A DNA stretch of 64,000 bases. It comes from an uncultured Paracoccaceae bacterium. GTDB taxonomy: Bacteria > Pseudomonadota > Alphaproteobacteria > Rhodobacterales > Rhodobacteraceae. Below the pieces are notes generated by a model. The model was not told where the DNA came from. It worked only from the letters and a program-made list of their open reading frames with translations, and did not search any database. Within the stretch, counting starts at the first letter, position 1. Every line of letters begins with the position of its first letter. Shown piece by piece: positions 1 through 64,000 of this stretch. Where the stretch lies: NCBI GenBank assembly GCA_947503765.1, contig CANNFA010000006.1, positions 62,001 to 126,000 on the forward strand, given 5' to 3'. The translations under genes were made by a program, and so were the position numbers.

Positions 1-40
1 GGCCGAAATGCAGGTCCGACAGGTGCACGATGCGGCGCAT
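1..40 (-). CDS. Metallophosphoesterase, N-terminal fragment
   Basis: Only the first 13 codons lie in the window; they read MRRIVHLSDLHFG. The HxSDLHFG pattern is the opening metal-binding motif (D-x-H) of calcineurin-like metallophosphoesterases, so the rest of the gene should run off the left edge. Its ATG shares one base with the TGA stop of the upstream lipid-kinase gene (TGATG), so the two are probably translationally coupled. The substrate cannot be judged from this fragment. Confidence 0.75.
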   Translation of the reverse strand, partial: MRRIVHLSDLHFG

Positions 41-969
41 CAGGGCATGTCCCCGTCCGGGCACAGCACGCGCAGCCGGACGCCCGACCGGGCGATGCGG
101 TAGGGGCCGCGCATCCGTTCCACCTCGCCGTCGCGGACGACATGCTGCGCGCCGCGCCGCGTGTCCAGCGTGATGTCGCGGCCCGTCACCAGCTCGAAGT
201 CGCGCCCCCGCTCGACCCCGCGCAGCGCCAGCCGCACCGCGTGGCGGATCAGCTGCCAGCGGCCGCGGTCGCGCGAGACATAGACCGCCAGCTTTCCGTC
301 CCGGATCGCATCGGCGCCGTCCATGCCGAATTGTTCGACCTGGTAGGCGCTGGCGCATACGAAGACCAGCGACGAGCGCATCTGCCGCGACGCGCCGTCC
401 ACCGTCAGCATAAGGCGCATCGGCCGGTAGATCCGCAGGATCGCGCGCAGCACCGACCAGTAGGCGGCAATCCGGCTGCGCCCGAACCGGCGGTAGGTTT
501 CCTCTCGCTGGCGGCGGATGCGCGAATAGATCCCGACACTGGCATTGTTCAGGAACACCCGCCCGTTGATCGTGCCGAGATCCAGCGCCTTGGCGCGGCC
601 CTGCGCGATCACCTCCAGCGCGGCGTCCGTTTCCTCGGGGATGTCCAGCGAGCGGGCGAAATAGTTGAACGTGCCCGCCGGGATCACCCCCAGCACGGCG
701 GGGGTGCCGGCCAGCGCCTCTGCCACGGTCGAGATCGTGCCGTCGCCGCCCACCGCGATCACGGTGCCGCAGCCCGACGCCGCCGCCCGCCGCGCGGCAT
801 CGGCCAGATCGTCCCCGGCGCGGACCTCGTGGATGTCGCCGGGATGGGCGGGATCGGCCAGCCAGTCCTTGAGCGCGCTCAGAATGCGCGCCGTGTCGCC
901 GCGCCCCGAGCCGGGGTTCACGATGGCGAGCGTTCTGGACCGAAGCGTCTCGGCGCGCGGAACCTGCAA
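40..969 (-). CDS. Diacylglycerol kinase-like lipid kinase
   Basis: Cytosolic lipid kinase of the DAGK catalytic-domain family (diacylglycerol, sphingosine or other lipids; NAD kinase is a distant relative). Visible motifs are the N-terminal NPGSGRG nucleotide loop and GGDGTISTVAEAL, the GGDGT signature, followed by VIPAGTFNYFA. The C-terminal half is a beta-rich lid typical of YegS/BmrU proteins. I prefer a TTG start at 969 (309 aa) because an AGGAAAGG Shine-Dalgarno precedes it and the usual family N-terminus begins just downstream. The longer ORF to 1083 adds 38 residues of unconserved-looking Arg/Pro-rich sequence. The stop overlaps the start of the metallophosphoesterase gene by one base, suggesting an operon. 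The lipid substrate is not determinable. Confidence 0.85.
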   Translation of the reverse strand: MQVPRAETLRSRTLAIVNPGSGRGDTARILSALKDWLADPAHPGDIHEVRAGDDLADAARRAAASGCGTVIAVGGDGTISTVAEALAGTPAVLGVIPAGTFNYFARSLDIPEETDAALEVIAQGRAKALDLGTINGRVFLNNASVGIYSRIRRQREETYRRFGRSRIAAYWSVLRAILRIYRPMRLMLTVDGASRQMRSSLVFVCASAYQVEQFGMDGADAIRDGKLAVYVSRDRGRWQLIRHAVRLALRGVERGRDFELVTGRDITLDTRRGAQHVVRDGEVERMRGPYRIARSGVRLRVLCPDGDMP

Positions 970-1121
970 GGGGCGGCCTTTCCTGTCGGGCGTGGTCGGG
1001 TCGTGGCGGCGCGTGGCCGTGCAGACCGAACGCGCGCCGGGGCAGGCCGGTTCCGCCGGTTCGCTGCCCGGCGTCCGCGACATGATTGACGGGGGGCGCC
1101 GAACCGGGCAAGGAACGCGGC

Positions 1122-1346
1122 ATGTTCAAGCTGCAGGACGCCTTTTACCGCCCGCTCTGGCTGCGCATCGCCATCGTTGCGGTCTGCGCCGGCTGGGCCC
1201 TGTTCGAGCTGTCCTCGGGCTCCACCGGATGGGCGCTGCTGTTCGGCGCGATCGGCGCCTGGGCGGCCTATCAGTTCTTCGTCGTCTGGACCGATCCGGA
1301 CGAGGGAACCGAGGAGGCGGGCAAGGACGGGGACGACGCCGGCTGA
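1122..1346 (+). CDS. Small two-helix membrane protein (DUF3329-like)
   Basis: Predicted inner-membrane protein of 74 aa. After MFKLQDAFYRPLW come two hydrophobic stretches, about residues 11-28 and 33-50, then an acidic tail (DPDEGTEEAGKDGDD). The overall look resembles short DUF3329-type proteins; this is a tentative family match. The start at 1122 is chosen because AAGGAA lies just upstream. The ORF track extends to a TTG at 1086 with no conserved-looking sequence. It stands alone on the plus strand, divergent from the lipid kinase and convergent with the cbb3 operon. Function unknown. Confidence 0.65.
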   Translation: MFKLQDAFYRPLWLRIAIVAVCAGWALFELSSGSTGWALLFGAIGAWAAYQFFVVWTDPDEGTEEAGKDGDDAG

Positions 1347-1428
1347 CACCGCGTTCGGGCGGACGTCCGGCACTGGCGGCACGATCCCGACCCGGCGACG
1401 ACGCGGATCGCGCGCGCCGCCAGGGGCG

Positions 1429-2298
1429 TTAGGCGGGGGTGAGGAACACGCGCTCCTGCGCGTCCGGCACCTGACGGATGGCGCGGTAGGCATGCCATGT
1501 CGCATGGCCCAGAAGCGGGAAGATCACGATCAGGCCGATCAGCCCTGTCACTGCCGACAGCGCGAAGAATGCCAGCACCAGCGCGCCCCAGGCCAGCATC
1601 ACCGGCAGGTTGTTCCACACCATCGCCATGCTGATCCCCATTGCCGACAGCGCATCGACATTTTCCGACACCAGCATCGGCACGGAAAATACCGAGATCG
1701 CGAAGGCGAAGGCCGCGAAGAGCGCGCCCACGGCGCTGCCCACCAGCAGGATCGTCCAGCCGGTCGGGGTCAGGAACAGCATCGGCAGCAGGTCTTCGGT
1801 GCCCGGAAAGGGCTGGACCCCGAAGAACAGCGCGTAGATCAGCACGGCGGCGCGGATCCACAGGGTGAACAGCATCAGCAGGACAAGACCCAGGAACAGC
1901 CCCTGATAGCGCGACCGCGGGCGCAGCAGGACCATCTGCCAGAAGCGGGTCTTCCTGCCGCGCGCCAGCCGGTCGCTCTTGGCGTACAGCCCGTTGGCAA
2001 AGACCGGCGCGATCACCATGAACCCGGCCAGCGCCGGGAACAGGAAATGATCCAGCTCGGCGCGGAACATCCCGGCGATGATCGCCCATGACAGCGCGCA
2101 GATCACCGCGCCGTAGATCAGGCTGGGCGCCGGGTTGGTCCACAGATCGCGCCAGCCCGCGCGCAGCCAGTCAAGCGCCGCGCCGGGCGGCAGACCGCGC
2201 GCATGGCTGCGCTCGCGGGGCAGGGGCGGGACCACGCGCGGCAGGCCCTCGGGGCCATCCGGCAGCGGATCGGGGGGCGGCGGCGTGTCGCTCAGCAT
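1429..2298 (-). CDS. DUF2189 integral membrane protein
   Basis: Polytopic inner-membrane protein of 289 aa and unknown biochemical role. The first 50 residues are Pro-rich and cytosolic-looking. They are followed by about six hydrophobic segments (for example SLIYGAVICALSWAIIAGMF, then GLFLGLVLLMLFTLWI and a central Gly/Ala-rich pair). This layout and the typical WLRAGWRDLW entry match DUF2189 proteins. I start at the ATG at 2298, which overlaps the preceding small gene by 7 bp; the longer ORF to 2361 reads back through that gene. In Rhodobacterales such a gene commonly trails ccoP, so a role in cbb3 oxidase biogenesis or membrane homeostasis is possible. That link is contextual only. Confidence 0.8.
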   Translation of the reverse strand: MLSDTPPPPDPLPDGPEGLPRVVPPLPRERSHARGLPPGAALDWLRAGWRDLWTNPAPSLIYGAVICALSWAIIAGMFRAELDHFLFPALAGFMVIAPVFANGLYAKSDRLARGRKTRFWQMVLLRPRSRYQGLFLGLVLLMLFTLWIRAAVLIYALFFGVQPFPGTEDLLPMLFLTPTGWTILLVGSAVGALFAAFAFAISVFSVPMLVSENVDALSAMGISMAMVWNNLPVMLAWGALVLAFFALSAVTGLIGLIVIFPLLGHATWHAYRAIRQVPDAQERVFLTPA

Positions 2299-2498
2299 GA
2301 CGGTTTCGCCGCGCGAAAGGTGGCGGCGCCTTCGTTGGGGGTTTTCAGATGCGGGGCGCAATCGGGCTGGCTGGCGATCGAGACCGCAAGAAGGTGGATG
2401 TTCGCGGCGGCAAAGACGCCCACGACCGCGCAGGCCAAAGCCGCGCCAAGCGCGCGGCCGCGCGTCAGGAACCGGGGGCGGGGCTGCGCCTGTGTCAC
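2292..2498 (-). CDS. Small single-helix protein of the cbb3 operon
   Basis: A 68-aa reading frame too short to be listed separately in the ORF track. It starts with GTG at 2498, overlapping the ccoP stop by four bases (GTGA), and ends inside the start of the DUF2189 gene. One transmembrane helix (ALGAALACAVVGVFAAANIHLLAVSIA) is followed by a short tail with two cysteines (SQPDC ... AAKPSC). The 4-bp coupling to ccoP, the 7-bp overlap with DUF2189 and the GC-rich third positions argue for a real gene. A short membrane protein ending in such a Cys tail seems recurrent after ccoP in this group, but this is from memory. It could be an oxidase assembly or stability factor. Function unknown. Confidence 0.7.
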   Translation of the reverse strand: MTQAQPRPRFLTRGRALGAALACAVVGVFAAANIHLLAVSIASQPDCAPHLKTPNEGAATFRAAKPSC

Positions 2499-3364
2499 TG
2501 CGCCGCCTCCTTCAACTGCTCCAGATAGGCGGTCAGCAGCTTGCGGTCGGCCGTATCGAGCCGGTCTTCCCAGGCGGGCATCCAGCCCTGCCGGCCGTTC
2601 AGGATGGTGGTGAAGATCGCCTTGTCGTCGCCGCCATAGATCCAGTGATCGTCGGTCAGGTTCGGGGCGCCGAGGTCGATATTGCCGGTCGCATCCTCGC
2701 CATGACAGGACGAGCAATTGTCGAGAAACATCTCTTCGCCCTCGGCCAGCCGGTCCGGAGCGGCCGCCGTGTCCAGCCCGGAGAGCGATTGCACGTAATC
2801 GGCGACGATGCGGATCTCGTCGCGGGACAGCAGCCCGTCGAAGGCCAGCATCTCGGCATAGCGGGTATCGGGGTGATCGCTGTTGATCCCGACGCGCAGG
2901 GTTTCCATCACCGCCTCGGGGTCGCCGCCCCAGAGCCAGGCATCGTCCACCAGGCTGGGATAGCCCGGCCCGCCGCGCCCCGAAATGCCGTGGCAGGCGG
3001 CGCAATTGTCGCCGAAAAGGGCCGGGCCGGCCTCTGCCACCATGCCCGCAAGGTCGGGATCGGCGCGGATCTCGGCCACCGGGAGCGCGGCGATCCGGCC
3101 CCGCCATTCCGCGCGCGACTGGCGCAGATCGGTCACCTGCCGTTCGACCTGGGCGCGCTGATCCACGCCCAGGATGCCCTTGGTGTAATCGTTGATGCCC
3201 GGCCAGGCGGGCAGCAGGATCCAGGCGATCACCGCATAGACATGGCTGACCAGGATGAACCACCAGATCGCTGTCGGCACCGGCGTGTTCAACTCGGTGA
3301 TGCCGTTCCATTCGTGGCCGGTGGTCTGGTGCCCGGTCAGCGGATCGCGTTCCTTGACACTCAT
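2495..3364 (-). CDS. ccoP: cbb3-type cytochrome c oxidase subunit III, CcoP
   Basis: Membrane-anchored dihaem cytochrome c that accepts electrons from soluble cytochromes or the bc1 complex and passes them through CcoO to the catalytic subunit CcoN. One N-terminal transmembrane helix (about residues 32-52, IWWFILVSHVYAVIAWIL) precedes two periplasmic cytochrome c domains with haem-attachment motifs CAACH (121-125) and CSSCH (217-221). The length of 289 aa is normal. The ATG overlaps the ccoQ stop (ATGA), and the stop overlaps the following small gene (GTGA). It is part of the ccoNOQP transcript used for respiration at low oxygen. Confidence 0.97.
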   Translation of the reverse strand: MSVKERDPLTGHQTTGHEWNGITELNTPVPTAIWWFILVSHVYAVIAWILLPAWPGINDYTKGILGVDQRAQVERQVTDLRQSRAEWRGRIAALPVAEIRADPDLAGMVAEAGPALFGDNCAACHGISGRGGPGYPSLVDDAWLWGGDPEAVMETLRVGINSDHPDTRYAEMLAFDGLLSRDEIRIVADYVQSLSGLDTAAAPDRLAEGEEMFLDNCSSCHGEDATGNIDLGAPNLTDDHWIYGGDDKAIFTTILNGRQGWMPAWEDRLDTADRKLLTAYLEQLKEAAQ

Positions 3365-3549
3365 TGCCGGTCCTCCCCGGTCAGCGGGCCGTCCTCGTCA
3401 TCCATGATCGAATGCTTGGCGCGGCGGAACCGGTCCCGGTTGCGCGGCCAGAAGACATAGACGCAGATGCCGATCGACAGGGCGATCAGGTAGAACAGGC
3501 CAAAGGACTTGGCAAAGCCGACCACGGTGTCATGCGACAGGCCCATCAT
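3361..3549 (-). CDS. ccoQ: cbb3 oxidase small subunit CcoQ
   Basis: 62-aa single-helix membrane protein (helix about residues 15-34, [19 protein letters not shown]) followed by a basic then acidic cytosolic tail. CcoQ stabilises the cbb3 complex, protecting it from oxidative inactivation and helping CcoP association. Identification rests on its position between ccoO and ccoP, its length and the [17 protein letters not shown] pattern. Both junctions are 4-bp ATGA overlaps, so translation is tightly coupled with its neighbours. Confidence 0.93.
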
Positions 3550-4331
3550 TGTGCCGCCTCCGTCTCCGGTGTCATCCCGGCGGTCTCCATCTGGTGGGCC
3601 GCGTCGGTCAGCTTGCCGAGGATCTGCAGATAGGCCACCAGCGCGTCCATTTCGGTGACGCGCCCCGCCTTGCCGTCGAAGCGGCGCACCTGCGTGGCGT
3701 CGCCATAGCGGTCGAACACGCCGTCCGCGCCGTCACTGTCCGGCTGTGCCTGTCCCGCGGCGTCGCGGTCCGCATTGGCGATCATCGCGTCGCTATAGGG
3801 CACCCCGACCCGGCGCAGCGCCGTCAGCCGCGCCGGCAGGCTGGCGGTGTCCAGCGGCGCATCCGCCAGAAACGCGTAATGCGGCATCACCGATTCGGGC
3901 ACCACGGCGCGCGGGTCGATCAGATGCGCGACATGCCAGTCGTCCGAATACTTGCCGCCCAGCCGCGCCAAATCCGGCCCGGTGCGTTTCGACCCCCACA
4001 GCATCGGGTGGTCGTATTTCGATTCCACCGCCAGCGAATAGGGCCCGTAGCGGTCCACCTCGTCGGCCAGGGTGCGGATCATCTGGCTGTGGCAGGCATA
4101 GCAGCCCTCGCGCACATAGATGTCGCGCCCGGCCTGTTCCAGCGGCGTGTAAAGGCGCATGTCGGGCGCGTCCTCGACCGTCTCGTCGATGGTGAACAGT
4201 GGCGCGATCTCGACGAAGCCGCCGATCATCGCGGCGCAGATGATGCCGATCGTCAGCCCGATGGAGTGCTTTTCCAGCCGGTAATGCCCCGCCTGGATCG
4301 GATAATAGAGTTTCTTGAGCCAGCCGATCAT
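3546..4331 (-). CDS. ccoO: cbb3-type cytochrome c oxidase subunit II, CcoO
   Basis: Monohaem membrane-anchored cytochrome c (261 aa) that relays electrons from CcoP to CcoN. The N-terminal helix (about 23-45) is followed by the haem motif CYACH (77-81) and the family segment [22 protein letters not shown], with a [22 protein letters not shown] stretch further on. The ATG lies 4 nt after the ccoN stop with a GGAG Shine-Dalgarno. A relatively long linker near 190-215 ([13 protein letters not shown]) is mildly unusual but falls in a region that varies in the family. Confidence 0.97.
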
Positions 4332-4335
4332 CGCA

Positions 4336-5988
4336 TCACTCCGCCACCGGCACGGCCGGCTCTCCGGCCTCGGATTCGGTGGGCACGTCCAGTACCTTGC
4401 TGTCCGAGCCCACGGCGCGGATCGTCATCCAGATGTTGATGAAGCCGATCACCGCCCCGGCCAGGAACAGCAGGCCGCCGATGCCGCGGGCGATATAGTA
4501 GGGATGCATGGCGATCATCGTGTCCAGGAAGGAATAGCGCAGCGTGCCGCCCTCGGTATAGGTGCGCCACATCAGGCCCTGCACGATGCCCGAATTCCAC
4601 ATCGCGAAGACGTAGATCAGCGTGCCCGCCAGCGCGAGCCAGAAGTGCCATTCCACCATCTTCCACGAATACATCGTCTCGCGCCGCCAGATCATCGGCA
4701 CCGCGGCATAGATCGCCCCGAAGGTGATCAGCGCCACCCAGCCCATCGCGCCGGCATGCACATGCGCCACCGTCCAGTCGGTGTAATGCGACAGCGAATT
4801 GACCGGCCGGATCGCCAGGAAAGACCCCTCGAAGGTGGACAGCCCGTAGAACACCGCGGCCACGAACATGAAGCGCAGCGTCGCGTCGTCGCGCACCTTG
4901 TGCCAGGCGCCGTTCAGCGTCATCAGCGCATTGCCCGCGCTGGCCCAGCTTGGCACCAGCAACATCACCGAGAACGTCATCCCCAGCGTCTGCACCCAAT
5001 GCGGCAGCGCCGTGTAATGCAGGTGGTGCGAGCCGACCCAGATATAGAAGAACGTGATCCCCCAGAACGACAGGATCGACAGCCGGTAGGAATATATCGG
5101 CCGGTTCGCGCGTTTCGGCAGGTAGTAGTACAGCATCCCCAGGAAGCCCGAGGTCAGGAAGAACGCGACCGCGTTATGCCCGTACCACCATTGCGTCATC
5201 GCATCCTGCACGCCCGAGAACAGCGAATAGCTTTTGGCGGCGGTGAAGGATGCGGGCACCGCCAGGTTGTTGACGATATGCAGCACCGCCACCACCAGGA
5301 TGAAGGCCATGTAGTACCAGTTCGCGACGTAGATATGCGGCTCGTTGCGGCGCGCGAGGGTGCGCAGGTACAGCACGAAATAGACAACCCAGACGATGAC
5401 CAGCCAGATATCGGCGTACCATTCCGCCTCGGCGTATTCCTTGGACTGGGTGACGCCCATCATGTAGCCGGTCACGGCCATGACCACGAACAGGTTGTAG
5501 CCCAGGATCACGAACCACGGCGCGATCTGCCCGGCCAGCCGCGCCCGGCAGGTGCGCTGCATGACATGGAACGAGGTGGCGATCAGCGCGTTGCCGCCGA
5601 AGCCGAAGATGATCCCCGTGGTATGCACCGGCCGCATCCGCCCGAAACCGGACCAGGCACCGTCGAAGCGCAGGTCGGGAAAGGCCAGCATCCAGGCCAC
5701 CCAGTCGCCGACGCCCATCGCGATCACCGCCCAGATCATCGCCAGCACGATGCCGACCTTGATCGGGTCGTCGTAATAGGCGCGGCTGCGGTCCTCGGTC
5801 GGTGCGGGATCGTAAAGCGCGCCGCCGACCACGAAGATCAGCCCGAGGCTGGCGAACAGCACGATGAACCCGTGCACGCCCATCGCGTCGCCGGCGCCTG
5901 CCGCCGCCATCGCAAGGCCCGCCAGCGTCATGAGAAGCAGCAGCACAAGCGATGCCTGCCGCTCGGCAATCGTGAACCTGGTGATCAT
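4336..5988 (-). CDS. ccoN: cbb3-type cytochrome c oxidase subunit I, CcoN
   Basis: Catalytic haem b / haem b3-CuB subunit of the high-affinity cbb3 oxidase; it reduces oxygen to water and pumps protons. The 550-aa protein has about 13 hydrophobic helices. Family landmarks include [19 protein letters not shown] near the start, [13 protein letters not shown] (Cu/Tyr-helix His), [13 protein letters not shown] and [15 protein letters not shown] (haem-ligand histidines). The ORF track begins 100 codons upstream; I choose the ATG at 5988 because GGAGG lies 7 nt before it and MITRF starts the membrane protein. First gene of the operon. I found no clear FNR/Anr-type TTGAT-N4-ATCAA box upstream, so its oxygen control is not visible here. 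Confidence 0.97.
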
Positions 5989-6109
5989 CGGCCGGCCTCC
6001 ATTGGGGCGGTTTCGCCAGGCCGCCGAAAGGCCCGCCGCGCGGCCGGAGCCGTGCCCGGATGCGCCGCATAGATCATCGTCCAGTCCCCCGCATGTGCAA
6101 CTCCGCCGC

Positions 6110-6451
6110 TCATTCCGACTTAGCCGCGTTTTCCATCTCGTCCAGCGCCAGCGCGGAATGGGCATAGGCGCCGCCCGCGCGCATCTCGGCGGCGACCCAG
6201 ATCGCTTCCATGATCTCGGCCTCGCTCGCCTCGTGGCGCAGGGCGGCCTTGGTGTGGCCCTTGATGCAATAGGGGCACTGGGTGACATGGGCGACGGCCA
6301 CGGCGATCAACTGCTTGGTCTTCTTGTCCAGTGCGCCATCGGCAAAGACGGCCTGGCTGAAGGCGGTGAACGCCGCGTCCGCCTCGGGGGTCAGGGCCTT
6401 GCGGCGCTTGGCCAGCGGGCCGGTCTGCGTCGGGTAAAGCGGGTCCGTCAT
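6110..6451 (-). CDS. AhpD-like carboxymuconolactone decarboxylase-family protein
   Basis: 113-aa all-alpha protein of the AhpD/CMD superfamily. The signature is CPYCIKGHTKAALRHEASEAEIMEAIWVA: Cys59-x2-Cys62 and His66 form the thiol-based relay seen in AhpD-type peroxidase partners. It is therefore more likely a small cytosolic antioxidant disulfide reductase than a decarboxylase. It lies 121 nt upstream of ccoN on the same strand and shares the divergent control region with ric, suggesting a role under low oxygen or nitrosative stress. The ATG overlaps a short upstream ORF (ATGA) and has its own GAAAGGA Shine-Dalgarno. Confidence 0.88.
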   Translation of the reverse strand: MTDPLYPTQTGPLAKRRKALTPEADAAFTAFSQAVFADGALDKKTKQLIAVAVAHVTQCPYCIKGHTKAALRHEASEAEIMEAIWVAAEMRAGGAYAHSALALDEMENAAKSE

Positions 6452-6630
6452 GGTCGGTCCTTTCCGAATCGTTCAGCAGCGGCCGGGGCGCCTGCGCTCG
6501 GGAAACCCGGCGCCGCGCCGCCGCGATCCGGCACGGTCCCGCGCAGCGGCGCCGCTTGCATCGGCGGTACCGCGGGGTCCACGGGCAGGGCCCGCCGGCG
6601 GAAATCGGACAGTGTTTTCTCGACCAGCAT
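6448..6630 (-). CDS. Possible small leader protein (uncertain)
   Basis: 60-codon ORF (MLVEKTLSDFRRRALPVDPAVPPMQ...) overlapping the AhpD-like gene start by four bases. An AGAAGGA sequence lies upstream of its ATG. The first 25 codons use GC-rich third positions like real genes here, but the second half is Ala/Pro/Gly-rich and looks non-coding. It could be a coupled leader peptide or simply open sequence. I recognise no family. Confidence 0.35.
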   Translation of the reverse strand: MLVEKTLSDFRRRALPVDPAVPPMQAAPLRGTVPDRGGAAPGFPSAGAPAAAERFGKDRP

Positions 6631-6692
6631 GGCTGCACGTCCTTCTGGGCCGATGCGTCACAGTGGCACGGATGGCCGGTTCGCGGCGCGTC

Positions 6693-6744
6693 TTGACAGG
6701 TTTCGATATAGAGCAGAATAATCGGTATTGCAAATACCTGTTAT
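6693..6744 (+). promoter_or_regulatory. Candidate promoter with long palindromic operator upstream of ric
   Basis: TTGACA at 6693-6698 is followed 18 nt later by AATAAT (6717-6722), a plausible sigma70 pair. A perfect 6-3-6 palindrome, GGTATTGCAAATACC (6724-6738), lies directly behind it and extends to an imperfect 12-3-12 palindrome over 6718-6744 (10 of 12 positions pair). The GTATT/AATAC half-sites resemble those of Rrf2-family nitric-oxide regulators such as NsrR. Overlap with the -10 box suggests repression of ric relieved by NO. The regulator assignment is inference. Confidence 0.55.
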
Positions 6745-6807
6745 GGCCGTTCACGGCGCGGTCCCACCGCAGGAAACCCGCACCCGCCACGCCCCAGGAG
6801 ACCAGAG

Positions 6808-7485
6808 ATGCAGCCCGAAGCCAAGACGTTCCATGACCGTCCCGTCGGCGAGATCGCCGCGACCCTGCCGGGGGCCAGCGCCGTATTCCGCCTGTTCGGA
6901 ATCGACTTCTGCTGCCACGGCGAGAGGTCGCTGACAGAGGCGGCGAACGGCCGCGCGCTGGACCCCGCCGACCTGGAGGCGGCGCTTGCCGCGCTCGACC
7001 CGGACGCCGTGCCGGCCGCGCCGCAGGAAACCGGCGCGCTGATCGACCACATCATGACCCGCTACCACGAGGTGCACCGCCGCCAGCTGCCCGAGCTTGC
7101 CACGCTGTCGCGCAAGGTCGAGACGGTCCATGCCGCGCATCCGGCCGTGCCCGCCGGCCTTGCCGACCTGCTGGAGCGGATGATCGGCGAGCTGGAGGTG
7201 CACATGAAGAAGGAAGAGCTGATGCTGTTCCCCGTCATGCGGCGGCAGGCGGGGGGCGCCCTGAACACGCCGATCGGCCAGATGCGCCACGACCACGACG
7301 ACCACGCACAGGCGCTTGCCCGGATCGAGGCGCTGACCGGCGGCTATGCCGCGCCAGAGGGCGCGTGCCGGTCGTGGCAGGCGCTGATCGCCGGGGCAGA
7401 GGCGCTGCGCAACGACCTGATGGAGCATATCCACCTGGAAAACAACGTGCTGTTCCCCCGGTTCGAAGCGGCGGGCCGGGCCTGA
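6808..7485 (+). CDS. ric: Iron-sulfur cluster repair di-iron protein (Ric/YtfE/ScdA/DnrN)
   Basis: 225-aa cytosolic hemerythrin-like di-iron protein that helps repair Fe-S clusters damaged by nitric oxide or peroxide. Residues 1-60 form the ScdA_N domain with the paired cysteines of GIDFCCHGERSL (Cys35-Cys36). The C-terminal hemerythrin domain shows the expected His/Glu ligands in DHIMTRYHEVHRRQLPEL, LEVHMKKEELMLFPVM, RHDHDDHAQAL and LMEHIHLENNVLFPRF. The ATG at 6808 has a CAGGAGA Shine-Dalgarno. It is transcribed divergently from the AhpD-like gene, with a palindrome between them, and adjacent to the cbb3 oxidase. The setting fits a response to NO or low oxygen. Confidence 0.95.
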   Translation: MQPEAKTFHDRPVGEIAATLPGASAVFRLFGIDFCCHGERSLTEAANGRALDPADLEAALAALDPDAVPAAPQETGALIDHIMTRYHEVHRRQLPELATLSRKVETVHAAHPAVPAGLADLLERMIGELEVHMKKEELMLFPVMRRQAGGALNTPIGQMRHDHDDHAQALARIEALTGGYAAPEGACRSWQALIAGAEALRNDLMEHIHLENNVLFPRFEAAGRA

Positions 7486-7525
7486 CCCGACCGCGCGGCC
7501 TTCGTCACCGCGGACGTGCCGGCCG

Positions 7526-7707
7526 GCACGAAGCACGGCGTGCCGGCCGCGCGCCAGCGGCGCCGCCCGAAGCACCACGCGCCCCGGACCCGATCCGGGG
7601 CCTCGCACCCTCCGGCGCACGAAGCGCGGCGTGCTGGCAGCGCGCCAGGGGCGCCGCCCGAGGCGTCACGCGCCCCGGAGCTGATCCGGGGCCTCGCACC
7701 CGCCGGC
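7526..7707. repeat. Two-copy 91-bp tandem repeat with REP-like hairpins
   Basis: Two adjacent direct copies (7526-7616 and 7617-7707), roughly 85-90% identical by eye, fill the gap between the convergent ends of ric and the sigma-factor gene. Each copy ends in a GC-rich hairpin of the form CCCCGGA-N5-TCCGGGG followed by CCTCGCACCC. The hairpin core resembles the CCCGGGTCAGGCCCGGGG palindrome at 51.1 kb, suggesting one dispersed REP-type family. It may serve as a bidirectional transcription barrier. Confidence 0.8.
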
Positions 7708-7721
7708 GAAAGCCCGGCCAG

Positions 7722-8423
7722 CTAGACCGGCCCGTCCCGGCGCAGCGCCGCGATCACCCGGTCGGCCATGCCCGCACAGCGTGCGCCGTCGAACGGGAAC
7801 ACGGACGAGAACTCTGCGTCCAGCCCCTCGCGGAACGCGTCGCGCAGCCGCCGGCGGGCGCGGTAGACGCGGGTCTTGACCGTCACCGCATTGAGGCCGA
7901 GCAGCACGGCCACCTCGCGCGTCGACATCTCCTGCACCTCGCGCAGGATGTAGGTCAGGCGCAGCGGCTCGGGCAGGGTGTCGATCGCGCGTTCGAGAAA
8001 GGCGCGAATCTCTGCCCGGCCAAGCTCTGCCTCCGGTGTGGTCGGCGGGGGACGGGTCATGTCGGCGGCGCTTCCTTCGATGTCCTTGCGATACTCGGCG
8101 ATGTCCACGATGCGGGCACGCCGCCGCAGCCGCGCGTAAGCCTCGTTCATGGCGATCCGGGTCAGCCATGTGGCGATGCCGGCCTCGCCGCGAAAGCCGT
8201 CCAGCCCGGTGAAGCCGGCGACATAGGCCGCCTGCACCACGTCTTCTGCCTCGGCATCGTCGTGCAGGATGCCGCGCGCCACGCGGAATAGCTGCCGGTT
8301 GCAGCGCCGGATCAGCTCGCGGATCGCCGGTTCGTTCCCGCGCCGGGCCAGCGCCACCAGATCCGCCTCGGGACGGGTATCGCGCGGGGCGGGCGGCGGG
8401 GCGGCGGCCTGTTGCGGAACCAT
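7722..8423 (-). CDS. ECF-family RNA polymerase sigma factor
   Basis: 233-aa extracytoplasmic-function sigma factor. Region 2 (about residues 35-100) includes LFRVARGILHDDAEAEDVVQAAYVAGF and the -10-recognition helix TWLTRIAMNEAYARLRRR. Region 4 (about 150-200) carries the -35-binding helix-turn-helix LREVQEMSTREVAVLLGLNAVTVKTRVYRARRRLRD. The start at 8423 has AGGAGGG just upstream; the in-frame ATG at 8438 lies inside that ribosome site. It follows the cupredoxin gene by one base and no anti-sigma gene is adjacent, which is unusual for the class. It probably belongs to a three-gene operon with the two upstream secreted proteins. Confidence 0.92.
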   Translation of the reverse strand: MVPQQAAAPPPAPRDTRPEADLVALARRGNEPAIRELIRRCNRQLFRVARGILHDDAEAEDVVQAAYVAGFTGLDGFRGEAGIATWLTRIAMNEAYARLRRRARIVDIAEYRKDIEGSAADMTRPPPTTPEAELGRAEIRAFLERAIDTLPEPLRLTYILREVQEMSTREVAVLLGLNAVTVKTRVYRARRRLRDAFREGLDAEFSSVFPFDGARCAGMADRVIAALRRDGPV

Positions 8424-8424
8424 G

Positions 8425-8943
8425 TCAGCCCTCCTCATGGCGGACCTTGCCGGCTTGCAGGATGTCCGCGACCGGCGGGAACCCGTTCAGGATGACCGGG
8501 TCCAGATCGCCGGCGGGATAATCCGCGAACCCGTCTGCGCCGGGCGGCGCCACGACGATGCGTCCCACCATTCCGGACAGCTCGTGCGGGATGCAATAAT
8601 AGTCGTAGACGCCCGGCACCTCCAGCGTCACCTCGAATGCCTCGTCCGTCAACAGATAGCCGCTGTCGAACGCCGCCGCGCCGCCCGGTATCCGGCGCGG
8701 GTGATCGAAATTCGCCGGGGCATAGGCCGTGGCCGTGTGTGCGTTGGCCGGGTCGCGGTTGATCCAGCGGATCGTCTGGCCCGGCCGGATCAGCACGCCA
8801 TACGGGTCGAACCACACCCTCGAGCCGTCGCGCCGCCCGGTCATCGTGATCTCCGCCGCCGGGGCCGCGCTCGCCAGCCCCGGCAGAAGCGGGAGCGCGG
8901 CAGCGATGCTGCCGCCCCCCCACAGAAACTCCCTGCGCCGCAT
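8425..8943 (-). CDS. Tat-exported cupredoxin (blue-copper-like protein)
   Basis: 172-aa periplasmic single-domain cupredoxin. An N-terminal twin-arginine-type signal (RRREFLWGGG then a hydrophobic stretch to ASAAPA) precedes a plastocyanin-like fold. Candidate type-1 copper ligands are His69 in NAHTATAYAP and Cys117, His120 and Met125 in YYCIPHELSGM. The start at 8943 is chosen because the signal begins there; the ORF track runs 39 codons further into the previous gene. It may act as a small electron carrier or copper chaperone. One base separates it from the upstream gene and one from the ECF sigma gene, so all three are probably co-transcribed. Confidence 0.88.
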   Translation of the reverse strand: MRRREFLWGGGSIAAALPLLPGLASAAPAAEITMTGRRDGSRVWFDPYGVLIRPGQTIRWINRDPANAHTATAYAPANFDHPRRIPGGAAAFDSGYLLTDEAFEVTLEVPGVYDYYCIPHELSGMVGRIVVAPPGADGFADYPAGDLDPVILNGFPPVADILQAGKVRHEEG

Positions 8944-8944
8944 C

Positions 8945-9361
8945 CTACTCGGCCACGCGCGATTCGTCGCCGACGGAAACGTGCCACAGGACGATGTGCT
9001 CGTGCGGCTCTTCAACCCCCGGATGGCCGGCATTGAAGTAGATGTCGACGTGATCGACATTGCCGCCCGGCGCGGCCAGGTTGTCGAACGCGGTATCGGC
9101 GTTCATCGCCGAAAGCGGGATCATGTAGATCGTGCTGACAAGCTGCCCGTCGCGGTCATAGGCCATGAACGGCCCGGCCGGCAGCGTCGCCGGATCCACG
9201 AAAAGCTGGCCCATGCCGGGCAGGAAATCGGGCAGCGGCACCAGATCGCTGACCTTCTGATAGGGCGCGTCGGGCGGGCTGCCGGCAACCGAGGCGTCCT
9301 GCGCAAGGGCGGGCGCGGCGGCGAGGGCACCGATTGCGGCGGCGGCGAAAAGCGTTTTCAT
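8945..9361 (-). CDS. Secreted protein of unknown function, possibly DUF5602/TTHB210-like
   Basis: 138-aa protein with a clear Sec signal peptide (MKTLFAAAAIGALAAAPALAQ, cleavage after ALA). The mature part has a FLPGMGQLFVDP segment, a GPFMAYDRDG segment and a His-rich stretch near the C-terminus (DHVDIYFNAGHPGVEEPHEH). This resembles the DUF5602/TTHB210-type family, a tentative recognition. The histidines could bind a metal, in keeping with the neighbouring cupredoxin. It is the first gene of the sigma-factor operon, behind a candidate ECF promoter. Confidence 0.7.
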   Translation of the reverse strand: MKTLFAAAAIGALAAAPALAQDASVAGSPPDAPYQKVSDLVPLPDFLPGMGQLFVDPATLPAGPFMAYDRDGQLVSTIYMIPLSAMNADTAFDNLAAPGGNVDHVDIYFNAGHPGVEEPHEHIVLWHVSVGDESRVAE

Positions 9362-9413
9362 CTCTTGATCCTTTCCATGATCGCAAGGCGCGACCTTCGC
9401 GCCATGTCTGCAT

Positions 9414-9443
9414 CATTGGATGCGCGGCGCGCGGAAAGGTTCC
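9414..9443 (-). promoter_or_regulatory. Candidate ECF-type promoter of the sigma-factor operon
   Basis: Read on the minus strand, GGAACC (9443-9438, within GGGGAACCTTTCC) is separated by 15 nt from CATCCAATG (9422-9414). A GGAAC-type -35 with a short spacer is the classical ECF pattern. It lies about 50 nt upstream of the secreted-protein ATG at 9361. Autoregulation by the ECF factor encoded at the end of the same operon is the natural reading, but is inferred. Confidence 0.5.
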
Positions 9444-9471
9444 CCGGTTTTTCGGTTTCGTCTGCCCGCGG

Positions 9472-9915
9472 CTAGCCGGCAGTGTCGATCCAGATCGTCA
9501 CCGGCCCGTCATTGACCAGCGCCACCTGCATGTCCGCGCCGAAGCGGCCCATGGCGACCGGAACGCCCTGCGCCTGCACCGCGCCCGCGAAATGTTCGTA
9601 CAGCCGCTCGCCGTCCTCGGGCGCGGCGGCGGTGGAAAAGCCGGGGCGGTTGCCGCGCGAGGTGTCGGCGGCCAGCGTGAACTGGCTGACTACCAGCGCC
9701 GCGCCGCCGGTGTCCAGCAGCGCGCGGTTCATCCGGCCTTCGGCATCGGCGAAGATGCGCAGCCGGGCGATCTTTGCGGCCAGCCGGTCCGCCTCGGCCT
9801 CGGTGTCGCCGCGCATCGCGCAGACCAGCACCAGCGCGCCGGGGCCGATCTCTCCGACAACGGCGCCCTCGATGCGCACCGACGCGCCGCTCACCCGTTG
9901 GACCAGGGCGCGCAT
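9472..9915 (-). CDS. dtd: D-aminoacyl-tRNA deacylase
   Basis: 147-aa cytosolic proofreading enzyme that hydrolyses D-amino acids (and glycine mischarged on tRNA-Ala) from tRNAs. Family motifs are at the N-terminus ([17 protein letters not shown]), the catalytic loop [17 protein letters not shown], and the C-terminal cross-subunit NDGPVTIW (Gly-Pro motif). The length is typical of DTD. The ORF track fuses it to an upstream frame; the ATG at 9915 lies 2 nt after the stop of the sugar-kinase gene, so the two are probably co-transcribed. Confidence 0.96.
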
Positions 9916-9917
9916 CC

Positions 9918-10838
9918 CTAAAGCTCCCGGTCCCAGGGCGGGTTCGCGCCCTTGCGGCTGACCGTGACGGCGGCGGCGCGCACGCCCAGCGACAGCGCGC
10001 CCCGCAGGTGATCCTCGGTCAGGGTGTCCAGCGCCGTCTTGTCCAGCATGCCGGCCCGGTGCAGCGCCGCCAGCACGCCGGCATTGAACGTGTCGCCCGC
10101 GCCCACCGTATCGGCCACCTCGACCCTGGACGCGGCGACCTGCACCTCGGCCGCGTTCGTGAAGGCGCGGGCGCCCTTGTCGCCCTCTGTCAGGCAGACG
10201 GCGCGCGGGCCCATTTGCAGAACCTTGCCCGCCAGTTCCGAAAGATCGCCGTCCCCCATGATCCAGCGCAAATCCTCGTCCGACACCTTCACGATGTCCG
10301 CCAGTGCAAGCATCCGGTCCACCCGGCCGCGATAGGCGTCCTCGTCGGTGATGAAGGAGGTGCGGATATTCGGGTCGATCATGATGGTCCGCCGCCCCGC
10401 CTCGCGCGTGGCCAGCGCCTCGAACGCCGATCCGCAGGGCTCGCCCACCAGGCTGATGCCCCCGAAGAACAGCGCCGACACGGCATCGTCCAGCTCGGGC
10501 AGGGCGTCCGGCGTCATCATGCGAAGCGCCGTGCCCTCGTCGTAGAAGGCATAGCTGGCCTGCCCGTCCGTCAGCTTGACGAAGGCCAGCGTCGACGGGC
10601 GGTCGACGACCGGGGCGTAATCGGTCGACACGCGGCTGTCCTTCAGCGCCTCCTGCAACATCTCTCCGAACATGTCGCCGGCCAGCGCGCAGTAGAACGC
10701 CGACGGCGCCCCCAACCGGCCCAGCGCGATGGCGGTGTTGAACACCGCGCCGCCCGGATAGGGGGCGAATGCCTCCTCGCCCCCGGTGCTGGTGCGGGGC
10801 AGCATGTCGATCAGGGCTTCGCCGCAATTCAGGATCAT
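9918..10838 (-). CDS. PfkB-family carbohydrate kinase (fructokinase-like)
   Basis: 306-aa ribokinase/PfkB kinase that phosphorylates a sugar with ATP. The N-terminus [14 protein letters not shown] matches the GE-x-LID start of fructokinases. The C-terminal signature [19 protein letters not shown] provides the catalytic Asp and anion hole. The [11 protein letters not shown] segment is also seen in fructokinase-type members. Fructose is the likeliest substrate but this is not certain. The start at 10838 is the first ATG giving a family-like N-terminus. It could serve fructose released by the fructoside cluster at 32-35 kb, a speculative link. Confidence 0.88.
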
Positions 10839-10914
10839 ACCGCGCGTCCTTTTCCCGGTGTCATGCCCCTGATCTAACCCCGCGCCCCCGGCAGGGCAAC
10901 GCCGGCGGGCCGCA

Positions 10915-12291
10915 TCATAGAGCCGCCACCAGCAGAACCCAGCCCGAGACCAGCAGCAGCGAGAGCGGCACGTAAAGGCGGTTCCATTTCCAGCCCACAT
11001 CGCGCGCCGAGATACCGCCGAAGGATCCGACCAGCAGCGTCGTCGCGGTGAACGGCGAGCAGGCGCCGCTGATCGCCCAGCCGGCGGTGATGGCCACGAT
11101 CATGTCGGACGGCTCCAGCCCCAGCGCGGCCGGGGCCGGCAGGATCGGCGCGATCAGCGACACGGCAAGGATCGGGTTGGCACCGATCTGCCCGGCCAGC
11201 GGAATCGCATAGAGCAGGCCCAGCAGCACCGCCCAGGCGGGCAGGGCGGACAGATCCAGCCCCGAGGCGTCGATCACCGGCGTCAGCAGCCGGCCGCCGA
11301 CCGTGCCGATGAACCCCGCCATCATCAGCAGGATCAACTCGCCCCGGTAGCCCGGCAATTGCGTGCCCAGATAGATCAGCATCCGGCGTCCCATGGCGGT
11401 CAGCCGCCGCTCGGGCGCCTGGATGGCGGTCCAGCCGGCGGCGATCAGCGGCACGACGACGATCACCACCCCGACCGACCGGATGCCGGTCGCCAGGTGC
11501 AGCCCGCCGACCAGCACCGCCAGCAGCCCCAGCAGCAGCACCAGCGGCAGCATCAGCGCCCAGCCGCCCTCGGGGGTGTGGCGCGGCGGGCGGGGACGCG
11601 CCAGCCGCGGCTTGAAGATCGTGTCGAGCGCCCAGCCCAGCACCACCATGATCAGCGTCGTTCCCAGCGCAGGAAGGACCGCGCCCGCCCAGGAGGCGCC
11701 GGGGATCAGCGATACGGAAATCGCCATGGCGAAGGCCAGCGGCGACCAGGGCAGCGACGAGACGAAGCCGCGCTGGATCGCCAGCAGCATCCGGCGCCGG
11801 CGGTGGCCGCGTATTTCCGGGTCCGGCTCCGCCTCGGCGCTGGTCATGGCGAGCGAGCCGAGCAGCGCGATCGCCCCGTAATTGAGCGGCAGCGCGAACA
11901 GGTGCCCGCCCGCGGTCAGCGCCAGATAGCGGCGGCCCGGCGGCTGTTCGGCCAGGAACTGCCCGCAGCGGATGATCGCCGGCGAGGTGTCGGCGGCGAA
12001 CCGCAGCGAGGTCAGCGCGGTAAAGAACGCGCCGATGAAGGCCGATGTCTGCAAGGCCGTGCCGATTGCCGGCCGCCAGGCGTCGTCCACCGCGATCAGC
12101 GCCGCCGCCAGCACCGCGCCCACGGCGACAAAGATCTTGCCCGTCCGCCGCGCCCGCGGTGCGATCAGAACGATCGCCAGCAGCGCGAGGATCGCGGCGG
12201 CATCGGCGGCAAGCTGCGAGGCCGCCCATTCCCGGCCGATGACGCTGAGCGTCAGGGCGGCCATCACCGCGCCGGTGATCCGGTCGCTCAA
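10915..12291 (-). CDS. Multi-spanning ion-transporter-like membrane protein
   Basis: 458-aa integral membrane protein with about eleven to twelve hydrophobic segments. A re-entrant-type sequence near the C-terminus (WAISGACSPFTATTLLVGSFGG) and an equivalent first-half stretch (LPLNYGAIALLGSLAM) suggest the two-repeat architecture of the ion transporter (DASS/ArsB-like) superfamily. I do not recognise the substrate. It starts 22 nt after the zinc-ribbon gene on the same strand and ends 76 nt before the PfkB gene. It may be transcribed with either neighbour. Confidence 0.65.
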   Translation of the reverse strand: MSDRITGAVMAALTLSVIGREWAASQLAADAAAILALLAIVLIAPRARRTGKIFVAVGAVLAAALIAVDDAWRPAIGTALQTSAFIGAFFTALTSLRFAADTSPAIIRCGQFLAEQPPGRRYLALTAGGHLFALPLNYGAIALLGSLAMTSAEAEPDPEIRGHRRRRMLLAIQRGFVSSLPWSPLAFAMAISVSLIPGASWAGAVLPALGTTLIMVVLGWALDTIFKPRLARPRPPRHTPEGGWALMLPLVLLLGLLAVLVGGLHLATGIRSVGVVIVVVPLIAAGWTAIQAPERRLTAMGRRMLIYLGTQLPGYRGELILLMMAGFIGTVGGRLLTPVIDASGLDLSALPAWAVLLGLLYAIPLAGQIGANPILAVSLIAPILPAPAALGLEPSDMIVAITAGWAISGACSPFTATTLLVGSFGGISARDVGWKWNRLYVPLSLLLVSGWVLLVAAL

Positions 12292-12313
12292 GGCCGCAGA
12301 TCCGCAGGGCGGC

Positions 12314-13426
12314 TCATTGCGACTGGGCCGCGAAATAGCCGACCGCTCCCGCCACGATCAGCCCCAGTACCACGGCGAACGCGATCTTCCAGCCCGACCA
12401 CGGCCGTTCGCCCTGCACCCGTCCGGTGGTGCCGTTGACCACGAAGCGGTAGCTCTTGCCGCGATACCTGTACGCCGCCAGCCAGACCGGCAGCAGGATA
12501 TGCTTGAACGTGACATCGGCGATGTCGGTGTCGATGCCGTGGATCCGTTGCCGGTCGCCGCCGATGTCGAACCGCACGTCGCGCTCGATCACCCGGTCCA
12601 TATGCGCGCGCGCCTCGTGAAAGCCCTCGTCAAGCTCCACCTGGTAGCCCTCGGCGCGGAACCCGGCCAGATATTCCGGGCTGTAGGGTTTCAGCCCGGC
12701 CAGATCCCATGGCGCCAGCCCGTCCGTGTACCGCTTGGGCAGCGATTTCGACGCCAGCACCAGCACATCGTCGAAGAACCGCGCCACCCGCCCGGCGGCC
12801 GGGGTCCAGCGCACCTTCGCCTCGCGCACCTGCTGCGTCTTGCCGTTCCGCGTGACCGTGCGGGTGACGTAATAGACCGTGCCCCGTTCACCGGAATAGC
12901 GCGATTTGGTGTCGGCGTCGAAGGTCCAGTAGGGCACGTAGATGCCCTGCATCCGCCGGCCCTTGCGGGCATAGTCGCGCAGCCCGTTCGGCGCGAACCA
13001 CAGCCGGCCCAGCCAGTCGGTCATGGCCCCGCGCGCGCTGCGCTCGTCCAGCGCGAAGGGCAGCAGGCCGCGCGGCTTGATATGCCGGTGGGTGCCGGTA
13101 TCGGTGACGATGGGCGTGGCGCAGAACGGGCATTCGCGCGAATGCACCGCACCGTCGAATTCGACCTGCGCGCCGCAATTGGCGCAGTTCAGGACGCGCG
13201 TTTCCTCGATTTCGGCCTCGGGCAGACGCTTGTCCAGCGCGGCGCGAAAATCCAGCTCGCGGATCGCGCCAGCGCCATAGCCATGCTCCAACAGCCGCTC
13301 GTTGCCGCAATGGTCGCAGATCAGCTTGCCGCCCTCGGGCGCAAAGCGCATGTCGGCGCCGCAGCGGTCGCAGGGAAAGCGGTGTTCTTCGCTTGGGGCC
13401 GCCGGGGCCGCGATCTCGTCGTCCAT
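12314..13426 (-). CDS. Zinc-ribbon membrane-anchored protein
   Basis: 370-aa protein with two N-terminal zinc ribbons (CDRC at 19-22 with CDHC at 37-40; CANC at 81-84 with CPFC at 99-102). A long beta-rich domain follows (FALDERSARGAMTDWLGRLWFAPNGL, YVPYWTFDA, VFKHILLPVWLAAYRY-type core), then a single C-terminal transmembrane helix near 345-366. Databases often mislabel such proteins as primosome or helicase components; no helicase motif is present. It lies near an SPFH-GYF gene, TelA, XpaC and TerC, separated from SPFH by a plus-strand gene, so a role in the same membrane-stress system is likely but inferred. The start at 13426 excludes 78 upstream codons of unlikely coding sequence. Confidence 0.8.
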   Translation of the reverse strand: MDDEIAAPAAPSEEHRFPCDRCGADMRFAPEGGKLICDHCGNERLLEHGYGAGAIRELDFRAALDKRLPEAEIEETRVLNCANCGAQVEFDGAVHSRECPFCATPIVTDTGTHRHIKPRGLLPFALDERSARGAMTDWLGRLWFAPNGLRDYARKGRRMQGIYVPYWTFDADTKSRYSGERGTVYYVTRTVTRNGKTQQVREAKVRWTPAAGRVARFFDDVLVLASKSLPKRYTDGLAPWDLAGLKPYSPEYLAGFRAEGYQVELDEGFHEARAHMDRVIERDVRFDIGGDRQRIHGIDTDIADVTFKHILLPVWLAAYRYRGKSYRFVVNGTTGRVQGERPWSGWKIAFAVVLGLIVAGAVGYFAAQSQ

Positions 13427-13589
13427 GTTGCCGGGTGTTCCGTTCTTGCAGGGCGCGTTGCTTGCCCTAGCATGAACCCTCGGGCGCGGGAATCCCAGAC
13501 CCGACGGGGATGTGCCATCCCGAAAGGGGGCCGTTGAAACGCGCGGCGCAGCGTCTATTGTGCCCCCGCACAATGACCGGAGCCGCCCC

Positions 13590-14135
13590 ATGCCCCTTCG
13601 CCGCCTTCTTGCCGTTCTGGCCGCCCTGGCCGCCGCGCCCGCCGGTGCCCAGGACGCCACCTTCCGCTTCGAGTGGTCCGGCGGGGGCGGCTATGCGATG
13701 CGCGGCGCGCTGTCCTTTCCCGCTGCCCGGCTGGACGCGAAGCTGGTGCTGGAGGACGACGTGCGCTGCTTTGCCATCGAGGGGCTGAAAGGCGGCAAGG
13801 TGATCGGCCGCTGGGCCCTGGGAATGCTGACCGAAGAGACCACCTGGCGGCTGACCTTTTCGCCCGCCGCGTCCGGTTTCGTGGTCTGGGGCGACGGTGC
13901 GCCGATGCCGCAGGCCTGGAACATGGACGGCGCCGGCTATGATTGCGGCGCGGGCGGCTTCGGCTTCAACATCGGCAATGCGGCGCAGGATCTGTGTCTT
14001 GACGGCGAGTTGCTGCGGGACAGCCAGGTCGACCCGGCCCGGCCGTTCCCGGCCATGCGCGACGACGGTTTCAGCTTTCCGGGCGATGCCTGCCGGGGCG
14101 AGGTGCTGATGGGCCATTTGCTGCCGGCGAAATAG
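13590..14135 (+). CDS. Secreted protein of unknown function
   Basis: 181-aa protein with a Sec signal peptide (MPLRRLLAVLAALAAAPAGAQ) and a small beta-rich mature domain containing three or four cysteines (DDVRCFAIEG, GYDCGAGGF, QDLCLDGEL, DACRGEV), which may form disulfides in the periplasm. I do not recognise the family. The start at 13590 is the only one placing the signal at the N-terminus. It is a lone plus-strand gene inserted between two minus-strand members of the TelA-associated cluster. Confidence 0.75.
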   Translation: MPLRRLLAVLAALAAAPAGAQDATFRFEWSGGGGYAMRGALSFPAARLDAKLVLEDDVRCFAIEGLKGGKVIGRWALGMLTEETTWRLTFSPAASGFVVWGDGAPMPQAWNMDGAGYDCGAGGFGFNIGNAAQDLCLDGELLRDSQVDPARPFPAMRDDGFSFPGDACRGEVLMGHLLPAK

Positions 14136-14201
14136 GGCGGGGGCGGGCCCCGGCCGGCGCCGCGGCTGCCGCCGGGGCGGCAGAGCGCGCGGGCGCCGCC
14201 G

Positions 14202-15335
14202 TCAGACCCCCGGCGGCGGGGGCGGCGGCAGCACGGTGAAAAGCTGCGCAAGCTCCGCCACGTCTTCCGCCGGTTTCCAGCCGTCCTGTCCCGCGGTCCA
14301 GACATGGCTGCCGCGCGTCAGCTCGCCGCTCGCCGCCATCCGGCCCATTGCGGCGCGCGAATAGGGGCCTTTCGTCTCGCCGTTCTCGGCGATGTGCCAG
14401 ACCTTTTCCGGCGGCGGAGGAGGGGGCGGCACCGCCGCCGCAGCATGGGCCGGGGCGGCGACAGGGCGCGCGCCCCAAGGGCCCATCCCCTGGGCCATGC
14501 CCTGCGCCATCGCCAGCCCCATGCCCGCGCCCATCCCGGCGGCCATGCCGCCGCCGGCCGGGTTTTGCGCCGCCGCCGTCATCGCCTCGGCGGCCGAGAA
14601 CTGCGTGTACTTGCCCAGATCGCCCACCACGCCCATCGAGGTGCGCTTGTCCAGCACGGCCTCCACCGCGGCGGGAAGCGAGACGTTCTCGATGTAGAAT
14701 TCCGGGATCGTCAGGCCGTATTCCGCGACGATGGGCGTTATTTCGGCGGCGATCATCTTGCCCAGATCGGCGGTGTTCGCGGCCATGTCCAGAACCGGAA
14801 TCCCCGAGCCGGCGATCACGCGGGAAAACTCCTGCACGATGATGTTGCGCACCTGGAAGCTGATCTCGTCCATGGTGAATTCGCCGTCGGTGCCGACGAT
14901 TTCCGACATGAACCGCGCCGGGTCGCCCACGCGCACGGTATAGGTGCCGAAGGCGCGAATGCGCGTCGGCCCGAATTCCGGATCGCGCAGCATGATCGGG
15001 TTCTTGGTGCCCCATTTCAGATCGGTGAACCGGGTGGTGTTGACGAAGTAGATCTCGGACTTGAACGGGCTCTGGAACCCGTGATCCCAGTGCTGCAGCG
15101 TCGTCATGATCGGCATGTTGTTGGTCTCGAGCATGTAGAGACCGGGGGTGAACACGTCGGCCAATTGCCCCTCGTGGACGAACACCGCCGCCTGACCCTC
15201 GCGCACCGTCAGCTTGGCGCCGTACTTGATTTCATGGCCGTGCCGCTCGAACCGCCAGACCATGGTGTCGCGGGTGTCGTCCACCCAGTGAATGACGTCG
15301 ATGAATTCGCCGCTGAGAAAATCGAAAATGCCCAT
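14202..15335 (-). CDS. SPFH-domain protein with C-terminal GYF_2 domain
   Basis: 377-aa protein. Residues about 25-235 form an SPFH/band-7-type domain (GQAAVFVHEGQLADVFTPGLYML, then IRAFGTYTVRVGDPARFM) of the virion-core/YdjI subgroup. It is followed by a Gly/Met/Ala-rich oligomerisation-like segment (MAAGMGAGMGLAMAQGMAQG), a poly-Pro linker and a GYF_2 domain (WHIAENGETKGPYSRAAMG ... VWTAGQDGWKPAEDV). SPFH proteins organise membrane microdomains and GYF domains bind Pro-rich partners. The ATG at 15335 has GGAGG 6 nt upstream. The combination is known from Ter/Tel-associated stress systems. Client proteins are unknown. Confidence 0.88.
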   Translation of the reverse strand: MGIFDFLSGEFIDVIHWVDDTRDTMVWRFERHGHEIKYGAKLTVREGQAAVFVHEGQLADVFTPGLYMLETNNMPIMTTLQHWDHGFQSPFKSEIYFVNTTRFTDLKWGTKNPIMLRDPEFGPTRIRAFGTYTVRVGDPARFMSEIVGTDGEFTMDEISFQVRNIIVQEFSRVIAGSGIPVLDMAANTADLGKMIAAEITPIVAEYGLTIPEFYIENVSLPAAVEAVLDKRTSMGVVGDLGKYTQFSAAEAMTAAAQNPAGGGMAAGMGAGMGLAMAQGMAQGMGPWGARPVAAPAHAAAAVPPPPPPPEKVWHIAENGETKGPYSRAAMGRMAASGELTRGSHVWTAGQDGWKPAEDVAELAQLFTVLPPPPPPGV

Positions 15336-15419
15336 CAAATCCTCCGGTCCCGGTGCCCGCCGGGTTTAGCAAATCGCAGGGGGGCGCACTAGCGAAACCG
15401 TGCGGCGGCCTGGATGCCG

Positions 15420-16385
15420 TCAGCTCTCGCCGCCCATCAGCTCGGCCGCGATCTCCTCGGCCACCGGGCGGGCCTCCTGGGCCGTCATGCCGGGGCGCAT
15501 GCGGGGATCGTACAGCATCTGCAGCAGCAACTCGTCATGGCTGGTCAGCAGGCCGAATTCCTCGTCGTCGTTGAACACCGAGGGGCGCGCGGTCGGGCTG
15601 TCGTTGGACAGGCCCAGCCCCTGCGCCAGTTCCTCGTGGATGCAGGACAGGCGCAGCAGGTCGGGATGCTCGCCCCGGATCACCGCCACGGCCTGGGTAT
15701 ATGTCCCGTCATCCTGCGGATCGCGCGCGAAGACCAGGCAGAAGGTCGAGCGGCGCATGTCCTGCACGGTGTCGATGGCGCCCTGGCTGATGCCGGGGAT
15801 GATGCCGCGCAATTCGCTACCGATCTCGCGTCGCTCGTCCTCGTTCACCACGAAGACGTGGAAATTGGCGCGCCCGCCTTCGGTCTGGGTGATCGGCAGC
15901 CCGGTCAGCCGCGACAGGCGGGCCGCATAGGCCTCGATGTCGGCGCGATCCTTGTCGCGCTGCGCCTCGGGGACGCTGTCGCCGAAGGCCACGCGCATGC
16001 GCACCGGGGTTTCCCAGCGGTGCAGGCGGCTTTCGGTCTGCTGCGCCACCAGCTTGCCGCCGATATTGGCGAATTCCTCGTAGAGGGCGATGCGGATGAA
16101 ATTCTCGACCAGTTGCCGCCGGGTGAACGGCGTATCCGGCCCGCCGCCATCGACCCGCAGCAGGCCCTGCGCCTTGAGATTGGCCTGGACGCGGGCGTAA
16201 TAGGCCGAAAGTTCCTGGCTTTCGGGCGACCGCTCGGCGATCGCGGGCGGCTCGGGGCGGTCGGGCCGGGCCGAGGGCGGCGGCGATGTGCGCACCGCAT
16301 CGTCGCAGGCCGACAGCGCGACCAGCGCCGCCGCGACCAGCGCCGTTACGCGCCCCCGCCCCGATATCCACCGCCGCCCCGCCAA
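15420..16385 (-). CDS. DUF2927 lipoprotein (putative metallopeptidase-like)
   Basis: 321-aa lipoprotein. The N-terminus VTALVAAALVALSAC ends in a lipobox (LSAC), so the mature protein should be acylated and periplasmic-facing. The core matches DUF2927: FTRRQLVENFIRIALYEEF early and LLRLSCIHEELAQGLGLSNDS late. HEELAQGLG resembles an HExxxxGLG zinc-peptidase helix, so proteolytic activity is conceivable but unproven. The only start keeping the signal is TTG at 16385. It lies 7 nt after the TelA stop, suggesting one transcript with TelA and XpaC. Confidence 0.8.
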   Translation of the reverse strand: MAGRRWISGRGRVTALVAAALVALSACDDAVRTSPPPSARPDRPEPPAIAERSPESQELSAYYARVQANLKAQGLLRVDGGGPDTPFTRRQLVENFIRIALYEEFANIGGKLVAQQTESRLHRWETPVRMRVAFGDSVPEAQRDKDRADIEAYAARLSRLTGLPITQTEGGRANFHVFVVNEDERREIGSELRGIIPGISQGAIDTVQDMRRSTFCLVFARDPQDDGTYTQAVAVIRGEHPDLLRLSCIHEELAQGLGLSNDSPTARPSVFNDDEEFGLLTSHDELLLQMLYDPRMRPGMTAQEARPVAEEIAAELMGGES

Positions 16386-16392
16386 GCCCTGC

Positions 16393-17589
16393 TCAGGCCC
16401 CCGGCGGCACGGCGCCGCCCGCCGTATCGCCGACCTTGTCGCCGCGCGCCCTGGCCGAGGCCAGCGTTTCGCGCAACTCGGTTTCCATCGTCTTCAGATC
16501 CTCTTCGGCAGCGGCACGTTTCGCCTTGCCCTCGTCGGCGATCTGAAGGCTTTCCTCGATCGTGGCGATCAGGTCGGCATTGGCCGCCTTCACCGCCTCG
16601 ATGTCGAACACGCCGCGTTCGATCTCGGTGCGGATCGCGGCATTCGCCTCGCGCAGGTTCTTCGCGTTCGAGGTCAGCAATTCGTTGGTCAGGTCGTTCG
16701 CCTCGCGCACCGCCGCCGCCGCCTCGGACGAGCGCTGGATCGTGACCGCCTGGGCCAGCTGCGTTTCCCAAAGCGGCACGGTGTTCACCAGGGTCGAGTT
16801 GATCTTGGTCACCAGGCTCTTGTCGTTTTCCTGCACCAGCCGGATCGACGGCAGCGACTGCATCGTGACCTGGCGGGTCAGCTTCAGGTCGTGCACCCGG
16901 CGTTCCAGGTCGTCGCGCGCGGCGCGCAGGTCGCGCAGCTCCTGCGCCATCATCACGCCCTTGTCCTCTGGCGCGGCGTCGACCTCTTTCTGCTTGGCCG
17001 GGATGGTGGTGCCGTCCAGCTCCTCCAGCTTTTCCTCGCCCGCCGCGATGTAAAGCGCCAGCTCGTCGTAGAAATCCAGCGTCTTCTCATACAGCAGATC
17101 GAGCGATTTGATGTCCTTGAGCAGCTTGTGCTCGTGGCCCAGCAGGTTGTCCGTTATCTTGTCGATCTGCTCCTGCACATTCTCGTAGCGGGCGACGAAT
17201 TTCGCCATCGGCGCCACCTTGCCGGTCAGCTTTTCCCACCAGCTGCGCTTGCGGCGCACGTCCAGCTCGGACACCGAAAAGCCGCGGATCGTCACGACGA
17301 TGTCGCGCAGGCTGTCGCCCGCCGGGCCGACATCCTTGTTGCGCACATCGGCCAGCATCGACTGGCTGATCTGCTGCAGTTCGGCCTGGGCCGCGGATCC
17401 GAACGCGATGATCGAGTTGGAATCGGAGATGTCGATCTCGGCCATGCGCTTGCGGATTTCCTCGGCGGTGGGGGCATCGGCCTGTTTCAGCGGCACCAGA
17501 TCGCCCCTGGGTTCAGGCAGCAGCACCGCCGTGACCTCCTCGACATCCTTCAAGCTCTGCTCCGCCCGCAGGCGCACATTCTCTGCCAT
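16393..17589 (-). CDS. telA: Toxic-anion-resistance protein TelA
   Basis: 398-aa predominantly alpha-helical, coiled-coil-rich cytosolic protein of the TelA/KlaA family, originally linked to tellurite resistance and later to broader membrane-stress systems. Characteristic segments are the central RRKRSWWEKLTGKVAPMAKFVARYENVQEQIDKI, LLGHEHKLLKDIKSLDLLYEKTL and the C-terminal VTIQRSSEAAAAVREANDLTNELL. The biochemical role is unknown; it is usually paired with XpaC, as here. The start at 17589 is the first ATG and begins the homologous region. Confidence 0.93.
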   Translation of the reverse strand: MAENVRLRAEQSLKDVEEVTAVLLPEPRGDLVPLKQADAPTAEEIRKRMAEIDISDSNSIIAFGSAAQAELQQISQSMLADVRNKDVGPAGDSLRDIVVTIRGFSVSELDVRRKRSWWEKLTGKVAPMAKFVARYENVQEQIDKITDNLLGHEHKLLKDIKSLDLLYEKTLDFYDELALYIAAGEEKLEELDGTTIPAKQKEVDAAPEDKGVMMAQELRDLRAARDDLERRVHDLKLTRQVTMQSLPSIRLVQENDKSLVTKINSTLVNTVPLWETQLAQAVTIQRSSEAAAAVREANDLTNELLTSNAKNLREANAAIRTEIERGVFDIEAVKAANADLIATIEESLQIADEGKAKRAAAEEDLKTMETELRETLASARARGDKVGDTAGGAVPPGA

Positions 17590-17618
17590 CGTTCAAATCC
17601 CTGAATGGTTCCAATAAA

Positions 17619-18494
17619 TCACTCGGTCCGCACACCCTCGCGGGCCAGCCTGTCGCGCAGCACCTCGATCTCGATATCCAGATCCGTGCGGTTGTCGGTC
17701 AAGAGCTTGTCGGTCTGTGCGCTGAAATTCGCCTCCAGGTCGTCCAGCAGCGATTCGTAGCCGGCGCGGGCCTCGTCGTCGCGGGTGCGCGCGTAAAGAT
17801 CGGCGAATTTCACCGTCGCGTCGCGGGCGCCCAGCAAGTAGACGCTGAGATATTTGCGCGCGCCGGTCAGATCGCGCGGATCCTCCTCGACGGTGCGGAA
17901 CATCTCGCGCACGGTGCCGGCAAAGCGGTCCACCCGCCGTTCCAGCGCCCGGTTGCCGGCCCGCAGGATCGCATCCTGCATCGCCGCCAGGTGCTTTTCC
18001 GCCTCGCCCACGGCGCGCGCGGCGCGGTCGGACTGGAACTTGTCGATCCCCTCGGTGCCCTTGTCCTTCAGCGGGTCGGGCCCGAAGGCCAGGAAATGCA
18101 GCACCAGCCCCAGCCCGGCAAAGATCGCGGGGTTCAGCAGACTGCCATCCGGCGCATAGCCCGCCGCCGCCAGTCCCAGCGCGGTCGCGGCAGAGCCGAA
18201 CATCTTGCGCGGAATGCCCGGCCGGCGCGCGACGCGGCGCGCGTCATAGGCGGCCTCGGCGCGCAACCCCTCGCGGGTCAGCCAGGCGGCCAGCATCAGG
18301 ATGCCGAACGAGACGAGGTTCTGCGCCAGCCCGGCCGGATCGCGAAAGAACGCGGTGACCACAAGGGGCAGCGGCGCGATGAACAAGAGGTTGGCACGCG
18401 CGGCCACGCGCCCCGGCTGTCCGGCGGGTCCGGGCCGGGGGGCGGTCTTGCCGTCCTTCTCGGGGCTGAACCTGCCGCCGTACCGTTCGGCCAT
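17619..18494 (-). CDS. XpaC-like membrane protein (5-bromo-4-chloroindolyl phosphate hydrolysis family)
   Basis: 291-aa protein with four hydrophobic segments in the first 150 residues (including ANLLFIAPLPLVVTAFF and PAIFAGLGLVLHFLAF) followed by a long cytosolic helical domain (AVGEAEKHLAAMQDAILRAGNRALERRVDRFAG). This layout and pairing with TelA identify the XpaC family; the enzymatic name is historical and catalysis is not established. The start at 18494 is chosen because the 79 upstream codons of the ORF overlap the next gene out of frame. The TelA gene begins 29 nt downstream of its stop. Confidence 0.85.
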   Translation of the reverse strand: MAERYGGRFSPEKDGKTAPRPGPAGQPGRVAARANLLFIAPLPLVVTAFFRDPAGLAQNLVSFGILMLAAWLTREGLRAEAAYDARRVARRPGIPRKMFGSAATALGLAAAGYAPDGSLLNPAIFAGLGLVLHFLAFGPDPLKDKGTEGIDKFQSDRAARAVGEAEKHLAAMQDAILRAGNRALERRVDRFAGTVREMFRTVEEDPRDLTGARKYLSVYLLGARDATVKFADLYARTRDDEARAGYESLLDDLEANFSAQTDKLLTDNRTDLDIEIEVLRDRLAREGVRTE

Positions 18495-18496
18495 GC

Positions 18497-18700
18497 TCAG
18501 GCGCCCCCCCAGATCGTGACATAGACAATCAGCGCCAGCAGCAGCGCATAGGCGATGCGGGGCAGGGTGCCGGCGCCCGCCATGTCCGCCGTGCCGCCCC
18601 GCGCGTCGCCGGCCAGCGCCGCGCGCAGCCCGCGGACCACGATCGCGACGCCGATCAGCAGGATCAGCGTGAAAATGACGGCCAGGACCAGTCTTGCCAC
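18497..18700 (-). CDS. Small two-helix membrane protein upstream of xpaC
   Basis: 67-aa protein consisting of two transmembrane helices (ARLVLAVIFTLILLIGVAIVV and LPRIAYALLLALIVYVTIW) joined by a short polar linker. Its stop is 2 nt before the XpaC ATG, so it is probably co-translated and could be a subunit of the same membrane assembly. I do not recognise a family beyond small membrane proteins found beside xpaC. Confidence 0.75.
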   Translation of the reverse strand: MARLVLAVIFTLILLIGVAIVVRGLRAALAGDARGGTADMAGAGTLPRIAYALLLALIVYVTIWGGA

Positions 18701-18777
18701 AAAGGCACCTTCGTTTTTGCTCGTCCCGCAATGCTAGGGCATTTGCCGGACCGGGACCAGCGCCCTTGACGCGGCGT

Positions 18778-19620
18778 TCAGTGCGGGCCGGGCGCGCTGA
18801 CCCGGCTTTGCCGGCGCGCCAGCCGCTCGGCCGCCAGTTTGCGCGAATAGCCCGACTGCACCGCCTCGACGATGAACAGCACCACGACCGAGAAGTAGAA
18901 CGTCGTCTTGGACATCGGGATCAGCTCGTAGCCGAGAATGCGGATCTGCAGGCTCGGGTCGTGCGCCGCATGGGCGGCGGCCGGCCCGGCCTCGCCCAGA
19001 AGGACCACGCCGACGATCAGCAGGATGAACAGGCCCAGAACCTCGTACATCCGGTTTTTTTCCAGGAACGCCGTCACCCCGTCCGCCAGCACCAGCATCG
19101 CCAGCCCCGACAGCAGGATCGCGGCGGCGAGGATCGGGAAGACATGGGTGATCGCCAGTGCCGACAGGACCGAATCGAACGAAAAGATCAGGTTCATCAT
19201 CACGATCAGCCCCACCGCCTTGGCCGCCGACATGCCGCGGCCGTTCGCCATGTCGGTTCCGAGGTGATCCACCGACAGCATGTGCGCGATCTCCTTCACG
19301 GCGGTGTACATGATGAACACGCCGCCGAAGACGAAGACGATCGTGGCGAAATTCACCCCGCCTTCGATGTAGCCGGGCCAGTCGAGCACGAAGAACGGCT
19401 GGGCCAGAAGCTCGATCAGGTAGACCATCGCGAACAGCAGCACGACGCGCAGCACCACGGCGATGATGATCCCCCAGAACCGTACCGCCTTTTGCTGCGC
19501 CACGGGCGCGCGCTGCGACTGGATCGAGATGTAGAGCAGGTTGTCGAACCCCAGAACCGCCTGCAGAAAGCACAGCATCAGAAGGTTGCCCAGGTTTTCG
19601 AGCGTCAGCAGATCGGCCAT
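18778..19620 (-). CDS. TerC-family integral membrane protein
   Basis: 280-aa inner-membrane protein with about seven helices. TerC features are an early AVLGFDNLLYISIQS and a central MMNLIFSFDSVLSALAIT, which carry the conserved acidic residues of the fold. TerC/Alx-like proteins are implicated in metal (especially manganese) export and in metallating secreted proteins, besides classic tellurium resistance. It lies 77 nt upstream of the two-helix gene and may head the TerC-XpaC-TelA transcript. The C-terminal tail is basic and cytosolic. Confidence 0.93.
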   Translation of the reverse strand: MADLLTLENLGNLLMLCFLQAVLGFDNLLYISIQSQRAPVAQQKAVRFWGIIIAVVLRVVLLFAMVYLIELLAQPFFVLDWPGYIEGGVNFATIVFVFGGVFIMYTAVKEIAHMLSVDHLGTDMANGRGMSAAKAVGLIVMMNLIFSFDSVLSALAITHVFPILAAAILLSGLAMLVLADGVTAFLEKNRMYEVLGLFILLIVGVVLLGEAGPAAAHAAHDPSLQIRILGYELIPMSKTTFYFSVVVLFIVEAVQSGYSRKLAAERLARRQSRVSAPGPH

Positions 19621-19763
19621 GTGTCGGATCCCGTTGCGAGAAGGAAAGATGAATACCGCGCCAAGAAATACGTACCCTACCGCTCAGGGCAAGGCTCGAC
19701 CCGCCCCGAAAGCCCGGCAATCCCGTCCTGCATCCTCATCTTGCGGGAAAATACCTCGGGGGA

Positions 19764-19793
19764 GTCGCCCCTGGCGACGGGGGCAGAGCCCCC
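19764..19793. repeat. Back-to-back hairpins, possible terminator/REP element
   Basis: Two adjacent perfect hairpins, GTCGCC-CCT-GGCGAC (19764-19778) and GGGGGC-AGA-GCCCCC (19779-19793), lie in the 207-nt gap between terC and the MORN gene, preceded by GCGGGAAAATACCTCGGGGG. The sequence looks like a dispersed intergenic repeat of this bacterial group (from memory). On the minus strand it lies just after the MORN gene and could end that transcript, though no T-run is seen. Confidence 0.55.
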
Positions 19794-19827
19794 TCCCGGC
19801 CCGACACGGGCGCGCCGGCCCGCCGGG

Positions 19828-21312
19828 TCAGTCCACCGCGGTGTCCTCGCCCTCGGCGTCGTCCGCGCCGGTGATCTCGGCCGTGCTCTGGTCCAGCACG
19901 CCGTCCGTCCACATGCCCGACGCGACCTCGCCCGAGGCATAGCGGATCGTGCCGCGCCCCTGCCGCCGGCCGTTCTCGAACATGCCCTCGTAGACGTCGC
20001 CGTTGAAATAGATCGCCTTTCCCTCGCCGTCGATCTCGCCGGCCTTCCACTCGCCCTCGTAGGTGAAGCTCTCGTTCTCTTCGGTCTCGGGGTCGTCGGG
20101 GATCACGATCTTGCCGGTGCCGTGGCGCTTGCCGTCCTCGAACCCGCCCTCGTAGACGGTGCCGTCCGGGTAGGTCGCCTTGCCCTGGCCGTGCCGCTTG
20201 CCGTTCTGCCAGCCGCCCTCGTAGACATAGCCATCCGGCGAGGTCATGGTGCCTTCGCCGTGGTTCTTGCCGGCCTTGAACCCGCCTTCATAGACCAGCC
20301 CGTTCGCATAGGTGGCCTTGCCCTTGCCCTCGATCACGCCGGCCTTCCAGGCGCCCTCGTAGGACGACCCGTCGGGATAGATGATGCGCCCGGTACCGGC
20401 GGCGAGATCGTCGCGAAACTCGCCGACATAGATCGACCCGTCCGGGTAGGTCACCTGGCCCTCGCCCTCGATCCGCCCGGCAACCCATTCGCCCAGATAG
20501 GCATAGCCGTCCGTGCCGTAGAACGTGCCCTGGCCGTGCCGGCGGTCGTTCAGGAACTGGCCCTCGTAGACATCGCCGTTGGCATAGGTGACCTTGCCCT
20601 GGCCCTGCCGCTCGCCGCCGACGAACTCGCCCTCGTAGACATCGCCGTTCGGCTGCGTGAGCTTGCCGGTGCCGTTGATCTGCCCCTCGGACCAGGCGCC
20701 CTCGTAGACGAGGCCCGAGGGCATCGTCAGCTTGCCGGTGCCCGAGCGGACCCCCGCCACCATGCCGCCGACATAGACCGCGCCGTCCGGGTAGGTGATC
20801 GTGCCCTGGCCCTCCTTGACGCCCAGCACCCAGTCGCCGTCATAGACATAGCCGTTCGGGCTTTCCATCCGGCCCTTGCCGTGATGCTGCGCCTCCTGGA
20901 AGCCGCCGGTATATTTCACGCCGTTGGCATAGACGGCGCTGCCGGTGCCGTTGATCTTGCCGTCCTTCCACTCGCCCTCGTAGGTGCCGCCATCGGCAAA
21001 GGTGATCTTGCCGAAGCCGCTGGGCTTGCCCTTTTCGAAATTGCCTTCGTAGACCGACCCGTTCGGGAACCGGGCCACGCCCTGGCCCTTGATCTCGCCC
21101 TCGACCCAGGCGCCGGTGTATTCATAGCCGTTCGGCAGCCGGTAGGTGCCGGTGCCGTGCTGCTTGCCGTCCTTGAAGGTGCCTTCGTAGACGCCCCCGT
21201 CCTCGTATTGCTTGACCTCGACGCCGTCCTGCGCGGCCGCGCCGTTCGCGGCCAGAAACGCCGCCGCCGTCAGCGCCGCCAGCGCCCCCGATTTCCGCAC
21301 GATGCCTGTCAT
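19828..21312 (-). CDS. Secreted protein with eighteen MORN repeats
   Basis: 494-aa protein with an N-terminal signal (MTGIVRKSGALAALTAAAFLAANGAAAQ) and then about 18 consecutive MORN repeats of 23 residues (YEGxWxxGxxxGxGxxxxxxGxx), forming an elongated beta-hairpin meander. The penultimate region has an 8-residue insertion (PDDPETEENESF). MORN repeats bind lipids or act as scaffolds, so an envelope-associated structural role is likely. The start at 21312 is chosen for the signal peptide; the ORF track runs 50 codons further back. It is on the same strand upstream of the TerC cluster but separated by 207 nt. Confidence 0.88.
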   Translation of the reverse strand: MTGIVRKSGALAALTAAAFLAANGAAAQDGVEVKQYEDGGVYEGTFKDGKQHGTGTYRLPNGYEYTGAWVEGEIKGQGVARFPNGSVYEGNFEKGKPSGFGKITFADGGTYEGEWKDGKINGTGSAVYANGVKYTGGFQEAQHHGKGRMESPNGYVYDGDWVLGVKEGQGTITYPDGAVYVGGMVAGVRSGTGKLTMPSGLVYEGAWSEGQINGTGKLTQPNGDVYEGEFVGGERQGQGKVTYANGDVYEGQFLNDRRHGQGTFYGTDGYAYLGEWVAGRIEGEGQVTYPDGSIYVGEFRDDLAAGTGRIIYPDGSSYEGAWKAGVIEGKGKATYANGLVYEGGFKAGKNHGEGTMTSPDGYVYEGGWQNGKRHGQGKATYPDGTVYEGGFEDGKRHGTGKIVIPDDPETEENESFTYEGEWKAGEIDGEGKAIYFNGDVYEGMFENGRRQGRGTIRYASGEVASGMWTDGVLDQSTAEITGADDAEGEDTAVD

Positions 21313-21449
21313 CCGGACGCATCCCACCTGTTTATCCTTTTGTGGCGACGCTAAAGGCTCCCCTTCGCGCTTACAACGGTTTTCCGGCGCTATCGGCTTT
21401 CCATGGCCGAGTGTTCTGCTAAGACGCGCATCACGAAGCGGAGAGTGAC

Positions 21450-23108
21450 ATGGCCGACACATTTCGTCTGACGCTGGCGCAGCTCAACCCGGTGATGGGC
21501 GCGATCGCCGCCAATGCCGATGCGGCGCATGCCGCCTGGCAGCAGGGCAGGGCGGCGGGCGCCGACATGGTGGCGCTGCCGGAAATGTTCATCACCGGCT
21601 ACGATCCGCAGGATCTGGTGACGCGCCCGGCCTTCCACACCCATGCGATGGACGCGGTCGAGGCGCTGGCGGTGGCCTGCGCAGACGGCCCGGCGCTGGG
21701 CATCGGCGGGCCGTGGGCCAGGGACGGCGCGCTCTACAATGCGTGGTACATCCTTCAGGGCGGCCGCGTCGTGCACCGGGTGCTCAAGCACCATCTGCCG
21801 AACGAGACCGTCTTCGACGAGATGCGCACCTTTGCCCCCGGACCGCCGGGAGGGCCCTATTCGGTGAACGGCGTGCGCATCGGCTCGCCGATCTGCGAGG
21901 ATGGCTGGTACGAGGATGTCGCCGAGACCCTGGCCGAGACCGGGGCCGAGATCCTGCTGGTGCCGAACGGGTCGCCCTATTATCGCGGAAAACTGGACAC
22001 GCGGCAGGCGCTGATGGTCGCGCGGGTGGTCGAGACCGGGCTGCCGCTGATCTATCTGAACATGACAGGCGTTCAGGACGACCAGGTGTTCGACGGCGCG
22101 TCCTTCGGGCTGAATCCGCATGGCGAGCTGGCCTTCCAGATGCCGGCCTTCGACTCGGCGCTCGTACATGTCGATTTTCAGCGCGGCGATGACGGCTGGC
22201 GCATCCTGCCCGGCGACAAGGCGCCCCAGCCGGGCGAATGGGAACAGGACTACCGCGCCATGACCGAGGGGGTGCGCGACTATTTCGCCAAGACCGGCTT
22301 TTCGCGGGCGCTGCTGGGCCTGTCGGGTGGGATCGATTCCGCACTGGTCGCCGCGATCGCCGCCGATGCGCTTGGCCCCGAGAACGTGCGCTGCGTGATG
22401 CTGCCGTCCGAATACACGTCGGAGGCGTCGCTGGAGGATGCGCGCAGCGTCGCCACCGCGCTTGGCTGCCGCTACGACACGCTGCCGATCTCCGGGCCGC
22501 GCGCTGCCGTGACGGATGTGCTGGCACCGCTGCTTTCGGGAATGCCGGCCGACCTGACCGAGGAAAACATCCAGTCGCGCCTGCGCTGCGTGCTGCTGAT
22601 GGCGCTGTCCAACAAGTTCGGCGAGATGCTGCTGACCACCGGCAACAAGTCCGAGGTCGCGGTGGGCTATGCGACGATCTACGGCGACATGGCCGGCGGG
22701 TACAACCCTTTGAAGGATCTCTACAAGACCCGCGTGTTCGAGACCTGCCGCTGGCGCAATGCCAACCACCGGCCCTGGATGCTGGCGCCGGCGGGGCAGG
22801 TGATCGCGCCGCGGGTGATCGACAAGCCGCCCTCGGCCGAACTGCGCGCGGACCAGACCGATCAGGACAGCCTGCCGCCCTACGAGGTGCTGGACGGCAT
22901 CCTTGCGGGGCTGATCGACGCCGATGCGTCGGTTGCCGATCTGGTCGCGCAAGGTTTCGACCGCGAGACGGTGAAGAAGATCGAACACCTGATCTACATC
23001 AGCGAATACAAGCGGTTCCAGTCCGCGCCCGGCCCGCGCCTGACCAAACGGGCATTCTGGCGCGATCGCCGCTATCCCATCGTCAACCGCTGGCGCGATC
23101 CGACCTGA
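21450..23108 (+). CDS. nadE: Glutamine-dependent NAD+ synthetase
   Basis: 552-aa two-domain cytosolic enzyme making NAD+ from deamido-NAD+, ATP and glutamine-derived ammonia. The N-terminal nitrilase-fold amidase (residues 1-260) shows the Glu-Lys-Cys triad in ALPEMFITGYDPQDL, LKHHLPN and GSPICEDGWYED. The C-terminal synthetase has the SGGIDSALVAA P-loop and TTGNKSEVAVGYATIYGDMAGGYNPLKD. Length and order are typical of the glutaminase-fused class. It is transcribed alone from a short gap divergent to the MORN gene, with a candidate terminator downstream. Confidence 0.97.
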   Translation: MADTFRLTLAQLNPVMGAIAANADAAHAAWQQGRAAGADMVALPEMFITGYDPQDLVTRPAFHTHAMDAVEALAVACADGPALGIGGPWARDGALYNAWYILQGGRVVHRVLKHHLPNETVFDEMRTFAPGPPGGPYSVNGVRIGSPICEDGWYEDVAETLAETGAEILLVPNGSPYYRGKLDTRQALMVARVVETGLPLIYLNMTGVQDDQVFDGASFGLNPHGELAFQMPAFDSALVHVDFQRGDDGWRILPGDKAPQPGEWEQDYRAMTEGVRDYFAKTGFSRALLGLSGGIDSALVAAIAADALGPENVRCVMLPSEYTSEASLEDARSVATALGCRYDTLPISGPRAAVTDVLAPLLSGMPADLTEENIQSRLRCVLLMALSNKFGEMLLTTGNKSEVAVGYATIYGDMAGGYNPLKDLYKTRVFETCRWRNANHRPWMLAPAGQVIAPRVIDKPPSAELRADQTDQDSLPPYEVLDGILAGLIDADASVADLVAQGFDRETVKKIEHLIYISEYKRFQSAPGPRLTKRAFWRDRRYPIVNRWRDPT

Positions 23109-23133
23109 AAAGGGACGCCCCGCGCGGAATCAA

Positions 23134-23344
23134 GGGTGAAGCCCGCCGCGCGAGCGCCTGCCCGGTTCGTCGCTCCATAGGAGCGCCGCTTTTTTTGCTG
23201 GCACGCCTGCGGCGTGATGGGCTGGCGCTTTGACAATCGACGCGCATCGTTCGCATTTCGCGCGGATATGGCCGGTATAAAGCGCATTGCTCCAGCGTCG
23301 CGGCGCCACCCCCCGGCCAGGCGCTTGCGCGGCGCGCTTCACCC
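23134..23344. repeat. 211-bp element bounded by 32-bp inverted repeats (MITE-like)
   Basis: The arms at 23134-23165 and 23313-23344 are inverted copies matching at 29 of 32 positions (both contain GGGTGAAGC and AGCGCCTG). They enclose about 147 bp that holds a candidate terminator hairpin and no convincing gene. This fits a miniature inverted-repeat element or mobile remnant inserted between the convergent nadE and LysR genes. No obvious target-site duplication was seen. Confidence 0.6.
23171..23196 (+). terminator. Candidate rho-independent terminator after nadE
   Basis: Stem CGCTCC-ATA-GGAGCG (23171-23185), four more bases, then seven consecutive T (23190-23196), 63 nt after the nadE stop. 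The four-base gap before the T-run makes it imperfect. Confidence 0.5.
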
Positions 23345-23363
23345 TCGCCGTGCGCCCCGCGCC

Positions 23364-24269
23364 TTACGTATCCAGCCGCATCCCCCCGATCAGCCGGCCC
23401 AGCACGTCGCACAGGTGCCGCTTGACCGGGTCGATGCCCGAACTGGCCGAGACCAGCGTGCCGATGCGGATGTCGTTCAGCCCCTCCTGCATCAGCGGCA
23501 CGAATTTCAGCTCGCCCCGCGCGATCTCGTCCATGAAGCCGATCTTGGTGTAGATGCCGATCCCCCGGCCATCGAGGATCATCTGCTTCGCGATGAACAG
23601 CGCGTTGGAAAAGATGTGCGTGCTCAGCGCCGACGCCACGGACGACACAAGCTGGTCGATGATCGAGTTGCGCCCGCGCGCGTCGATGGTGCGCACCAGA
23701 CGGTAGCCGGCGATGTCGTCGATGGTCACGTTGGTGCGTTCGGCCAGCGGATGGTCCGGGCGCACGATGATGCCGAAGGGGGCGAACTTTTCCGTCACGA
23801 CGCGCACGTCGGGATGCATCTCGAACAGGAACGAGATGCCCACATCGGTCTCGCCCGAGGCCACCGATTTCATCAGCTCGTCCGGCTGTGCGGTGGTGAT
23901 CGACATCGAGATGTCGGGAAAGCTCTGGCCGAACTGGTGCAGCGCGGCGGGCAGGATGCCGAAGATCGCCGAATCGATGGTGGACAGGTTGATATGGCCG
24001 GTCCGCAGATCGCGCAGATCGTCCATCAGGATGCGCGTGCGGTCGAAATCGTGCAGCGTCTTGCGGCAATGCTCCAGCAGGATCGCCCCGATCGTGGTCA
24101 GCTCCACCCCTTCGGGCGTGCGCTCGAACAGGGCCGCGCCCAGCTGCTTTTCCACGCTCAGGATCTTCCGGTTCACCGAGGTCGACGAGACGTTCAGCAC
24201 CGTCGATGCCTTGCGGATGGATCCCTGCCGGGCCACTTCGTCGAAATATTTCAGGAAGTTGGAGTGCAT
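23364..24269 (-). CDS. LysR-family transcriptional regulator
   Basis: 301-aa regulator. The N-terminal winged HTH (FLKYFDEVARQGSIRKASTVLNVSSTSVNRKILSVEKQLGAALFER) is followed by a LysR substrate-binding domain (about residues 90-295; INLSTIDSAIFGILP, VGISFLFEMHPDVRVV, GRGIGIYTKIGF). The start at 24269 has GGAAG 7 nt upstream. It is transcribed divergently from the ABC-transporter operon at 24.4 kb, and a T-N11-A box lies between them, so it is very likely the local regulator responding to the imported compound. A slightly atypical HTH (VSSTSVNRKI where SQP/SQS-type serines are usual) was noted. Confidence 0.92.
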   Translation of the reverse strand: MHSNFLKYFDEVARQGSIRKASTVLNVSSTSVNRKILSVEKQLGAALFERTPEGVELTTIGAILLEHCRKTLHDFDRTRILMDDLRDLRTGHINLSTIDSAIFGILPAALHQFGQSFPDISMSITTAQPDELMKSVASGETDVGISFLFEMHPDVRVVTEKFAPFGIIVRPDHPLAERTNVTIDDIAGYRLVRTIDARGRNSIIDQLVSSVASALSTHIFSNALFIAKQMILDGRGIGIYTKIGFMDEIARGELKFVPLMQEGLNDIRIGTLVSASSGIDPVKRHLCDVLGRLIGGMRLDT

Positions 24270-24290
24270 GGTGCTTCCGGGCATGGCGGC

Positions 24291-24307
24291 GGTGCAAAAA
24301 ACGCACC
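24291..24307. promoter_or_regulatory. LysR-type operator box (T-N11-A)
   Basis: GGTGC-AAAAAAC-GCACC, a perfect 5-bp inverted repeat with TGC/GCA arms giving the T-N11-A spacing typical of LysR-family sites. It lies 22 nt upstream of the LysR start and about 110 nt upstream of the divergent ABC operon. Binding by this particular regulator is inferred. Confidence 0.55.
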
Positions 24308-24418
24308 ACCGTTGGCGAAACTTGACACTTCCCGCATCGCCAGCCGCGGCGATAAAGTCAATGTCACAGAACGAGAAAACGACGCATGACATCTGCCTTG
24401 GACCAACAGGAGAATACC

Positions 24419-25465
24419 ATGACACGTCCTTCCCCGACCAATATCAGCCGCCGGTCGCTGCTAAAATCCGCGGGCGCCGTCGCCGGGGTTGCCGGTGCCG
24501 GCACGTTCATCAGCATCGGGCGCGCCGCCGCGCAGGACATGTTCGCGGTGAACATGCAGCTTGGCTGGCTGGCCAGCAACGGCATCCTGGGCGAGGTCGT
24601 GGCGAACAAGAAGGGCTTCTTCGCCGATGAGGGGCTGACGCTGAACATCACGCCGGGCGGGCCGAACGTGGACGGCGTCGCCTCTGTCGCGTCGGGGCGG
24701 GCCAATCTGGGGCAGATTTCGTCCAGCCCGTCGCTGATGCTGGCGCGGTCCGCCGGTCTGCCGGTCAAGGCCATCGCCACGGGATACCAGAAACACCCGT
24801 TCACCTATTTCTCGCTCAAGAGCAATCCGGTGAAGACACCCCAGGACATGATCGGCAAGAAGGTCGCCACCAACGGCACCGCGCGCATCCTGCTCGAGGC
24901 GCTGCTGGCGGCCAACGACATCTCCGAGGACCAGCTGGAAATCCTGGTTATGGGCTCGGACATGGGGCCGCTGATGACCGGGCAGGTCGATGTGGTGACC
25001 GGCTGGAACACCAATACCAGCGCCCTGAAGATCCTGGGCGACCAGCGCGTCGACCTGACGCTGTGGGATGGCGGCGTGCAGCTTTACGCCTATCCCTATT
25101 ATGTCAACGACACGACGCTGGCCGATCACCCCGAGCAGGTCAACGGCATGGTCCGGGCGATCTCAAAGGGTTGGGGCTATGCCTATGAAAACCGCGAGGA
25201 ATCGGTGGACATCCTGCTGGAAGCCTATCCCAACCTGAACCGCGAGGACGAGCTGGCGACCGTCGATCTGGTGCTGGACTACGTCTTCGACGCCAAGACC
25301 GCCGAGAACGGCTGGGGCACGATGAACCGCGAGAACTGGGTGCGGCAGATCGAGATGTACGAAGCCCTGGGCCAGTTCGAGAACGACCCGCCCGAGGTGG
25401 ACGACATCATGACGATGGCCGTGCTTGAAGCGACCGCCGATACACGCCCGAAATTCGGGGGCTGA
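24419..25465 (+). CDS. ABC transporter substrate-binding protein, NMT1/THI5-like
   Basis: 348-aa periplasmic binding protein exported by a Tat-type signal (SRRSLLKSAGAVAGVAGAGTF). The mature domain begins FAVNMQLGWLASNGILGEVVANKKGFFADEGLTLNITPGG, typical of NMT1/THI5/SsuA-like receptors for small sulfonates, pyrimidine precursors or aromatic N-compounds. PLMTGQVDVVTGWNTNTSALKILGDQ is the hinge-2 region. The ATG at 24419 has AACAGGAGA upstream. It is the first gene of an operon with its ATPase and permease, followed by catabolic genes. The ligand is not predictable. Confidence 0.9.
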   Translation: MTRPSPTNISRRSLLKSAGAVAGVAGAGTFISIGRAAAQDMFAVNMQLGWLASNGILGEVVANKKGFFADEGLTLNITPGGPNVDGVASVASGRANLGQISSSPSLMLARSAGLPVKAIATGYQKHPFTYFSLKSNPVKTPQDMIGKKVATNGTARILLEALLAANDISEDQLEILVMGSDMGPLMTGQVDVVTGWNTNTSALKILGDQRVDLTLWDGGVQLYAYPYYVNDTTLADHPEQVNGMVRAISKGWGYAYENREESVDILLEAYPNLNREDELATVDLVLDYVFDAKTAENGWGTMNRENWVRQIEMYEALGQFENDPPEVDDIMTMAVLEATADTRPKFGG

Positions 25466-25469
25466 TCCA

Positions 25470-26279
25470 ATGTCCGCTGTCGCTGAACTCAACCTTGCAC
25501 CGGCCGCGCGGCCGGCCGGTGCACTGGCCGCCTCGCTCAAGGATGCCTCGGTCAAATTCGGCTCCTTCACGGCCATCGACTCGCTGTCGATCGACATCGA
25601 GGAGGGCGAATTCTACACCATCCTCGGCCCGTCCGGCTGCGGCAAGTCCACCATGCTGCGGCTGGTATCCGACCTGATCCCGGCCGCGTCGGGCGAGGTG
25701 TCGATCTTCGGCAAGACCACCGAAGCGGCGCGGCTGGCGCGCGAATTCGCCTTTGTCTTCCAGGACGCGGCGCTGCTGCCCTGGCGCTCGGCGCTCAAGA
25801 ATGTCGAATTGCCGCTGGAGATCGGCCGCAAGCGCGGCGTCGGTCTGCCGGTCAGCGACAGAACGCCGATGGAATTGCTGGAAATGGTCGGGCTGAAGGG
25901 GCGCGAGAACGCGCTGCCGCACGAATTGTCCGGCGGCATGCGCCAGCGGGTCGCCATCGCCCGCGCGCTGGTCTGCCATCCCAAGCTGCTGCTGATGGAT
26001 GAACCCTTCGGCGCACTGGACGAGATGACGCGCGACCACCTGAACCTGCAGCTCTTGCAGATCTGGAAGGAAACCGGCGTCACCATCCTGTTCGTGACCC
26101 ATTCCATCCCCGAAGCGGTGTTCCTGGGCCAGAAGGTGATGATGCTGCAGGCCCATCCCGGCCGCCTGCGCGAGGTGGTCGATATCGACCTGCCGCATCC
26201 GCGCGCGATCGAGCTGCGCGATACGCAGGACTTCACCCGGTATTCCGCCTATCTGCGCAAATTGCTGGAGACGTGCTGA
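25470..26279 (+). CDS. ABC transporter ATP-binding protein (nitrate/sulfonate/taurine-type)
   Basis: 269-aa cytosolic ATPase. Motifs are Walker A GPSGCGKSTML, Q-loop VFQDAALLPWRSALKNV, signature LSGGMRQRVAIARAL, Walker B LLLMDEPFGALDEMTRD and switch His in FVTHSIPEAVFL. The DAALLPWR pattern is characteristic of SsuB/TauB-like ATPases partnering NMT1-type receptors. The start is at 25470, 4 nt after the receptor stop; the ORF track begins inside the receptor. Its stop overlaps the permease start (TGATG). Confidence 0.94.
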   Translation: MSAVAELNLAPAARPAGALAASLKDASVKFGSFTAIDSLSIDIEEGEFYTILGPSGCGKSTMLRLVSDLIPAASGEVSIFGKTTEAARLAREFAFVFQDAALLPWRSALKNVELPLEIGRKRGVGLPVSDRTPMELLEMVGLKGRENALPHELSGGMRQRVAIARALVCHPKLLLMDEPFGALDEMTRDHLNLQLLQIWKETGVTILFVTHSIPEAVFLGQKVMMLQAHPGRLREVVDIDLPHPRAIELRDTQDFTRYSAYLRKLLETC

Positions 26280-27085
26280 TGACCACTGTCGAGCTTACCC
26301 TTGAAGAAAGGGACGCCGCCGAGATCGAGCGCATCGAGGCGCGCCGCAAGAAACTGTACGCGGTCGCCATCCCGCTGGCCACCGCGGCCGCGCTGATCCT
26401 GACCTGGCAACTGGGCGTGAAGCTGTTCGGCGTGCCGACCTATATCGCGCCGGCCCCGTCCGATGTGGGCGTCGCCCTGGTCGAGAAATTCCCGATCCTG
26501 ATGATGAATTTCTGGCCGACCTTCATGGAAAGCGTGCTGGGCTTCTTCTTCGGCAACACCATCGCGATCCTGATCGCAATCGCCTTCGTGCATAGCCGCG
26601 GCGTGGAACGGGCGTTCTTTCCGATCGCCGTGTTCGTCAACACGATCCCGATACTGGCGATCGCGCCGATCCTGGTGCTGATCTTCGGCCCCGGCCTGAC
26701 CGCCAAGGTGGTGATCGCGGCGCTGATCTGCTTCTTCCCGACGCTGGTCAACATGGTGCGCGGCCTGCAATCGGTCAGCCCGCAGGCGCTGGAACTGGCA
26801 CGCATCCTGTCGGCGTCGAAATCCGAGGTGTTCTGGAAGATCCGCCTGCCGTCCTCGCTGCCGTTCCTGTTCTCGGCGCTGCGCATCGCCGCCACGACCT
26901 GCGTGATCGGCGCCATCGTCGGCGAATGGGTCGGCGCGGATGTGGGGCTGGGTGCGCTGATCATCGACTCGACCTTCAACTTCAACTCGCCGCTGCTTTA
27001 CGCGACCGTGTTCATGTCCTCCGGGCTGTCGGTTTTCCTGTTCGCTTCTGTTGCGGTTGCCGAAAAGCTTATCATTCGCTGGTAG
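26279..27085 (+). CDS. ABC transporter permease (SsuC/TauC-type)
   Basis: 268-aa inner-membrane permease with about six helices. The EAA loop that contacts the ATPase is visible as ELARILSASKSEVFWKIRLPSSLPFLFSALRIA, and the YIAPAPSDVGVAL entry is typical of this family. A charged N-terminal extension (ELTLEERDAAEIERIEARRKK) precedes the first helix. It completes the importer with the two preceding genes. Confidence 0.93.
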   Translation: MTTVELTLEERDAAEIERIEARRKKLYAVAIPLATAAALILTWQLGVKLFGVPTYIAPAPSDVGVALVEKFPILMMNFWPTFMESVLGFFFGNTIAILIAIAFVHSRGVERAFFPIAVFVNTIPILAIAPILVLIFGPGLTAKVVIAALICFFPTLVNMVRGLQSVSPQALELARILSASKSEVFWKIRLPSSLPFLFSALRIAATTCVIGAIVGEWVGADVGLGALIIDSTFNFNSPLLYATVFMSSGLSVFLFASVAVAEKLIIRW

Positions 27086-27171
27086 GCGGATTGGCGCAAG
27101 CCCCGGTTTCGAAACAACTTTCCGCGCTGCATCGGTAATCGCCGCGCCGCGCATCAAAAGGAGTTTGTCAA

Positions 27172-28536
27172 ATGACTGCCCAAATCAAGGATCACATCAC
27201 CTCGCGCGCCGAACAGGTGCCTGTCGTCGCCGATACCGATGTCGTTGTCATCGGCGCCGGCCCGGCCGGGGTTTCCGCCGCCGTCTCCGCCGCGCGCAAC
27301 GGCTGTTCCGTCACCCTGCTGGAACGCTATCACCACCTTGGCGGCATGGCATCGGGCGGCATGGTCCTGGTGCTGGACGACATGGTGAACGAGGGCAACG
27401 AAATCGTCACCACCGGCATCGTCAGCGAATATGTCGACCGGATGGTGAAACAGGACGGCGCCGTGTACCCGCCGTCCGAGGATTGCCTGACCAACTGGGA
27501 GATGTGGCAGAAATGGTCGCGCTGGGGCTGCATCGACTTTCACAAGTCGGGGATGCCGCAACCGATCATCCATGCCGTCGCCTTCGACCCCGATGCGTGG
27601 AAGCGTGTCAGCCTCGATCTGGTGAAGGATGCCGGCGTCAACCTGCGCACCCATAACTGGTTCTCCGAGGCGCTGGTCGAGGATGGCCGCGTCACCGGCG
27701 TGATCTGCCAGACCAAGCTGGGCCGCCAGGCGATCCGCGCCAAGATGGTGGTCGATGCCAGCGGCGATCTGGATGTCGCCGCATCCGCCGGCGCGTCCTT
27801 CATCGACGGCCAGTATATCGTCACCACCGTGTTCCGGCTGTGCGACGTCGATACCGACAAGGCCGAGGCATTCGAATATGCCAACCCCGAGGAATACAAG
27901 AAGCTGGACCGCGAGGCGCGCCGGATCATCGGCGGGGCCTGGGGCATGTGGTGGCTGAAGACGCCGCTGCCGGGGGTTGTCTGGTGCAACTGCCCGCACA
28001 TGCCGGGCTATGACGGAATGTCGCCCGAACACATGGTCGCCGCCGAATACGAGGGCCGCGAGCGGATGATGAACCTGCTGGCCTTTGCGCGAAAGAACAT
28101 CCCCGGCTTCGAGAATGCCAAGATGCTGGGCGCGGCCGAGCAGATGGGCATCCGCCAGACCCGGCTTTTGCAGGGCGAATATGTCGTCACCAAGGACGAT
28201 GTGAAAAGCCGCCGCCACTTTGCCGACAGCGTCTGCCGGGGCCGCGACTACTACACCCCGTACCGGGCGCTGCTGCCCAAGGGGATCGACAACCTGATCG
28301 TCGCCGGCCGGCATTATTCGGTCGATTCCACCGCGCAGAAGCAATCGCGCGAGATCCCGCCCTGCATGAGCCAGGGCGAGGCGGCGGGTGTCGCCGTGTC
28401 GCTGGCGCTCAAGGGCGACGCGGCATTGCGCGATGTCGATGCCAAGGCGATCCAGAAACAGATGCGCGCCCAGGGCGCCGATCCGGGCGACGTGCCGTCC
28501 GCGAATGCCCTGGTCGAAGATAAGATCGAAGCCTAG
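27172..28536 (+). CDS. FAD-dependent oxidoreductase
   Basis: 454-aa flavoprotein of the FAD_oxidored (PF12831-like) group. The ADP-binding motif is VVVIGAGPAGVSAAVSAARNGCSVTLLER; the C-terminal FAD segment reads DNLIVAGRHYSVDSTAQ ... PCMSQGEAAGVAVSLAL. The middle region has an aromatic-rich active-site part (EMWQKWSRWGCIDF, GAWGMWWLKTPLPGV). AAAGGAG precedes its ATG. It is probably a dehydrogenase or reductase acting on the imported compound, perhaps exchanging electrons with the ferredoxin encoded three genes downstream. That pairing is inferred; the substrate is unknown. Confidence 0.85.
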   Translation: MTAQIKDHITSRAEQVPVVADTDVVVIGAGPAGVSAAVSAARNGCSVTLLERYHHLGGMASGGMVLVLDDMVNEGNEIVTTGIVSEYVDRMVKQDGAVYPPSEDCLTNWEMWQKWSRWGCIDFHKSGMPQPIIHAVAFDPDAWKRVSLDLVKDAGVNLRTHNWFSEALVEDGRVTGVICQTKLGRQAIRAKMVVDASGDLDVAASAGASFIDGQYIVTTVFRLCDVDTDKAEAFEYANPEEYKKLDREARRIIGGAWGMWWLKTPLPGVVWCNCPHMPGYDGMSPEHMVAAEYEGRERMMNLLAFARKNIPGFENAKMLGAAEQMGIRQTRLLQGEYVVTKDDVKSRRHFADSVCRGRDYYTPYRALLPKGIDNLIVAGRHYSVDSTAQKQSREIPPCMSQGEAAGVAVSLALKGDAALRDVDAKAIQKQMRAQGADPGDVPSANALVEDKIEA

Positions 28537-28545
28537 GAGGCCATG

Positions 28546-29715
28546 ATGACCCAGAACACTCTTCCCCTCGACGGCATCCGTGTCGTCGACTTCACCCAGG
28601 TGATGATGGGCCCCTGCGCCACCCAGATGCTGGCCGATTTCGGTGCCGACGTCATCAAGATCGAACGCCCCGGCGCGGGCGATCTGTCGCGCAACTTCTT
28701 CGGCGAGCCGTCCGAGGCGGCGATGAACAACGCCGTCTTCGCGTCCCTCAACCGCAACAAGCGGTCCGTGACGATCGACACCAAGTCCCCCGAGGGCAAG
28801 GAGATGGTCTACGAGCTGGTGCGCAATTCCGACGTGGTCGTGGACAATTTCCGCGCCGGCGTCATGAAACGGCTCGGCTTCGATTACGACACGCTGAAGG
28901 AAATCAATCCGCGGATCATCTGCGCCTCGGGCACCGGTTATGGCGAAAAGGGGCCCTATGCGCACAAGGGCGGCCAGGACGTTCTGGCCCAGGCGATGAG
29001 CGGCGTGCTGGAAAAGCGCCAGGATCCGTCGATCCCGCAATCCATCTACCCGACGACGCTGTGCGACTACACCGCCGGGATGCACCTGGTGCAGGGGGTT
29101 CTGGCGGCGCTGCTGGCGCGCGAGAAATCCGGCATGGGCCAGAAGGTCGGCGTGTCGCTTTACGACTCGATGATCGCCATGCAGATGCAGGAAGCCGCGC
29201 AGTGGAACACCCATGGCGAGGTTCTCAACTGGGCGGCGATGCCGCTGACCGGCGTGTTCGACACCACCGACGGCTCGCTTGTCGTGGTCGGCGCGTTCAA
29301 GGCCAACCCGCTGCGCGACATCTGCACCGCGCTGGAAATCGACGACCTGTCGCCCGAATATCCCGACCTTGCCAGCCAGCGCGCCAACAAGCCGTTCCTG
29401 CAGGGCGTGTTCCGCGAAGCGTTTGCGACCAACACGACCGCGCATTGGCTGGAACGGCTCGAGGCGCAGGACCTGCTTTGCGCGCCGGTGCGCCCGCTGG
29501 GCGATGCGCTGGCCGATCCGCAGACCGAGATCAACGAGATGCTGATCGAGATGGACCATCCCTTCCTTGGCAAGATGAAGCTGGTCTCGTCGCCCGTGCA
29601 CCTGAGCGATGCGCCCGTCACGGTGCGCCGGACCCCGCCGAAGCTGGGCGAGCATACCGACGAGGTGATCGCGGAACTGGAGCTGGCAAAGACCGCCGGA
29701 AGGGCCGCGGAATGA
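28546..29715 (+). CDS. Family III CoA transferase (CaiB/BaiF)
   Basis: 389-aa CoA transferase that moves CoA between carboxylic acids. N-terminal LDGIRVVDFTQVMMGPCATQMLADFGADVIKIERPGAGDLSR is the diagnostic CoA-binding start; the catalytic Asp lies in VGVSLYDSMIAMQMQEA. Of two adjacent ATGs, 28546 gives better spacing (5 nt) from AGGAGG than 28543. Its stop overlaps the enoyl-CoA hydratase start (ATGA). It should activate an acid intermediate to its CoA ester for the next enzyme. Confidence 0.93.
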   Translation: MTQNTLPLDGIRVVDFTQVMMGPCATQMLADFGADVIKIERPGAGDLSRNFFGEPSEAAMNNAVFASLNRNKRSVTIDTKSPEGKEMVYELVRNSDVVVDNFRAGVMKRLGFDYDTLKEINPRIICASGTGYGEKGPYAHKGGQDVLAQAMSGVLEKRQDPSIPQSIYPTTLCDYTAGMHLVQGVLAALLAREKSGMGQKVGVSLYDSMIAMQMQEAAQWNTHGEVLNWAAMPLTGVFDTTDGSLVVVGAFKANPLRDICTALEIDDLSPEYPDLASQRANKPFLQGVFREAFATNTTAHWLERLEAQDLLCAPVRPLGDALADPQTEINEMLIEMDHPFLGKMKLVSSPVHLSDAPVTVRRTPPKLGEHTDEVIAELELAKTAGRAAE

Positions 29716-30488
29716 GCGTCGATTTCTCCATCCGCGATCACGTCGCGCGGATCACCATCGACCGGCCGGACCGGATGAACGCGATCGACACCGCGACGCA
29801 ATCCCGGCTCGAAGAGATCTGGGATGAGATCGAGGCCGATCCGGACGTCCGCTGCGCCGTGCTGACCGGCAGCGGCGACCGGGCCTTCTCGGCCGGTGCC
29901 GATCTCAAGGACGATACCGGCATGTCGGGCGAGGATTACTGGCGAAGCCTCAGCGACACGGGCTTTCGCCGCATCTCGGTGCGGCAAAGCCTGAACGTGC
30001 CGGTGATCGCGCGGGTGAACGGGCTGGCGCTTGGCGGCGGGCTGGAAATGGCGATGGGCTGCGACATCATCATCGCCGCCGACACCGCGCGTTTCGGCCT
30101 GCCAGAGGCCAAGGTCGGCCGCCTGCCGCTGGATGGCGGCATGGTCATCCTGCCGCGGCTGATCCCGCGCAACATCGCCATGGGCATGATGATGACCGGC
30201 CGGATGATGCCGGCGCAGGAAATGGAGCGGCACGGGCTGCTCAATGCCGTGATTCCGGCGGACGAGCTGGATGCCGAGATCGACCGCTGGGTGGCCGATA
30301 TCCTGGCCGCCGCGCCGCTCAGCCTCAAGGCGATCAAGGCGGTGGTGCGCAATACCGGCGAAATGTCGGTGCACGACGCCTATCGCCACGAGACGCCCGA
30401 ACTGATCGCCGCGCTGAATTCCGAGGATGCCGAGGAAGGCGTCCTGGCGTTCCGCGAAAAGCGCGCCCCGGTCTGGCGCGGCAAGTGA
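29712..30488 (+). CDS. Enoyl-CoA hydratase/isomerase-family protein
   Basis: 258-aa crotonase-fold enzyme. Characteristic segments are AFSAGADLKD (oxyanion-hole strand), NGLALGGGLEMAMGCDIIIAADTARFGLPEAKVGRLP and the C-terminal helix region. The Glu corresponding to hydratase Glu144 falls in the GLEMAMGC region, but position 164-equivalent (PEAKVGRLPLDGGMVILPRLI) differs from the classical PE.xLGxxPGxGGTQRL, so hydration, isomerisation or ring cleavage are all possible. It is translationally coupled to the CoA transferase. Confidence 0.9.
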   Translation: MSVDFSIRDHVARITIDRPDRMNAIDTATQSRLEEIWDEIEADPDVRCAVLTGSGDRAFSAGADLKDDTGMSGEDYWRSLSDTGFRRISVRQSLNVPVIARVNGLALGGGLEMAMGCDIIIAADTARFGLPEAKVGRLPLDGGMVILPRLIPRNIAMGMMMTGRMMPAQEMERHGLLNAVIPADELDAEIDRWVADILAAAPLSLKAIKAVVRNTGEMSVHDAYRHETPELIAALNSEDAEEGVLAFREKRAPVWRGK

Positions 30489-30577
30489 CGCGGCCCGCCA
30501 AGGCGGCGGGACGCGCCGTCACGGCCTGACGGCACCCATCGGCGACACCCATCGACAACACCATCGGCGGAGGCAGC

Positions 30578-30943
30578 ATGACCCTGATCATCAAAAGCGA
30601 ATGCATCGACGTCAAGGACGGGATCTGCACCACGTCCTGCCCCGTCGATTGCATCTATGAAGGCGAGCGGATGTATTACATCCACCCGACCGAATGCATC
30701 GAATGCGGCATGTGCGAAAGCATCTGCCCGGTCGATGCGATCCGCTACGAGGACGAGGTCGAGGAAAAGGACGCGGCCTTCGTGCGCATCAATGCCGAAG
30801 CGTTCCATGACGAAGGCGGCGAAATTGTCGAACCGGGGGGCTGGTCAAAGTCTGATCCACCGATCAAGGATCACCCCGAGGTCGCGGACTGGCCCGTTGC
30901 CACCCCCGAAAAGGTGCGCGAGCCTGAACCGCAGGACAGCTGA
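30578..30943 (+). CDS. Seven-iron-type ferredoxin with acidic tail
   Basis: 121-aa ferredoxin. Cysteines 9, 17, 21 and 25 (SECIDVKDGICTTSCPVDC) and 40, 43, 46 and 50 (ECIECGMCESICPVDAI) match the FdxA layout, which binds one [3Fe-4S] and one [4Fe-4S] cluster. The residue at the free-Cys position of the first motif is Val. An unusually long acidic C-terminal tail (about 60 residues) follows. Its place between an enoyl-CoA hydratase and a DapA-like gene suggests it serves the flavoprotein or another oxidoreductase of this pathway. Confidence 0.93.
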   Translation: MTLIIKSECIDVKDGICTTSCPVDCIYEGERMYYIHPTECIECGMCESICPVDAIRYEDEVEEKDAAFVRINAEAFHDEGGEIVEPGGWSKSDPPIKDHPEVADWPVATPEKVREPEPQDS

Positions 30944-30954
30944 AAGGAAGACCC

Positions 30955-31842
30955 ATGCAAGGTATCATCGCCGCCGTTCCCACCCCGATCGACGCGTCGG
31001 GCACGCCGCAGCGCGCGCCCTTCGTCGAGCATTGCCGATGGGCGCTGGCCAATGGCTGCGACGGGCTGAACGTCCTGGGCTCCACCGGCGAGGCGAATTC
31101 CACCGACATGGCGGCCCGCCGGCAGGTGATGGGCTGGGCGGCCGAGGCCTGCGATCCCGCGCGGCTGATGGTCGGCACCGCCACGCCGTCGCTGCACGAG
31201 ACCATCGCGCTGACCGAACATGCGGATGATCTGGGTTACCCGGTCGCGCTGGTCCTGCCGCCCTATTACTACAAGCCGGCCAGCGAGGATGGGCTGTTCG
31301 CCTGGTACGCGGCCCTGCACGAGGCGCTTGGCGCGCGCAAGATCGAGATCTATTTCTACAATTTCCCGCAGATGACCGGCATCACCCTGCCGCCATCGCT
31401 GATCGCCCGGCTACACCGCGCCTTTCCCGAACGCTTCACCGGAATCAAGGATTCCTCGGGCGATCTGGCCTATTGCCGCGCGCTGGTCGCCGATCTGCCC
31501 GGTTTCGCGGTCTTCCCCAGTTCCGAAACCTCGCTGGCAGAGGCGGCAGCGTCGGGTTTCGCCGGCTGCATCTCGGCCACGGTCAACCATTCCGCGCCGC
31601 TTTGCGGGCAGATCTGGGCGGAACGGGACGCGCCGGACGCGGCGGCGCTGGAAAGGATCGGCGATCTGCGCGCGGGCATCGCCAGCCAGCCGCTGATCCC
31701 CTCGGTCAAGCACATGGTCCGCCGCCGCACCGGCGATGCGATCTGGGCGAATGTCCTGCCGCCCTTCCTGCCGCTGACGGGCGAACAGAAGGCAGAGCTG
31801 GACCGCATCGAGATGGCCTCCGCCGCCGTGCCGGCCGGTTGA
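30955..31842 (+). CDS. DapA-family (dihydrodipicolinate synthase/N-acetylneuraminate lyase) aldolase
   Basis: 295-aa TIM-barrel Schiff-base aldolase/lyase. It shows the GSTGEA phosphate/carboxylate loop, the active-site Tyr in YFYNFPQMTG and the Schiff-base Lys in FTGIKDSSGD. Members split or join pyruvate-type compounds (DapA, NanA, KDG aldolase, hydratase-aldolases). It is a stand-alone member in a catabolic operon, so a retro-aldol release of pyruvate from the imported substrate is plausible. Last gene of the LysR-linked cluster, ending at a convergent junction. Confidence 0.9.
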   Translation: MQGIIAAVPTPIDASGTPQRAPFVEHCRWALANGCDGLNVLGSTGEANSTDMAARRQVMGWAAEACDPARLMVGTATPSLHETIALTEHADDLGYPVALVLPPYYYKPASEDGLFAWYAALHEALGARKIEIYFYNFPQMTGITLPPSLIARLHRAFPERFTGIKDSSGDLAYCRALVADLPGFAVFPSSETSLAEAAASGFAGCISATVNHSAPLCGQIWAERDAPDAAALERIGDLRAGIASQPLIPSVKHMVRRRTGDAIWANVLPPFLPLTGEQKAELDRIEMASAAVPAG

Positions 31843-31854
31843 GCATTGCCTGCA

Positions 31855-31874
31855 AGGGGGCTGATCAGCCCTCT
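31855..31874. terminator. Palindrome at convergent gene ends
   Basis: AGGGGGCTGA/TCAGCCCTCT pairs at 9 of 10 positions and spans the stop of the glycosyltransferase gene, 12 nt after the DapA-family stop. There is no T-run, so a terminator role is only suggestive. Confidence 0.3.
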
Positions 31875-33169
31875 GCCGGTTCCATGTCCGGCGTCAGGTA
31901 ACGGCCGCGATACTGCTCGAACAGCGCGGCCGTCCGCCGCGCGATGCCGGTCCAGCCAAAGGTGCGGCGGGCGAACCGCGCGCCCTCGACCGCCAGTTTG
32001 TGGCGCAGCCAGTCATGCTCCATCGGCATGTTGATCATCGCCGCGAATTCGCGCGGCCGCGTCGGATCGGCGACCAGCGCGTGTTCGCCGAAGGTGATCT
32101 GCTCGAACAGCCCGCCGCGCGTGGTCAGCACGGTCGGCGTGCCGCAGGCCATCGCCTCGACCGCGGTCATGCCGAACGGCTCGTAGCGCGAGGGCAGGGC
32201 GAAGACGCCGGGTGCGCGGTAGTAATCGGCCAGATCCTCGTCGGCAACGTAACCGCGCCAGTCGATCCGGTCCGCGACGCCGTGGGCCTGCGCCTGGGCT
32301 TTCCAGGTGTCCACCAGCGCCTTGTCCTCTTTCGAATTGGACCCGGCGGCCAGGACCAGCCGCGCCTCGGGCTGCATTTTCAGAAGATGGGGCAGGGCGT
32401 CGATGATCAGATCGTAGCCCTTGTTGCTGGCCGCGCGGCCGACGACGTAGACGTCGCGCACGGACATGCCCAGCCGTGCGCGCACCTCCTTCAGCCGTGA
32501 CGGCGTGACGGCGGTGAACCGTGCCTCGTCGATGCCGGGCGGGATCATGCTGATATGGCCGGCGGGCAGGTCGTATTCGTCCTCGATGATCTGCGCCTGA
32601 TGCTCGGTCGTGGCGATGACGTGGTCGCAGGACCGGTAGAGCACGAATTCGCGCTGGATGCGTTCCTCGAAGCGGTAATTGCCCTCGGCGTCGTCCTCGC
32701 CGAGGCTCGCCATGTCCTCGCGCTTCCACCAGCCCAGCGAATGCGGGGTGTGGACATGCGGGATCTGCAGTTCCTCGGCGATCTTCTGGCCGGACACGCC
32801 GGCATCCCAGTAATGCGAATTGACCACGTCGTAGGACAGCCCCTTGGCCCGGACCGCCGCCAGCGTGTTCGACACGAAATCCCCGTACCAGTCGTGCATG
32901 TCCTCCTTGCGGATGAAATCGCGCCCGCCGAACGGAATGCGCCAGACGCGCAGGTTGTCGTTGATGCGGTCCTCCTCGGGCTGGTCCTCGAAGCGGCGGG
33001 TCAGCACGTCGACCTTGTAGCCGAGCCGCGCGAATCGCTTGGCAAGCTCCATCACGAACACCACCTGCCCGCCGGTATCGGGCTTGCCCAGTTCGGGCGA
33101 GCCGGCGACATAGCCGTGCAGCGAAATCATCATCAGCGAGCCGATCGTGTCGGACCTGTCCCTTGGCAT
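31865..33169 (-). CDS. Sucrose-/mannosylfructose-phosphate synthase-like glycosyltransferase
   Basis: 434-aa GT4-family glycosyltransferase. The N-terminus ISLHGYVAGSPELGKPDTGGQVVFVMELAKRFARLGYKVDVLTRRF is the hallmark of sucrose-phosphate and mannosylfructose-phosphate synthases. HVHTPHSLGWWKRED and the C-terminal E-x7-E motif (YEPFGMTAVEAMACGTPTV) complete the fold. It would join NDP-glucose or GDP-mannose to fructose-6-phosphate. A dedicated HAD phosphatase lies directly upstream, as in mfpsAB of Agrobacterium. The start at 33169 has GGAAGGG upstream. The sugar donor cannot be settled by eye. Likely osmoprotectant synthesis. Confidence 0.88.
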   Translation of the reverse strand: MPRDRSDTIGSLMMISLHGYVAGSPELGKPDTGGQVVFVMELAKRFARLGYKVDVLTRRFEDQPEEDRINDNLRVWRIPFGGRDFIRKEDMHDWYGDFVSNTLAAVRAKGLSYDVVNSHYWDAGVSGQKIAEELQIPHVHTPHSLGWWKREDMASLGEDDAEGNYRFEERIQREFVLYRSCDHVIATTEHQAQIIEDEYDLPAGHISMIPPGIDEARFTAVTPSRLKEVRARLGMSVRDVYVVGRAASNKGYDLIIDALPHLLKMQPEARLVLAAGSNSKEDKALVDTWKAQAQAHGVADRIDWRGYVADEDLADYYRAPGVFALPSRYEPFGMTAVEAMACGTPTVLTTRGGLFEQITFGEHALVADPTRPREFAAMINMPMEHDWLRHKLAVEGARFARRTFGWTGIARRTAALFEQYRGRYLTPDMEPAEG

Positions 33170-33218
33170 GTCGCCCTTCCCCCATCTTCGCGCGGCCGGA
33201 TGCCGGGCCACGCGCCGC

Positions 33219-33950
33219 TCAGGGCAGGATCCCGTAATGCCGCAAACCTTCCAGAACGCCGCCCGCGTGCTGTGCGCGGGCGTGGTAGAACGCACCGTCC
33301 CGCAAGGCCCCGACCAGTTCGGGGCGGGCATTGCCGACGGCGATTCCCATCTTCGAAACGCCGAACATCGCCAGATCGTTCCCGCTGTCGCCCGCCACCG
33401 CGATGCGGCCCTGCGCCACATCCAGCGCGGCGGCCAGCGCCAGCGTCGCCGCGCCCTTGCCCGCGCCCTCGGGGATCACGTCGAAATCCGACGCGCCCGA
33501 GGCGATGATGCGGCAGGCGAACGGGGCCAGCGCGCGGCGCGCGCGCGGCCAGTCGGCGCGCGGAATGGCAAAGCTGACCTTGCGCGGTGTCTGGAATTCG
33601 GCGGCATGCGGCGGATGGCCCAACGCGGCAAGCGCCGCGCGAATGTCCCGGTGCGGCCAGCCGGCGAACCGATCCGCCCAGCCGGGCAGGGGCGCGCGGC
33701 CAAGCGCGATCTCGGTTCCCAGCGCGGTGATCACCGCATCGGGCACGAGGCCGGACGGAAACGCATCCGCCAGGGTCTTGGCGACGCTGCCGGCGGGGCG
33801 GCTGGAATTTACCGCCACCCACAGCCGGTCGCGATGCGCCGCCAGCGCATCCGCCAGCCGGTCCAGCGCCGGCGCATCGCCGGTCAGGGTGTCGTCGATG
33901 TCGCTGACCAGCAGCCAATCGCGGCGGCCGGCTTTTCCCGGCGCGCTCAT
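33219..33950 (-). CDS. Sucrose-/mannosylfructose-phosphate phosphatase-like HAD hydrolase
   Basis: 243-aa HAD-superfamily (Cof/S6PP-type) phosphatase. Motif I is SDIDDTLTGDAP (nucleophile Asp and general acid Asp), motif II VAVNSSRP, motif IV GDSGNDLAMF. Family members dephosphorylate sucrose-6F-phosphate or mannosylfructose-6F-phosphate. The gene lies 49 nt before the synthase gene and overlaps the GH32-like stop by four bases (ATGA), so the three form one operon. The residue Lys of motif III is probably in EGAGKGAATLAL. Confidence 0.87.
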   Translation of the reverse strand: MSAPGKAGRRDWLLVSDIDDTLTGDAPALDRLADALAAHRDRLWVAVNSSRPAGSVAKTLADAFPSGLVPDAVITALGTEIALGRAPLPGWADRFAGWPHRDIRAALAALGHPPHAAEFQTPRKVSFAIPRADWPRARRALAPFACRIIASGASDFDVIPEGAGKGAATLALAAALDVAQGRIAVAGDSGNDLAMFGVSKMGIAVGNARPELVGALRDGAFYHARAQHAGGVLEGLRHYGILP

Positions 33951-35497
33951 TCCGGGGGCGGCTGCATCACGTTGAGCGGCGCCTCGGGGCGCTGGCGGGT
34001 GGCGGTATAGACCGGCTCCTCCTCGGCGACGGGCCGTTCGAGCCGCTCGATGCGGATATCGTCCACCCGCAATTCGCCGCTTTCGGTGTAGAACCCCACG
34101 CGCCCGTCGCAGCGCCCGTCATCGACCACGCTCAGCGTGACCTGCCCGTTGATCGAGAACTCGATATACATGCCGTGGGTGATCACCTCCACGTCGATGT
34201 CGCGTTCCTGGTAGAGCGACACGAAATTGCCCGCCTGCAGGCTCTCGAAGCGGAACGCATGTTCGAATTCGGGATGCGGGTTGGCTTCCCAATGGCGCAG
34301 CTGCGCGTAGCCCTTGATCAGGTCCAGCGCCAGGTAATAGCCGTCGCCCTCCTCGCTCATGCGGAACACCAGCCCGCATTTGCCCAGCCCTTCCTGGGTG
34401 ATGCGCGCGCGCAGGCGGAAATCCTCGTGGGTGCCGGGCAGCAGGAACGCCTCGAAGCCGCTGTCGCACGCGATCAGCAGGCTGCCGTCATCGGCCGTGA
34501 TGCCGGCATACCGGTTGCCGTAAAGCGGATCGCACTCGGCCGGATCCGACACCGTGACGGCATCATGCGCCATGCGGTCAAATTCCCAGAACGATTTCAG
34601 CAGCAGCCGCCCGCGCCGGTCCGTCACCAGCTCTTTCGGGGGCGGCAGCATCCGCGCGACGGTTTCGCGGCCATAGATGATTTCCTTGCGCTGGAAGAAG
34701 TTGAACAGCAGAACCCGGCCGTCCAGCTCGCAAATCCGCGCGGCGTAATTGCCCTTGGGCAGCAGCACGTTGTCGGAAAAGTTGCGATACGGGCCGGTCA
34801 GGTCGTCGGCATACCAGTAATGGATCTTCACGTCCTCGCGGATCGAGCCGATCAGGTAATGCCGGCCGTTCAGGCGGAACAGGTTGGGCACCTCGACATC
34901 GTCGTAAAGACCGGGATGGTACAGCGGCGCCTCGAACTCGAACCGGTCGGGCGCGGTCTCGCGCGCGACGCTGACACAGCCGCGGCGGATCACCGGCCCG
35001 GTATTGATGCGCGCGGCGGCCAGCAGCAGCCGGTCGCCGGTTTCGGCATCGTGGTAGAAGTACGGATCGCGGAAGCTGACCCATTTGCGCCCCTCCTCGG
35101 CGCTCGTTTCGTACCAGTTGTTGGAAATCTCCAGAGGGTAGCGGTCGCTGTCGCACCGCTCCCAGTCATAAAGGTTGTCCGACCGCGCCATGCCGATCCG
35201 CTGCACACGGCCGTATTCGTGCCGGCACAGCCCGGTATAGAACATCCGCCATTTGTCCGGCCGGTCCGGGTCGGCGCCGACATGCATCGTCCAGAGCATG
35301 TCGTCGTCCCAGGCGCCCGGATCGTCGACGAACAGCGCATTGCGCACCCGCCGCCAGGTCATCCCGTCGCGGCTGACCGCATGGGCGATGAAATCGTGGT
35401 TCGGCAGGACAAGGTGGAACAGGTGGTACAGCCCGTCATGGTGCACCACGTCCACGTCGCCGATATCGGAGCGGAGAAATCCGTGCGAAGCGTACAT
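33947..35497 (-). CDS. Glycoside hydrolase family 32-like protein (five-bladed propeller plus beta-sandwich)
   Basis: 516-aa protein with a GH32/43/68-type propeller (residues about 1-330) and a C-terminal beta-sandwich (LRARITQEGLGKCGLVFRM ... GRVGFYTESGELRVDDI). Candidate catalytic positions are the Asp of GDVDVVHHDGLYHLFHL, the RDP motif in SFRDPYFYHD and the Glu of VEVPNLFRLNGRHYL, matching nucleophile, transition-state Asp and acid/base. No signal peptide is seen, so it should act inside the cell. It could hydrolyse or transfer fructosyl units of the osmolyte made by its operon partners. The start at 35497 is chosen where homology begins. Confidence 0.8.
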   Translation of the reverse strand: MYASHGFLRSDIGDVDVVHHDGLYHLFHLVLPNHDFIAHAVSRDGMTWRRVRNALFVDDPGAWDDDMLWTMHVGADPDRPDKWRMFYTGLCRHEYGRVQRIGMARSDNLYDWERCDSDRYPLEISNNWYETSAEEGRKWVSFRDPYFYHDAETGDRLLLAAARINTGPVIRRGCVSVARETAPDRFEFEAPLYHPGLYDDVEVPNLFRLNGRHYLIGSIREDVKIHYWYADDLTGPYRNFSDNVLLPKGNYAARICELDGRVLLFNFFQRKEIIYGRETVARMLPPPKELVTDRRGRLLLKSFWEFDRMAHDAVTVSDPAECDPLYGNRYAGITADDGSLLIACDSGFEAFLLPGTHEDFRLRARITQEGLGKCGLVFRMSEEGDGYYLALDLIKGYAQLRHWEANPHPEFEHAFRFESLQAGNFVSLYQERDIDVEVITHGMYIEFSINGQVTLSVVDDGRCDGRVGFYTESGELRVDDIRIERLERPVAEEEPVYTATRQRPEAPLNVMQPPPE

Positions 35498-35712
35498 GCC
35501 CCGAGGATGTAGCCTGCCGCCGCCGGATGCAATCGCGGCGTGGATCACGGCGGCGGGAGGAGCGCGGCGGGCCTGATCCTTTTGCCTCGGATCTTCCAGG
35601 GGGTGCCAGCCTTGATGGCGCACCGCCGAAACCGCCCCGATCCCCGCTTCATTGACCAACCCCTTCCGATCTGGCATCGCTTTGGCCGGGACAAACGGCG
35701 AGGCTGCGGCCC

Positions 35713-37089
35713 ATGAAGGTCATCATCTGCGGCGCGGGGCAGGTCGGCTGGCAGATCGCCCGCCACCTGTCGGGCGAAAAGAACGATGTCACCGTGGTCG
35801 ACTACAACCCCGACCTGGTGCGCCGCGCCACCGACACGCTGGACGTGCAGGGCATCGCCGGCTTTGCCTCCTACCCGGATGTGCTGGACCGGGCGGGCGC
35901 GCGCGATGCCGACATGGTGATCGCCGCCACCCATTCGGACGAGGTCAACATGGTCACCTGCCAGGTGGCGCATTCGGTCTTTTCGGTGCCCAAGAAGGTC
36001 GCCCGCCTGCGCAGCCAGTCCTATCTTAACGCGATCTATTCCGACCTTTACCGGCGCGAGCATATGCCGATCGACGTCGTGATCTCGCCCGAGCGCGAGG
36101 TGGCCGATGCCGCGCTGCGCCGCCTGTCCGCGCCCGCCGCCTTCGATACCGAGAGTTTCCTTGACGGCAAGGCGCAACTCGTGGGCATCGTGCTTGACGA
36201 GGATTGCCCAGTGGTCAACACGCCGCTGCGCCAGCTGTCCGACCTGTTTTCCACCCTGCGCGCCATCGTCGTCGGCGTGCGCCGGAGCGGGCGGCTGTTC
36301 GCCCCCGAGGCGGGCGATCAGCTGTTCCCGGCGGACGAGGTGTATTTCTTCGCCCACAAGGAGGATACCGACCGCGCGATGGAGATCTTCGGCAAGGAGA
36401 TCAGCCGCACCGAAAGCGCGGTGATCGTCGGCGGCGGCAATGTCGGCCTCGCCGTCGCCCGCGCGCTCGAGAAAAGCGCGCTGCGGGTGCGCATGAAGGT
36501 GATCGAAAAGAACCGCGGCACCGCCGAACACGCCGCCGACGCGCTGGAGCGGACCATCGTGCTGAACGGCGACGGGCTGAACATGGAACTGCTGGAAGAA
36601 GCGAATGTCGGCCGCGCCGACGCGATCCTGGCGGTAACCGACGACGACAAGACCAACATCCTGGCCTGCGTGCGCGGCAAGGCGGCGGGCGCGAAGCTGG
36701 CGATCTGCCTGATCAACGATCCGTCGCTGACCTCGCTGATGGCGCCCCTGAACATCGACGCCTACATCAACCCGCGCACCACCACCGTCAGCTCGATCCT
36801 GCGGCATATCCGGCACGGGCGGGTGCGCGGGGTCTATTCGATCGGCGATGCCGAGGCCGAGGTGATCGAGGCGCAGGTGCTGTCCACCTCGCCGATCGCC
36901 GGGCAATTGCTGCGCGACATCGACTTTCCCGAGGGCGTGCTGATCGGCGGCATCATGAAGAACGGCGAGGTCAAGCGCCCGCATGGCCGGATGCGGATCG
37001 AGGAGGGCGACGTGATCGCCATCTTCTCGATGGCCGCCGACGTGCCCGAGGTCGAGCGGCTGCTCCAGGTCTCGATCGACTTCTTCTGA
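35713..37089 (+). CDS. trkA: Trk system potassium transporter subunit TrkA
   Basis: 458-aa peripheral membrane protein with two Rossmann RCK domains (IICGAGQVGWQIARHL at the N-terminus, VIVGGGNVGLAVARAL at about 240), each followed by a TrkA_C domain. It binds NAD(H)/ATP and gates the TrkH K+ channel. Its stop overlaps the trkH start (TGATG). The full double-domain length is typical of proteobacterial TrkA. The neighbourhood trkA-trkH-hfq-hflX is common in Rhodobacterales. Confidence 0.97.
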   Translation: MKVIICGAGQVGWQIARHLSGEKNDVTVVDYNPDLVRRATDTLDVQGIAGFASYPDVLDRAGARDADMVIAATHSDEVNMVTCQVAHSVFSVPKKVARLRSQSYLNAIYSDLYRREHMPIDVVISPEREVADAALRRLSAPAAFDTESFLDGKAQLVGIVLDEDCPVVNTPLRQLSDLFSTLRAIVVGVRRSGRLFAPEAGDQLFPADEVYFFAHKEDTDRAMEIFGKEISRTESAVIVGGGNVGLAVARALEKSALRVRMKVIEKNRGTAEHAADALERTIVLNGDGLNMELLEEANVGRADAILAVTDDDKTNILACVRGKAAGAKLAICLINDPSLTSLMAPLNIDAYINPRTTTVSSILRHIRHGRVRGVYSIGDAEAEVIEAQVLSTSPIAGQLLRDIDFPEGVLIGGIMKNGEVKRPHGRMRIEEGDVIAIFSMAADVPEVERLLQVSIDFF

Positions 37090-38606
37090 TGCTGGCGCGT
37101 GTCCTCGCCCAGCCGCTGATCGTCCTGCTGATGATGATCGGGGCGCTGTCGATGCTGATCCCGGCGCTGCATGCCGCCGCGCTGGAGGATTGGCAGGACG
37201 CGCGCTCGTTCCTGTGGTCGTCGCTGATCTTCCTCGCGCTGGCGGCGATGATCGGTGTCGCGCTGGCCGGGCGCGTGCCGCGGCGGCAGGCGCGCAGCCA
37301 CCTGCTGGCGCTGCTGGGCGCCTACACGCTGCTGACCGCGATGCTGGCCGTCCCGTTTTACGAGGCGGTCGGCGACACCCGGTTCCTGAACGCCTGGTTC
37401 GAGATGATCGCGTCGCTGACCACCACGGGCGCGACGCTTTACGACGATCCCACGCGCCTGTCGGACAGCGTGCATCTGTGGCGCGCGCTGGTCGGCTGGA
37501 TGGGCGGCTTTCTGGTCTGGGTGGCCGCGATCGCGATCATGGCGCCGCTGAACCTGGGCGGGTTCGAGGTGCTGGGCGCGCGCGATGCGGCCGGCCCCGC
37601 CTCCTTCGCGCAGATCACCCGCGTGGCCGACCCGGCGATGCGGCTGCGGCGCTACGCGGCGCTGCTGCTGCCGATCTACGCCACGCTGACACTGGTGCTG
37701 TGGGTGGCGCTGATCCTGGCCGGCGACCGGCCGCTGGTCGCCCTGTGCCACGCGATGTCGACGCTGGCGACCAGCGGCATCTCGCCGGTGGGCGGGGTGC
37801 AGAACGTGCAGTCGGGGCTGGCCGGCGAGGTGCTGATCTTCGTGTTCCTCGGCTTTGCCCTGTCGCGCCGCACCTTCGAGCGCGAGGGCAACATCCGCCG
37901 CCGCCGCCGGCTGTTTCGCGACCCGGAAATCCGCATGGGTGTCGGGCTTGCCGTGATCGTGCCGATCTTCCTGTTCCTGCGCCACTGGTGGGGCGCCTTC
38001 GAGGTCGAGGCGGGACAGGCGTTCTGGCAGGGGCTCAGCGCGCTGTGGGGCAGCCTGTTCACCGCCCTGTCCTTCCTGACCACCACCGGCTTCGAAAGCG
38101 AATACTGGCTCGCCGCGCAGGCCTGGTCGGGGCTGGAGACGCCGGGGCTGGTGCTGATGGGGCTGGCGCTGATCGGCGGCGGCGTGGCGACCACGGCGGG
38201 CGGGGTCAAGCTCTTGCGGGTCTATGCGCTCTACAAGCACGGGCTGCGCGAGCTTGACCGGCTGGTGCATCCGAACTCGGTGGGCGGGCAGGGGGCCTTC
38301 GCGCGGCACCTGCGCACGCGCGGCGCCTATATCGCGTGGATCTTCTTCATGCTGTTCGCGCTGTCCATCGCGGCGGTGATGATGGCGCTGTCGCTGACCG
38401 GGCTCGATTTCGACACCGCGGTGGTGCTGACCATCGCCGCGCTGTCCAATACCGGCCCGCTTGCGGCGGTGGCGGGCGACGTGCCGCTGTCCTATGCGAC
38501 GCTGGGCGATATGGCCAAGCTGATCCTGGCCGTCAGCATGGTGCTGGGACGGCTGGAGACGCTGGTGATCATCGCGCTTCTGAACCCCGAATTCTGGCGC
38601 GGCTGA
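37089..38606 (+). CDS. trkH: Trk potassium uptake channel TrkH
   Basis: 505-aa inner-membrane K+ transporter with four M1-P-M2 repeats. Selectivity-filter-like segments are SLTTTGATLYDDP, MSTLATSGISPVGG, LSFLTTTGFESEYW and IAALSNTGPLAAV. The ORF track starts about 295 codons upstream in the wrong region; the ATG at 37089 overlaps the trkA stop and starts the first helix (LIVLLMMIGALSML). It works with TrkA in osmotic and pH homeostasis, which fits the osmolyte genes encoded divergently next door. Confidence 0.96.
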   Translation: MLARVLAQPLIVLLMMIGALSMLIPALHAAALEDWQDARSFLWSSLIFLALAAMIGVALAGRVPRRQARSHLLALLGAYTLLTAMLAVPFYEAVGDTRFLNAWFEMIASLTTTGATLYDDPTRLSDSVHLWRALVGWMGGFLVWVAAIAIMAPLNLGGFEVLGARDAAGPASFAQITRVADPAMRLRRYAALLLPIYATLTLVLWVALILAGDRPLVALCHAMSTLATSGISPVGGVQNVQSGLAGEVLIFVFLGFALSRRTFEREGNIRRRRRLFRDPEIRMGVGLAVIVPIFLFLRHWWGAFEVEAGQAFWQGLSALWGSLFTALSFLTTTGFESEYWLAAQAWSGLETPGLVLMGLALIGGGVATTAGGVKLLRVYALYKHGLRELDRLVHPNSVGGQGAFARHLRTRGAYIAWIFFMLFALSIAAVMMALSLTGLDFDTAVVLTIAALSNTGPLAAVAGDVPLSYATLGDMAKLILAVSMVLGRLETLVIIALLNPEFWRG

Positions 38607-38771
38607 TCCGCGCCGCGCCCGCCGCGCCGCCGCCCCCCGCACCGTCCGTGCGGTGGTTCGGGCTCCACCCGCCAGGCGCGAATTGGGGCTGGAAACCCGC
38701 CGGTTTGTTCTTCATACTCGGCCCTTACAAAGCGGGACAGTCCGCGGCAGAGCAAAAAAGGGCAAAAACCA

Positions 38772-39005
38772 ATGGCTGCCGACAAACAGAATTTGCAGGA
38801 CGCGTTCCTGAACCATGTCCGGAAGACCAAGGTCTCGGTGACCATCTTCCTGATCAACGGGGTGAAACTGCAGGGCGTGATCACCTGGTTCGACAATTTC
38901 TGCGTCCTTCTGCGCCGCGATGGCCAGTCGCAGCTTGTCTACAAGCACGCGATCTCGACCATCATGCCGGCGCAGCCGATCAACCTTTATGACGGCGACG
39001 AATAA
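38772..39005 (+). CDS. hfq: RNA chaperone Hfq
   Basis: 77-aa Sm-like hexameric RNA chaperone that pairs small RNAs with mRNAs. The Sm1 motif spans [36 protein letters not shown] and the Sm2 motif contains the diagnostic [11 protein letters not shown] short C-terminal tail is normal for alphaproteobacteria. It is followed 3 nt later by hflX, the standard arrangement. Confidence 0.98.
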
Positions 39006-39008
39006 GGC

Positions 39009-40283
39009 GTGAGCGGGGACGGCCCTTTCGTCACCCGCGCCTGGGTCCTGCATCCGGACATCCAGACCGACCGCGCAGCACGCGCGCCCGGTCCCGCGCT
39101 CGAGGAGGCCGCGGCGCTGGCTGCCGCCCTGCCGGATCTCGAGGTCCTGCATGCCGAGAGCATCCGCCTGCCGCGGGCCCATCCCGGCACATTGTTCGGA
39201 TCGGGCAAGGTCGCCGAACTGGGCGCCATGCTGGAAGAGGCGGAAATCGACCTGGTGCTGGTCGACGGGCCGCTGTCGCCGGTGCAGCAGCGCAACCTCG
39301 AACGGGCGTGGAAGGTCAAGATCCTCGACCGCACCGGCCTGATCCTCGAGATTTTCTCGGACCGCGCGCGCACCCGCGAAGGCGTGTTGCAGGTGGAGAT
39401 GGCGGCGCTGTCCTACCAGCGCTCGCGCCTGGTGCGCGCCTGGACGCACCTGGAACGGCAGCGCGGCGGCTACGGCTTTGTCGGCGGGCCGGGCGAGACC
39501 CAGATCGAGGCGGACCGCCGCGCCATCGACGACCAGCTCGTGCGCCTGCGCCGGCAGCTCGACAAGGTGGCCCGCACCCGCGAGCTGCACCGCAGCGCCC
39601 GCGCCAAGGTGCCGTTCCCGATCGTCGCGCTGGTCGGCTATACCAATGCCGGAAAGTCGACGCTGTTCAACCGGATGACCGGTGCCGAGGTGGTGGCCAA
39701 GGACATGCTGTTCGCCACGCTCGACCCGACGATGCGCGGCGCGGTCCTGCCGTCGGGACAGGAGATCATATTGTCCGACACGGTGGGGTTCATCTCGGAC
39801 CTGCCGACGCAACTTGTCGCCGCCTTCCGTGCTACGCTGGAAGAGGTGCTGGACGCCGACCTGATCCTGCATGTGCGCGACATCGCGCATCCGCAATCGG
39901 ACGAGCAGGCCGAGGATGTCGAGGCGATCCTGGCCGATCTGGGCGTGGCCGAGGACACGCCGCTGATCGAGGTGTGGAACAAGGTCGATCTGCTGGCGCC
40001 CGAGCGGCGCGCCACGCTGGAAACGCTGGCCGCGCGGCATGCCAACGTGATCGGCGTGTCGGCCCTGACCGGCGAAGGGCAGGAGCCGCTTTTCGCCGCC
40101 ATCGCCGATGCGCTGGAGCCTCCCAAGACCGACACCCGTCTGACGCTGGACTTTTCCGAAGGCCGTAAGCGCGCCTGGCTGCACGACGAAGGCGTGGTCG
40201 AGGCCGAGCGCCAGACCGACACCGGGTTCGAGCTGGACATCCGCTGGACCGCACGCCAGCGCGGCGCCTTCGGCCGTCTGTAG
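39009..40283 (+). CDS. hflX: Ribosome-associated GTPase HflX
   Basis: 424-aa GTPase that splits or rescues stalled ribosomes under stress. An N-terminal HflX domain (LHPDIQ ... TLFGSGKVAELGAML, DRTGLILEIFSDRARTREG) and coiled linker (QIEADRRAIDDQLVRLRRQL) precede the G domain with G1 GYTNAGKSTLF, G3 DTVGFISDLP and G4 NKVD. The GTG start at 39009 is 3 nt after hfq, indicating co-transcription. Confidence 0.97.
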   Translation: MSGDGPFVTRAWVLHPDIQTDRAARAPGPALEEAAALAAALPDLEVLHAESIRLPRAHPGTLFGSGKVAELGAMLEEAEIDLVLVDGPLSPVQQRNLERAWKVKILDRTGLILEIFSDRARTREGVLQVEMAALSYQRSRLVRAWTHLERQRGGYGFVGGPGETQIEADRRAIDDQLVRLRRQLDKVARTRELHRSARAKVPFPIVALVGYTNAGKSTLFNRMTGAEVVAKDMLFATLDPTMRGAVLPSGQEIILSDTVGFISDLPTQLVAAFRATLEEVLDADLILHVRDIAHPQSDEQAEDVEAILADLGVAEDTPLIEVWNKVDLLAPERRATLETLAARHANVIGVSALTGEGQEPLFAAIADALEPPKTDTRLTLDFSEGRKRAWLHDEGVVEAERQTDTGFELDIRWTARQRGAFGRL

Positions 40284-40458
40284 GCGGGGGGCGGCTGGCG
40301 GAAGCCAGGGCAATCCGACCGCCTATTGAAGTGGCCCAGCCCATTTTGGAACGCAAGGTGCCGCGGTCTCATTTCGAACATCGACAGCACCAATTGATGC
40401 TTGCACAACGGCATAGAAAACCCTTGCATCCCCATGTGTTACAGCTACCCATGGGCGC

Positions 40459-41382
40459 ATGGTGAAGCTTGTCCTCCTGCACAAGGCCGGCTCGATCTAC
40501 GAGGATGAACCGGATGTCGTTTACGATTTCCCACGTGCCTACCTGCGGGCGGTCAAAGAAGCCGTGGGTGATTGGATTGTCTATTACGAGCCAGTCAAGG
40601 CGGGGCCGCGCGGCTATTTCGCCGTGGCAAAGATCGAACGGATAATACCAAAGCCAGAGGTGGAGGGGCGGTTCCTCGCCATGATCGAACCAGGCACCTA
40701 CCTTGCCTTCGATCGGGAGGTGCCACGGCTGATGGGCGGGCGCCCCATGGAAGCGTTACTGACCGAGGCGGATGGTACGCCAAAGAAGGGTGGGGCGGTG
40801 CAGCTTGCCGTGCGCCGGCTGCCGGAGGCGGATTTCGCGCGCATCGTCAATCTCGGGTTACCCCAAGACCTGGAGCGGATCGAGGCCACACGTTATGATC
40901 CGCAGCCGGCAGGCTTTGATGACGGGGCGGAGCCGTTCGAACGACCGGTACTTGAACGGCTCACTCGAAGACCTTATCGCGACGTCGCATTTCGGCGAAA
41001 GGTGCGGGAGGCCTACGGTTATCGCTGCGCGATGTCAGGGCTAATGTTACGAAACGGGGGCGGGCGGCCGGAGGTCCAAGCGGCGCATATTCGTCCCGTC
41101 GAGAGTCAGGGAAGCGACTCGGTGCGCAATGGTCTCGCGCTATCGGGTACTTTGCACTGGATGTTCGATCGCGGCCTGATCTCTGTCGCCGACGATTGCG
41201 AAACAATTCTCGTCTCTCACAACAAGGTGCCCGGCGAAGTTGTGGGGCGCTTGCTGGCGCGTGACGGCAAGCTGGTCAGACCTGAGAACCCACACAACGT
41301 TCCACACCCTGAGAACCTGCGCTGGCACCGCGAGAACGTCTTCGGCCGGGCGTTACCAGGCGAGCACACCCCCTGGGATTAG
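40459..41382 (+). CDS. HNH endonuclease with PUA/EVE-like N-terminal domain
   Basis: 307-aa putative restriction nuclease. The N-terminal domain (about residues 1-150; VYDFPRAYLRAVKEAVGDWIVYYEPVKAGPRGYFAVAKIERI) looks like the PUA-superfamily readers found in modification-dependent restriction enzymes. The C-terminal HNH_2-type nuclease shows CAMSGL, EVQAAHIRPVESQGSDSVRNGLALSGTLHWMFDRGLI. A type IV, modified-base-dependent defence role is the likeliest reading. It stands alone with no methylase. Codon usage is visibly less GC-rich than its neighbours and the flanks are AT-richer, pointing to horizontal acquisition between hflX and hdeD. Confidence 0.8.
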   Translation: MVKLVLLHKAGSIYEDEPDVVYDFPRAYLRAVKEAVGDWIVYYEPVKAGPRGYFAVAKIERIIPKPEVEGRFLAMIEPGTYLAFDREVPRLMGGRPMEALLTEADGTPKKGGAVQLAVRRLPEADFARIVNLGLPQDLERIEATRYDPQPAGFDDGAEPFERPVLERLTRRPYRDVAFRRKVREAYGYRCAMSGLMLRNGGGRPEVQAAHIRPVESQGSDSVRNGLALSGTLHWMFDRGLISVADDCETILVSHNKVPGEVVGRLLARDGKLVRPENPHNVPHPENLRWHRENVFGRALPGEHTPWD

Positions 41383-41718
41383 CGGAGCCCGGCTACAGCT
41401 ATGAACGCGTTTTGCGTGCGATCTTTATGGCTATCGTCGGGAGCGCGCGAAAGTTGCGCGTTGCTCACGTTCACTTCCCTTTGAGCATGAGAATGGCAAC
41501 GTGGACCAGCGCGGCCATCCTCCCAAGTCGTTATAGGATAAACAACTTAAGATTGAGCGGTAGGGCACTACCGCCGTCCCGACCAGTTGCACGTATTCTC
41601 CGCAGGATATTCCAGCCCCGAAGAAGCCGATGGGTGCCGCGCCGTTCCGGTGCTATCTTTGCGGGGAACCGGGATGCGGGTGCTTGAGTTGGCTCTGCAA
41701 AGGCAAGGGGAAAAGATC
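41383..41718. other. Gene-free 336-nt stretch after the HNH gene
   Basis: No convincing ORF or RNA is seen. Base composition is lower in GC than the surrounding genes, like the HNH gene, with AT-rich patches (GTTATAGGATAAACAAC near 41531). It probably marks the right flank of an acquired segment. Confidence 0.5.
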
Positions 41719-42324
41719 ATGTCCGACAACAACGAAGGCAATGGCCAGGGCCGAAGCCCGGCCGACAGGGCGGGGCGCGATCTGGCCGGGGGCGCGCCGC
41801 CGGAAGTGCTGGATGCGATCCGCGATAGCCGCGGCTGGTTCATCGGGCTGGGCATCGCGCTGATCGTGGCCGGCATCGCGGCGCTGCTGTTTCCGCTGGT
41901 CGCCAGCATCGCGGCCAAGGTGATGATCGGCTGGCTGATGCTGATCGCGGGCGCCGTCACGTTGTGGCACGCCTTCCAGACGCGCAGCTGGGGATCGACC
42001 CTGTGGAACGCGCTGATGGGCCTGCTGTCGCTGGCGGTGGGCGTGTATCTGGCGTTCTTTCCGCTGACCGGGCTGGTCGGCCTGACGCTCCTTCTGGGGG
42101 CGACATTCGCCGCGCAGGGGGTGTTCGAATGCCTGATGGCGATGCAGAACCGGGACCGGCGCGGCTGGGGCTGGCTGCTGGCATCGGGGGTGCTGTCGGT
42201 CGTTCTGGGGCTGGTGCTGCTGTTCGGCCTGCCGGGAACGGCGGCCTGGGCGCTGGGCCTGATGCTGGGCATCCATTTCGTGACCACGGGTGCGGCGCTG
42301 CTGGCGCTGGCGCGGGCGGCGTGA
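41719..42324 (+). CDS. HdeD/DUF308-family membrane protein
   Basis: 201-aa inner-membrane protein with six predicted helices arranged as three hairpins (WFIGLGIALIVAGIAALLFPLVASI, VMIGWLMLIAGAVTLWHAF, and similar), the HdeD/DUF308 pattern. E. coli HdeD supports acid resistance at high cell density; whether this homologue does so is unknown. The start at 41719 has AGGGGAAAAG upstream and a polar, Asn/Gly-rich N-terminus; the ORF track begins 44 codons earlier in non-coding-looking sequence. Confidence 0.85.
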   Translation: MSDNNEGNGQGRSPADRAGRDLAGGAPPEVLDAIRDSRGWFIGLGIALIVAGIAALLFPLVASIAAKVMIGWLMLIAGAVTLWHAFQTRSWGSTLWNALMGLLSLAVGVYLAFFPLTGLVGLTLLLGATFAAQGVFECLMAMQNRDRRGWGWLLASGVLSVVLGLVLLFGLPGTAAWALGLMLGIHFVTTGAALLALARAA

Positions 42325-42394
42325 CGCCGGGACGGCGATCCGCGCTTGACGCGGGGCACGAACATGCCACCTTTGAACGGCAAAGGAGTGCCTC

Positions 42395-42730
42395 ATGCCA
42401 AAGCTCGTCCGGTTCTACATCCGCCACACGATCATCGGGTTCCTGATCGCCGCGGCCTTCGTGGCGATGCTGCTGTGGTTCAACGTGGGCAACCTGTGGC
42501 ACCTCGTGACCCATTCCGATGTCGGGGTTCTGGCGGTGTTCCTGCTGGTGATGTTCCACGGCATCGTGTTCGCGGGCGTCCAGTTCGGCATCTCGATCAT
42601 GCGGCTGGCCGAGGATGGCGGCCCGGACAAGGGCAAGCGCGCCCCGCAGGCGGCGCAAACGCAAACGCAAGCGCAGCCGGTGGCCGTGCGCGTTGCGGCG
42701 CGCGGCCGGGCGCAGGCGGATCGTTCGTAG
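42395..42730 (+). CDS. Small two-helix membrane protein
   Basis: 111-aa protein with two hydrophobic helices (IIGFLIAAAFVAMLLWF and VLAVFLLVMFHGIVFAGVQF) and a basic, Gln/Ala-rich cytosolic tail containing TQTQTQAQPV. The ATG follows GGAG by 6-7 nt. It lies 70 nt after the HdeD gene on the same strand. I do not recognise a characterised family; similar short membrane proteins occur widely in Rhodobacterales. Confidence 0.7.
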   Translation: MPKLVRFYIRHTIIGFLIAAAFVAMLLWFNVGNLWHLVTHSDVGVLAVFLLVMFHGIVFAGVQFGISIMRLAEDGGPDKGKRAPQAAQTQTQAQPVAVRVAARGRAQADRS

Positions 42731-42995
42731 GGGGAAGGCGGCGGGACCACCACGACCGTGGAGGTGCTTTTATTCCCGAGAGCCTGCATACACAGGTGGG
42801 CGCCGGATAACGAAGCCAGGGCCTCGACAGAGCCAGCTCCCTCGGAATTGATTAAGGCCACTGGAATATGACCTCTGCACGGGAAGGGCAGTGCCCGCCT
42901 GCTTAACGACATAAGCCGTCCCATGGGCTCCGGCAAGGGGGGCGGCCACATGATCGCGGCTTGATTTTCGTTCGCGGAATGTTCACGCTGGACAG
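42731..42995. other. Intergenic region upstream of mmcB
   Basis: 265 nt without a supported gene. The section 42770-42900 is less GC-rich and has several short inverted repeats (for example GCCTGCATACACAGG), but I could not match it to tmRNA, 6S, SRP or RNase P RNA. Confidence 0.4.
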
Positions 42996-43457
42996 ATGAC
43001 CGATGCGACGCCGATCCCGACGCTGAAACCCGGCCAGCTTCTGGCGCGCGGCGTGTGCCGGCACTTGCTGGGGCACGGATTCGTGACGGTCGAGGAACTG
43101 GTGCCCGCGCCGGGGCTGCGGGTCGACGTCATGGCGCTGGGCCCGAAGGGCGAGGTCTGGGTGGTGGAGTGCAAGTCCTCGCGCGTGGACTTCACGTCGG
43201 ACCGGAAATGGCAGGGCTATCTCGACTGGTGCGACCGCTATTTCTGGGCGGTGGATGCGGATTTCCCGGCCGAATTGCTGCCGGACGAGACCGGGCTGAT
43301 CATGGCCGACGCCTATGGCGCCGAGATCCTGCGCATGGCGCCCGAGGACCGGCTGGCCCCCGCGCGGCGCAAGGCGGTCGTGCAGAAATTCGCCCGCCAC
43401 GCCGCGCTGCGGCTGCAGGCGGTGCGCGACCCGCAGGCGCAGACGGGCGGGTTCTGA
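42996..43457 (+). CDS. mmcB: MmcB-family DNA repair protein
   Basis: 153-aa protein of the MmcB (DUF2161-like) family with a PD-(D/E)xK nuclease-type core: RVDVMALGPKGEVWVVECKSSRVDFTSDRKW carries the Asp and E-x-K catalytic pattern. In Caulobacter mmcB is an SOS-linked gene required for mitomycin C resistance. No LexA box was identified upstream. It is transcribed alone, convergent with a DUF6324-type gene. Confidence 0.9.
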   Translation: MTDATPIPTLKPGQLLARGVCRHLLGHGFVTVEELVPAPGLRVDVMALGPKGEVWVVECKSSRVDFTSDRKWQGYLDWCDRYFWAVDADFPAELLPDETGLIMADAYGAEILRMAPEDRLAPARRKAVVQKFARHAALRLQAVRDPQAQTGGF

Positions 43458-43518
43458 GCGGGGTGTGCGCCGCTGCCGATGCCGGCCGGCCCCGCGCCTG
43501 TGCGGCCCGGACGCCGGC

Positions 43519-43716
43519 CTATTTGCGGCGCGGCTTGGCGCCGCGGGCGCGGGCGGCGGCGGCGCGGATTTCCTCGGCGATTTCCTCGGCCTCCTCGGGC
43601 AGGAAATCCATCGGCAGCTCGACTCCGCCACCCTCGACATAGATCCGCACCATGCCTTCGCTGGTCGGCCCGATCTGCAGATTGGTCTCGATGTCGCTTT
43701 CGCGGTTGATCCCCAT
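43519..43716 (-). CDS. DUF6324-like small protein
   Basis: 65-aa protein MGINRESDIETNLQIGP ... followed by an acidic/basic helix (PEEAEEIAEEIRAAAARARGAKPRRK). It resembles a short conserved Rhodobacterales protein annotated DUF6324. The start at 43716 is chosen where the conserved part begins; the ORF track adds 17 codons. No function known. Confidence 0.75.
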   Translation of the reverse strand: MGINRESDIETNLQIGPTSEGMVRIYVEGGGVELPMDFLPEEAEEIAEEIRAAAARARGAKPRRK

Positions 43717-43853
43717 GACATGCCCTTCCGACTGGATGGCAGCGCGGTAGCGCAGGCGCGGCGCCAAGACAAGGCTGGGGGCAAGGGCGGCGGCGGGTTT
43801 GGGGCGAAACCCCCTTGCAATCGCGCCGCGCCGACGCTAATTCGCGCTTCAGT

Positions 43854-43930
43854 GCCGCCTTAGCTCAGTTGGTTAGAGCGCTGGATTGTGGATCCAGAGG
43901 TCCCCTGTTCAAGCCAGGGAGGCGGTACCA
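43854..43930 (+). tRNA. tRNA-His (GTG anticodon)
   Basis: 77-nt cloverleaf with encoded CCA. The D-loop AGCTCAGTTGGTTAGAGC, anticodon arm CTGGA-TTGTGGA-TCCAG with anticodon GTG, T-arm CCCTG-TTCAAGC-CAGGG and acceptor GCCGCCT/AGGCGGT (one G-T pair at 1-72) are all clear. The discriminator is A73 and the base before position 1 is T, so there is no encoded G-1. This matches the altered tRNA-His identity reported for a clade of alphaproteobacteria. Confidence 0.95.
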
Positions 43931-43980
43931 TCCCCCCTGGCCGTGTCGTGTTCGCGCCCGCCAATTCCGCGCGGCGCGCC

Positions 43981-45042
43981 CTATTGCAGCTTCCCGCGCG
44001 AGGTGATGTCGGCCACGCGGTCCACCTTGTCGCCGCGCACCAGGTGGACGCGGTCGAACAGGTTGGTCACCACGCAGGCATGGTTGGGGATCACGCGCAC
44101 GGCATCGCCCACCTCGGGCTTGTCCGCGCAGGCGGACAGGTCCACGACCGCATGTTCCTCGGACAGGCCGGTGATGACCGCATCGGGGTATTCCACGATA
44201 TGGCCGTGCCCCTTGTGCGGTGCCGGCGCCAGATCGGCCGCCAGCGCCTTGGACCCGGAATCGAGCACCGCGCGGTCCGGTGTCGGCCGGCTGACCACCG
44301 TGGCCTTCACCGTCAGCGCGCAATCGTCCAGCGTGCCGTGGCCAAAGCCGACCTGCATCCGGTCGGAATAGATGTAGGTGCCGGGGCGATACTCGGTCGC
44401 GGCGCTGCCCTCGCCCGCGCTGTAAAGATCGGGGGTGCCGCCCGAAGAGATCACGCGGGGCGGCAGGCCCGCATCCTCCAGCGCGGCCTTGGCGCGCAGC
44501 AGCCAGGCATCGGCCCGGTCCGCGCCGCCCTTGGGCGGATAGGTCATCAGCCCGCCAAAGATCAGGCCCGGCGCCGCGTCGATCTGCCGGGCCAGCGCCA
44601 CGGCCTCTTCGGGGGTCTGCACGCCGCAGCGGTCGGCACCGGTGTCGCATTCGACCAGCACGGTCAGCGGCGCGTCCTTGTCGAACCGGGCGGCATAGCC
44701 TTCGATCGTCGCGGCGCTGTCGGCGGTGACGGACAGGGTGACGCGCGCGTTCAGGTCCGCCAGCCGGTCCAGCTTGGACGCGCCAAGGATGTTGTAGGGC
44801 AGGAAGATGTCGGTCAGCCCGCCATCCGCCATCGCATCCGCTTCGCCGATCTTCTGGCAGGTGATGCCGATCGCCCCCAGTTCCATCTGCTTTTGCGCCA
44901 TTTCCGGCAGCTTGTGGGTTTTCACATGCGGCCGCAGCGGCAGGTTGTTCGCGTCGGCGTAATCCTGCGCGCGTTTCAGGTTGGCATCGACCTTGTCGAG
45001 GTCGATCACCACGGCGGGGGTGTCGATGTCTTCGGTCTTCAT
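43981..45042 (-). CDS. DSD1-family PLP enzyme (D-serine dehydratase/D-threonine aldolase-like)
   Basis: 353-aa fold-type III PLP enzyme with an alanine-racemase-type barrel. The PLP lysine lies in LRPHVKTHK (Lys41); ISSGGTPDLYSAGEGSAATEYRPGTYIYSDRMQ and a C-terminal metal-binding segment (IPNHACVVTNLFDRVH) match the DSD1/D-threonine-aldolase family, in which His and Cys bind zinc. It acts on a D-hydroxy amino acid. The ORF track fuses it with the upstream gene; the ATG at 45042 overlaps the SDR stop by one base, indicating coupling. Confidence 0.92.
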   Translation of the reverse strand: MKTEDIDTPAVVIDLDKVDANLKRAQDYADANNLPLRPHVKTHKLPEMAQKQMELGAIGITCQKIGEADAMADGGLTDIFLPYNILGASKLDRLADLNARVTLSVTADSAATIEGYAARFDKDAPLTVLVECDTGADRCGVQTPEEAVALARQIDAAPGLIFGGLMTYPPKGGADRADAWLLRAKAALEDAGLPPRVISSGGTPDLYSAGEGSAATEYRPGTYIYSDRMQVGFGHGTLDDCALTVKATVVSRPTPDRAVLDSGSKALAADLAPAPHKGHGHIVEYPDAVITGLSEEHAVVDLSACADKPEVGDAVRVIPNHACVVTNLFDRVHLVRGDKVDRVADITSRGKLQ

Positions 45043-45821
45043 CAATTCTGCTCCGAATGGGTGTCCGAATGGGTGATGGCGTCGATGAACGGCAGGTTGC
45101 CGCCCATCAGCCCGGCATCCACGTTCAGCGCGGTGCCGGTGATGCCGCTGGCCAGCGGCGAGGCAAGAAACAGCACGGCATTGGCGACCTCTTGCGGGGT
45201 GATGAGACGGCCGAGCGGGTAGAGCGGCTGCACCCGGCTCATCACGTCGGGATCCGCCGCGATGCGGTGGTCCCAGGCGTTGGTGCGGATCGAGGCGGGC
45301 ACGACCGCGTTGGCGCGGATGCCGTGGCGCCCTTCCTCGGTTGCCAGCGCGCGCATCCAGGCCAGGACCGCCGCCTTGGCCGCCGAATAGACCGGGTTGC
45401 CGAAATGCGCCAGCCCGTTGACCGAGGCGATGAAGACGAAGGCGCGGTTGCCGGCGCCCTTGCGCATATGCGGCAGCAAATCCATCGAAAGCCGCGCCGC
45501 GCCGGTGAAATTCGTGTCCATCTCGTCGGCGAAGGTCGACGGCTCGACCTGGGTCAGAACCTCTGCGCGGGTCAGGCCGGCATTGTTCACCACGATGTCG
45601 GGCGCGCCGTTCGCGGTGATCGCCCTCGCCGCGCCGGCCACCGATTCGGCGTCGCGCAGATCGAAGCCGTGCGCCTCGGCGCAGATGCCGGGCACCTCCG
45701 CCTCGGCCCGGTCGCAGCCGACGACCTTTGCGCCCGCCGCGGCAAAGGCATCGCACAGCACGCCGCCCAGGCTGCCGCCGGTTCCGGTGATGACGACCCG
45801 TGCTCCGTTCAGTTCAAACAT
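45042..45821 (-). CDS. Short-chain dehydrogenase/reductase
   Basis: 259-aa NAD(P)-dependent oxidoreductase. The cofactor loop VVITGTGGSLGG, VVNNAG, catalytic Ser in FVFIASVNG and YSAAKAAV (Tyr-x3-Lys) identify an SDR; the C-terminus LNVDAGLMGGN is typical. The substrate is not predictable. It is the first gene of a two-gene operon with the DSD1-type enzyme, suggesting oxidation of a hydroxy compound linked to D-amino acid cleavage. It is divergent from RidA with only 61 nt between them. Confidence 0.92.
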   Translation of the reverse strand: MFELNGARVVITGTGGSLGGVLCDAFAAAGAKVVGCDRAEAEVPGICAEAHGFDLRDAESVAGAARAITANGAPDIVVNNAGLTRAEVLTQVEPSTFADEMDTNFTGAARLSMDLLPHMRKGAGNRAFVFIASVNGLAHFGNPVYSAAKAAVLAWMRALATEEGRHGIRANAVVPASIRTNAWDHRIAADPDVMSRVQPLYPLGRLITPQEVANAVLFLASPLASGITGTALNVDAGLMGGNLPFIDAITHSDTHSEQN

Positions 45822-45882
45822 CGTCTTGGCCTTTCGGTTGAGTTCTGTTCATAGTCGCGCCGACCGTAACAAGGAGGATTCC

Positions 45883-46248
45883 ATGTCCAAACAGTTCTTT
45901 GGCACTTCGCACGTCCCGCTGTCGCCAGCCGTGCGCGCAGGGGATTTCGTGTATGTCTCCGGCCAGGTGCCGGTCGGCGCGGATGGCAATGTCGTGTCCG
46001 GCGGCGTCGCCGCGGAAACCCGGCAGGTGCTGGAAAACGTCCGCAAGACGCTGCAACTGGCCGGCTGCGACATGTCCGACGTGGTGAAAACCACCGTCTG
46101 GCTGCGCGACCGCGACGATTTCAAGGATTTCAACGCGGCATATGCCGAATTCTTCCCGGAAAACCCGCCGGCGCGGTCCACCGCCGAATCGCGGTTGATG
46201 ATCGACATCGCGGTCGAGATCGAGGCCATCGCCTATAAACCCGCCTGA
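45883..46248 (+). CDS. RidA-family enamine/imine deaminase
   Basis: 121-aa RidA/YjgF-type protein. SPAVRAGDFVYVSGQVPV is the family start, and RSTAESRLMIDIAVEIEAIAYKP retains the Arg-Ser/Thr-x-x-Glu substrate-anchoring region with catalytic-type Arg. RidA proteins hydrolyse reactive 2-aminoacrylate made by PLP dehydratases, so pairing with a DSD1-type D-serine/D-threonine enzyme next door is functionally sensible. AAGGAGG precedes its ATG. Its 3' end overlaps the convergent monooxygenase gene by 16 bp. Confidence 0.93.
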   Translation: MSKQFFGTSHVPLSPAVRAGDFVYVSGQVPVGADGNVVSGGVAAETRQVLENVRKTLQLAGCDMSDVVKTTVWLRDRDDFKDFNAAYAEFFPENPPARSTAESRLMIDIAVEIEAIAYKPA

Positions 46249-48029
46249 TCAAGCGGCGGGCAGGGGGCAGGGCGGCCATAGACCGGCACGTCCAGCCCCA
46301 CCGCCCGCGCCTTGAGCTGCATGGCCACGAATTTCGAGTAGAACCGCGACAGCGCCAGGTTGCCGCCGTGAAACCACAGCGCCGGGTGCGCCGTCGGCTT
46401 CCACATGTTGCGCAATTCGCCCTGCCACGGGCCGGGATCGCCGCGCACGCCGGATCCGAGCCCCCAGCACGGCCCCAGCGCATCGGCGGTTTCGCGGTCC
46501 ACCAGCCCCGCCACCGCCTCGTTCATCGACTGGTAGCCGGTGCAGGCGACGATCACATCCGCCGCTTCCTCGCGCCCCGAGGCGAAGCGGATGCCGGTTT
46601 CGGTCAGCGTCTCGATCTCATCGCCGGCGATCACCTTGATCCCGCCTTCCGCGATCAGGGTCGAGGCGCCGGCGTCGATGTAATAGCCCGACGCGGTGCG
46701 CAGCGCGCGCATCATCAGGCCGGATTCGTCCTCGCCGAAATCATATGCGAACCCGGCCTTGCCGAGCGCGTCGTAGAAATCCGCGTCGCGGGCGCGGATT
46801 TTCTCGTAAAGCGGTTTCTGTTTCTCCGCGAACAGCGCATAGGGCGTGGCCGCGCCCAGAAGGTCGGCCTTTTCCGTGGTCAGCCCAGCCTGCACGGCCT
46901 GTTCGGAATAGGTGTCGAAACCAAGCTCCATCAGGGTTTCGGAGCGAACCACGATGGACGGGCGGCGCTGGAACATGGTGACATCTGCCCCCGCCTCCCA
47001 CAGGTCGAGCGCGACATCGTGGGCCGAAGAGCCCGCGCCGATGACCAGCGCGCGCTTGCCCTTGAACGGGGCGCCCTCGGCATATTGCGAGGAATGCAGA
47101 AGGGTGCCGGCGAAATCGTCCTGGCCGGGAAAATCGGGCAGGTTCGGCGGGCCGTAGGCGCCGGTGCAGAACACCAGCTGGCGCGGCGTCAGGGTCAACG
47201 TCTCGCCATCCGCGCGGCGCACGCGCACGTCCCATTCGCCGCGATCCTCGTGCCATGTCGCGGCCTCGGCCTCGGTGCCGGTCCAGGCGTCCAGCTCGAA
47301 GATCTGCGCATAGGCTTCCAGCCAGTCGCCCATCTTGTCCTTGGGGCAGAAAACGGGCCAGGTTTCGGGAAAGGGCAGGTAGGGCAGGTGGTCGTACCAG
47401 ACCGGATCGTGCAGCACGAGGCTGCGGTAGCGGTTGCGCCAGCTGTCGCCGATACGCGGGTTCTTCTCGACGATCAACGCCGGCACGTCCAGCTGTTTCA
47501 GCCGCGCCGCCAGCGCCACGCCGCCCTGGCCGCCGCCGACGATCAGAACCTCTGGCTGGTCCTCGCGGCCCAGCCGCGCGGTCGTTTCGGCGCGGCGTTC
47601 GGACCAGGTCTTGCGGGCGCGGTCGGCCCTGTGTTCGATCCCCTTGATCCGGGCGCTGCCGCGCGGATCCTCGTGGCCCTTCAGATCCTCCATTGCGGTC
47701 AGCAGGATATATCCCTTGCCATCCCGCAGCGTGACGCGCCCGGTTCCCCAGGCGGCGGCGGTTTCGAACGCGATCCAGGCGGCGATCCCGTCCTCGGTCC
47801 GCTCGGCCGGGCCGTCACGGCGCCAGCCGGTCGGGGCGGCCGTATCAAGGCAGGCCTCCAGCATCGCGGCGATGGCGCCGCGCCCCTCCATCGTGCGGAT
47901 GTTCCAGGTAAAGCTCAGCAGGTCACGCCAATAGCCGCCGGCCGCGAACAGGGCGGCTGCGGCGTCGGTGTCGCGGGCCTGAAGGGCGCTGTCCAGCGCG
48001 CCCAGCCAATCGTCAATCTGCTGTTCCAT
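46233..48029 (-). CDS. FMO-type NAD(P)/FAD monooxygenase with N-terminal NTF2/SnoaL-like domain
   Basis: 598-aa flavoenzyme. Residues about 1-130 form a SnoaL/NTF2-like domain (AAALFAAGGYWRDLLSFTWNIRTMEG). The rest is a flavin monooxygenase: FAD loop VLIVGGGQGGVALAARL, FMO/Baeyer-Villiger fingerprint FAGTLLHSSQY and NADPH loop ALVIGAGSSAHDVALDL, then VIVACTGYQS. It would hydroxylate a soft nucleophile (N or S) or insert oxygen into a ketone. A TGTAA-N5-TTACA operator lies 40 nt upstream of its start, and its divergent neighbour is the NMT1-type ABC operon. A role in processing the imported compound is inferred. Confidence 0.9.
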   Translation of the reverse strand: MEQQIDDWLGALDSALQARDTDAAAALFAAGGYWRDLLSFTWNIRTMEGRGAIAAMLEACLDTAAPTGWRRDGPAERTEDGIAAWIAFETAAAWGTGRVTLRDGKGYILLTAMEDLKGHEDPRGSARIKGIEHRADRARKTWSERRAETTARLGREDQPEVLIVGGGQGGVALAARLKQLDVPALIVEKNPRIGDSWRNRYRSLVLHDPVWYDHLPYLPFPETWPVFCPKDKMGDWLEAYAQIFELDAWTGTEAEAATWHEDRGEWDVRVRRADGETLTLTPRQLVFCTGAYGPPNLPDFPGQDDFAGTLLHSSQYAEGAPFKGKRALVIGAGSSAHDVALDLWEAGADVTMFQRRPSIVVRSETLMELGFDTYSEQAVQAGLTTEKADLLGAATPYALFAEKQKPLYEKIRARDADFYDALGKAGFAYDFGEDESGLMMRALRTASGYYIDAGASTLIAEGGIKVIAGDEIETLTETGIRFASGREEAADVIVACTGYQSMNEAVAGLVDRETADALGPCWGLGSGVRGDPGPWQGELRNMWKPTAHPALWFHGGNLALSRFYSKFVAMQLKARAVGLDVPVYGRPAPCPPLDQAGL

Positions 48030-48068
48030 CTGCGGCTCCCCCGTCTTCGCCTCGCTCCTCTCCGAGTC

Positions 48069-48083
48069 TGTAACTTAATTACA
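48069..48083. promoter_or_regulatory. Operator A, TGTAA-N5-TTACA
   Basis: TGTAACTTAATTACA, perfect 5-bp arms, 40 nt upstream of the monooxygenase start. The pattern resembles RpiR-family (HexR-like) sites. The regulator at 61-62 kb is the obvious candidate. Confidence 0.65.
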
Positions 48084-48143
48084 AAAATATTCCAGCCGCT
48101 TTTTCCTGGCAATTTCCCGGTGATAAAGGGTTCAAGCCATACC

Positions 48144-48169
48144 TTGACAGACCTGTAAGCGAGTTACAG
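48144..48169 (+). promoter_or_regulatory. Promoter -35 box with operator B
   Basis: TTGACA (48144-48149) is followed 4 nt later by a second operator whose perfect 6-5-6 palindrome is CTGTAAGCGAGTTACAG (48153-48169). The operator fills the spacer and -10 region, so bound protein should block transcription of the ABC operon starting at 48217. The same TTGACA-to-TGTAA spacing recurs at operator C. Confidence 0.65.
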
Positions 48170-48216
48170 AGTTGAGGGACGAGTCGCGGCGAAAGCGGCT
48201 GTGCAGGGGGGGATGC

Positions 48217-49029
48217 ATGGCGACCAACACATCGGGGCAGGCAAAGCTGGCGATCCGAAATGCCGGCAAACGCTATGGTGCGGTCGTTGCGCTGGAAGGC
48301 TGCGCGCTGGAGGTGGAGGCGAACACCATCGTGTCCATCGTCGGGCCGTCGGGCTGCGGCAAGACCACGCTTCTGTGGTCGATGTCGGGCCTGCACGCCC
48401 TGTCCGAAGGCGAAATCCTGCTGGACGGCACCCCCATCGTCAAACCGCGCCCCGAGATCGGGCTGGTCTTCCAGGAGGCCAACCTGCTGCCCTGGCGCAA
48501 CCTGCTGGGCAACATCCTGTTCCCGTTCGAGGTCAAGGGCCAGAAACCCGACCGCGCCTGGATCGACCACCTGCTGGAGCGGGTGAACCTCAAGGGTTTC
48601 GAAAAGGCGTTCCCGAACGAGCTGTCGGGCGGGATGCAGCAGCGCGCGTCCATCGTGCGGGCGCTGTCGCTGCGCCCCTCGGTTCTGCTGATGGACGAGC
48701 CGTTCGGCGCGCTCGACGCCTTCACCCGCGAAGAGATGAACCAGCTGGTCGAGGAAATCTGGCTGGAGACCCAGACAACCATCGTCTTCATCACCCATTC
48801 CATCGAAGAGGCGCTGTTCCTGTCCGACAAGGTCGTCGTGCTGACACCGCGTCCGGGGCGGGTGCTGAACGTCTATGACGTGCCGTTCGCGCGGCCGCGC
48901 ACGATGGAGGTGATGGCGGGCAAGGATGCGTTCGACCTGCACCACCGGATCAAGGCGGACATCTACGGCCAGCAGCGCAGCGGCGGCGGCGCGGCGGCAG
49001 AGGCAAGCGGGGCGGCGGCAGCGGAATGA
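48217..49029 (+). CDS. ABC transporter ATP-binding protein (SsuB/TauB-like)
   Basis: 270-aa ATPase. Walker A GPSGCGKTTLLW, Q-loop VFQEANLLPWRNLLGN, signature LSGGMQQRASIVRAL, Walker B VLLMDEPFGALDAFTRE and switch His VFITHSIEEALF are intact. The C-terminus is low-complexity (GGGAAAEASGAAAAE). The start at 48217 has GGGGGG upstream; the ORF track adds 15 codons that contain operator-proximal sequence. First gene of the second NMT1-type importer; its stop overlaps the permease start (ATGA). Confidence 0.93.
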   Translation: MATNTSGQAKLAIRNAGKRYGAVVALEGCALEVEANTIVSIVGPSGCGKTTLLWSMSGLHALSEGEILLDGTPIVKPRPEIGLVFQEANLLPWRNLLGNILFPFEVKGQKPDRAWIDHLLERVNLKGFEKAFPNELSGGMQQRASIVRALSLRPSVLLMDEPFGALDAFTREEMNQLVEEIWLETQTTIVFITHSIEEALFLSDKVVVLTPRPGRVLNVYDVPFARPRTMEVMAGKDAFDLHHRIKADIYGQQRSGGGAAAEASGAAAAE

Positions 49030-49856
49030 CGGAGACGGCAATGAGCGACGAGGGCGGAGTCGGCGGCAGGGTCGGCAAGGGGCTGCAATCGCTGTCCACG
49101 TTCGGCAGCGGCACGACGCGGCTGGAAATCGCCGCGATCATCGCCACCGCGGTGATCGTGATCGGCGGGCTGGAGGCGGCGCTGCGCTGGTTCGAGGTAC
49201 CGCATTACATCCTGCCGCCGCCCTCGGCCATCGCGGTGGCGCTGGTCGGGGATTTCCCGCTGATCCTGCCGCATCTGGGCCATACGCTGGTGGTGCTGCT
49301 GTCGGGCTTTGCCATCGGCGCGGGGATCGGCATCTTTCTGGCCGCGATCATCACGCAGTTTCCCTTCGCGGAAAAGATCATCGCGCCCTATATCCTGATC
49401 CTCGTGACCACGCCGATGCTGGCGCTGGTGCCGCTGCTGATCCTGCGCTTCGGCTTCGGCTACGAGCCGCGGATCATCGCGGTGGCGCTGGCAAGCGGGC
49501 CGATGGTGATGATCAACTCGGCCACCGGCTTTCGCCGGGTCGATGCCAACAAGATCGCGCTGGCGCGGTCCTACGGCGCGTCGGTGCTGCAGATCTTCTG
49601 GAAGATCCGCGCGCCGATGGCGCTGCCGATGATCCTGGTCGGGCTGATGATCGGCGCGATCTTCGGGCTGCTGACGGCGGTGGGCGCGGAAATGGTCGGC
49701 GGCGGGTTCGGCCTCGGCAACCGGCTGACCACCTATTCGTCGATGATCCAGATGCCGCAATTCTTCGGGGTCGTGCTGATCCTGTCGTTCCTGGGCATCC
49801 TGATCTACGTGATCTTTTTCCTGATCGGCAAGAAATGGGCAAGCTGGGAGACCTGA
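49026..49856 (+). CDS. ABC transporter permease (SsuC/TauC-type)
   Basis: 276-aa inner-membrane permease with about six helices and the EAA loop IALARSYGASVLQIFWKIRAPMALPMILVGL. HYILPPPSAIAVALVGDF is the typical periplasmic entry. The ATG at 49026 overlaps the ATPase stop; an alternative ATG at 49041 with GGAG upstream is also possible. It imports the ligand bound by the next gene product. Confidence 0.93.
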   Translation: MTETAMSDEGGVGGRVGKGLQSLSTFGSGTTRLEIAAIIATAVIVIGGLEAALRWFEVPHYILPPPSAIAVALVGDFPLILPHLGHTLVVLLSGFAIGAGIGIFLAAIITQFPFAEKIIAPYILILVTTPMLALVPLLILRFGFGYEPRIIAVALASGPMVMINSATGFRRVDANKIALARSYGASVLQIFWKIRAPMALPMILVGLMIGAIFGLLTAVGAEMVGGGFGLGNRLTTYSSMIQMPQFFGVVLILSFLGILIYVIFFLIGKKWASWET

Positions 49857-49915
49857 GGCGCCGGGTCCGGCGCGGCAATCGAATGAACGGCGCAACAAAA
49901 CTGGGAGGAACAGAA

Positions 49916-51064
49916 ATGAAAACCGCACACACATCCGCACTGACGCGGCGGCGGCTGCTGCAGGTCTCGGCCGGCGGCGTGGCGCTGTCGACCCTTGGCA
50001 TTCCGCGCGGCGCGCGCGCCGAGGGCTATGACGGCCCCTTCACCTGGATCAGCCCGCGCGGCACGCTGGAGGTGCTGGATGATTACGGCTTCTGGGTCGG
50101 CAAGAAGCTGGGCTATTTCGACGATCTGGATGTCGAGATGCAGCCGGGGCCGTCGGACGGCACCGCGACGGTGAAATTCGTCGATGTCGGCCAGGCCGAC
50201 ATGGGCTTTCCGTCGCCCGGCGTGTTCTCGTTCGCGATCGAGAACGGCATGGACCTGAAATCGGTGTTCAGCATGGGCGCGCTCGACACGTTCAGCCTGG
50301 CCTTCCGCAAGGGCGAGGGGCCCGGCGACATCAAGCAGATCGAGGGCAAGACGATCCTTCTGGGCTCCGCCGCGTGGGAATCCATCGTCAACCCGATGCT
50401 GGCGGCGCAGGGCGTCGACACCTCGACCATCACCTATGTCGAGGCCGGCTGGCCGACCTGGGGCACCGCGCTGGCCGCGGGGCAGGGCGACGCCGCGCTG
50501 TCCTGGGAGGGGCTGCGCGCGGAGTGGATCAGCACCGGGCTGGAATTCGAATACTGGCTGGGCGTGCAGAACTCGCCCCTGCCGGCCAACACCTTCGTGG
50601 TGCGCGCGTCGGATCTGGAGGATGCGGACAAGGTCGCCTTCCTCGAGAAGTACCTGCGCGGCTGGGCCAAGGGCATGCAGGCGGCCGAACACAACCCCGC
50701 CGCCGCCGTGCACGCAGTGTTCGAGCAGTTCCCGACGCTGGCCAAGAACCTCGGGCCGGAGCTGGGCCTGATGTCGATCCTGCAGCAGATGAACGTGTTC
50801 CGCGGGGACATGTCCAAGCGCGAGGGCTGGGGCTGGCACGACATGGAAAGCTGGCAGACCTTCTTCGACATCTCGGCCGAGATCGGCCAGACGTCGAGCG
50901 CGATCCAGGCATCCGAGGTCTGCACCAACACGCTGATCGCGCCGGCCAACGACTTCGATCACGCAGCGGTCAAGGCCGATGCCGAGGCCGCCGATGTGCC
51001 GGCCGATCTGGCCGCCGTCGATGTCGAGGCGCTGAAGGCGTCGATGTTCGACCAGGCGATCTGA
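49916..51064 (+). CDS. ABC transporter substrate-binding protein, NMT1/THI5-like
   Basis: 382-aa periplasmic receptor with a Tat-type signal (LTRRRLLQVSAGGVALSTLG ... ARA). The mature domain starts FTWISPRGTLEVLDDYGFWVGKKLGYFDDLDVEMQPGPSDG. TWGTALAAGQGDAALSWEGLRAEW covers the hinge. It differs clearly from the 24.4-kb receptor and is probably specific for another ligand. The start at 49916 has GGGAGGAACA upstream; the ORF track begins far upstream in another gene. It ends the ABC operon before a REP-like palindrome. Confidence 0.9.
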   Translation: MKTAHTSALTRRRLLQVSAGGVALSTLGIPRGARAEGYDGPFTWISPRGTLEVLDDYGFWVGKKLGYFDDLDVEMQPGPSDGTATVKFVDVGQADMGFPSPGVFSFAIENGMDLKSVFSMGALDTFSLAFRKGEGPGDIKQIEGKTILLGSAAWESIVNPMLAAQGVDTSTITYVEAGWPTWGTALAAGQGDAALSWEGLRAEWISTGLEFEYWLGVQNSPLPANTFVVRASDLEDADKVAFLEKYLRGWAKGMQAAEHNPAAAVHAVFEQFPTLAKNLGPELGLMSILQQMNVFRGDMSKREGWGWHDMESWQTFFDISAEIGQTSSAIQASEVCTNTLIAPANDFDHAAVKADAEAADVPADLAAVDVEALKASMFDQAI

Positions 51065-51081
51065 CGCCCCGGCGCGAAGGG

Positions 51082-51165
51082 TGCAACACCCGTCCCGGGC
51101 CTGACCCGGGACCTCCCCCTTTGCTCCGGGCGCGAGGCCCCGGGTCAGGCCCGGGGCGGGGTGCA
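51082..51165. repeat. Large nested GC-rich palindrome (REP-like)
   Basis: TGCA...CCCGGGCCTGACCCGGG (left, from 51082) pairs with CCCCGGGTCAGGCCCGGGG...TGCA (right, to 51165) as one long imperfect hairpin, and each arm is itself palindromic. It fills the gap after the ABC operon and resembles the hairpins at 7.5-7.7 kb. It may attenuate transcription between the transporter and the catabolic genes. Confidence 0.75.
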
Positions 51166-51256
51166 AAAAACGCAGGCGGCGCGCATGGGGCGGGCCGCCG
51201 GCGGCAAGACAGACAGGGCCGGCCGCCGTGCCGCGCCCCGGCAGGGAGAGTAGAAT

Positions 51257-52339
51257 ATGAGCGATCCGGTACGCATTCTCGTGGTGGGACTTGGCAACAT
51301 GGGAGCCAGCCACGCCAGCGCCTATCACCGCATGGACGGGTTCGAGATCGTGGGCCTGTGCTCGCGCAGTATCAAGTCCAGGGACCTGGCGGCCGAACTG
51401 GCCGGTTACCCGCGATTCGAGGATTACGAGGCCGCGCTGGCCGAGTTGAAGCCCGACGCGGTGTCGATCAACACCTGGCCCAACACCCATGCCGATTTCG
51501 CCATCAAGGCGATGGAGGCGGGCGCGCATGTCTTCATGGAAAAGCCCATCGGTACCACCAACGAAGAGGCCGAGGCCGTCGTCGCCAAGGCGCGCGAGAC
51601 GGGTCGCAAGCTGGTGCTGGGCTATATCCTGCGGGTGCACCCGTCGTGGATAAAGTTCATCGAACTGGGCAAGACGCTGGGCAAGCCGCTGGTGATGCGG
51701 CTGAACCTGAACCAGCAATCGTCCGGCGATGCGTGGATGTGGCACAAGAACCTGATCGACAGCCTGATCCCGATCGTCGATTGCGGCGTGCATTACGTCG
51801 ATGTGATGTGCCAGTTGACCGGCGCCAAGCCGGTGCGCGTGCACGGTATCGGCGCCAAGCTGTGGGCCGAGGCGGACAAGCAGAATTACGGCCATCTCCA
51901 TGTGACCTTCGATGACGGATCCGTGGGATGGTACGAGGCCGGCTGGGGCCCGATGATGTCGGAAACCGCGTTTTTCGTGAAGGATATCGTGGGGCCGAAG
52001 GGCGCGGTGTCGATGGTGCCGCAGGAAGAGGCCCGCGCCGATGCGGAAAAGCTGTCGGACAGCGCCGATATCGACAAGCACACCAAGACGGACGCGATCC
52101 GCTATCACCATGCCGAGGTCGACGCCGACAAGAATTTCGTCAAGGCGGACGAGATCACCTCGATGGAGGACGAGCCGGGCCACCAGGAACTCTGCGACCG
52201 CGAGCAGGAGTTCTTTCTCAACGCGATCCGCGAGGATGTGGATCTCGGGGAATTCATGGACGCCGCCGTGAACAGCCTGCGCATCGTGCTGGCCGCGGAA
52301 CAGAGCATCAAGGAGGAGCGGGCAATCACGCTCGACTGA
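51257..52339 (+). CDS. Gfo/Idh/MocA-family oxidoreductase
   Basis: 360-aa NAD(P)-dependent dehydrogenase. The Rossmann start is VRILVVGLGNMGASHASAYHRMDGFEIVGLCSRS and the active-site motif is HVFMEKPIGTT (EKP). DCGVHYVDVMCQLTG carries the usual D-x3-H catalytic pair. The family oxidises sugars, inositols and sugar acids. GGGAGAG precedes the ATG. First gene of a long plus-strand catabolic run; an amidase starts 6 nt downstream. Confidence 0.93.
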   Translation: MSDPVRILVVGLGNMGASHASAYHRMDGFEIVGLCSRSIKSRDLAAELAGYPRFEDYEAALAELKPDAVSINTWPNTHADFAIKAMEAGAHVFMEKPIGTTNEEAEAVVAKARETGRKLVLGYILRVHPSWIKFIELGKTLGKPLVMRLNLNQQSSGDAWMWHKNLIDSLIPIVDCGVHYVDVMCQLTGAKPVRVHGIGAKLWAEADKQNYGHLHVTFDDGSVGWYEAGWGPMMSETAFFVKDIVGPKGAVSMVPQEEARADAEKLSDSADIDKHTKTDAIRYHHAEVDADKNFVKADEITSMEDEPGHQELCDREQEFFLNAIREDVDLGEFMDAAVNSLRIVLAAEQSIKEERAITLD

Positions 52340-52345
52340 AAAGCC

Positions 52346-53770
52346 ATGGAAGATATCGACAGACTGTACCGCACCTCCGACGCTGTCGGGCTGGCCGAAA
52401 GCGTGGCCAGGGGTGACGTGACCGCCGCCGATCTGGTCGAGGCCGGGGTGCGCGCCATCGAAGAGATGAACCCCGCGCTGAACGCGGTCATCCACAAGCT
52501 CTACGACATGGGGCGCGAAGGGGCGGACGCGGTGAAACCCGGCAGCAGCCCGCTGGCCGGGGTGCCCTTCCTGCTCAAGGAACTCGCGTCGGCCTGGAAG
52601 GGGGCGCCGGTGACCAATTCGTCGCGCTTCCTCAAGGACCAGGTGGCGCCCGAGGACAGCGAGATCAGCCGCCGGTTGCGCGCGGCCGGGCTGCTGCTGA
52701 TGGGCAAGTCGAACGCGCCGGAAAACGGCTGGTCGATCACCACCGAGCCGGCGCTCTACGGGCCGACCGTGAACCCCTGGGATGCCAGCGTCACCGCCGG
52801 CGGGTCCAGCGGCGGCACGGCGGCGGCCGTCGCCTCGGGCATGATCCCGATCGCCGAGGCCAGCGACGGCGCCGGGTCGATCCGCGTGCCGGCCTCGTGC
52901 TGCGGGCTGGTCGGGCTGAAGCCGTCGCGCGGCCGCGTGACGCTGTCGCCGATCGCCGATTTCTGGGCCGGCTGCGCCTATTTCCTGTGCAACTCGCGCA
53001 GCGTGCGCGACACGGCGGCCTATCTGGACGTGATCCAGGGCGCGCTGCCGGGCGATCCCTACTGGATCGCGCCGCCCGAGACGCCCTACATGACCCAGAT
53101 CGGGCGCGCACCGGGCAAGCTGCGCGTCGGGATGGTCACGGTGCCTCCGGGCGGCGGGCCGGTCGACCCCGAGATCGCGGCGCTGGTCGAAAAGGTGGGC
53201 AAGGTGCTGGAAGGGCTGGGCCACGACGTGACCGGCCACGAGATGTGGCTGCCCGAGGAGGCCTGGCGCACCTATACCGACATGACCTGCGTCGAATCCG
53301 CGGGGCTTTACGATTTCCTGGCCACCATCGTCGGCCGCCCGGTCACGCCCGAGGATGTCGAGCCGCTGACCTGGGCGATCATCGAGCGGGGCCGCGCCAC
53401 CAAGGGCACCGAGCATGCGCAGCGCATCGAGCAGGTGCGCCAGATGGCGCGCGGCATCGCGCAGGATCTGGACGGGTTCGACATCGTGCTGACCCCGACC
53501 CTGACCCAGAAACCGCGGCCCGTGGGCTACTACGACATGTCGATGACGGATCTGGACGCCTACAACGCGCTCTGGGCCGATAGCGTGTTCCAGTACCCGT
53601 TCAACATGTCCGGCCAGCCGGCGATCTCGCTGCCGCTGGGCGAGGCTGGCGGTCTGCCGGCGGGTGTGCAACTGATCGCGCGGCGCGGCGACGAGGGGCG
53701 GCTTCTGGCCCTGTCGGCGGTGCTGGAGACGGAAATGCCATGGTCCGGGCGGCACCCGCCCCGACCCTAG
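52346..53770 (+). CDS. Amidase-signature family hydrolase
   Basis: 474-aa amidase that hydrolyses a carboxamide or acylated amine. The Ser-cisSer-Lys triad is visible: Lys in PFLLKELAS, cis-Ser in AGGSSGGTAAAVASG and nucleophile Ser in EASDGAGSIRVPASCCGLVGLKPSRGR. Length and motifs are standard. No signal peptide is seen, so it acts in the cytosol on an imported compound. Its closest neighbours are the Gfo/Idh/MocA gene (6 nt) and an amidohydrolase (32 nt). Confidence 0.94.
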   Translation: MEDIDRLYRTSDAVGLAESVARGDVTAADLVEAGVRAIEEMNPALNAVIHKLYDMGREGADAVKPGSSPLAGVPFLLKELASAWKGAPVTNSSRFLKDQVAPEDSEISRRLRAAGLLLMGKSNAPENGWSITTEPALYGPTVNPWDASVTAGGSSGGTAAAVASGMIPIAEASDGAGSIRVPASCCGLVGLKPSRGRVTLSPIADFWAGCAYFLCNSRSVRDTAAYLDVIQGALPGDPYWIAPPETPYMTQIGRAPGKLRVGMVTVPPGGGPVDPEIAALVEKVGKVLEGLGHDVTGHEMWLPEEAWRTYTDMTCVESAGLYDFLATIVGRPVTPEDVEPLTWAIIERGRATKGTEHAQRIEQVRQMARGIAQDLDGFDIVLTPTLTQKPRPVGYYDMSMTDLDAYNALWADSVFQYPFNMSGQPAISLPLGEAGGLPAGVQLIARRGDEGRLLALSAVLETEMPWSGRHPPRP

Positions 53771-53802
53771 GCGATGCAAGACGCAGTGAAGGAAAACGAC
53801 AG

Positions 53803-54933
53803 ATGACCAATGACCTTGTCCTGAAAGGGGGCCGCGTGCTGGACCCGGCCAGCGGGCTTGACGGTGCGGCCGATGTGGCCTTTCAGGGCGGCAAGCTGAC
53901 CGGGATCGGCGAGGGGCTGACCGGCGCCGAGGAGCAGGACGTCTCGGGCGCGCTGGTGATGCCGGGGATCATCGACCTGCACACCCATGTGTGGTGGGGC
54001 GGCACCTCGCTCAGCGTGCGGCCCGACCCCTACGCGGTACGCTGCGCGGCGACCACGCTGGTCGATGCGGGCAGCGCCGGGCCGGGAAATTTCGAGGGGT
54101 TCAAGGAACATGTCGTCGACCGTTCGGAGACGCGGATCCTGACCTTCCTGCATATCTCGTTTGCCGGGATCTATGCCTTCTCGCCCACGGTGATGGTCGG
54201 CGAAAGCCAGGACATGCGCCTGATGGCCCCGCGCGAGGCGGTGGCGATGGCGGCGCAATATCCCGATGACATCGTCGGCATAAAGGTGCGGGTCGGCAAG
54301 AATACCAGCGGGCCGAACGGCATCGCGCCGCTGGAACTGGCGCTGCAGGTCGGGGACGAGGCGGGGCTGCCCGTCATGGTGCATATCGACGAGCCCTCGC
54401 CGACCTACGAGGCGGTGGTGGACATGCTGCGTCCCGGCGACATCCTGACCCACTGCTTCCGCCCGTTTCCCAACGCGCCGATGCACCGCGACGGATCGGT
54501 GCGCGGCGCAATCCTGAAAGGGCGCGAACGCGGCGTTCTGTTCGACATCGCGCATGGGATGGGGGCGTTCTGGTGGAAATCGGCGCGCGCGATGATGGCC
54601 GCAGGCTTCCCGCCCGATGTCATCTCTTCCGACGTGCATACATTGTGCGAGAACGGGCCGGCCTGGGACGTGGTGCGCACGATGAACAAGCTGCTGGCGG
54701 TGGGCATGCCCTTGATGGACGTGGTGGCCGCCGCCACGCTGAACCCGGCAATGGCGCTGCGCCGCGCCGATCTGGGGCGGCTGGCCAAGGGCGGCATCGC
54801 CGATGCCAGCGTGATCGAGCTGCGCGACGAAAAGGTCGATCTGGAGGATGTGAAGGGCGAGATCGTCACCCACGATCAGCGCCTTGTGGCGCGCGGCATG
54901 GTTCTGAACGGCAAGTGGATCGCGGCGGCATGA
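53803..54933 (+). CDS. Amidohydrolase/deacetylase-family metallohydrolase
   Basis: 376-aa TIM-barrel metal-dependent hydrolase. N-terminal LVLKGGRVLDPASGLDGAADVAFQGGKLTGIG is the dihydroorotase/deacetylase-type composite start; PGIIDLHTHVWWGG provides the HxH metal motif, DIVGIKVRVGK a likely carboxylated-Lys position, and HIDEP, HCF and SSDVH further ligands. Family members deacylate amino sugars or open cyclic amides. The start at 53803 has AAGGAAAA upstream. Its stop overlaps the next gene (ATGA), so they are coupled. Confidence 0.9.
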   Translation: MTNDLVLKGGRVLDPASGLDGAADVAFQGGKLTGIGEGLTGAEEQDVSGALVMPGIIDLHTHVWWGGTSLSVRPDPYAVRCAATTLVDAGSAGPGNFEGFKEHVVDRSETRILTFLHISFAGIYAFSPTVMVGESQDMRLMAPREAVAMAAQYPDDIVGIKVRVGKNTSGPNGIAPLELALQVGDEAGLPVMVHIDEPSPTYEAVVDMLRPGDILTHCFRPFPNAPMHRDGSVRGAILKGRERGVLFDIAHGMGAFWWKSARAMMAAGFPPDVISSDVHTLCENGPAWDVVRTMNKLLAVGMPLMDVVAAATLNPAMALRRADLGRLAKGGIADASVIELRDEKVDLEDVKGEIVTHDQRLVARGMVLNGKWIAAA

Positions 54934-56105
54934 CACAGGTCTCCATCTGGGCGTATCCGTGGGATTTGCATGACATCGGTGTCGATGCGGCGATGGACCG
55001 CGTGGCCGCGCAGGGTGTGAACACGGTCAGCCTGGCGACTTCCTACCATGCCGGCCGGTTCCTGCAGCCCGGCAATCCGCGCCGGCGCGTGTGGTTCCCG
55101 CAGGACGGCACCGTCTATTACGCGCTGGACGAGGCACGCTGGCAGGGGGCGGAGATTCGCCCGCTCCAGGCGGATATCGTCGCGTCCGAAGGCGACTATC
55201 TGGCCGATCTGTGCGCGCGCCGCGATGCGGGCGGCCCCGCCGTGTCCTGCTGGACGGTGTGCCTGCACAACACGCGGCTCGGCATGGCGCATCCCGGCCA
55301 CGTCATGCGCAGCGCCCATGGCGATCCGCATTCCTACGCGCTGTGCCCGTCCAGCCCGGCGGCCCGCGCCTATGTCACCGGCATGGTGGCTGAGGTGACG
55401 GAACGCTACCGCCCCGACCGGATCGAGCTGGAAAGCCCCGATTTCATGGGCTTCGATCACGGCTTTCACCATGAAAAGGACGGGCTGGGTCTGCTGGAGG
55501 AAGAGACGTTCCTGCTGGGCGTCTGCTTTTGCGACCATTGCACCGCGCGGGCGGGCGCGGCGGGCGTACCCGCCCGCGCGGCGCGCGAGGCCGTGCGCGG
55601 GCTGCTGGATGCGGCCTTTGCCCGCGAATTGCCCGAGCCGCAGTTTCCGGATTTCCCCGAACGCGGGATCGACGCTTTCGACAGCCTGCCCGATCTGCAC
55701 GCCTATCTGCGCTGGCGGACCGAGCCGGTCACATCGCTGATCGCCGAGATCCGCGCGGCGGCGCATCCCGAAACCGCGGTGCTGCTGATCGACGCCGAGG
55801 GCAGTTGGGGCGGCGGGGTCGATACGGCGGCCGCCGCGGCCGAATGCGACGGGCTGCTTTACTGCGTCTACTTCACCCCGGCGGAACAGGTCGGCGCGGT
55901 GCTGGCGCAAGCGCGCGATGCAATCGGGCCGGACAAGACCCTGATCGCGGGGTTCCAGCTGTTCCACCCCGAGGTCGCGGGCGCGGGCGATCTGCGTGCC
56001 CGCGTCGCCGCCGCCGAGCCCTTTGTCGACGGGGTCAACTTCTACAATCTTGGCCTGGTCCCGCCCGCGCGGCTGGACTGGATCGGCGCGGCGCTGGCGG
56101 GATGA
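54930..56105 (+). CDS. Unrecognised protein with CxxC motif, possible TIM-barrel
   Basis: 391-aa soluble protein of unknown function. Visible features are VSIWAYPWDLHDIGVDAAMDRVAAQGVNTVSLATSYHAG at the start, ESPDFMGFDHGFHHEKDG in the middle, a CFCDHC motif that may bind a metal, and alternating strand/helix pattern ending GVNFYNLGLVPPARLDWIGAAL. The layout suggests a glycosidase-like TIM barrel, reminiscent of family-10-type hypothetical glycoside hydrolases, but no catalytic pair is certain. It is coupled by ATGA overlap to the amidohydrolase and followed by a sugar-type ABC importer. Confidence 0.7.
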   Translation: MTQVSIWAYPWDLHDIGVDAAMDRVAAQGVNTVSLATSYHAGRFLQPGNPRRRVWFPQDGTVYYALDEARWQGAEIRPLQADIVASEGDYLADLCARRDAGGPAVSCWTVCLHNTRLGMAHPGHVMRSAHGDPHSYALCPSSPAARAYVTGMVAEVTERYRPDRIELESPDFMGFDHGFHHEKDGLGLLEEETFLLGVCFCDHCTARAGAAGVPARAAREAVRGLLDAAFARELPEPQFPDFPERGIDAFDSLPDLHAYLRWRTEPVTSLIAEIRAAAHPETAVLLIDAEGSWGGGVDTAAAAAECDGLLYCVYFTPAEQVGAVLAQARDAIGPDKTLIAGFQLFHPEVAGAGDLRARVAAAEPFVDGVNFYNLGLVPPARLDWIGAALAG

Positions 56106-56196
56106 GACTGCGGCGCAGCATACGCGGTCACTTGCGCCGGGCAGGCATGTTCCGACCGGCGCCGGGCCGTCCCATTTCCTCTGAAAGTGAGGCGCA

Positions 56197-57009
56197 ATGA
56201 CCGAACCGCTGCTGAAACTGACCGGCATCACCAAGCATTTCGGCGCCATCGAGGCGCTGCGCGGCATCGACCTCGAGGTGCGCGCCGGCGAGGTGGTGGC
56301 GCTTCTGGGCGACAATGGCGCGGGCAAGTCGACGCTGGTCAAGATCATCGCCGGCGGGCTGAAGCCGTCCTCGGGCAGCGTGTGGTTCGACGGGGCCGAG
56401 CGCCACTTCGCCTCGCCGTCCGAGGCCAAGAAGGCCGGGATCGAGACCGTCTATCAGGATCTGTCGCTGTGCGTGAATGCCGATGTGGTGGCCAATTTCT
56501 TCATGGGCCGCGAGATCACCAGGAAGGTGCTGGGTATCCCGATCCTTCAGGAAAAGGAGATGGAGCGCATCACCGGCCAAGCCATCGCCGAGGCCGGCAC
56601 GCGCATCCCGTCCCTGCGCACCAATGTCGAACATCTGTCCGGCGGCCAACGCCAGGCCATCGAGCTGAACCGTTTCGTGCATTTCGGCGGCAAGCTGGTG
56701 CTGCTGGACGAACCCTTTGCCGCGCTGGGGGTCGAGCAGACCGCCCGCGGCATGGAGATGATCCGCCAGGTCGCCGACCGCGGCGTCGGCGTGATCGTCA
56801 TCACCCATATCATGGCGCAGGCCTTCCAGGTCGCAGACCGGATCGCGGTGATCCGGCACGGCAAGGTGGCCGGCGACGTCGAGACCGCGAAGACGTCCCC
56901 CGAACAGGCGGTCGAGATGATCACCGGGGGCACCCTGACCATCGCCGGAATGGACAGGGCCGGAACGGGACGTGATCCGGCGCAACAGGGAGAGGAAGCG
57001 AACAGATGA
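56197..57009 (+). CDS. Sugar ABC transporter ATP-binding protein (single-NBD, FrcA-type)
   Basis: 270-aa ATPase of the ribose/fructose-importer class but with a single nucleotide-binding domain. Walker [13 protein letters not shown], signature [13 protein letters not shown] and Walker [16 protein letters not shown] are present; the switch His lies in [11 protein letters not shown]. Single-domain members such as FrcA pair with RbsB- and RbsC-type partners, which follow here. Its stop overlaps the receptor gene start (ATGA). Confidence 0.93.
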
Positions 57010-58040
57010 AACTTTCAAGACGCGTGTTTTTCGGAACCGTCGCGGCGGCCGCGCTGGCCAGTGCGGCGGCGGCCCAGGACAAGGGCACGATCTATTACAT
57101 GGTGCCGACGCTGCTGGACGAGTTCCAGACGACATCGGTCGATGCGATCGAAAAGTTCATGGGCGATGTCGGCTATGATGTCGTGACGCTGAACGCCGAC
57201 AACAAGACCGATATCCAGCAAAGCCAGATGTCCGACACGATCCTGCTGGATCCCGATGCCATCGTCATCGCACCGGTGGATTTCAACGCGCTGGTTCCGG
57301 CCATCGACGAGGCCCGCGCCGCCGGCATTCCGGTGATGATCTTCGACCGGCAGATCACCGACACGATGATCGACCTGACCTCGGTCGCCGGCACCATCGA
57401 GATCGGCCATGTCGCGGCGGCAGAGATCAAGCGCCTGCTGACGGAAAAGAACGGCTCTGTCACCGGCACGATCCTGCAGGTTCTGGGCGATCCGGGCGAC
57501 CCCTACACGCTGGACATCCAGCAGGGGTTCGAGGAGCGGATGGAGGGCGACGACGTCACCATCATCACCCAGCCGGCGATGCAGTGGGAGGCGTCGAATG
57601 CCGGCTCCATCGTGGCCGACGAATTGCTGGCGACGCCCGATATCGACCTGATCTTCGTGCATGCCGCGCATCTGGCCGTGGCGGCCGTCGCCTCGCTCGA
57701 GGCGGCGGGCAAGGCGCCGGGCGACGTGCTGCTGGTGTCGTCGAACGGCGCGCCGGTCGGGCTGGATCTGATCCGGCAGGGCTGGGAACAGGTCGAGGTG
57801 GAGCAGCCGCTGTTCGCGCAGGCCGCCGCGCTGGCGATGTTCGCCGACAAGGTGGTGAACGGCGAAGAGATCGAGCCGGGCACCTATGACGTGCTGGGCC
57901 TGCAATCGGAGCTGACGATCGAGGAATGGGGCCCGAACATCAAGATCCCCGGCGCCGCGATCACGGCCGACAACGTGGACGAGCCGCGCTTCTGGGGAAA
58001 TTTGCAGGCGCCGGACGATCCGATCACGCCGGTGGAATGA
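57006..58040 (+). CDS. Sugar ABC transporter substrate-binding protein (RbsB-type)
   Basis: 344-aa periplasmic receptor of the ribose-binding fold. A signal ([24 protein letters not shown], possibly Tat because of SRRVFF) precedes [68 protein letters not shown] is the family hinge strand. A sugar, polyol or aminosugar-type ligand is likely. It is encoded between its ATPase and permease. Confidence 0.93.
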
Positions 58041-58123
58041 CCGCCCCCGCCTGACGACACGCCGGGCCGGACATGTTTCCGGCCCGGCGGCCTTGCCGGC
58101 CTGCCCATCGGGAAAGACACACC

Positions 58124-59119
58124 ATGACGCCTGCGCGACGCCGCACGATAGAATTCCTGCTCGACAACCTGGTCTGGCTGATGCTGATCACCGTTCTGGT
58201 GATCTTCTCGCTGACCATCCCGCGATATTTCCAGTTCGGCATCTTTGCCAACATCCTTGAACAATCGACCTATGTCGGCGTGATGGCGATCGGGCTGGCG
58301 ATGGTCATCATCTCGGGCAATCTCGACCTGTCGGTCGAATCCACCGCCGCGCTATCGGCAATGGTGACGGGGCTGCTCTTCGCCTCATCGGGGATCGGGC
58401 TGGGCATCGACCTGGGTCCGGCCATCGTGATGATCCCGGTCTCGATGCTGATCGCCGTGGCGGTCGGCACATTGATCGGCTTCATCAACGGGTTCTTCAC
58501 GGTCAAGATCGGCATGTCGGCCTTCATCGTCACGCTGGCGTCGTTCATCTGGGTGCGCGGGCTGGTGGTGGCGATCTCGGGCGGGCGGTCGGCGCAAAGC
58601 CTGGCCCCCGAGATCCGCATGATCGGGATCGAGCGGCTGTTCGGCATCCCGCTGCTGGCCTGGATCTCGGTGCTGTGCTTCGTCATCTTCGCCTTCATCA
58701 TGGCCAAGACGCCGTTCGGGCGCTACATCACGCTGGTGGGCGGCAACGAGGCGGCGACCTTTCGCGCCGGCATCCCGTCGGGGCGCATCCTGTGGATGTC
58801 CTTCGTGCTGGCCGGGGCGCTGGCGGGGCTGGCCGGCTGGCTGCTGGCGATCCGCACCTCGGGCGCGACGGCCAATCTGGGGGTGGGGATGCTGTTCAAC
58901 GCATTTGCCGCCGTGGTGATCGGGGGCGTGTCGCTGAAGGGTGGCATCGGCAAGCTGCCGGGGGTCTATGCCGGGGTGCTGCTGATCTATTCGATCCACA
59001 CCGCGATCAACCTGATGCGGCTGCCGGCGCATTGGACGCAGGTCATCCTTGGCCTGCTGGTTCTGGCGGCGGTGCTGCTGGACACGCTGAAACTGAGATT
59101 GAGGGAGAGACTTCTATGA
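58124..59119 (+). CDS. Sugar ABC transporter permease (RbsC-type)
   Basis: 331-aa inner-membrane permease with about ten helices. The motifs YVGVMAIGLAMVIISGNLDLSVES and NPFGRYITLVGGNEAATFRAGIP-like (here KTPFGRYITLVGGNEAATFR) are diagnostic of RbsC/FrcC. ANLGVGMLFNAFAAVVIGGVSLKGG is the conserved C-terminal part. The start at 58124 follows GGGAAAG; the ORF track adds 17 codons. Its stop overlaps the SDR start (ATGA). Confidence 0.93.
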   Translation: MTPARRRTIEFLLDNLVWLMLITVLVIFSLTIPRYFQFGIFANILEQSTYVGVMAIGLAMVIISGNLDLSVESTAALSAMVTGLLFASSGIGLGIDLGPAIVMIPVSMLIAVAVGTLIGFINGFFTVKIGMSAFIVTLASFIWVRGLVVAISGGRSAQSLAPEIRMIGIERLFGIPLLAWISVLCFVIFAFIMAKTPFGRYITLVGGNEAATFRAGIPSGRILWMSFVLAGALAGLAGWLLAIRTSGATANLGVGMLFNAFAAVVIGGVSLKGGIGKLPGVYAGVLLIYSIHTAINLMRLPAHWTQVILGLLVLAAVLLDTLKLRLRERLL

Positions 59120-59886
59120 CGGGCAGGCTGGACGGGCGCGCGGCGCTGGTGATCGGCGGCGCGCGCGGCATCGGCGGCGGCATCGCGCGGCGCTTTGCCG
59201 CCGAGGGCGCGCAAGTGGTGATCGCCGACATGGAGGCCGAGGCCGGAACCGCGCTGGCCGGGGAACTGGGCGGCGCCTTTGTGAAGACCGACATCGCGAA
59301 GCCCGAAGAGGCCGAGGCCGCCGTCGCCGAGGTGACGGGCCGGCACGGCCGGCTGGATATCCTGGTGCAGAATGCCGGTATCTATCCCTGGACCCTGATC
59401 GAGGATACCGACCTTGACGAATGGAATTCCGTTCTGGGCGTGAACCTGGGCGGCTGTTTCCTGGCGACCAAGGCGGCGGTGAAACCGATGAAGGCGCAGG
59501 GCTATGGGCGCATCGTGCTGACCTCGTCGATCACCGGGCCGCGCGTGACCTCGCCCGGCCACGGCCACTACGCCGCGTCCAAGGCGGGGATCAACGGCTT
59601 CATCCGCTCTGCCGCGCTGGAATTCGCGGGCCACGGCATCACCGTCAACGGGATAGAGCCGGGCAATATCTTGACCGAGGGGATGAAGGCGCAACGCTCG
59701 GCCGCCTTCATCCGCGACATGGAAAGCGCGATCCCGGTGGGCCGCATGGGTACGCCCGAGGATATCGCGGCGGCGGCGGAATTCCTGGCGTCCGAGGATG
59801 CGGCCTTTGTCACCGGCACGACCATCGTGGTCGATGGCGGGCAGATCCTGCCCGAGGGCAACGATTTCCGCCTGACCCCGGACTGA
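59116..59886 (+). CDS. Short-chain dehydrogenase/reductase
   Basis: 256-aa SDR. The cofactor loop is ALVIGGARGIGGGIAR (IGG rather than the usual TGG), the structural motif is LVQNAGIYPW (QNAG instead of NNAG), and the active site is SSITG ... YAASKAG. The C-terminus IVVDGGQILPE is typical. It is translationally coupled to the sugar permease, so it should act on the imported sugar or its derivative. Confidence 0.92.
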   Translation: MTGRLDGRAALVIGGARGIGGGIARRFAAEGAQVVIADMEAEAGTALAGELGGAFVKTDIAKPEEAEAAVAEVTGRHGRLDILVQNAGIYPWTLIEDTDLDEWNSVLGVNLGGCFLATKAAVKPMKAQGYGRIVLTSSITGPRVTSPGHGHYAASKAGINGFIRSAALEFAGHGITVNGIEPGNILTEGMKAQRSAAFIRDMESAIPVGRMGTPEDIAAAAEFLASEDAAFVTGTTIVVDGGQILPEGNDFRLTPD

Positions 59887-59887
59887 C

Positions 59888-61048
59888 ATGACCTTGCCGG
59901 GACAGATCATCAACGCCGCCGGAACGCTGACGCGGCTATCCGCCGGACCGCTCGCGCCCGGCGTCTTGCAGGCGATGGAAGCGGCCGATGCCGCCTCGGT
60001 GGACATGGTGCACTACCACGCCCATGCCGGCGCGCGGATCGCCGCGGCGACGGGCGCCGAAAGCGGGCTGGCCACCTCGGGCGCGTCGGCGGGGCTGCTG
60101 CTGGCGGCGGCCGCCTGCCTTGCGCGGGACGATTTTGCGCGGATGAACGCGCTGCCCCGCACCGGCGATCTGCGCGAGATCGTGATCGCCCGCAGCCACC
60201 GCAACGGCTATGATCACGCGCTGCGCATGGCCGGCGCGCGGCTGGTCGAGGTGGGGCTGCCGGAGCCTGCCGCCGGCGCCGGAGTGCGCGATGTCGAGCC
60301 CTGGGAATACGCCGCCGCGATCGGGCCGCGCTCTGCCGCCGTGGCCTTTACCGCGACCCGCGCCAATGCCGCGCAGCTGCCGGAAATCGCCGCAGCCGCC
60401 CATGCGGCCGGCGTGCCGGTGATCGTCGATGCCGCCGCCGAGTTGCCGCCCGCCGCCAACCTGCGCCGCTTCATCGCGGATGGCGCCGATCTGGTGACGT
60501 TTTCGGGGGGCAAGGTGCTGGGCGGGCCGGCGGGAACCGGGCTGCTGGCGGGGCGGCGCGACCTGATCGCCTCGGCCGCGCTGCAAAGCCTGGACCTCGA
60601 TGTGCGGCTGGCCGATTTCGCGCCGGTGCCGGACTTCATCGACATGACCCGCTTTGCCGGGCTGCCGCGCCACGGGGTCGGGCGCGCCGCCAAGCTGGGC
60701 AAGCACGAGATCGCCGGGCTGCTGGCCGCGCTGGACCATTTCCTGGCCGAAGGCGATGCGGCGCGACATGCGCGCTGGCTGGGGGTTGTCAGCGATCTGG
60801 CAGGTACCCTGCCGAAGGCGCGCGCCGCGATCCTGCACGGATCGGACACGAACCGCATCCCGCTGCTCATGCTGGGCTTTGCCGATGCCGATGCCGCGCA
60901 GGCGGCAGATCGGCAAATGCGCGCGCGTCCGGTGCCGGTGCATCTGGGCACCGATCCGGGCGATCCCGCCGCCCTGCTGGTCAACCCGGTCTGCCTGCGC
61001 GCGGGCGACCAGGCGGCGCTGGCCGAGGCGCTGAACGCGGTGCTGTGA
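59888..61048 (+). CDS. SelA/DgaE-like PLP-dependent enzyme
   Basis: 386-aa fold-type I PLP enzyme related to SelA and D-glucosaminate-6-phosphate ammonia-lyase (DgaE). IINAAGTLTRLSAGPLAPGVLQAM is the typical start, ATGAESGLATSGASAGLLLAAAACLA the PLP-phosphate region, and DLVTFSGGKVLGGPAGTGLLAGR contains the Schiff-base Lys. An ammonia-lyase or aldolase step on an amino-sugar acid would fit the neighbouring sugar importer and RpiR regulator. Reaction not proven. It ends 4 nt from the convergent regulator gene. Confidence 0.82.
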   Translation: MTLPGQIINAAGTLTRLSAGPLAPGVLQAMEAADAASVDMVHYHAHAGARIAAATGAESGLATSGASAGLLLAAAACLARDDFARMNALPRTGDLREIVIARSHRNGYDHALRMAGARLVEVGLPEPAAGAGVRDVEPWEYAAAIGPRSAAVAFTATRANAAQLPEIAAAAHAAGVPVIVDAAAELPPAANLRRFIADGADLVTFSGGKVLGGPAGTGLLAGRRDLIASAALQSLDLDVRLADFAPVPDFIDMTRFAGLPRHGVGRAAKLGKHEIAGLLAALDHFLAEGDAARHARWLGVVSDLAGTLPKARAAILHGSDTNRIPLLMLGFADADAAQAADRQMRARPVPVHLGTDPGDPAALLVNPVCLRAGDQAALAEALNAVL

Positions 61049-61052
61049 CGGT

Positions 61053-62009
61053 TCAGTCGCCCAGCGGCTCCAGCGCGTTGCCGGATCGGTGGGTCAGCGC
61101 GGTATAGCGGATGCGCCGCAGGCTTTCGCGGGCGCGCGGCCCCAGCGTATAGCCGGTGGCCGCCGACAGCAGGTCGACCACCGCAAGATAGGCAAAGCGC
61201 ACCGAGGTCGGGGTCAGCGTGTCCTGCGTTTCCTGCACCGTGACGCAAAGCGGGTGGTGCACCGCATCCGCCAGCGGGCTGGCCAGCGCGGTGATCGCGA
61301 TGGTGGTCGCGCCGTAGCCGCGCGCGAGGTTCACCGCCTCGATCAGCTCGGCCGTGCGGCCCGACGCCGATACGGCAAGCACCACGTCCTCGGGCCCCAG
61401 CGTCGCGGCGGTCATGCGCATGAAATACGCCTCGGGGCAGCAGGCCACGTTCACCCCGTAGCGGAACAGCCGGTACTGCGCCTCTTCGGCGAGGATCGAC
61501 GCGCTGCCGCCAAGCCCGAAGGTGACCACCTGCCGCGCGCCTGCAACCGCTTCGGCGGCGGCCTGCACGGCGGCGGGGGAAAGCTGGCGCTCGACCTCGC
61601 GGATCGCGCCGCGCGCATCGGCGAGGATCGGCGACCAGTAGGCGGGCGCATGGGCGTCCGGCGGCGCGGCCGGCGCGTCGGCGTTCAGGTACAGCTCTCC
61701 GACCACCAGGCTTTGGGCGAGGCGCAGCTTGAAATCGCGCACGCCCAGACAGCCGATGGCGCGGCAGAACCGCGTGACGCTGGGCTCGCTGACGCCCGCG
61801 CGCAGGGCGAGGCAGGCGATGCTTTCCTCGACGGCGCGGCGCACATCCGCGAGCACGGCCGCGCCGACCTTGCGTTCGGCGGGCGACAGCGTGTCGAGCC
61901 GGTCCTTGATCCGGCCCAGAACGTCCGGCACCTGGCCCGGACGCGCGGGCGCAGTGTCTGGCGGCACGTCCGGCGCCGAGAGGCCGGGATCCGGTGGAGT
62001 GGCTTCCAT
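61053..62009 (-). CDS. RpiR/MurR-family transcriptional regulator
   Basis: 318-aa regulator. The N-terminal HTH_6 domain (LSPAERKVGAAVLADVRRAVEESIACLALRAGVSEPSVTRFCRAIG) is followed by a SIS sugar-phosphate-binding domain (QVVTFGLGGSASILAEEAQYRLFRYGVNV ... VLAVSASGRTAELIEAVNLARGYGATTIAITA). Such proteins respond to phosphosugars. The ATG at 62009 has AGGAGAG upstream; the ORF track starts 8 codons earlier. Operator C lies 141 nt upstream and two further copies lie at 48 kb, making it the likely controller of this catabolic region. The Pro/Ala-rich N-terminal extension (about 35 residues) is unusual. Confidence 0.94.
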   Translation of the reverse strand: MEATPPDPGLSAPDVPPDTAPARPGQVPDVLGRIKDRLDTLSPAERKVGAAVLADVRRAVEESIACLALRAGVSEPSVTRFCRAIGCLGVRDFKLRLAQSLVVGELYLNADAPAAPPDAHAPAYWSPILADARGAIREVERQLSPAAVQAAAEAVAGARQVVTFGLGGSASILAEEAQYRLFRYGVNVACCPEAYFMRMTAATLGPEDVVLAVSASGRTAELIEAVNLARGYGATTIAITALASPLADAVHHPLCVTVQETQDTLTPTSVRFAYLAVVDLLSAATGYTLGPRARESLRRIRYTALTHRSGNALEPLGD

Positions 62010-62063
62010 GCGGCTCTCCTGATTGTGCTGCAATGGTCGCCAAGCTGCGGGGTTTGGTCAAGT

Positions 62064-62075
62064 ATCTTGCAAGAT
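62064..62075. promoter_or_regulatory. Perfect 12-bp palindrome in the AT-rich intergenic region
   Basis: ATCTTGCAAGAT lies 55 nt upstream of the RpiR start, in a conspicuously AT-rich segment (62060-62130). It may be a second regulator site for the rpiR promoter. Nothing further can be said. Confidence 0.35.
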
Positions 62076-62139
62076 CACATAACGAACAAATCCGCAAAAT
62101 ACTGAAAATATGTGAAAAAATTTTGCGTGCCCGAATCTC

Positions 62140-62164
62140 TTGACAGGTTTGTAACTGAATTACA
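62140..62164 (+). promoter_or_regulatory. Promoter -35 box with operator C, TGTAA-N5-TTACA
   Basis: TTGACA (62140-62145), 4 nt, then TGTAACTGAATTACA (62150-62164). The geometry is identical to operator B at 48 kb. It precedes the SDR gene at 62273 (about 100-nt leader) and is divergent from the RpiR gene. Confidence 0.65.
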
Positions 62165-62272
62165 GACTTGGCGGCGCGGTGATCAGCTTTCGCTGCGCCC
62201 ATCCGGGGCGCGGGGTGGCGGAGCGCCGCGCATGGCCGGCGGGGATGCAGGGCCGCGCAATGGGGGAGGCGC

Positions 62273-63049
62273 ATGAGCTATTGTTTCGATCTGTCCGGCA
62301 AGCGGGCCTTCGTGACCGGCGGCAGCCGCGGGCTGGGCCGCGAGATGACGCTGGCGCTGGCCAAGGCCGGGGCCGACATCGCCATGGTCGCCCGCAAGGC
62401 CGAGGCGCTGAACGAGACCGCCGCCGAGATCCGCGCGCTGGGCCGCACCTGCTGGACCTTCGAGGCGGATATGGGCGTGCCGGCCGAGGCCGAGGCGCTG
62501 TGCCACCGCGCGCTGGACGAGGCGGGGCCGTTTGGCATCGTCATCAACAATGTCGGCGGCCGCCGGGTCAGCGTGCGGACAGAGGATCTGGATCTTGCCA
62601 CCTGGCAGGAGCTGATCGACCTGAACCTGACCACCACATTCGTCTGCTCGCGCGTTCTGGGCGCGGCGATGATCGCGGCGGGGCAGGGCGGGCGGATCCT
62701 CAACGTCGCCTCGATCAACGCGCTGATCGCCGGGCGCGGCATCGGCGGGCGGCATTACGAGGCGGCGAAAGCGGCCGTGATCCAGTTCACCCGCGCGCTG
62801 GCGGTGGACTGGGCCGAGCACGGCATCACGGCGAACGCGATCTGTCCAGGCATCTTCGCCACGGCGCCGAACCTGAAGTGGAAGGAAACCCACCCCGAGA
62901 TCATCGACCGTATCGTTGCGGATATCCCCATGGGAACAATGGGCGATCCGCGCGACATCGGCGCGCTGGCTGTCTATCTCGCGTCGGATCAGGCGCGTTT
63001 CATGACCGGCGCGAGCCTTGTCATCGACGGGGGCCAGACCTGTCTTTGA
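62273..63049 (+). CDS. Short-chain dehydrogenase/reductase
   Basis: 258-aa SDR with AFVTGGSRGLGREMTLALA as cofactor loop, VINNVGGRR (NNVG in place of NNAG) and active-site Tyr/Lys in HYEAAKAAVIQF. VASINAL carries the catalytic Ser; SLVIDGGQTCL ends the protein. The gluconate/sorbose dehydrogenase-like set often has NNVG-type variation, but the substrate is open. It is the first gene behind operator C, 30 nt before a peptide-type ABC receptor gene. Confidence 0.92.
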   Translation: MSYCFDLSGKRAFVTGGSRGLGREMTLALAKAGADIAMVARKAEALNETAAEIRALGRTCWTFEADMGVPAEAEALCHRALDEAGPFGIVINNVGGRRVSVRTEDLDLATWQELIDLNLTTTFVCSRVLGAAMIAAGQGGRILNVASINALIAGRGIGGRHYEAAKAAVIQFTRALAVDWAEHGITANAICPGIFATAPNLKWKETHPEIIDRIVADIPMGTMGDPRDIGALAVYLASDQARFMTGASLVIDGGQTCL

Positions 63050-63079
63050 CCACCATTCATCAACAGGGAGACTGAATAG

Positions 63080-64000
63080 ATGAAACTGGGTAAACTGCTG
63101 GGCGGAATTGCGCTTGCCGCGCTGATGGCCGCACCGGTATCGGCGCAGACCCTGCGCTATGCCACGATCGGCGAGCCGCCGAGCCTGGACTCGCAGATGG
63201 GCACGGCCACGCTGGCCTCGACCATCTCGCAGCACATGTTCGAAACGCTATACGCCTTCGACGCGGCCTTTGCACCGCAGCCCTATCTCGTGACCGGAGA
63301 GACGATTTCGGACGATGGCAAGACCATCGTGATGACTGTCCGCGAGGGGGTGAAGTTCCATAACGGCGACACGCTGGATGCCGCGGACGTGGCCGCCTCG
63401 CTGTCGCGCTGGGCCGAGCATGGCGCGCGCGGCAAGCTGCTGGAGCTGACCAGCGCCGAGGCGACCGGCGACATGGAAGTGACGCTGACCCTGGCAGAGC
63501 GCAACGGCGCGTGGAAAAGCATCCTGGCCTATGTGAATGGCGGGCCGGTCATCTACCCGGCCGAGATCGTCAGCGCCGCCGCAGGAGAGCCGATCGCGGC
63601 CGAGAACTATGTCGGCACCGGCCCCTACGAATTCGGCGAGGTGCGCCCGAACCGCTATGTCGAACTGACCCGGTTCGAGGGCTACACCCCGAACCCGGCC
63701 GAAAGCGACGGCGAGGCGGGCACCCGCGTGGCCAATTTCGAGACGCTGCGCTTCATCCCCGTGCCCGATGTCGGCACCCGCGTCTCGGGCGTGCAGGCCG
63801 GCGATTACGATTATGCCGAATATATCTCGGGCGACCTTTATGGTCTGGTCAAGGACGACCCGGCGATCCAGGTCAAGATCAGCACCGCGCCGATCTTCGG
63901 TCTGATGTTCATGAACTCCGATTCCGGGCCGCTGGCGACCAATACCAAGCTGCGCCAGGCGATCATGGCCGCGCTGAACATGGAACAGGCGCTTCAGGTC
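63080..64000 (+). CDS. Peptide/nickel-type ABC transporter substrate-binding protein, 3' end missing
   Basis: Open reading frame running off the right edge (307 codons visible; about 500-530 expected). It is absent from the ORF track because it lacks a stop here. A Sec signal (MKLGKLLGGIALAALMAAPVSAQ) precedes LRYATIGEPPSLDSQMGTATLASTISQHMFETLYAFD, the SBP_bac_5 start, and KTIVMTVREGVKFHNGDTLDAADVAASLSRW, the family hallmark. GGGAG precedes the ATG. It probably begins a dpp/opp-like importer (peptides, opines or oligosaccharides) co-regulated through operator C. Confidence 0.92.
   Translation, partial: MKLGKLLGGIALAALMAAPVSAQTLRYATIGEPPSLDSQMGTATLASTISQHMFETLYAFDAAFAPQPYLVTGETISDDGKTIVMTVREGVKFHNGDTLDAADVAASLSRWAEHGARGKLLELTSAEATGDMEVTLTLAERNGAWKSILAYVNGGPVIYPAEIVSAAAGEPIAAENYVGTGPYEFGEVRPNRYVELTRFEGYTPNPAESDGEAGTRVANFETLRFIPVPDVGTRVSGVQAGDYDYAEYISGDLYGLVKDDPAIQVKISTAPIFGLMFMNSDSGPLATNTKLRQAIMAALNMEQALQV

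Follow-up and report, generated by a model that had tools for sequence, protein, structure and literature searches.

Within the window (the whole 64,000-nt stretch of DNA that was analysed) the intact ORF at 40459-41382 (+), with an ATG start and a 307-aa product, probably codes for a restriction endonuclease of the EVE-HNH kind, a modification-dependent (type IV) enzyme that works from a single gene and independently of NTPs; we would put the probability of this reading at about 0.8. It is based on an HNH_2 nuclease motif with conserved catalytic residues, on matches to the enzymes VcaM4I and TagI, on predicted folds of the PUA superfamily, on purifying selection (assessed, as was residue conservation in a 67-sequence alignment, against relatives) and on the solitary, patchy occurrence of the gene. 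The EVE-HNH proteins form a class of modification-dependent restriction endonucleases that is already established (PMC7897488; PMC7641849). Few of its members have been characterised; here we saw a divergent and well-conserved subfamily with a reader half missed by Pfam. The subfamily is little studied and common in marine alphaproteobacteria; no published description of the alphaproteobacterial subfamily was found in the literature searched, the coverage of which was incomplete.

The HNH_2 nuclease claimed in the original prediction of a 307-aa protein is readily recognised: residues 190-243 (41026-41187, +) matched Pfam HNH_2 (PF13391) with E 5.4e-11 and a score of 42.6 bits (cutoff, 21). 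The catalytic residues of VcaM4I, H224, N241, D250 and D254, have been mutated and tested (PMC7897488); they align, respectively, with H210 (41086-41088), N224 (41128-41130), H233 (41155-41157) and D237 (41167-41169), all on the + strand. These four residues are invariant in 67 close sequences (alignment A1) as well as in 27 more diverse ones (alignment A2). A profile search of the PDB matched VcaM4I (2.9e-8) and TagI (4.9e-7), both modification-dependent enzymes. Judged by these alignments, the C-terminus carries an HNH (beta-beta-alpha metal) nuclease with a complete catalytic set.

Comparison of the gene with ten relatives gave dN of 0.07-0.22 and, where unsaturated, dS of 1.1-2.6; with the same restriction on dS, dN/dS was about 0.05-0.1 in both domains. 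Such low dN with respect to dS indicates strong purifying selection on both domains. Some relatives have copies disrupted by stop codons or frameshifts, which fits a defence gene that the cell can do without.

The N-terminal half (first 160 residues) had no significant match in Pfam, and the N-domain alone had no PDB sequence match even at E 10. Below the threshold, Pfam EVE was matched with E 0.3 by the window protein and with E 0.0021 by the best of 34 relatives; EVE was the only Pfam family matched by several members (11 of 34, all sub-threshold). Structure prediction agreed with the PUA-like fold originally claimed for this half. Residues 1-163 (40459-40947, +), modelled anew by AlphaFold2 with more diverse relatives (61 sequences; pLDDT 81.5), had best Foldseek matches nearly all of which belong to the PUA superfamily or include a domain of it: 2gbs, the top solved structure (TM 0.51/0.57, probability 1.00), several YTH domains close behind it, 2hd9, 1zce, ASCH proteins and the SRA domain of SUVH5, with SRA folds ranking far below EVE and YTH; the best E value for this model was only 1.9e-3. 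Three of these structures, 2gbs, 2hd9 and 1zce, we take to be EVE proteins. Since VcaM4I was absent from the best 50 Foldseek matches of the N-domain model, we consider membership of the predicted fold in the PUA superfamily well supported and the EVE subtype likely. A full-length AlphaFold2 model, of lower confidence and only moderate quality (pLDDT 69), had VcaM4I as its best solved match (E 5.8e-8, probability 1.00).

The base-binding pocket of VcaM4I includes T11, E15, P24, W82 and Y130. Residues S12, D16 and P25 of the window protein, matched by eye without superposition, share the spacing of T11, E15 and P24; D16 and P25 are invariant in the family and S12 is conserved in at least 90% of sequences. 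Counterparts of W82 and Y130 were not placed in the window protein.

With this architecture, the EVE-like domain would flip and read a modified base in DNA entering the cell; by the analogy of VcaM4I and TspA15I, this base would most likely be a cytosine modified as 5hmC or 5mC. The HNH domain, probably as a dimer, would then cut nearby. Host DNA would not carry the target mark, so a methylase partner would be unnecessary. The gene would bring its own promoter, give a probably leaderless transcript and be transferred horizontally in a piece of about 1.1 kb. We infer base flipping, dimeric cutting and a role in defence against phage or plasmid.

One could suppose that the mark read by such a type IV enzyme is not a cytosine modification at all, being instead a phosphorothioate, m6A outside the host methylation context or a hypermodified phage pyrimidine. 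The nuclease half does resemble the NCBIfam model of phosphorothioate-dependent restriction (NF045808; E 3e-24), YTH domains, which read m6A, are among the matches of the N-domain model, and it has been proposed that relatives of EVE recognise other bases (PMC7641849). However, the match to NF045808 is limited to residues 170-295 (model positions 157-283), leaves the sulfur-binding part unmatched and stays far below the cutoff (85.6 bits against 180), while characterised EVE-HNH enzymes prefer 5hmC/5mC (PMC7897488). We regard a mark other than modified cytosine as unlikely, though worth keeping in mind.

Among known systems, VcaM4I of Vibrio campbellii (EVE-HNH, PDB 6yex, PMC7897488; also TspA15I and CmeDI) is close in its two-domain plan with a PUA-type N-domain, in length (309 aa against 307 aa), in the aligned catalytic set of the HNH C-domain and in being encoded by a solitary gene with no methylase. 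It differs in having an N-domain that is not alignable by sequence with that of the window protein and Asp250 in place of His233; the window protein belongs to a distinct subfamily, with copies in about 20% of the genomes sampled from the host's family. TagI (SRA-HNH, PDB 6ghs, PMC6212794) has a related HNH nuclease half and a reader from the PUA superfamily, but this reader is of the SRA rather than the EVE-like type and the alignment is confined to the nuclease half; with no match to Pfam SRA, the window protein does not group with SRA-HNH enzymes of the TagI type. The SBD-HNH phosphorothioate-dependent enzymes (NF045808, PMC7461809) share a related nuclease half, but the window protein, with its score below the family cutoff, falls outside this family too. 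PcaRCII of Pectobacterium (PMC8989522), likened here by its description, is a solitary methylation-dependent HNH enzyme with a nuclease half like those of VcaM4I and TagI; its host and regulation are different. An 'HNH endonuclease' of Paracoccus denitrificans DYTN-1 was considered as the same enzyme and rejected (16.2 kDa against ~34 kDa; PMC11473606).

The gene lies in DNA of unusual composition, and on this point too the original description stands: the 5' flank has a GC content of 0.589, the gene one of 0.616 and the 3' tail one of 0.574, as compared with 0.674 for the window. Codon use is likewise atypical. The GC3 of the gene, 0.694, compares with a mean of 0.861 (sd 0.059) for the 47 predicted genes of the window, and its codon-usage score (z = -2.8) is the most deviant but one among them. 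No methylase gene adjoins it in the window, and the 336-nt AT-richer tail (41383-41718) proved, as had been stated, free of any convincing gene, with no Rfam match and no tRNA. An RNA element or tRNA at the site was considered and rejected: Rfam gave no match at E values up to 1, and the sole tRNA gene in the window, tRNA-His (GTG) at 43854-43930 (+), is located shortly after mmcB, ~2.5 kb past the HNH gene. Elsewhere in the window, three further ORFs of low GC3 and unusual codon usage had no Pfam match: 49805-53755 (-, 1316 aa), 10008-10877 (+) and 8729-9475 (+).

Of 397 genomes from the host's family, 81 (about 20%) had a homologue; none of four congeners did. The closest copies, found in other genera, are 79-88% identical, whereas the HflX proteins of the same genomes are only 66-72% identical to HflX of the window genome; the congeners, devoid of the HNH gene, have HflX 77-81% identical. 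This combination of patchy presence, absence from the congeners and identity exceeding that of HflX strongly supports horizontal acquisition of the gene, which is the simplest reading. More distant relatives (44-49% identity) reside on rhizobial, agrobacterial and sphingomonad plasmids; among five annotated plasmid loci none had a restriction-system methylase next to the gene, while toxin-antitoxin genes adjoined it in two or three. Matches in phages were restricted to the nuclease half. By its genomic occurrence, the gene is solitary, patchy and devoid of a cognate methylase partner.

Nor is the gene conserved at this locus across the family: at none of 80 relatives' loci in named genomes, which almost all belong to Rhodobacteraceae-type genera, was it located beside hflX, hfq, hdeD or mmcB. 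The flanking genes in relatives are diverse and mostly metabolic, and the intergenic sites are unrelated. The 129 flanking proteins matched 170 Pfam families, with no family matched by more than five proteins; among the flanking families listed, no integrase or transposase recurred. A single-gene unit encoding an HNH nuclease and spreading horizontally to many sites could bring to mind a free-standing homing (selfish) endonuclease, propagated by cutting empty sites; yet site-specific homing does not agree with insertion sites that all differ and lie between unrelated genes, the protein has a conserved PUA-like reader domain, and its closest solved relatives are restriction enzymes, so that we find this explanation very improbable. 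It is just as hard to believe in a conventional type II enzyme with a methylase elsewhere, or in an RNA-directed nuclease, although PUA-superfamily domains often bind RNA and type II HNH models gave weak matches to the protein, since a type II gene standing alone among unrelated neighbours in dozens of genera would be toxic with no linked methylase and the best matches are modification-dependent DNA nucleases.

In the window genome the HNH gene is indeed placed, as originally described, between hflX (39009-40283, +) and a gene for a HdeD/DUF308 protein (41719-42324, +), both identified by Pfam, but these two genes are not neighbours in any of the four congeners (G153, G397, G398 and G399), as judged by protein comparisons (tblastx maps were too noisy in GC-rich DNA). 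The order hfq-hflX is kept in the congeners and is followed by other genes in all four, with a conserved penicillin-acylase-like gene soon after in three; in the complete genome G399 hdeD is ~700 kb from hflX. In the window genome the acylase block that follows hflX in congeners is on another contig (C11), and the HNH gene is followed by hdeD, a gene for a 111-aa protein and mmcB. With hflX and hdeD apart in congeners and the acylase block on C11, the locus compares as a lineage-specific rearrangement junction occupied by the HNH gene; the junction may instead be a misassembly. Thus, of the insertion at a chromosomal spot proposed originally, horizontal acquisition holds, while the hflX-hdeD interval does not represent an ancestral empty site.

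The 336-nt tail does not belong to the transferred unit: it shares no sequence with the relatives' downstream DNA, and the DNA similarity to relatives detected by blastn ends about at the stop codon of the HNH gene. Nor did the tail show homology to the DNA that precedes hdeD in congeners. Upstream of the gene, blastn detected the block at -45 alone, whereas an nhmmer profile of the upstream DNA of ten relatives matched 40315-40446 with E 2.8e-10 (next match, E 1.5). A segment at 40315-40458 (+), common to relatives at unrelated loci, is likely the left part of the unit; the transferred unit would likely consist of the HNH gene with ~145 bp upstream, about 1.1 kb in total.

This segment contains a promoter-like pair, CTTGCAT and TACCCA (40423-40451, +), lying roughly 35 and 12 nt upstream of the ATG. 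Over 77 loci the consensus is CTTGC.TT-N-TTTCCTGG at a fixed distance from the ATG, with CTTGC at ~-35 and TTTCCTGG at ~-12; a Shine-Dalgarno-like tetramer was seen in none of the 77. The fixed distance of the promoter-like pair and the lack of a Shine-Dalgarno sequence suggest a leaderless mRNA.

In relatives L031-L041, from several genera, a GC-rich block GGGGGCGCTGCCCGGCCG occurs ~142-153 bp upstream at a near-constant distance. Terminal inverted repeats around the unit were considered and rejected, with the upstream GC-rich block of several relatives having no downstream counterpart. At three of these loci, on large contigs (L031, L033 and L034; about 4961 to 6400-7900), the HNH gene is within a 1.4-2.9 kb DNA segment common to three genera; the segment includes downstream genes, one of them weakly matching the Mob_Pre relaxase, and is possibly a small mobilisable chromosomal element. 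Its downstream part was absent at the window locus by nhmmer. A derivation of the tail from the mobilisation genes seen in relatives, or from a RecQ-UvrD helicase, was considered too and rejected, as neither nhmmer nor tblastn gave a match in it.

The subfamily would readily supply new modified-base readers and could be a cause of failed plasmid transfer into bacteria of the host's family. The HNH enzyme opens no new mechanism.

At 8 of 77 HNH loci (L054, L056, L057, L059, L065, L069, L071 and L075) the HNH gene is followed within 20 nt, on the same strand, by a gene for a 1660-aa protein that combines DEAD/Helicase_C (RecQ-like) with UvrD domains and has an N-terminus that looks exonuclease-like by eye. 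Homologues of this helicase were found in 61 of 397 family genomes. Both genes occur together in 19 of the 397 genomes, where about 12 would be expected (Fisher p 0.037, with no correction for kinship); with co-occurrence as weak as this, an obligate partnership was rejected and the pairing is treated here as a side observation. One could speculate further about a portable single-gene immune cassette (the gene and ~145 bp with a leaderless promoter) that lands between housekeeping genes with no transposase, and whose tandem with the exonuclease-like-RecQ-UvrD helicase in one clade would make an undescribed two-gene modification-dependent defence system; we consider this idea doubtful. The window genome does have a full-length homologue of the helicase (64% identity; G000:C6:219160-224028), unlinked to the HNH gene at a distance of 116 kb. 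It is situated outside the window in an AT-richer stretch (G000:C6, about 215,600-228,000; L224) together with a PLD/ResIII/DUF3427 helicase and a McrB-McrC pair, a stretch that is probably a defence island.
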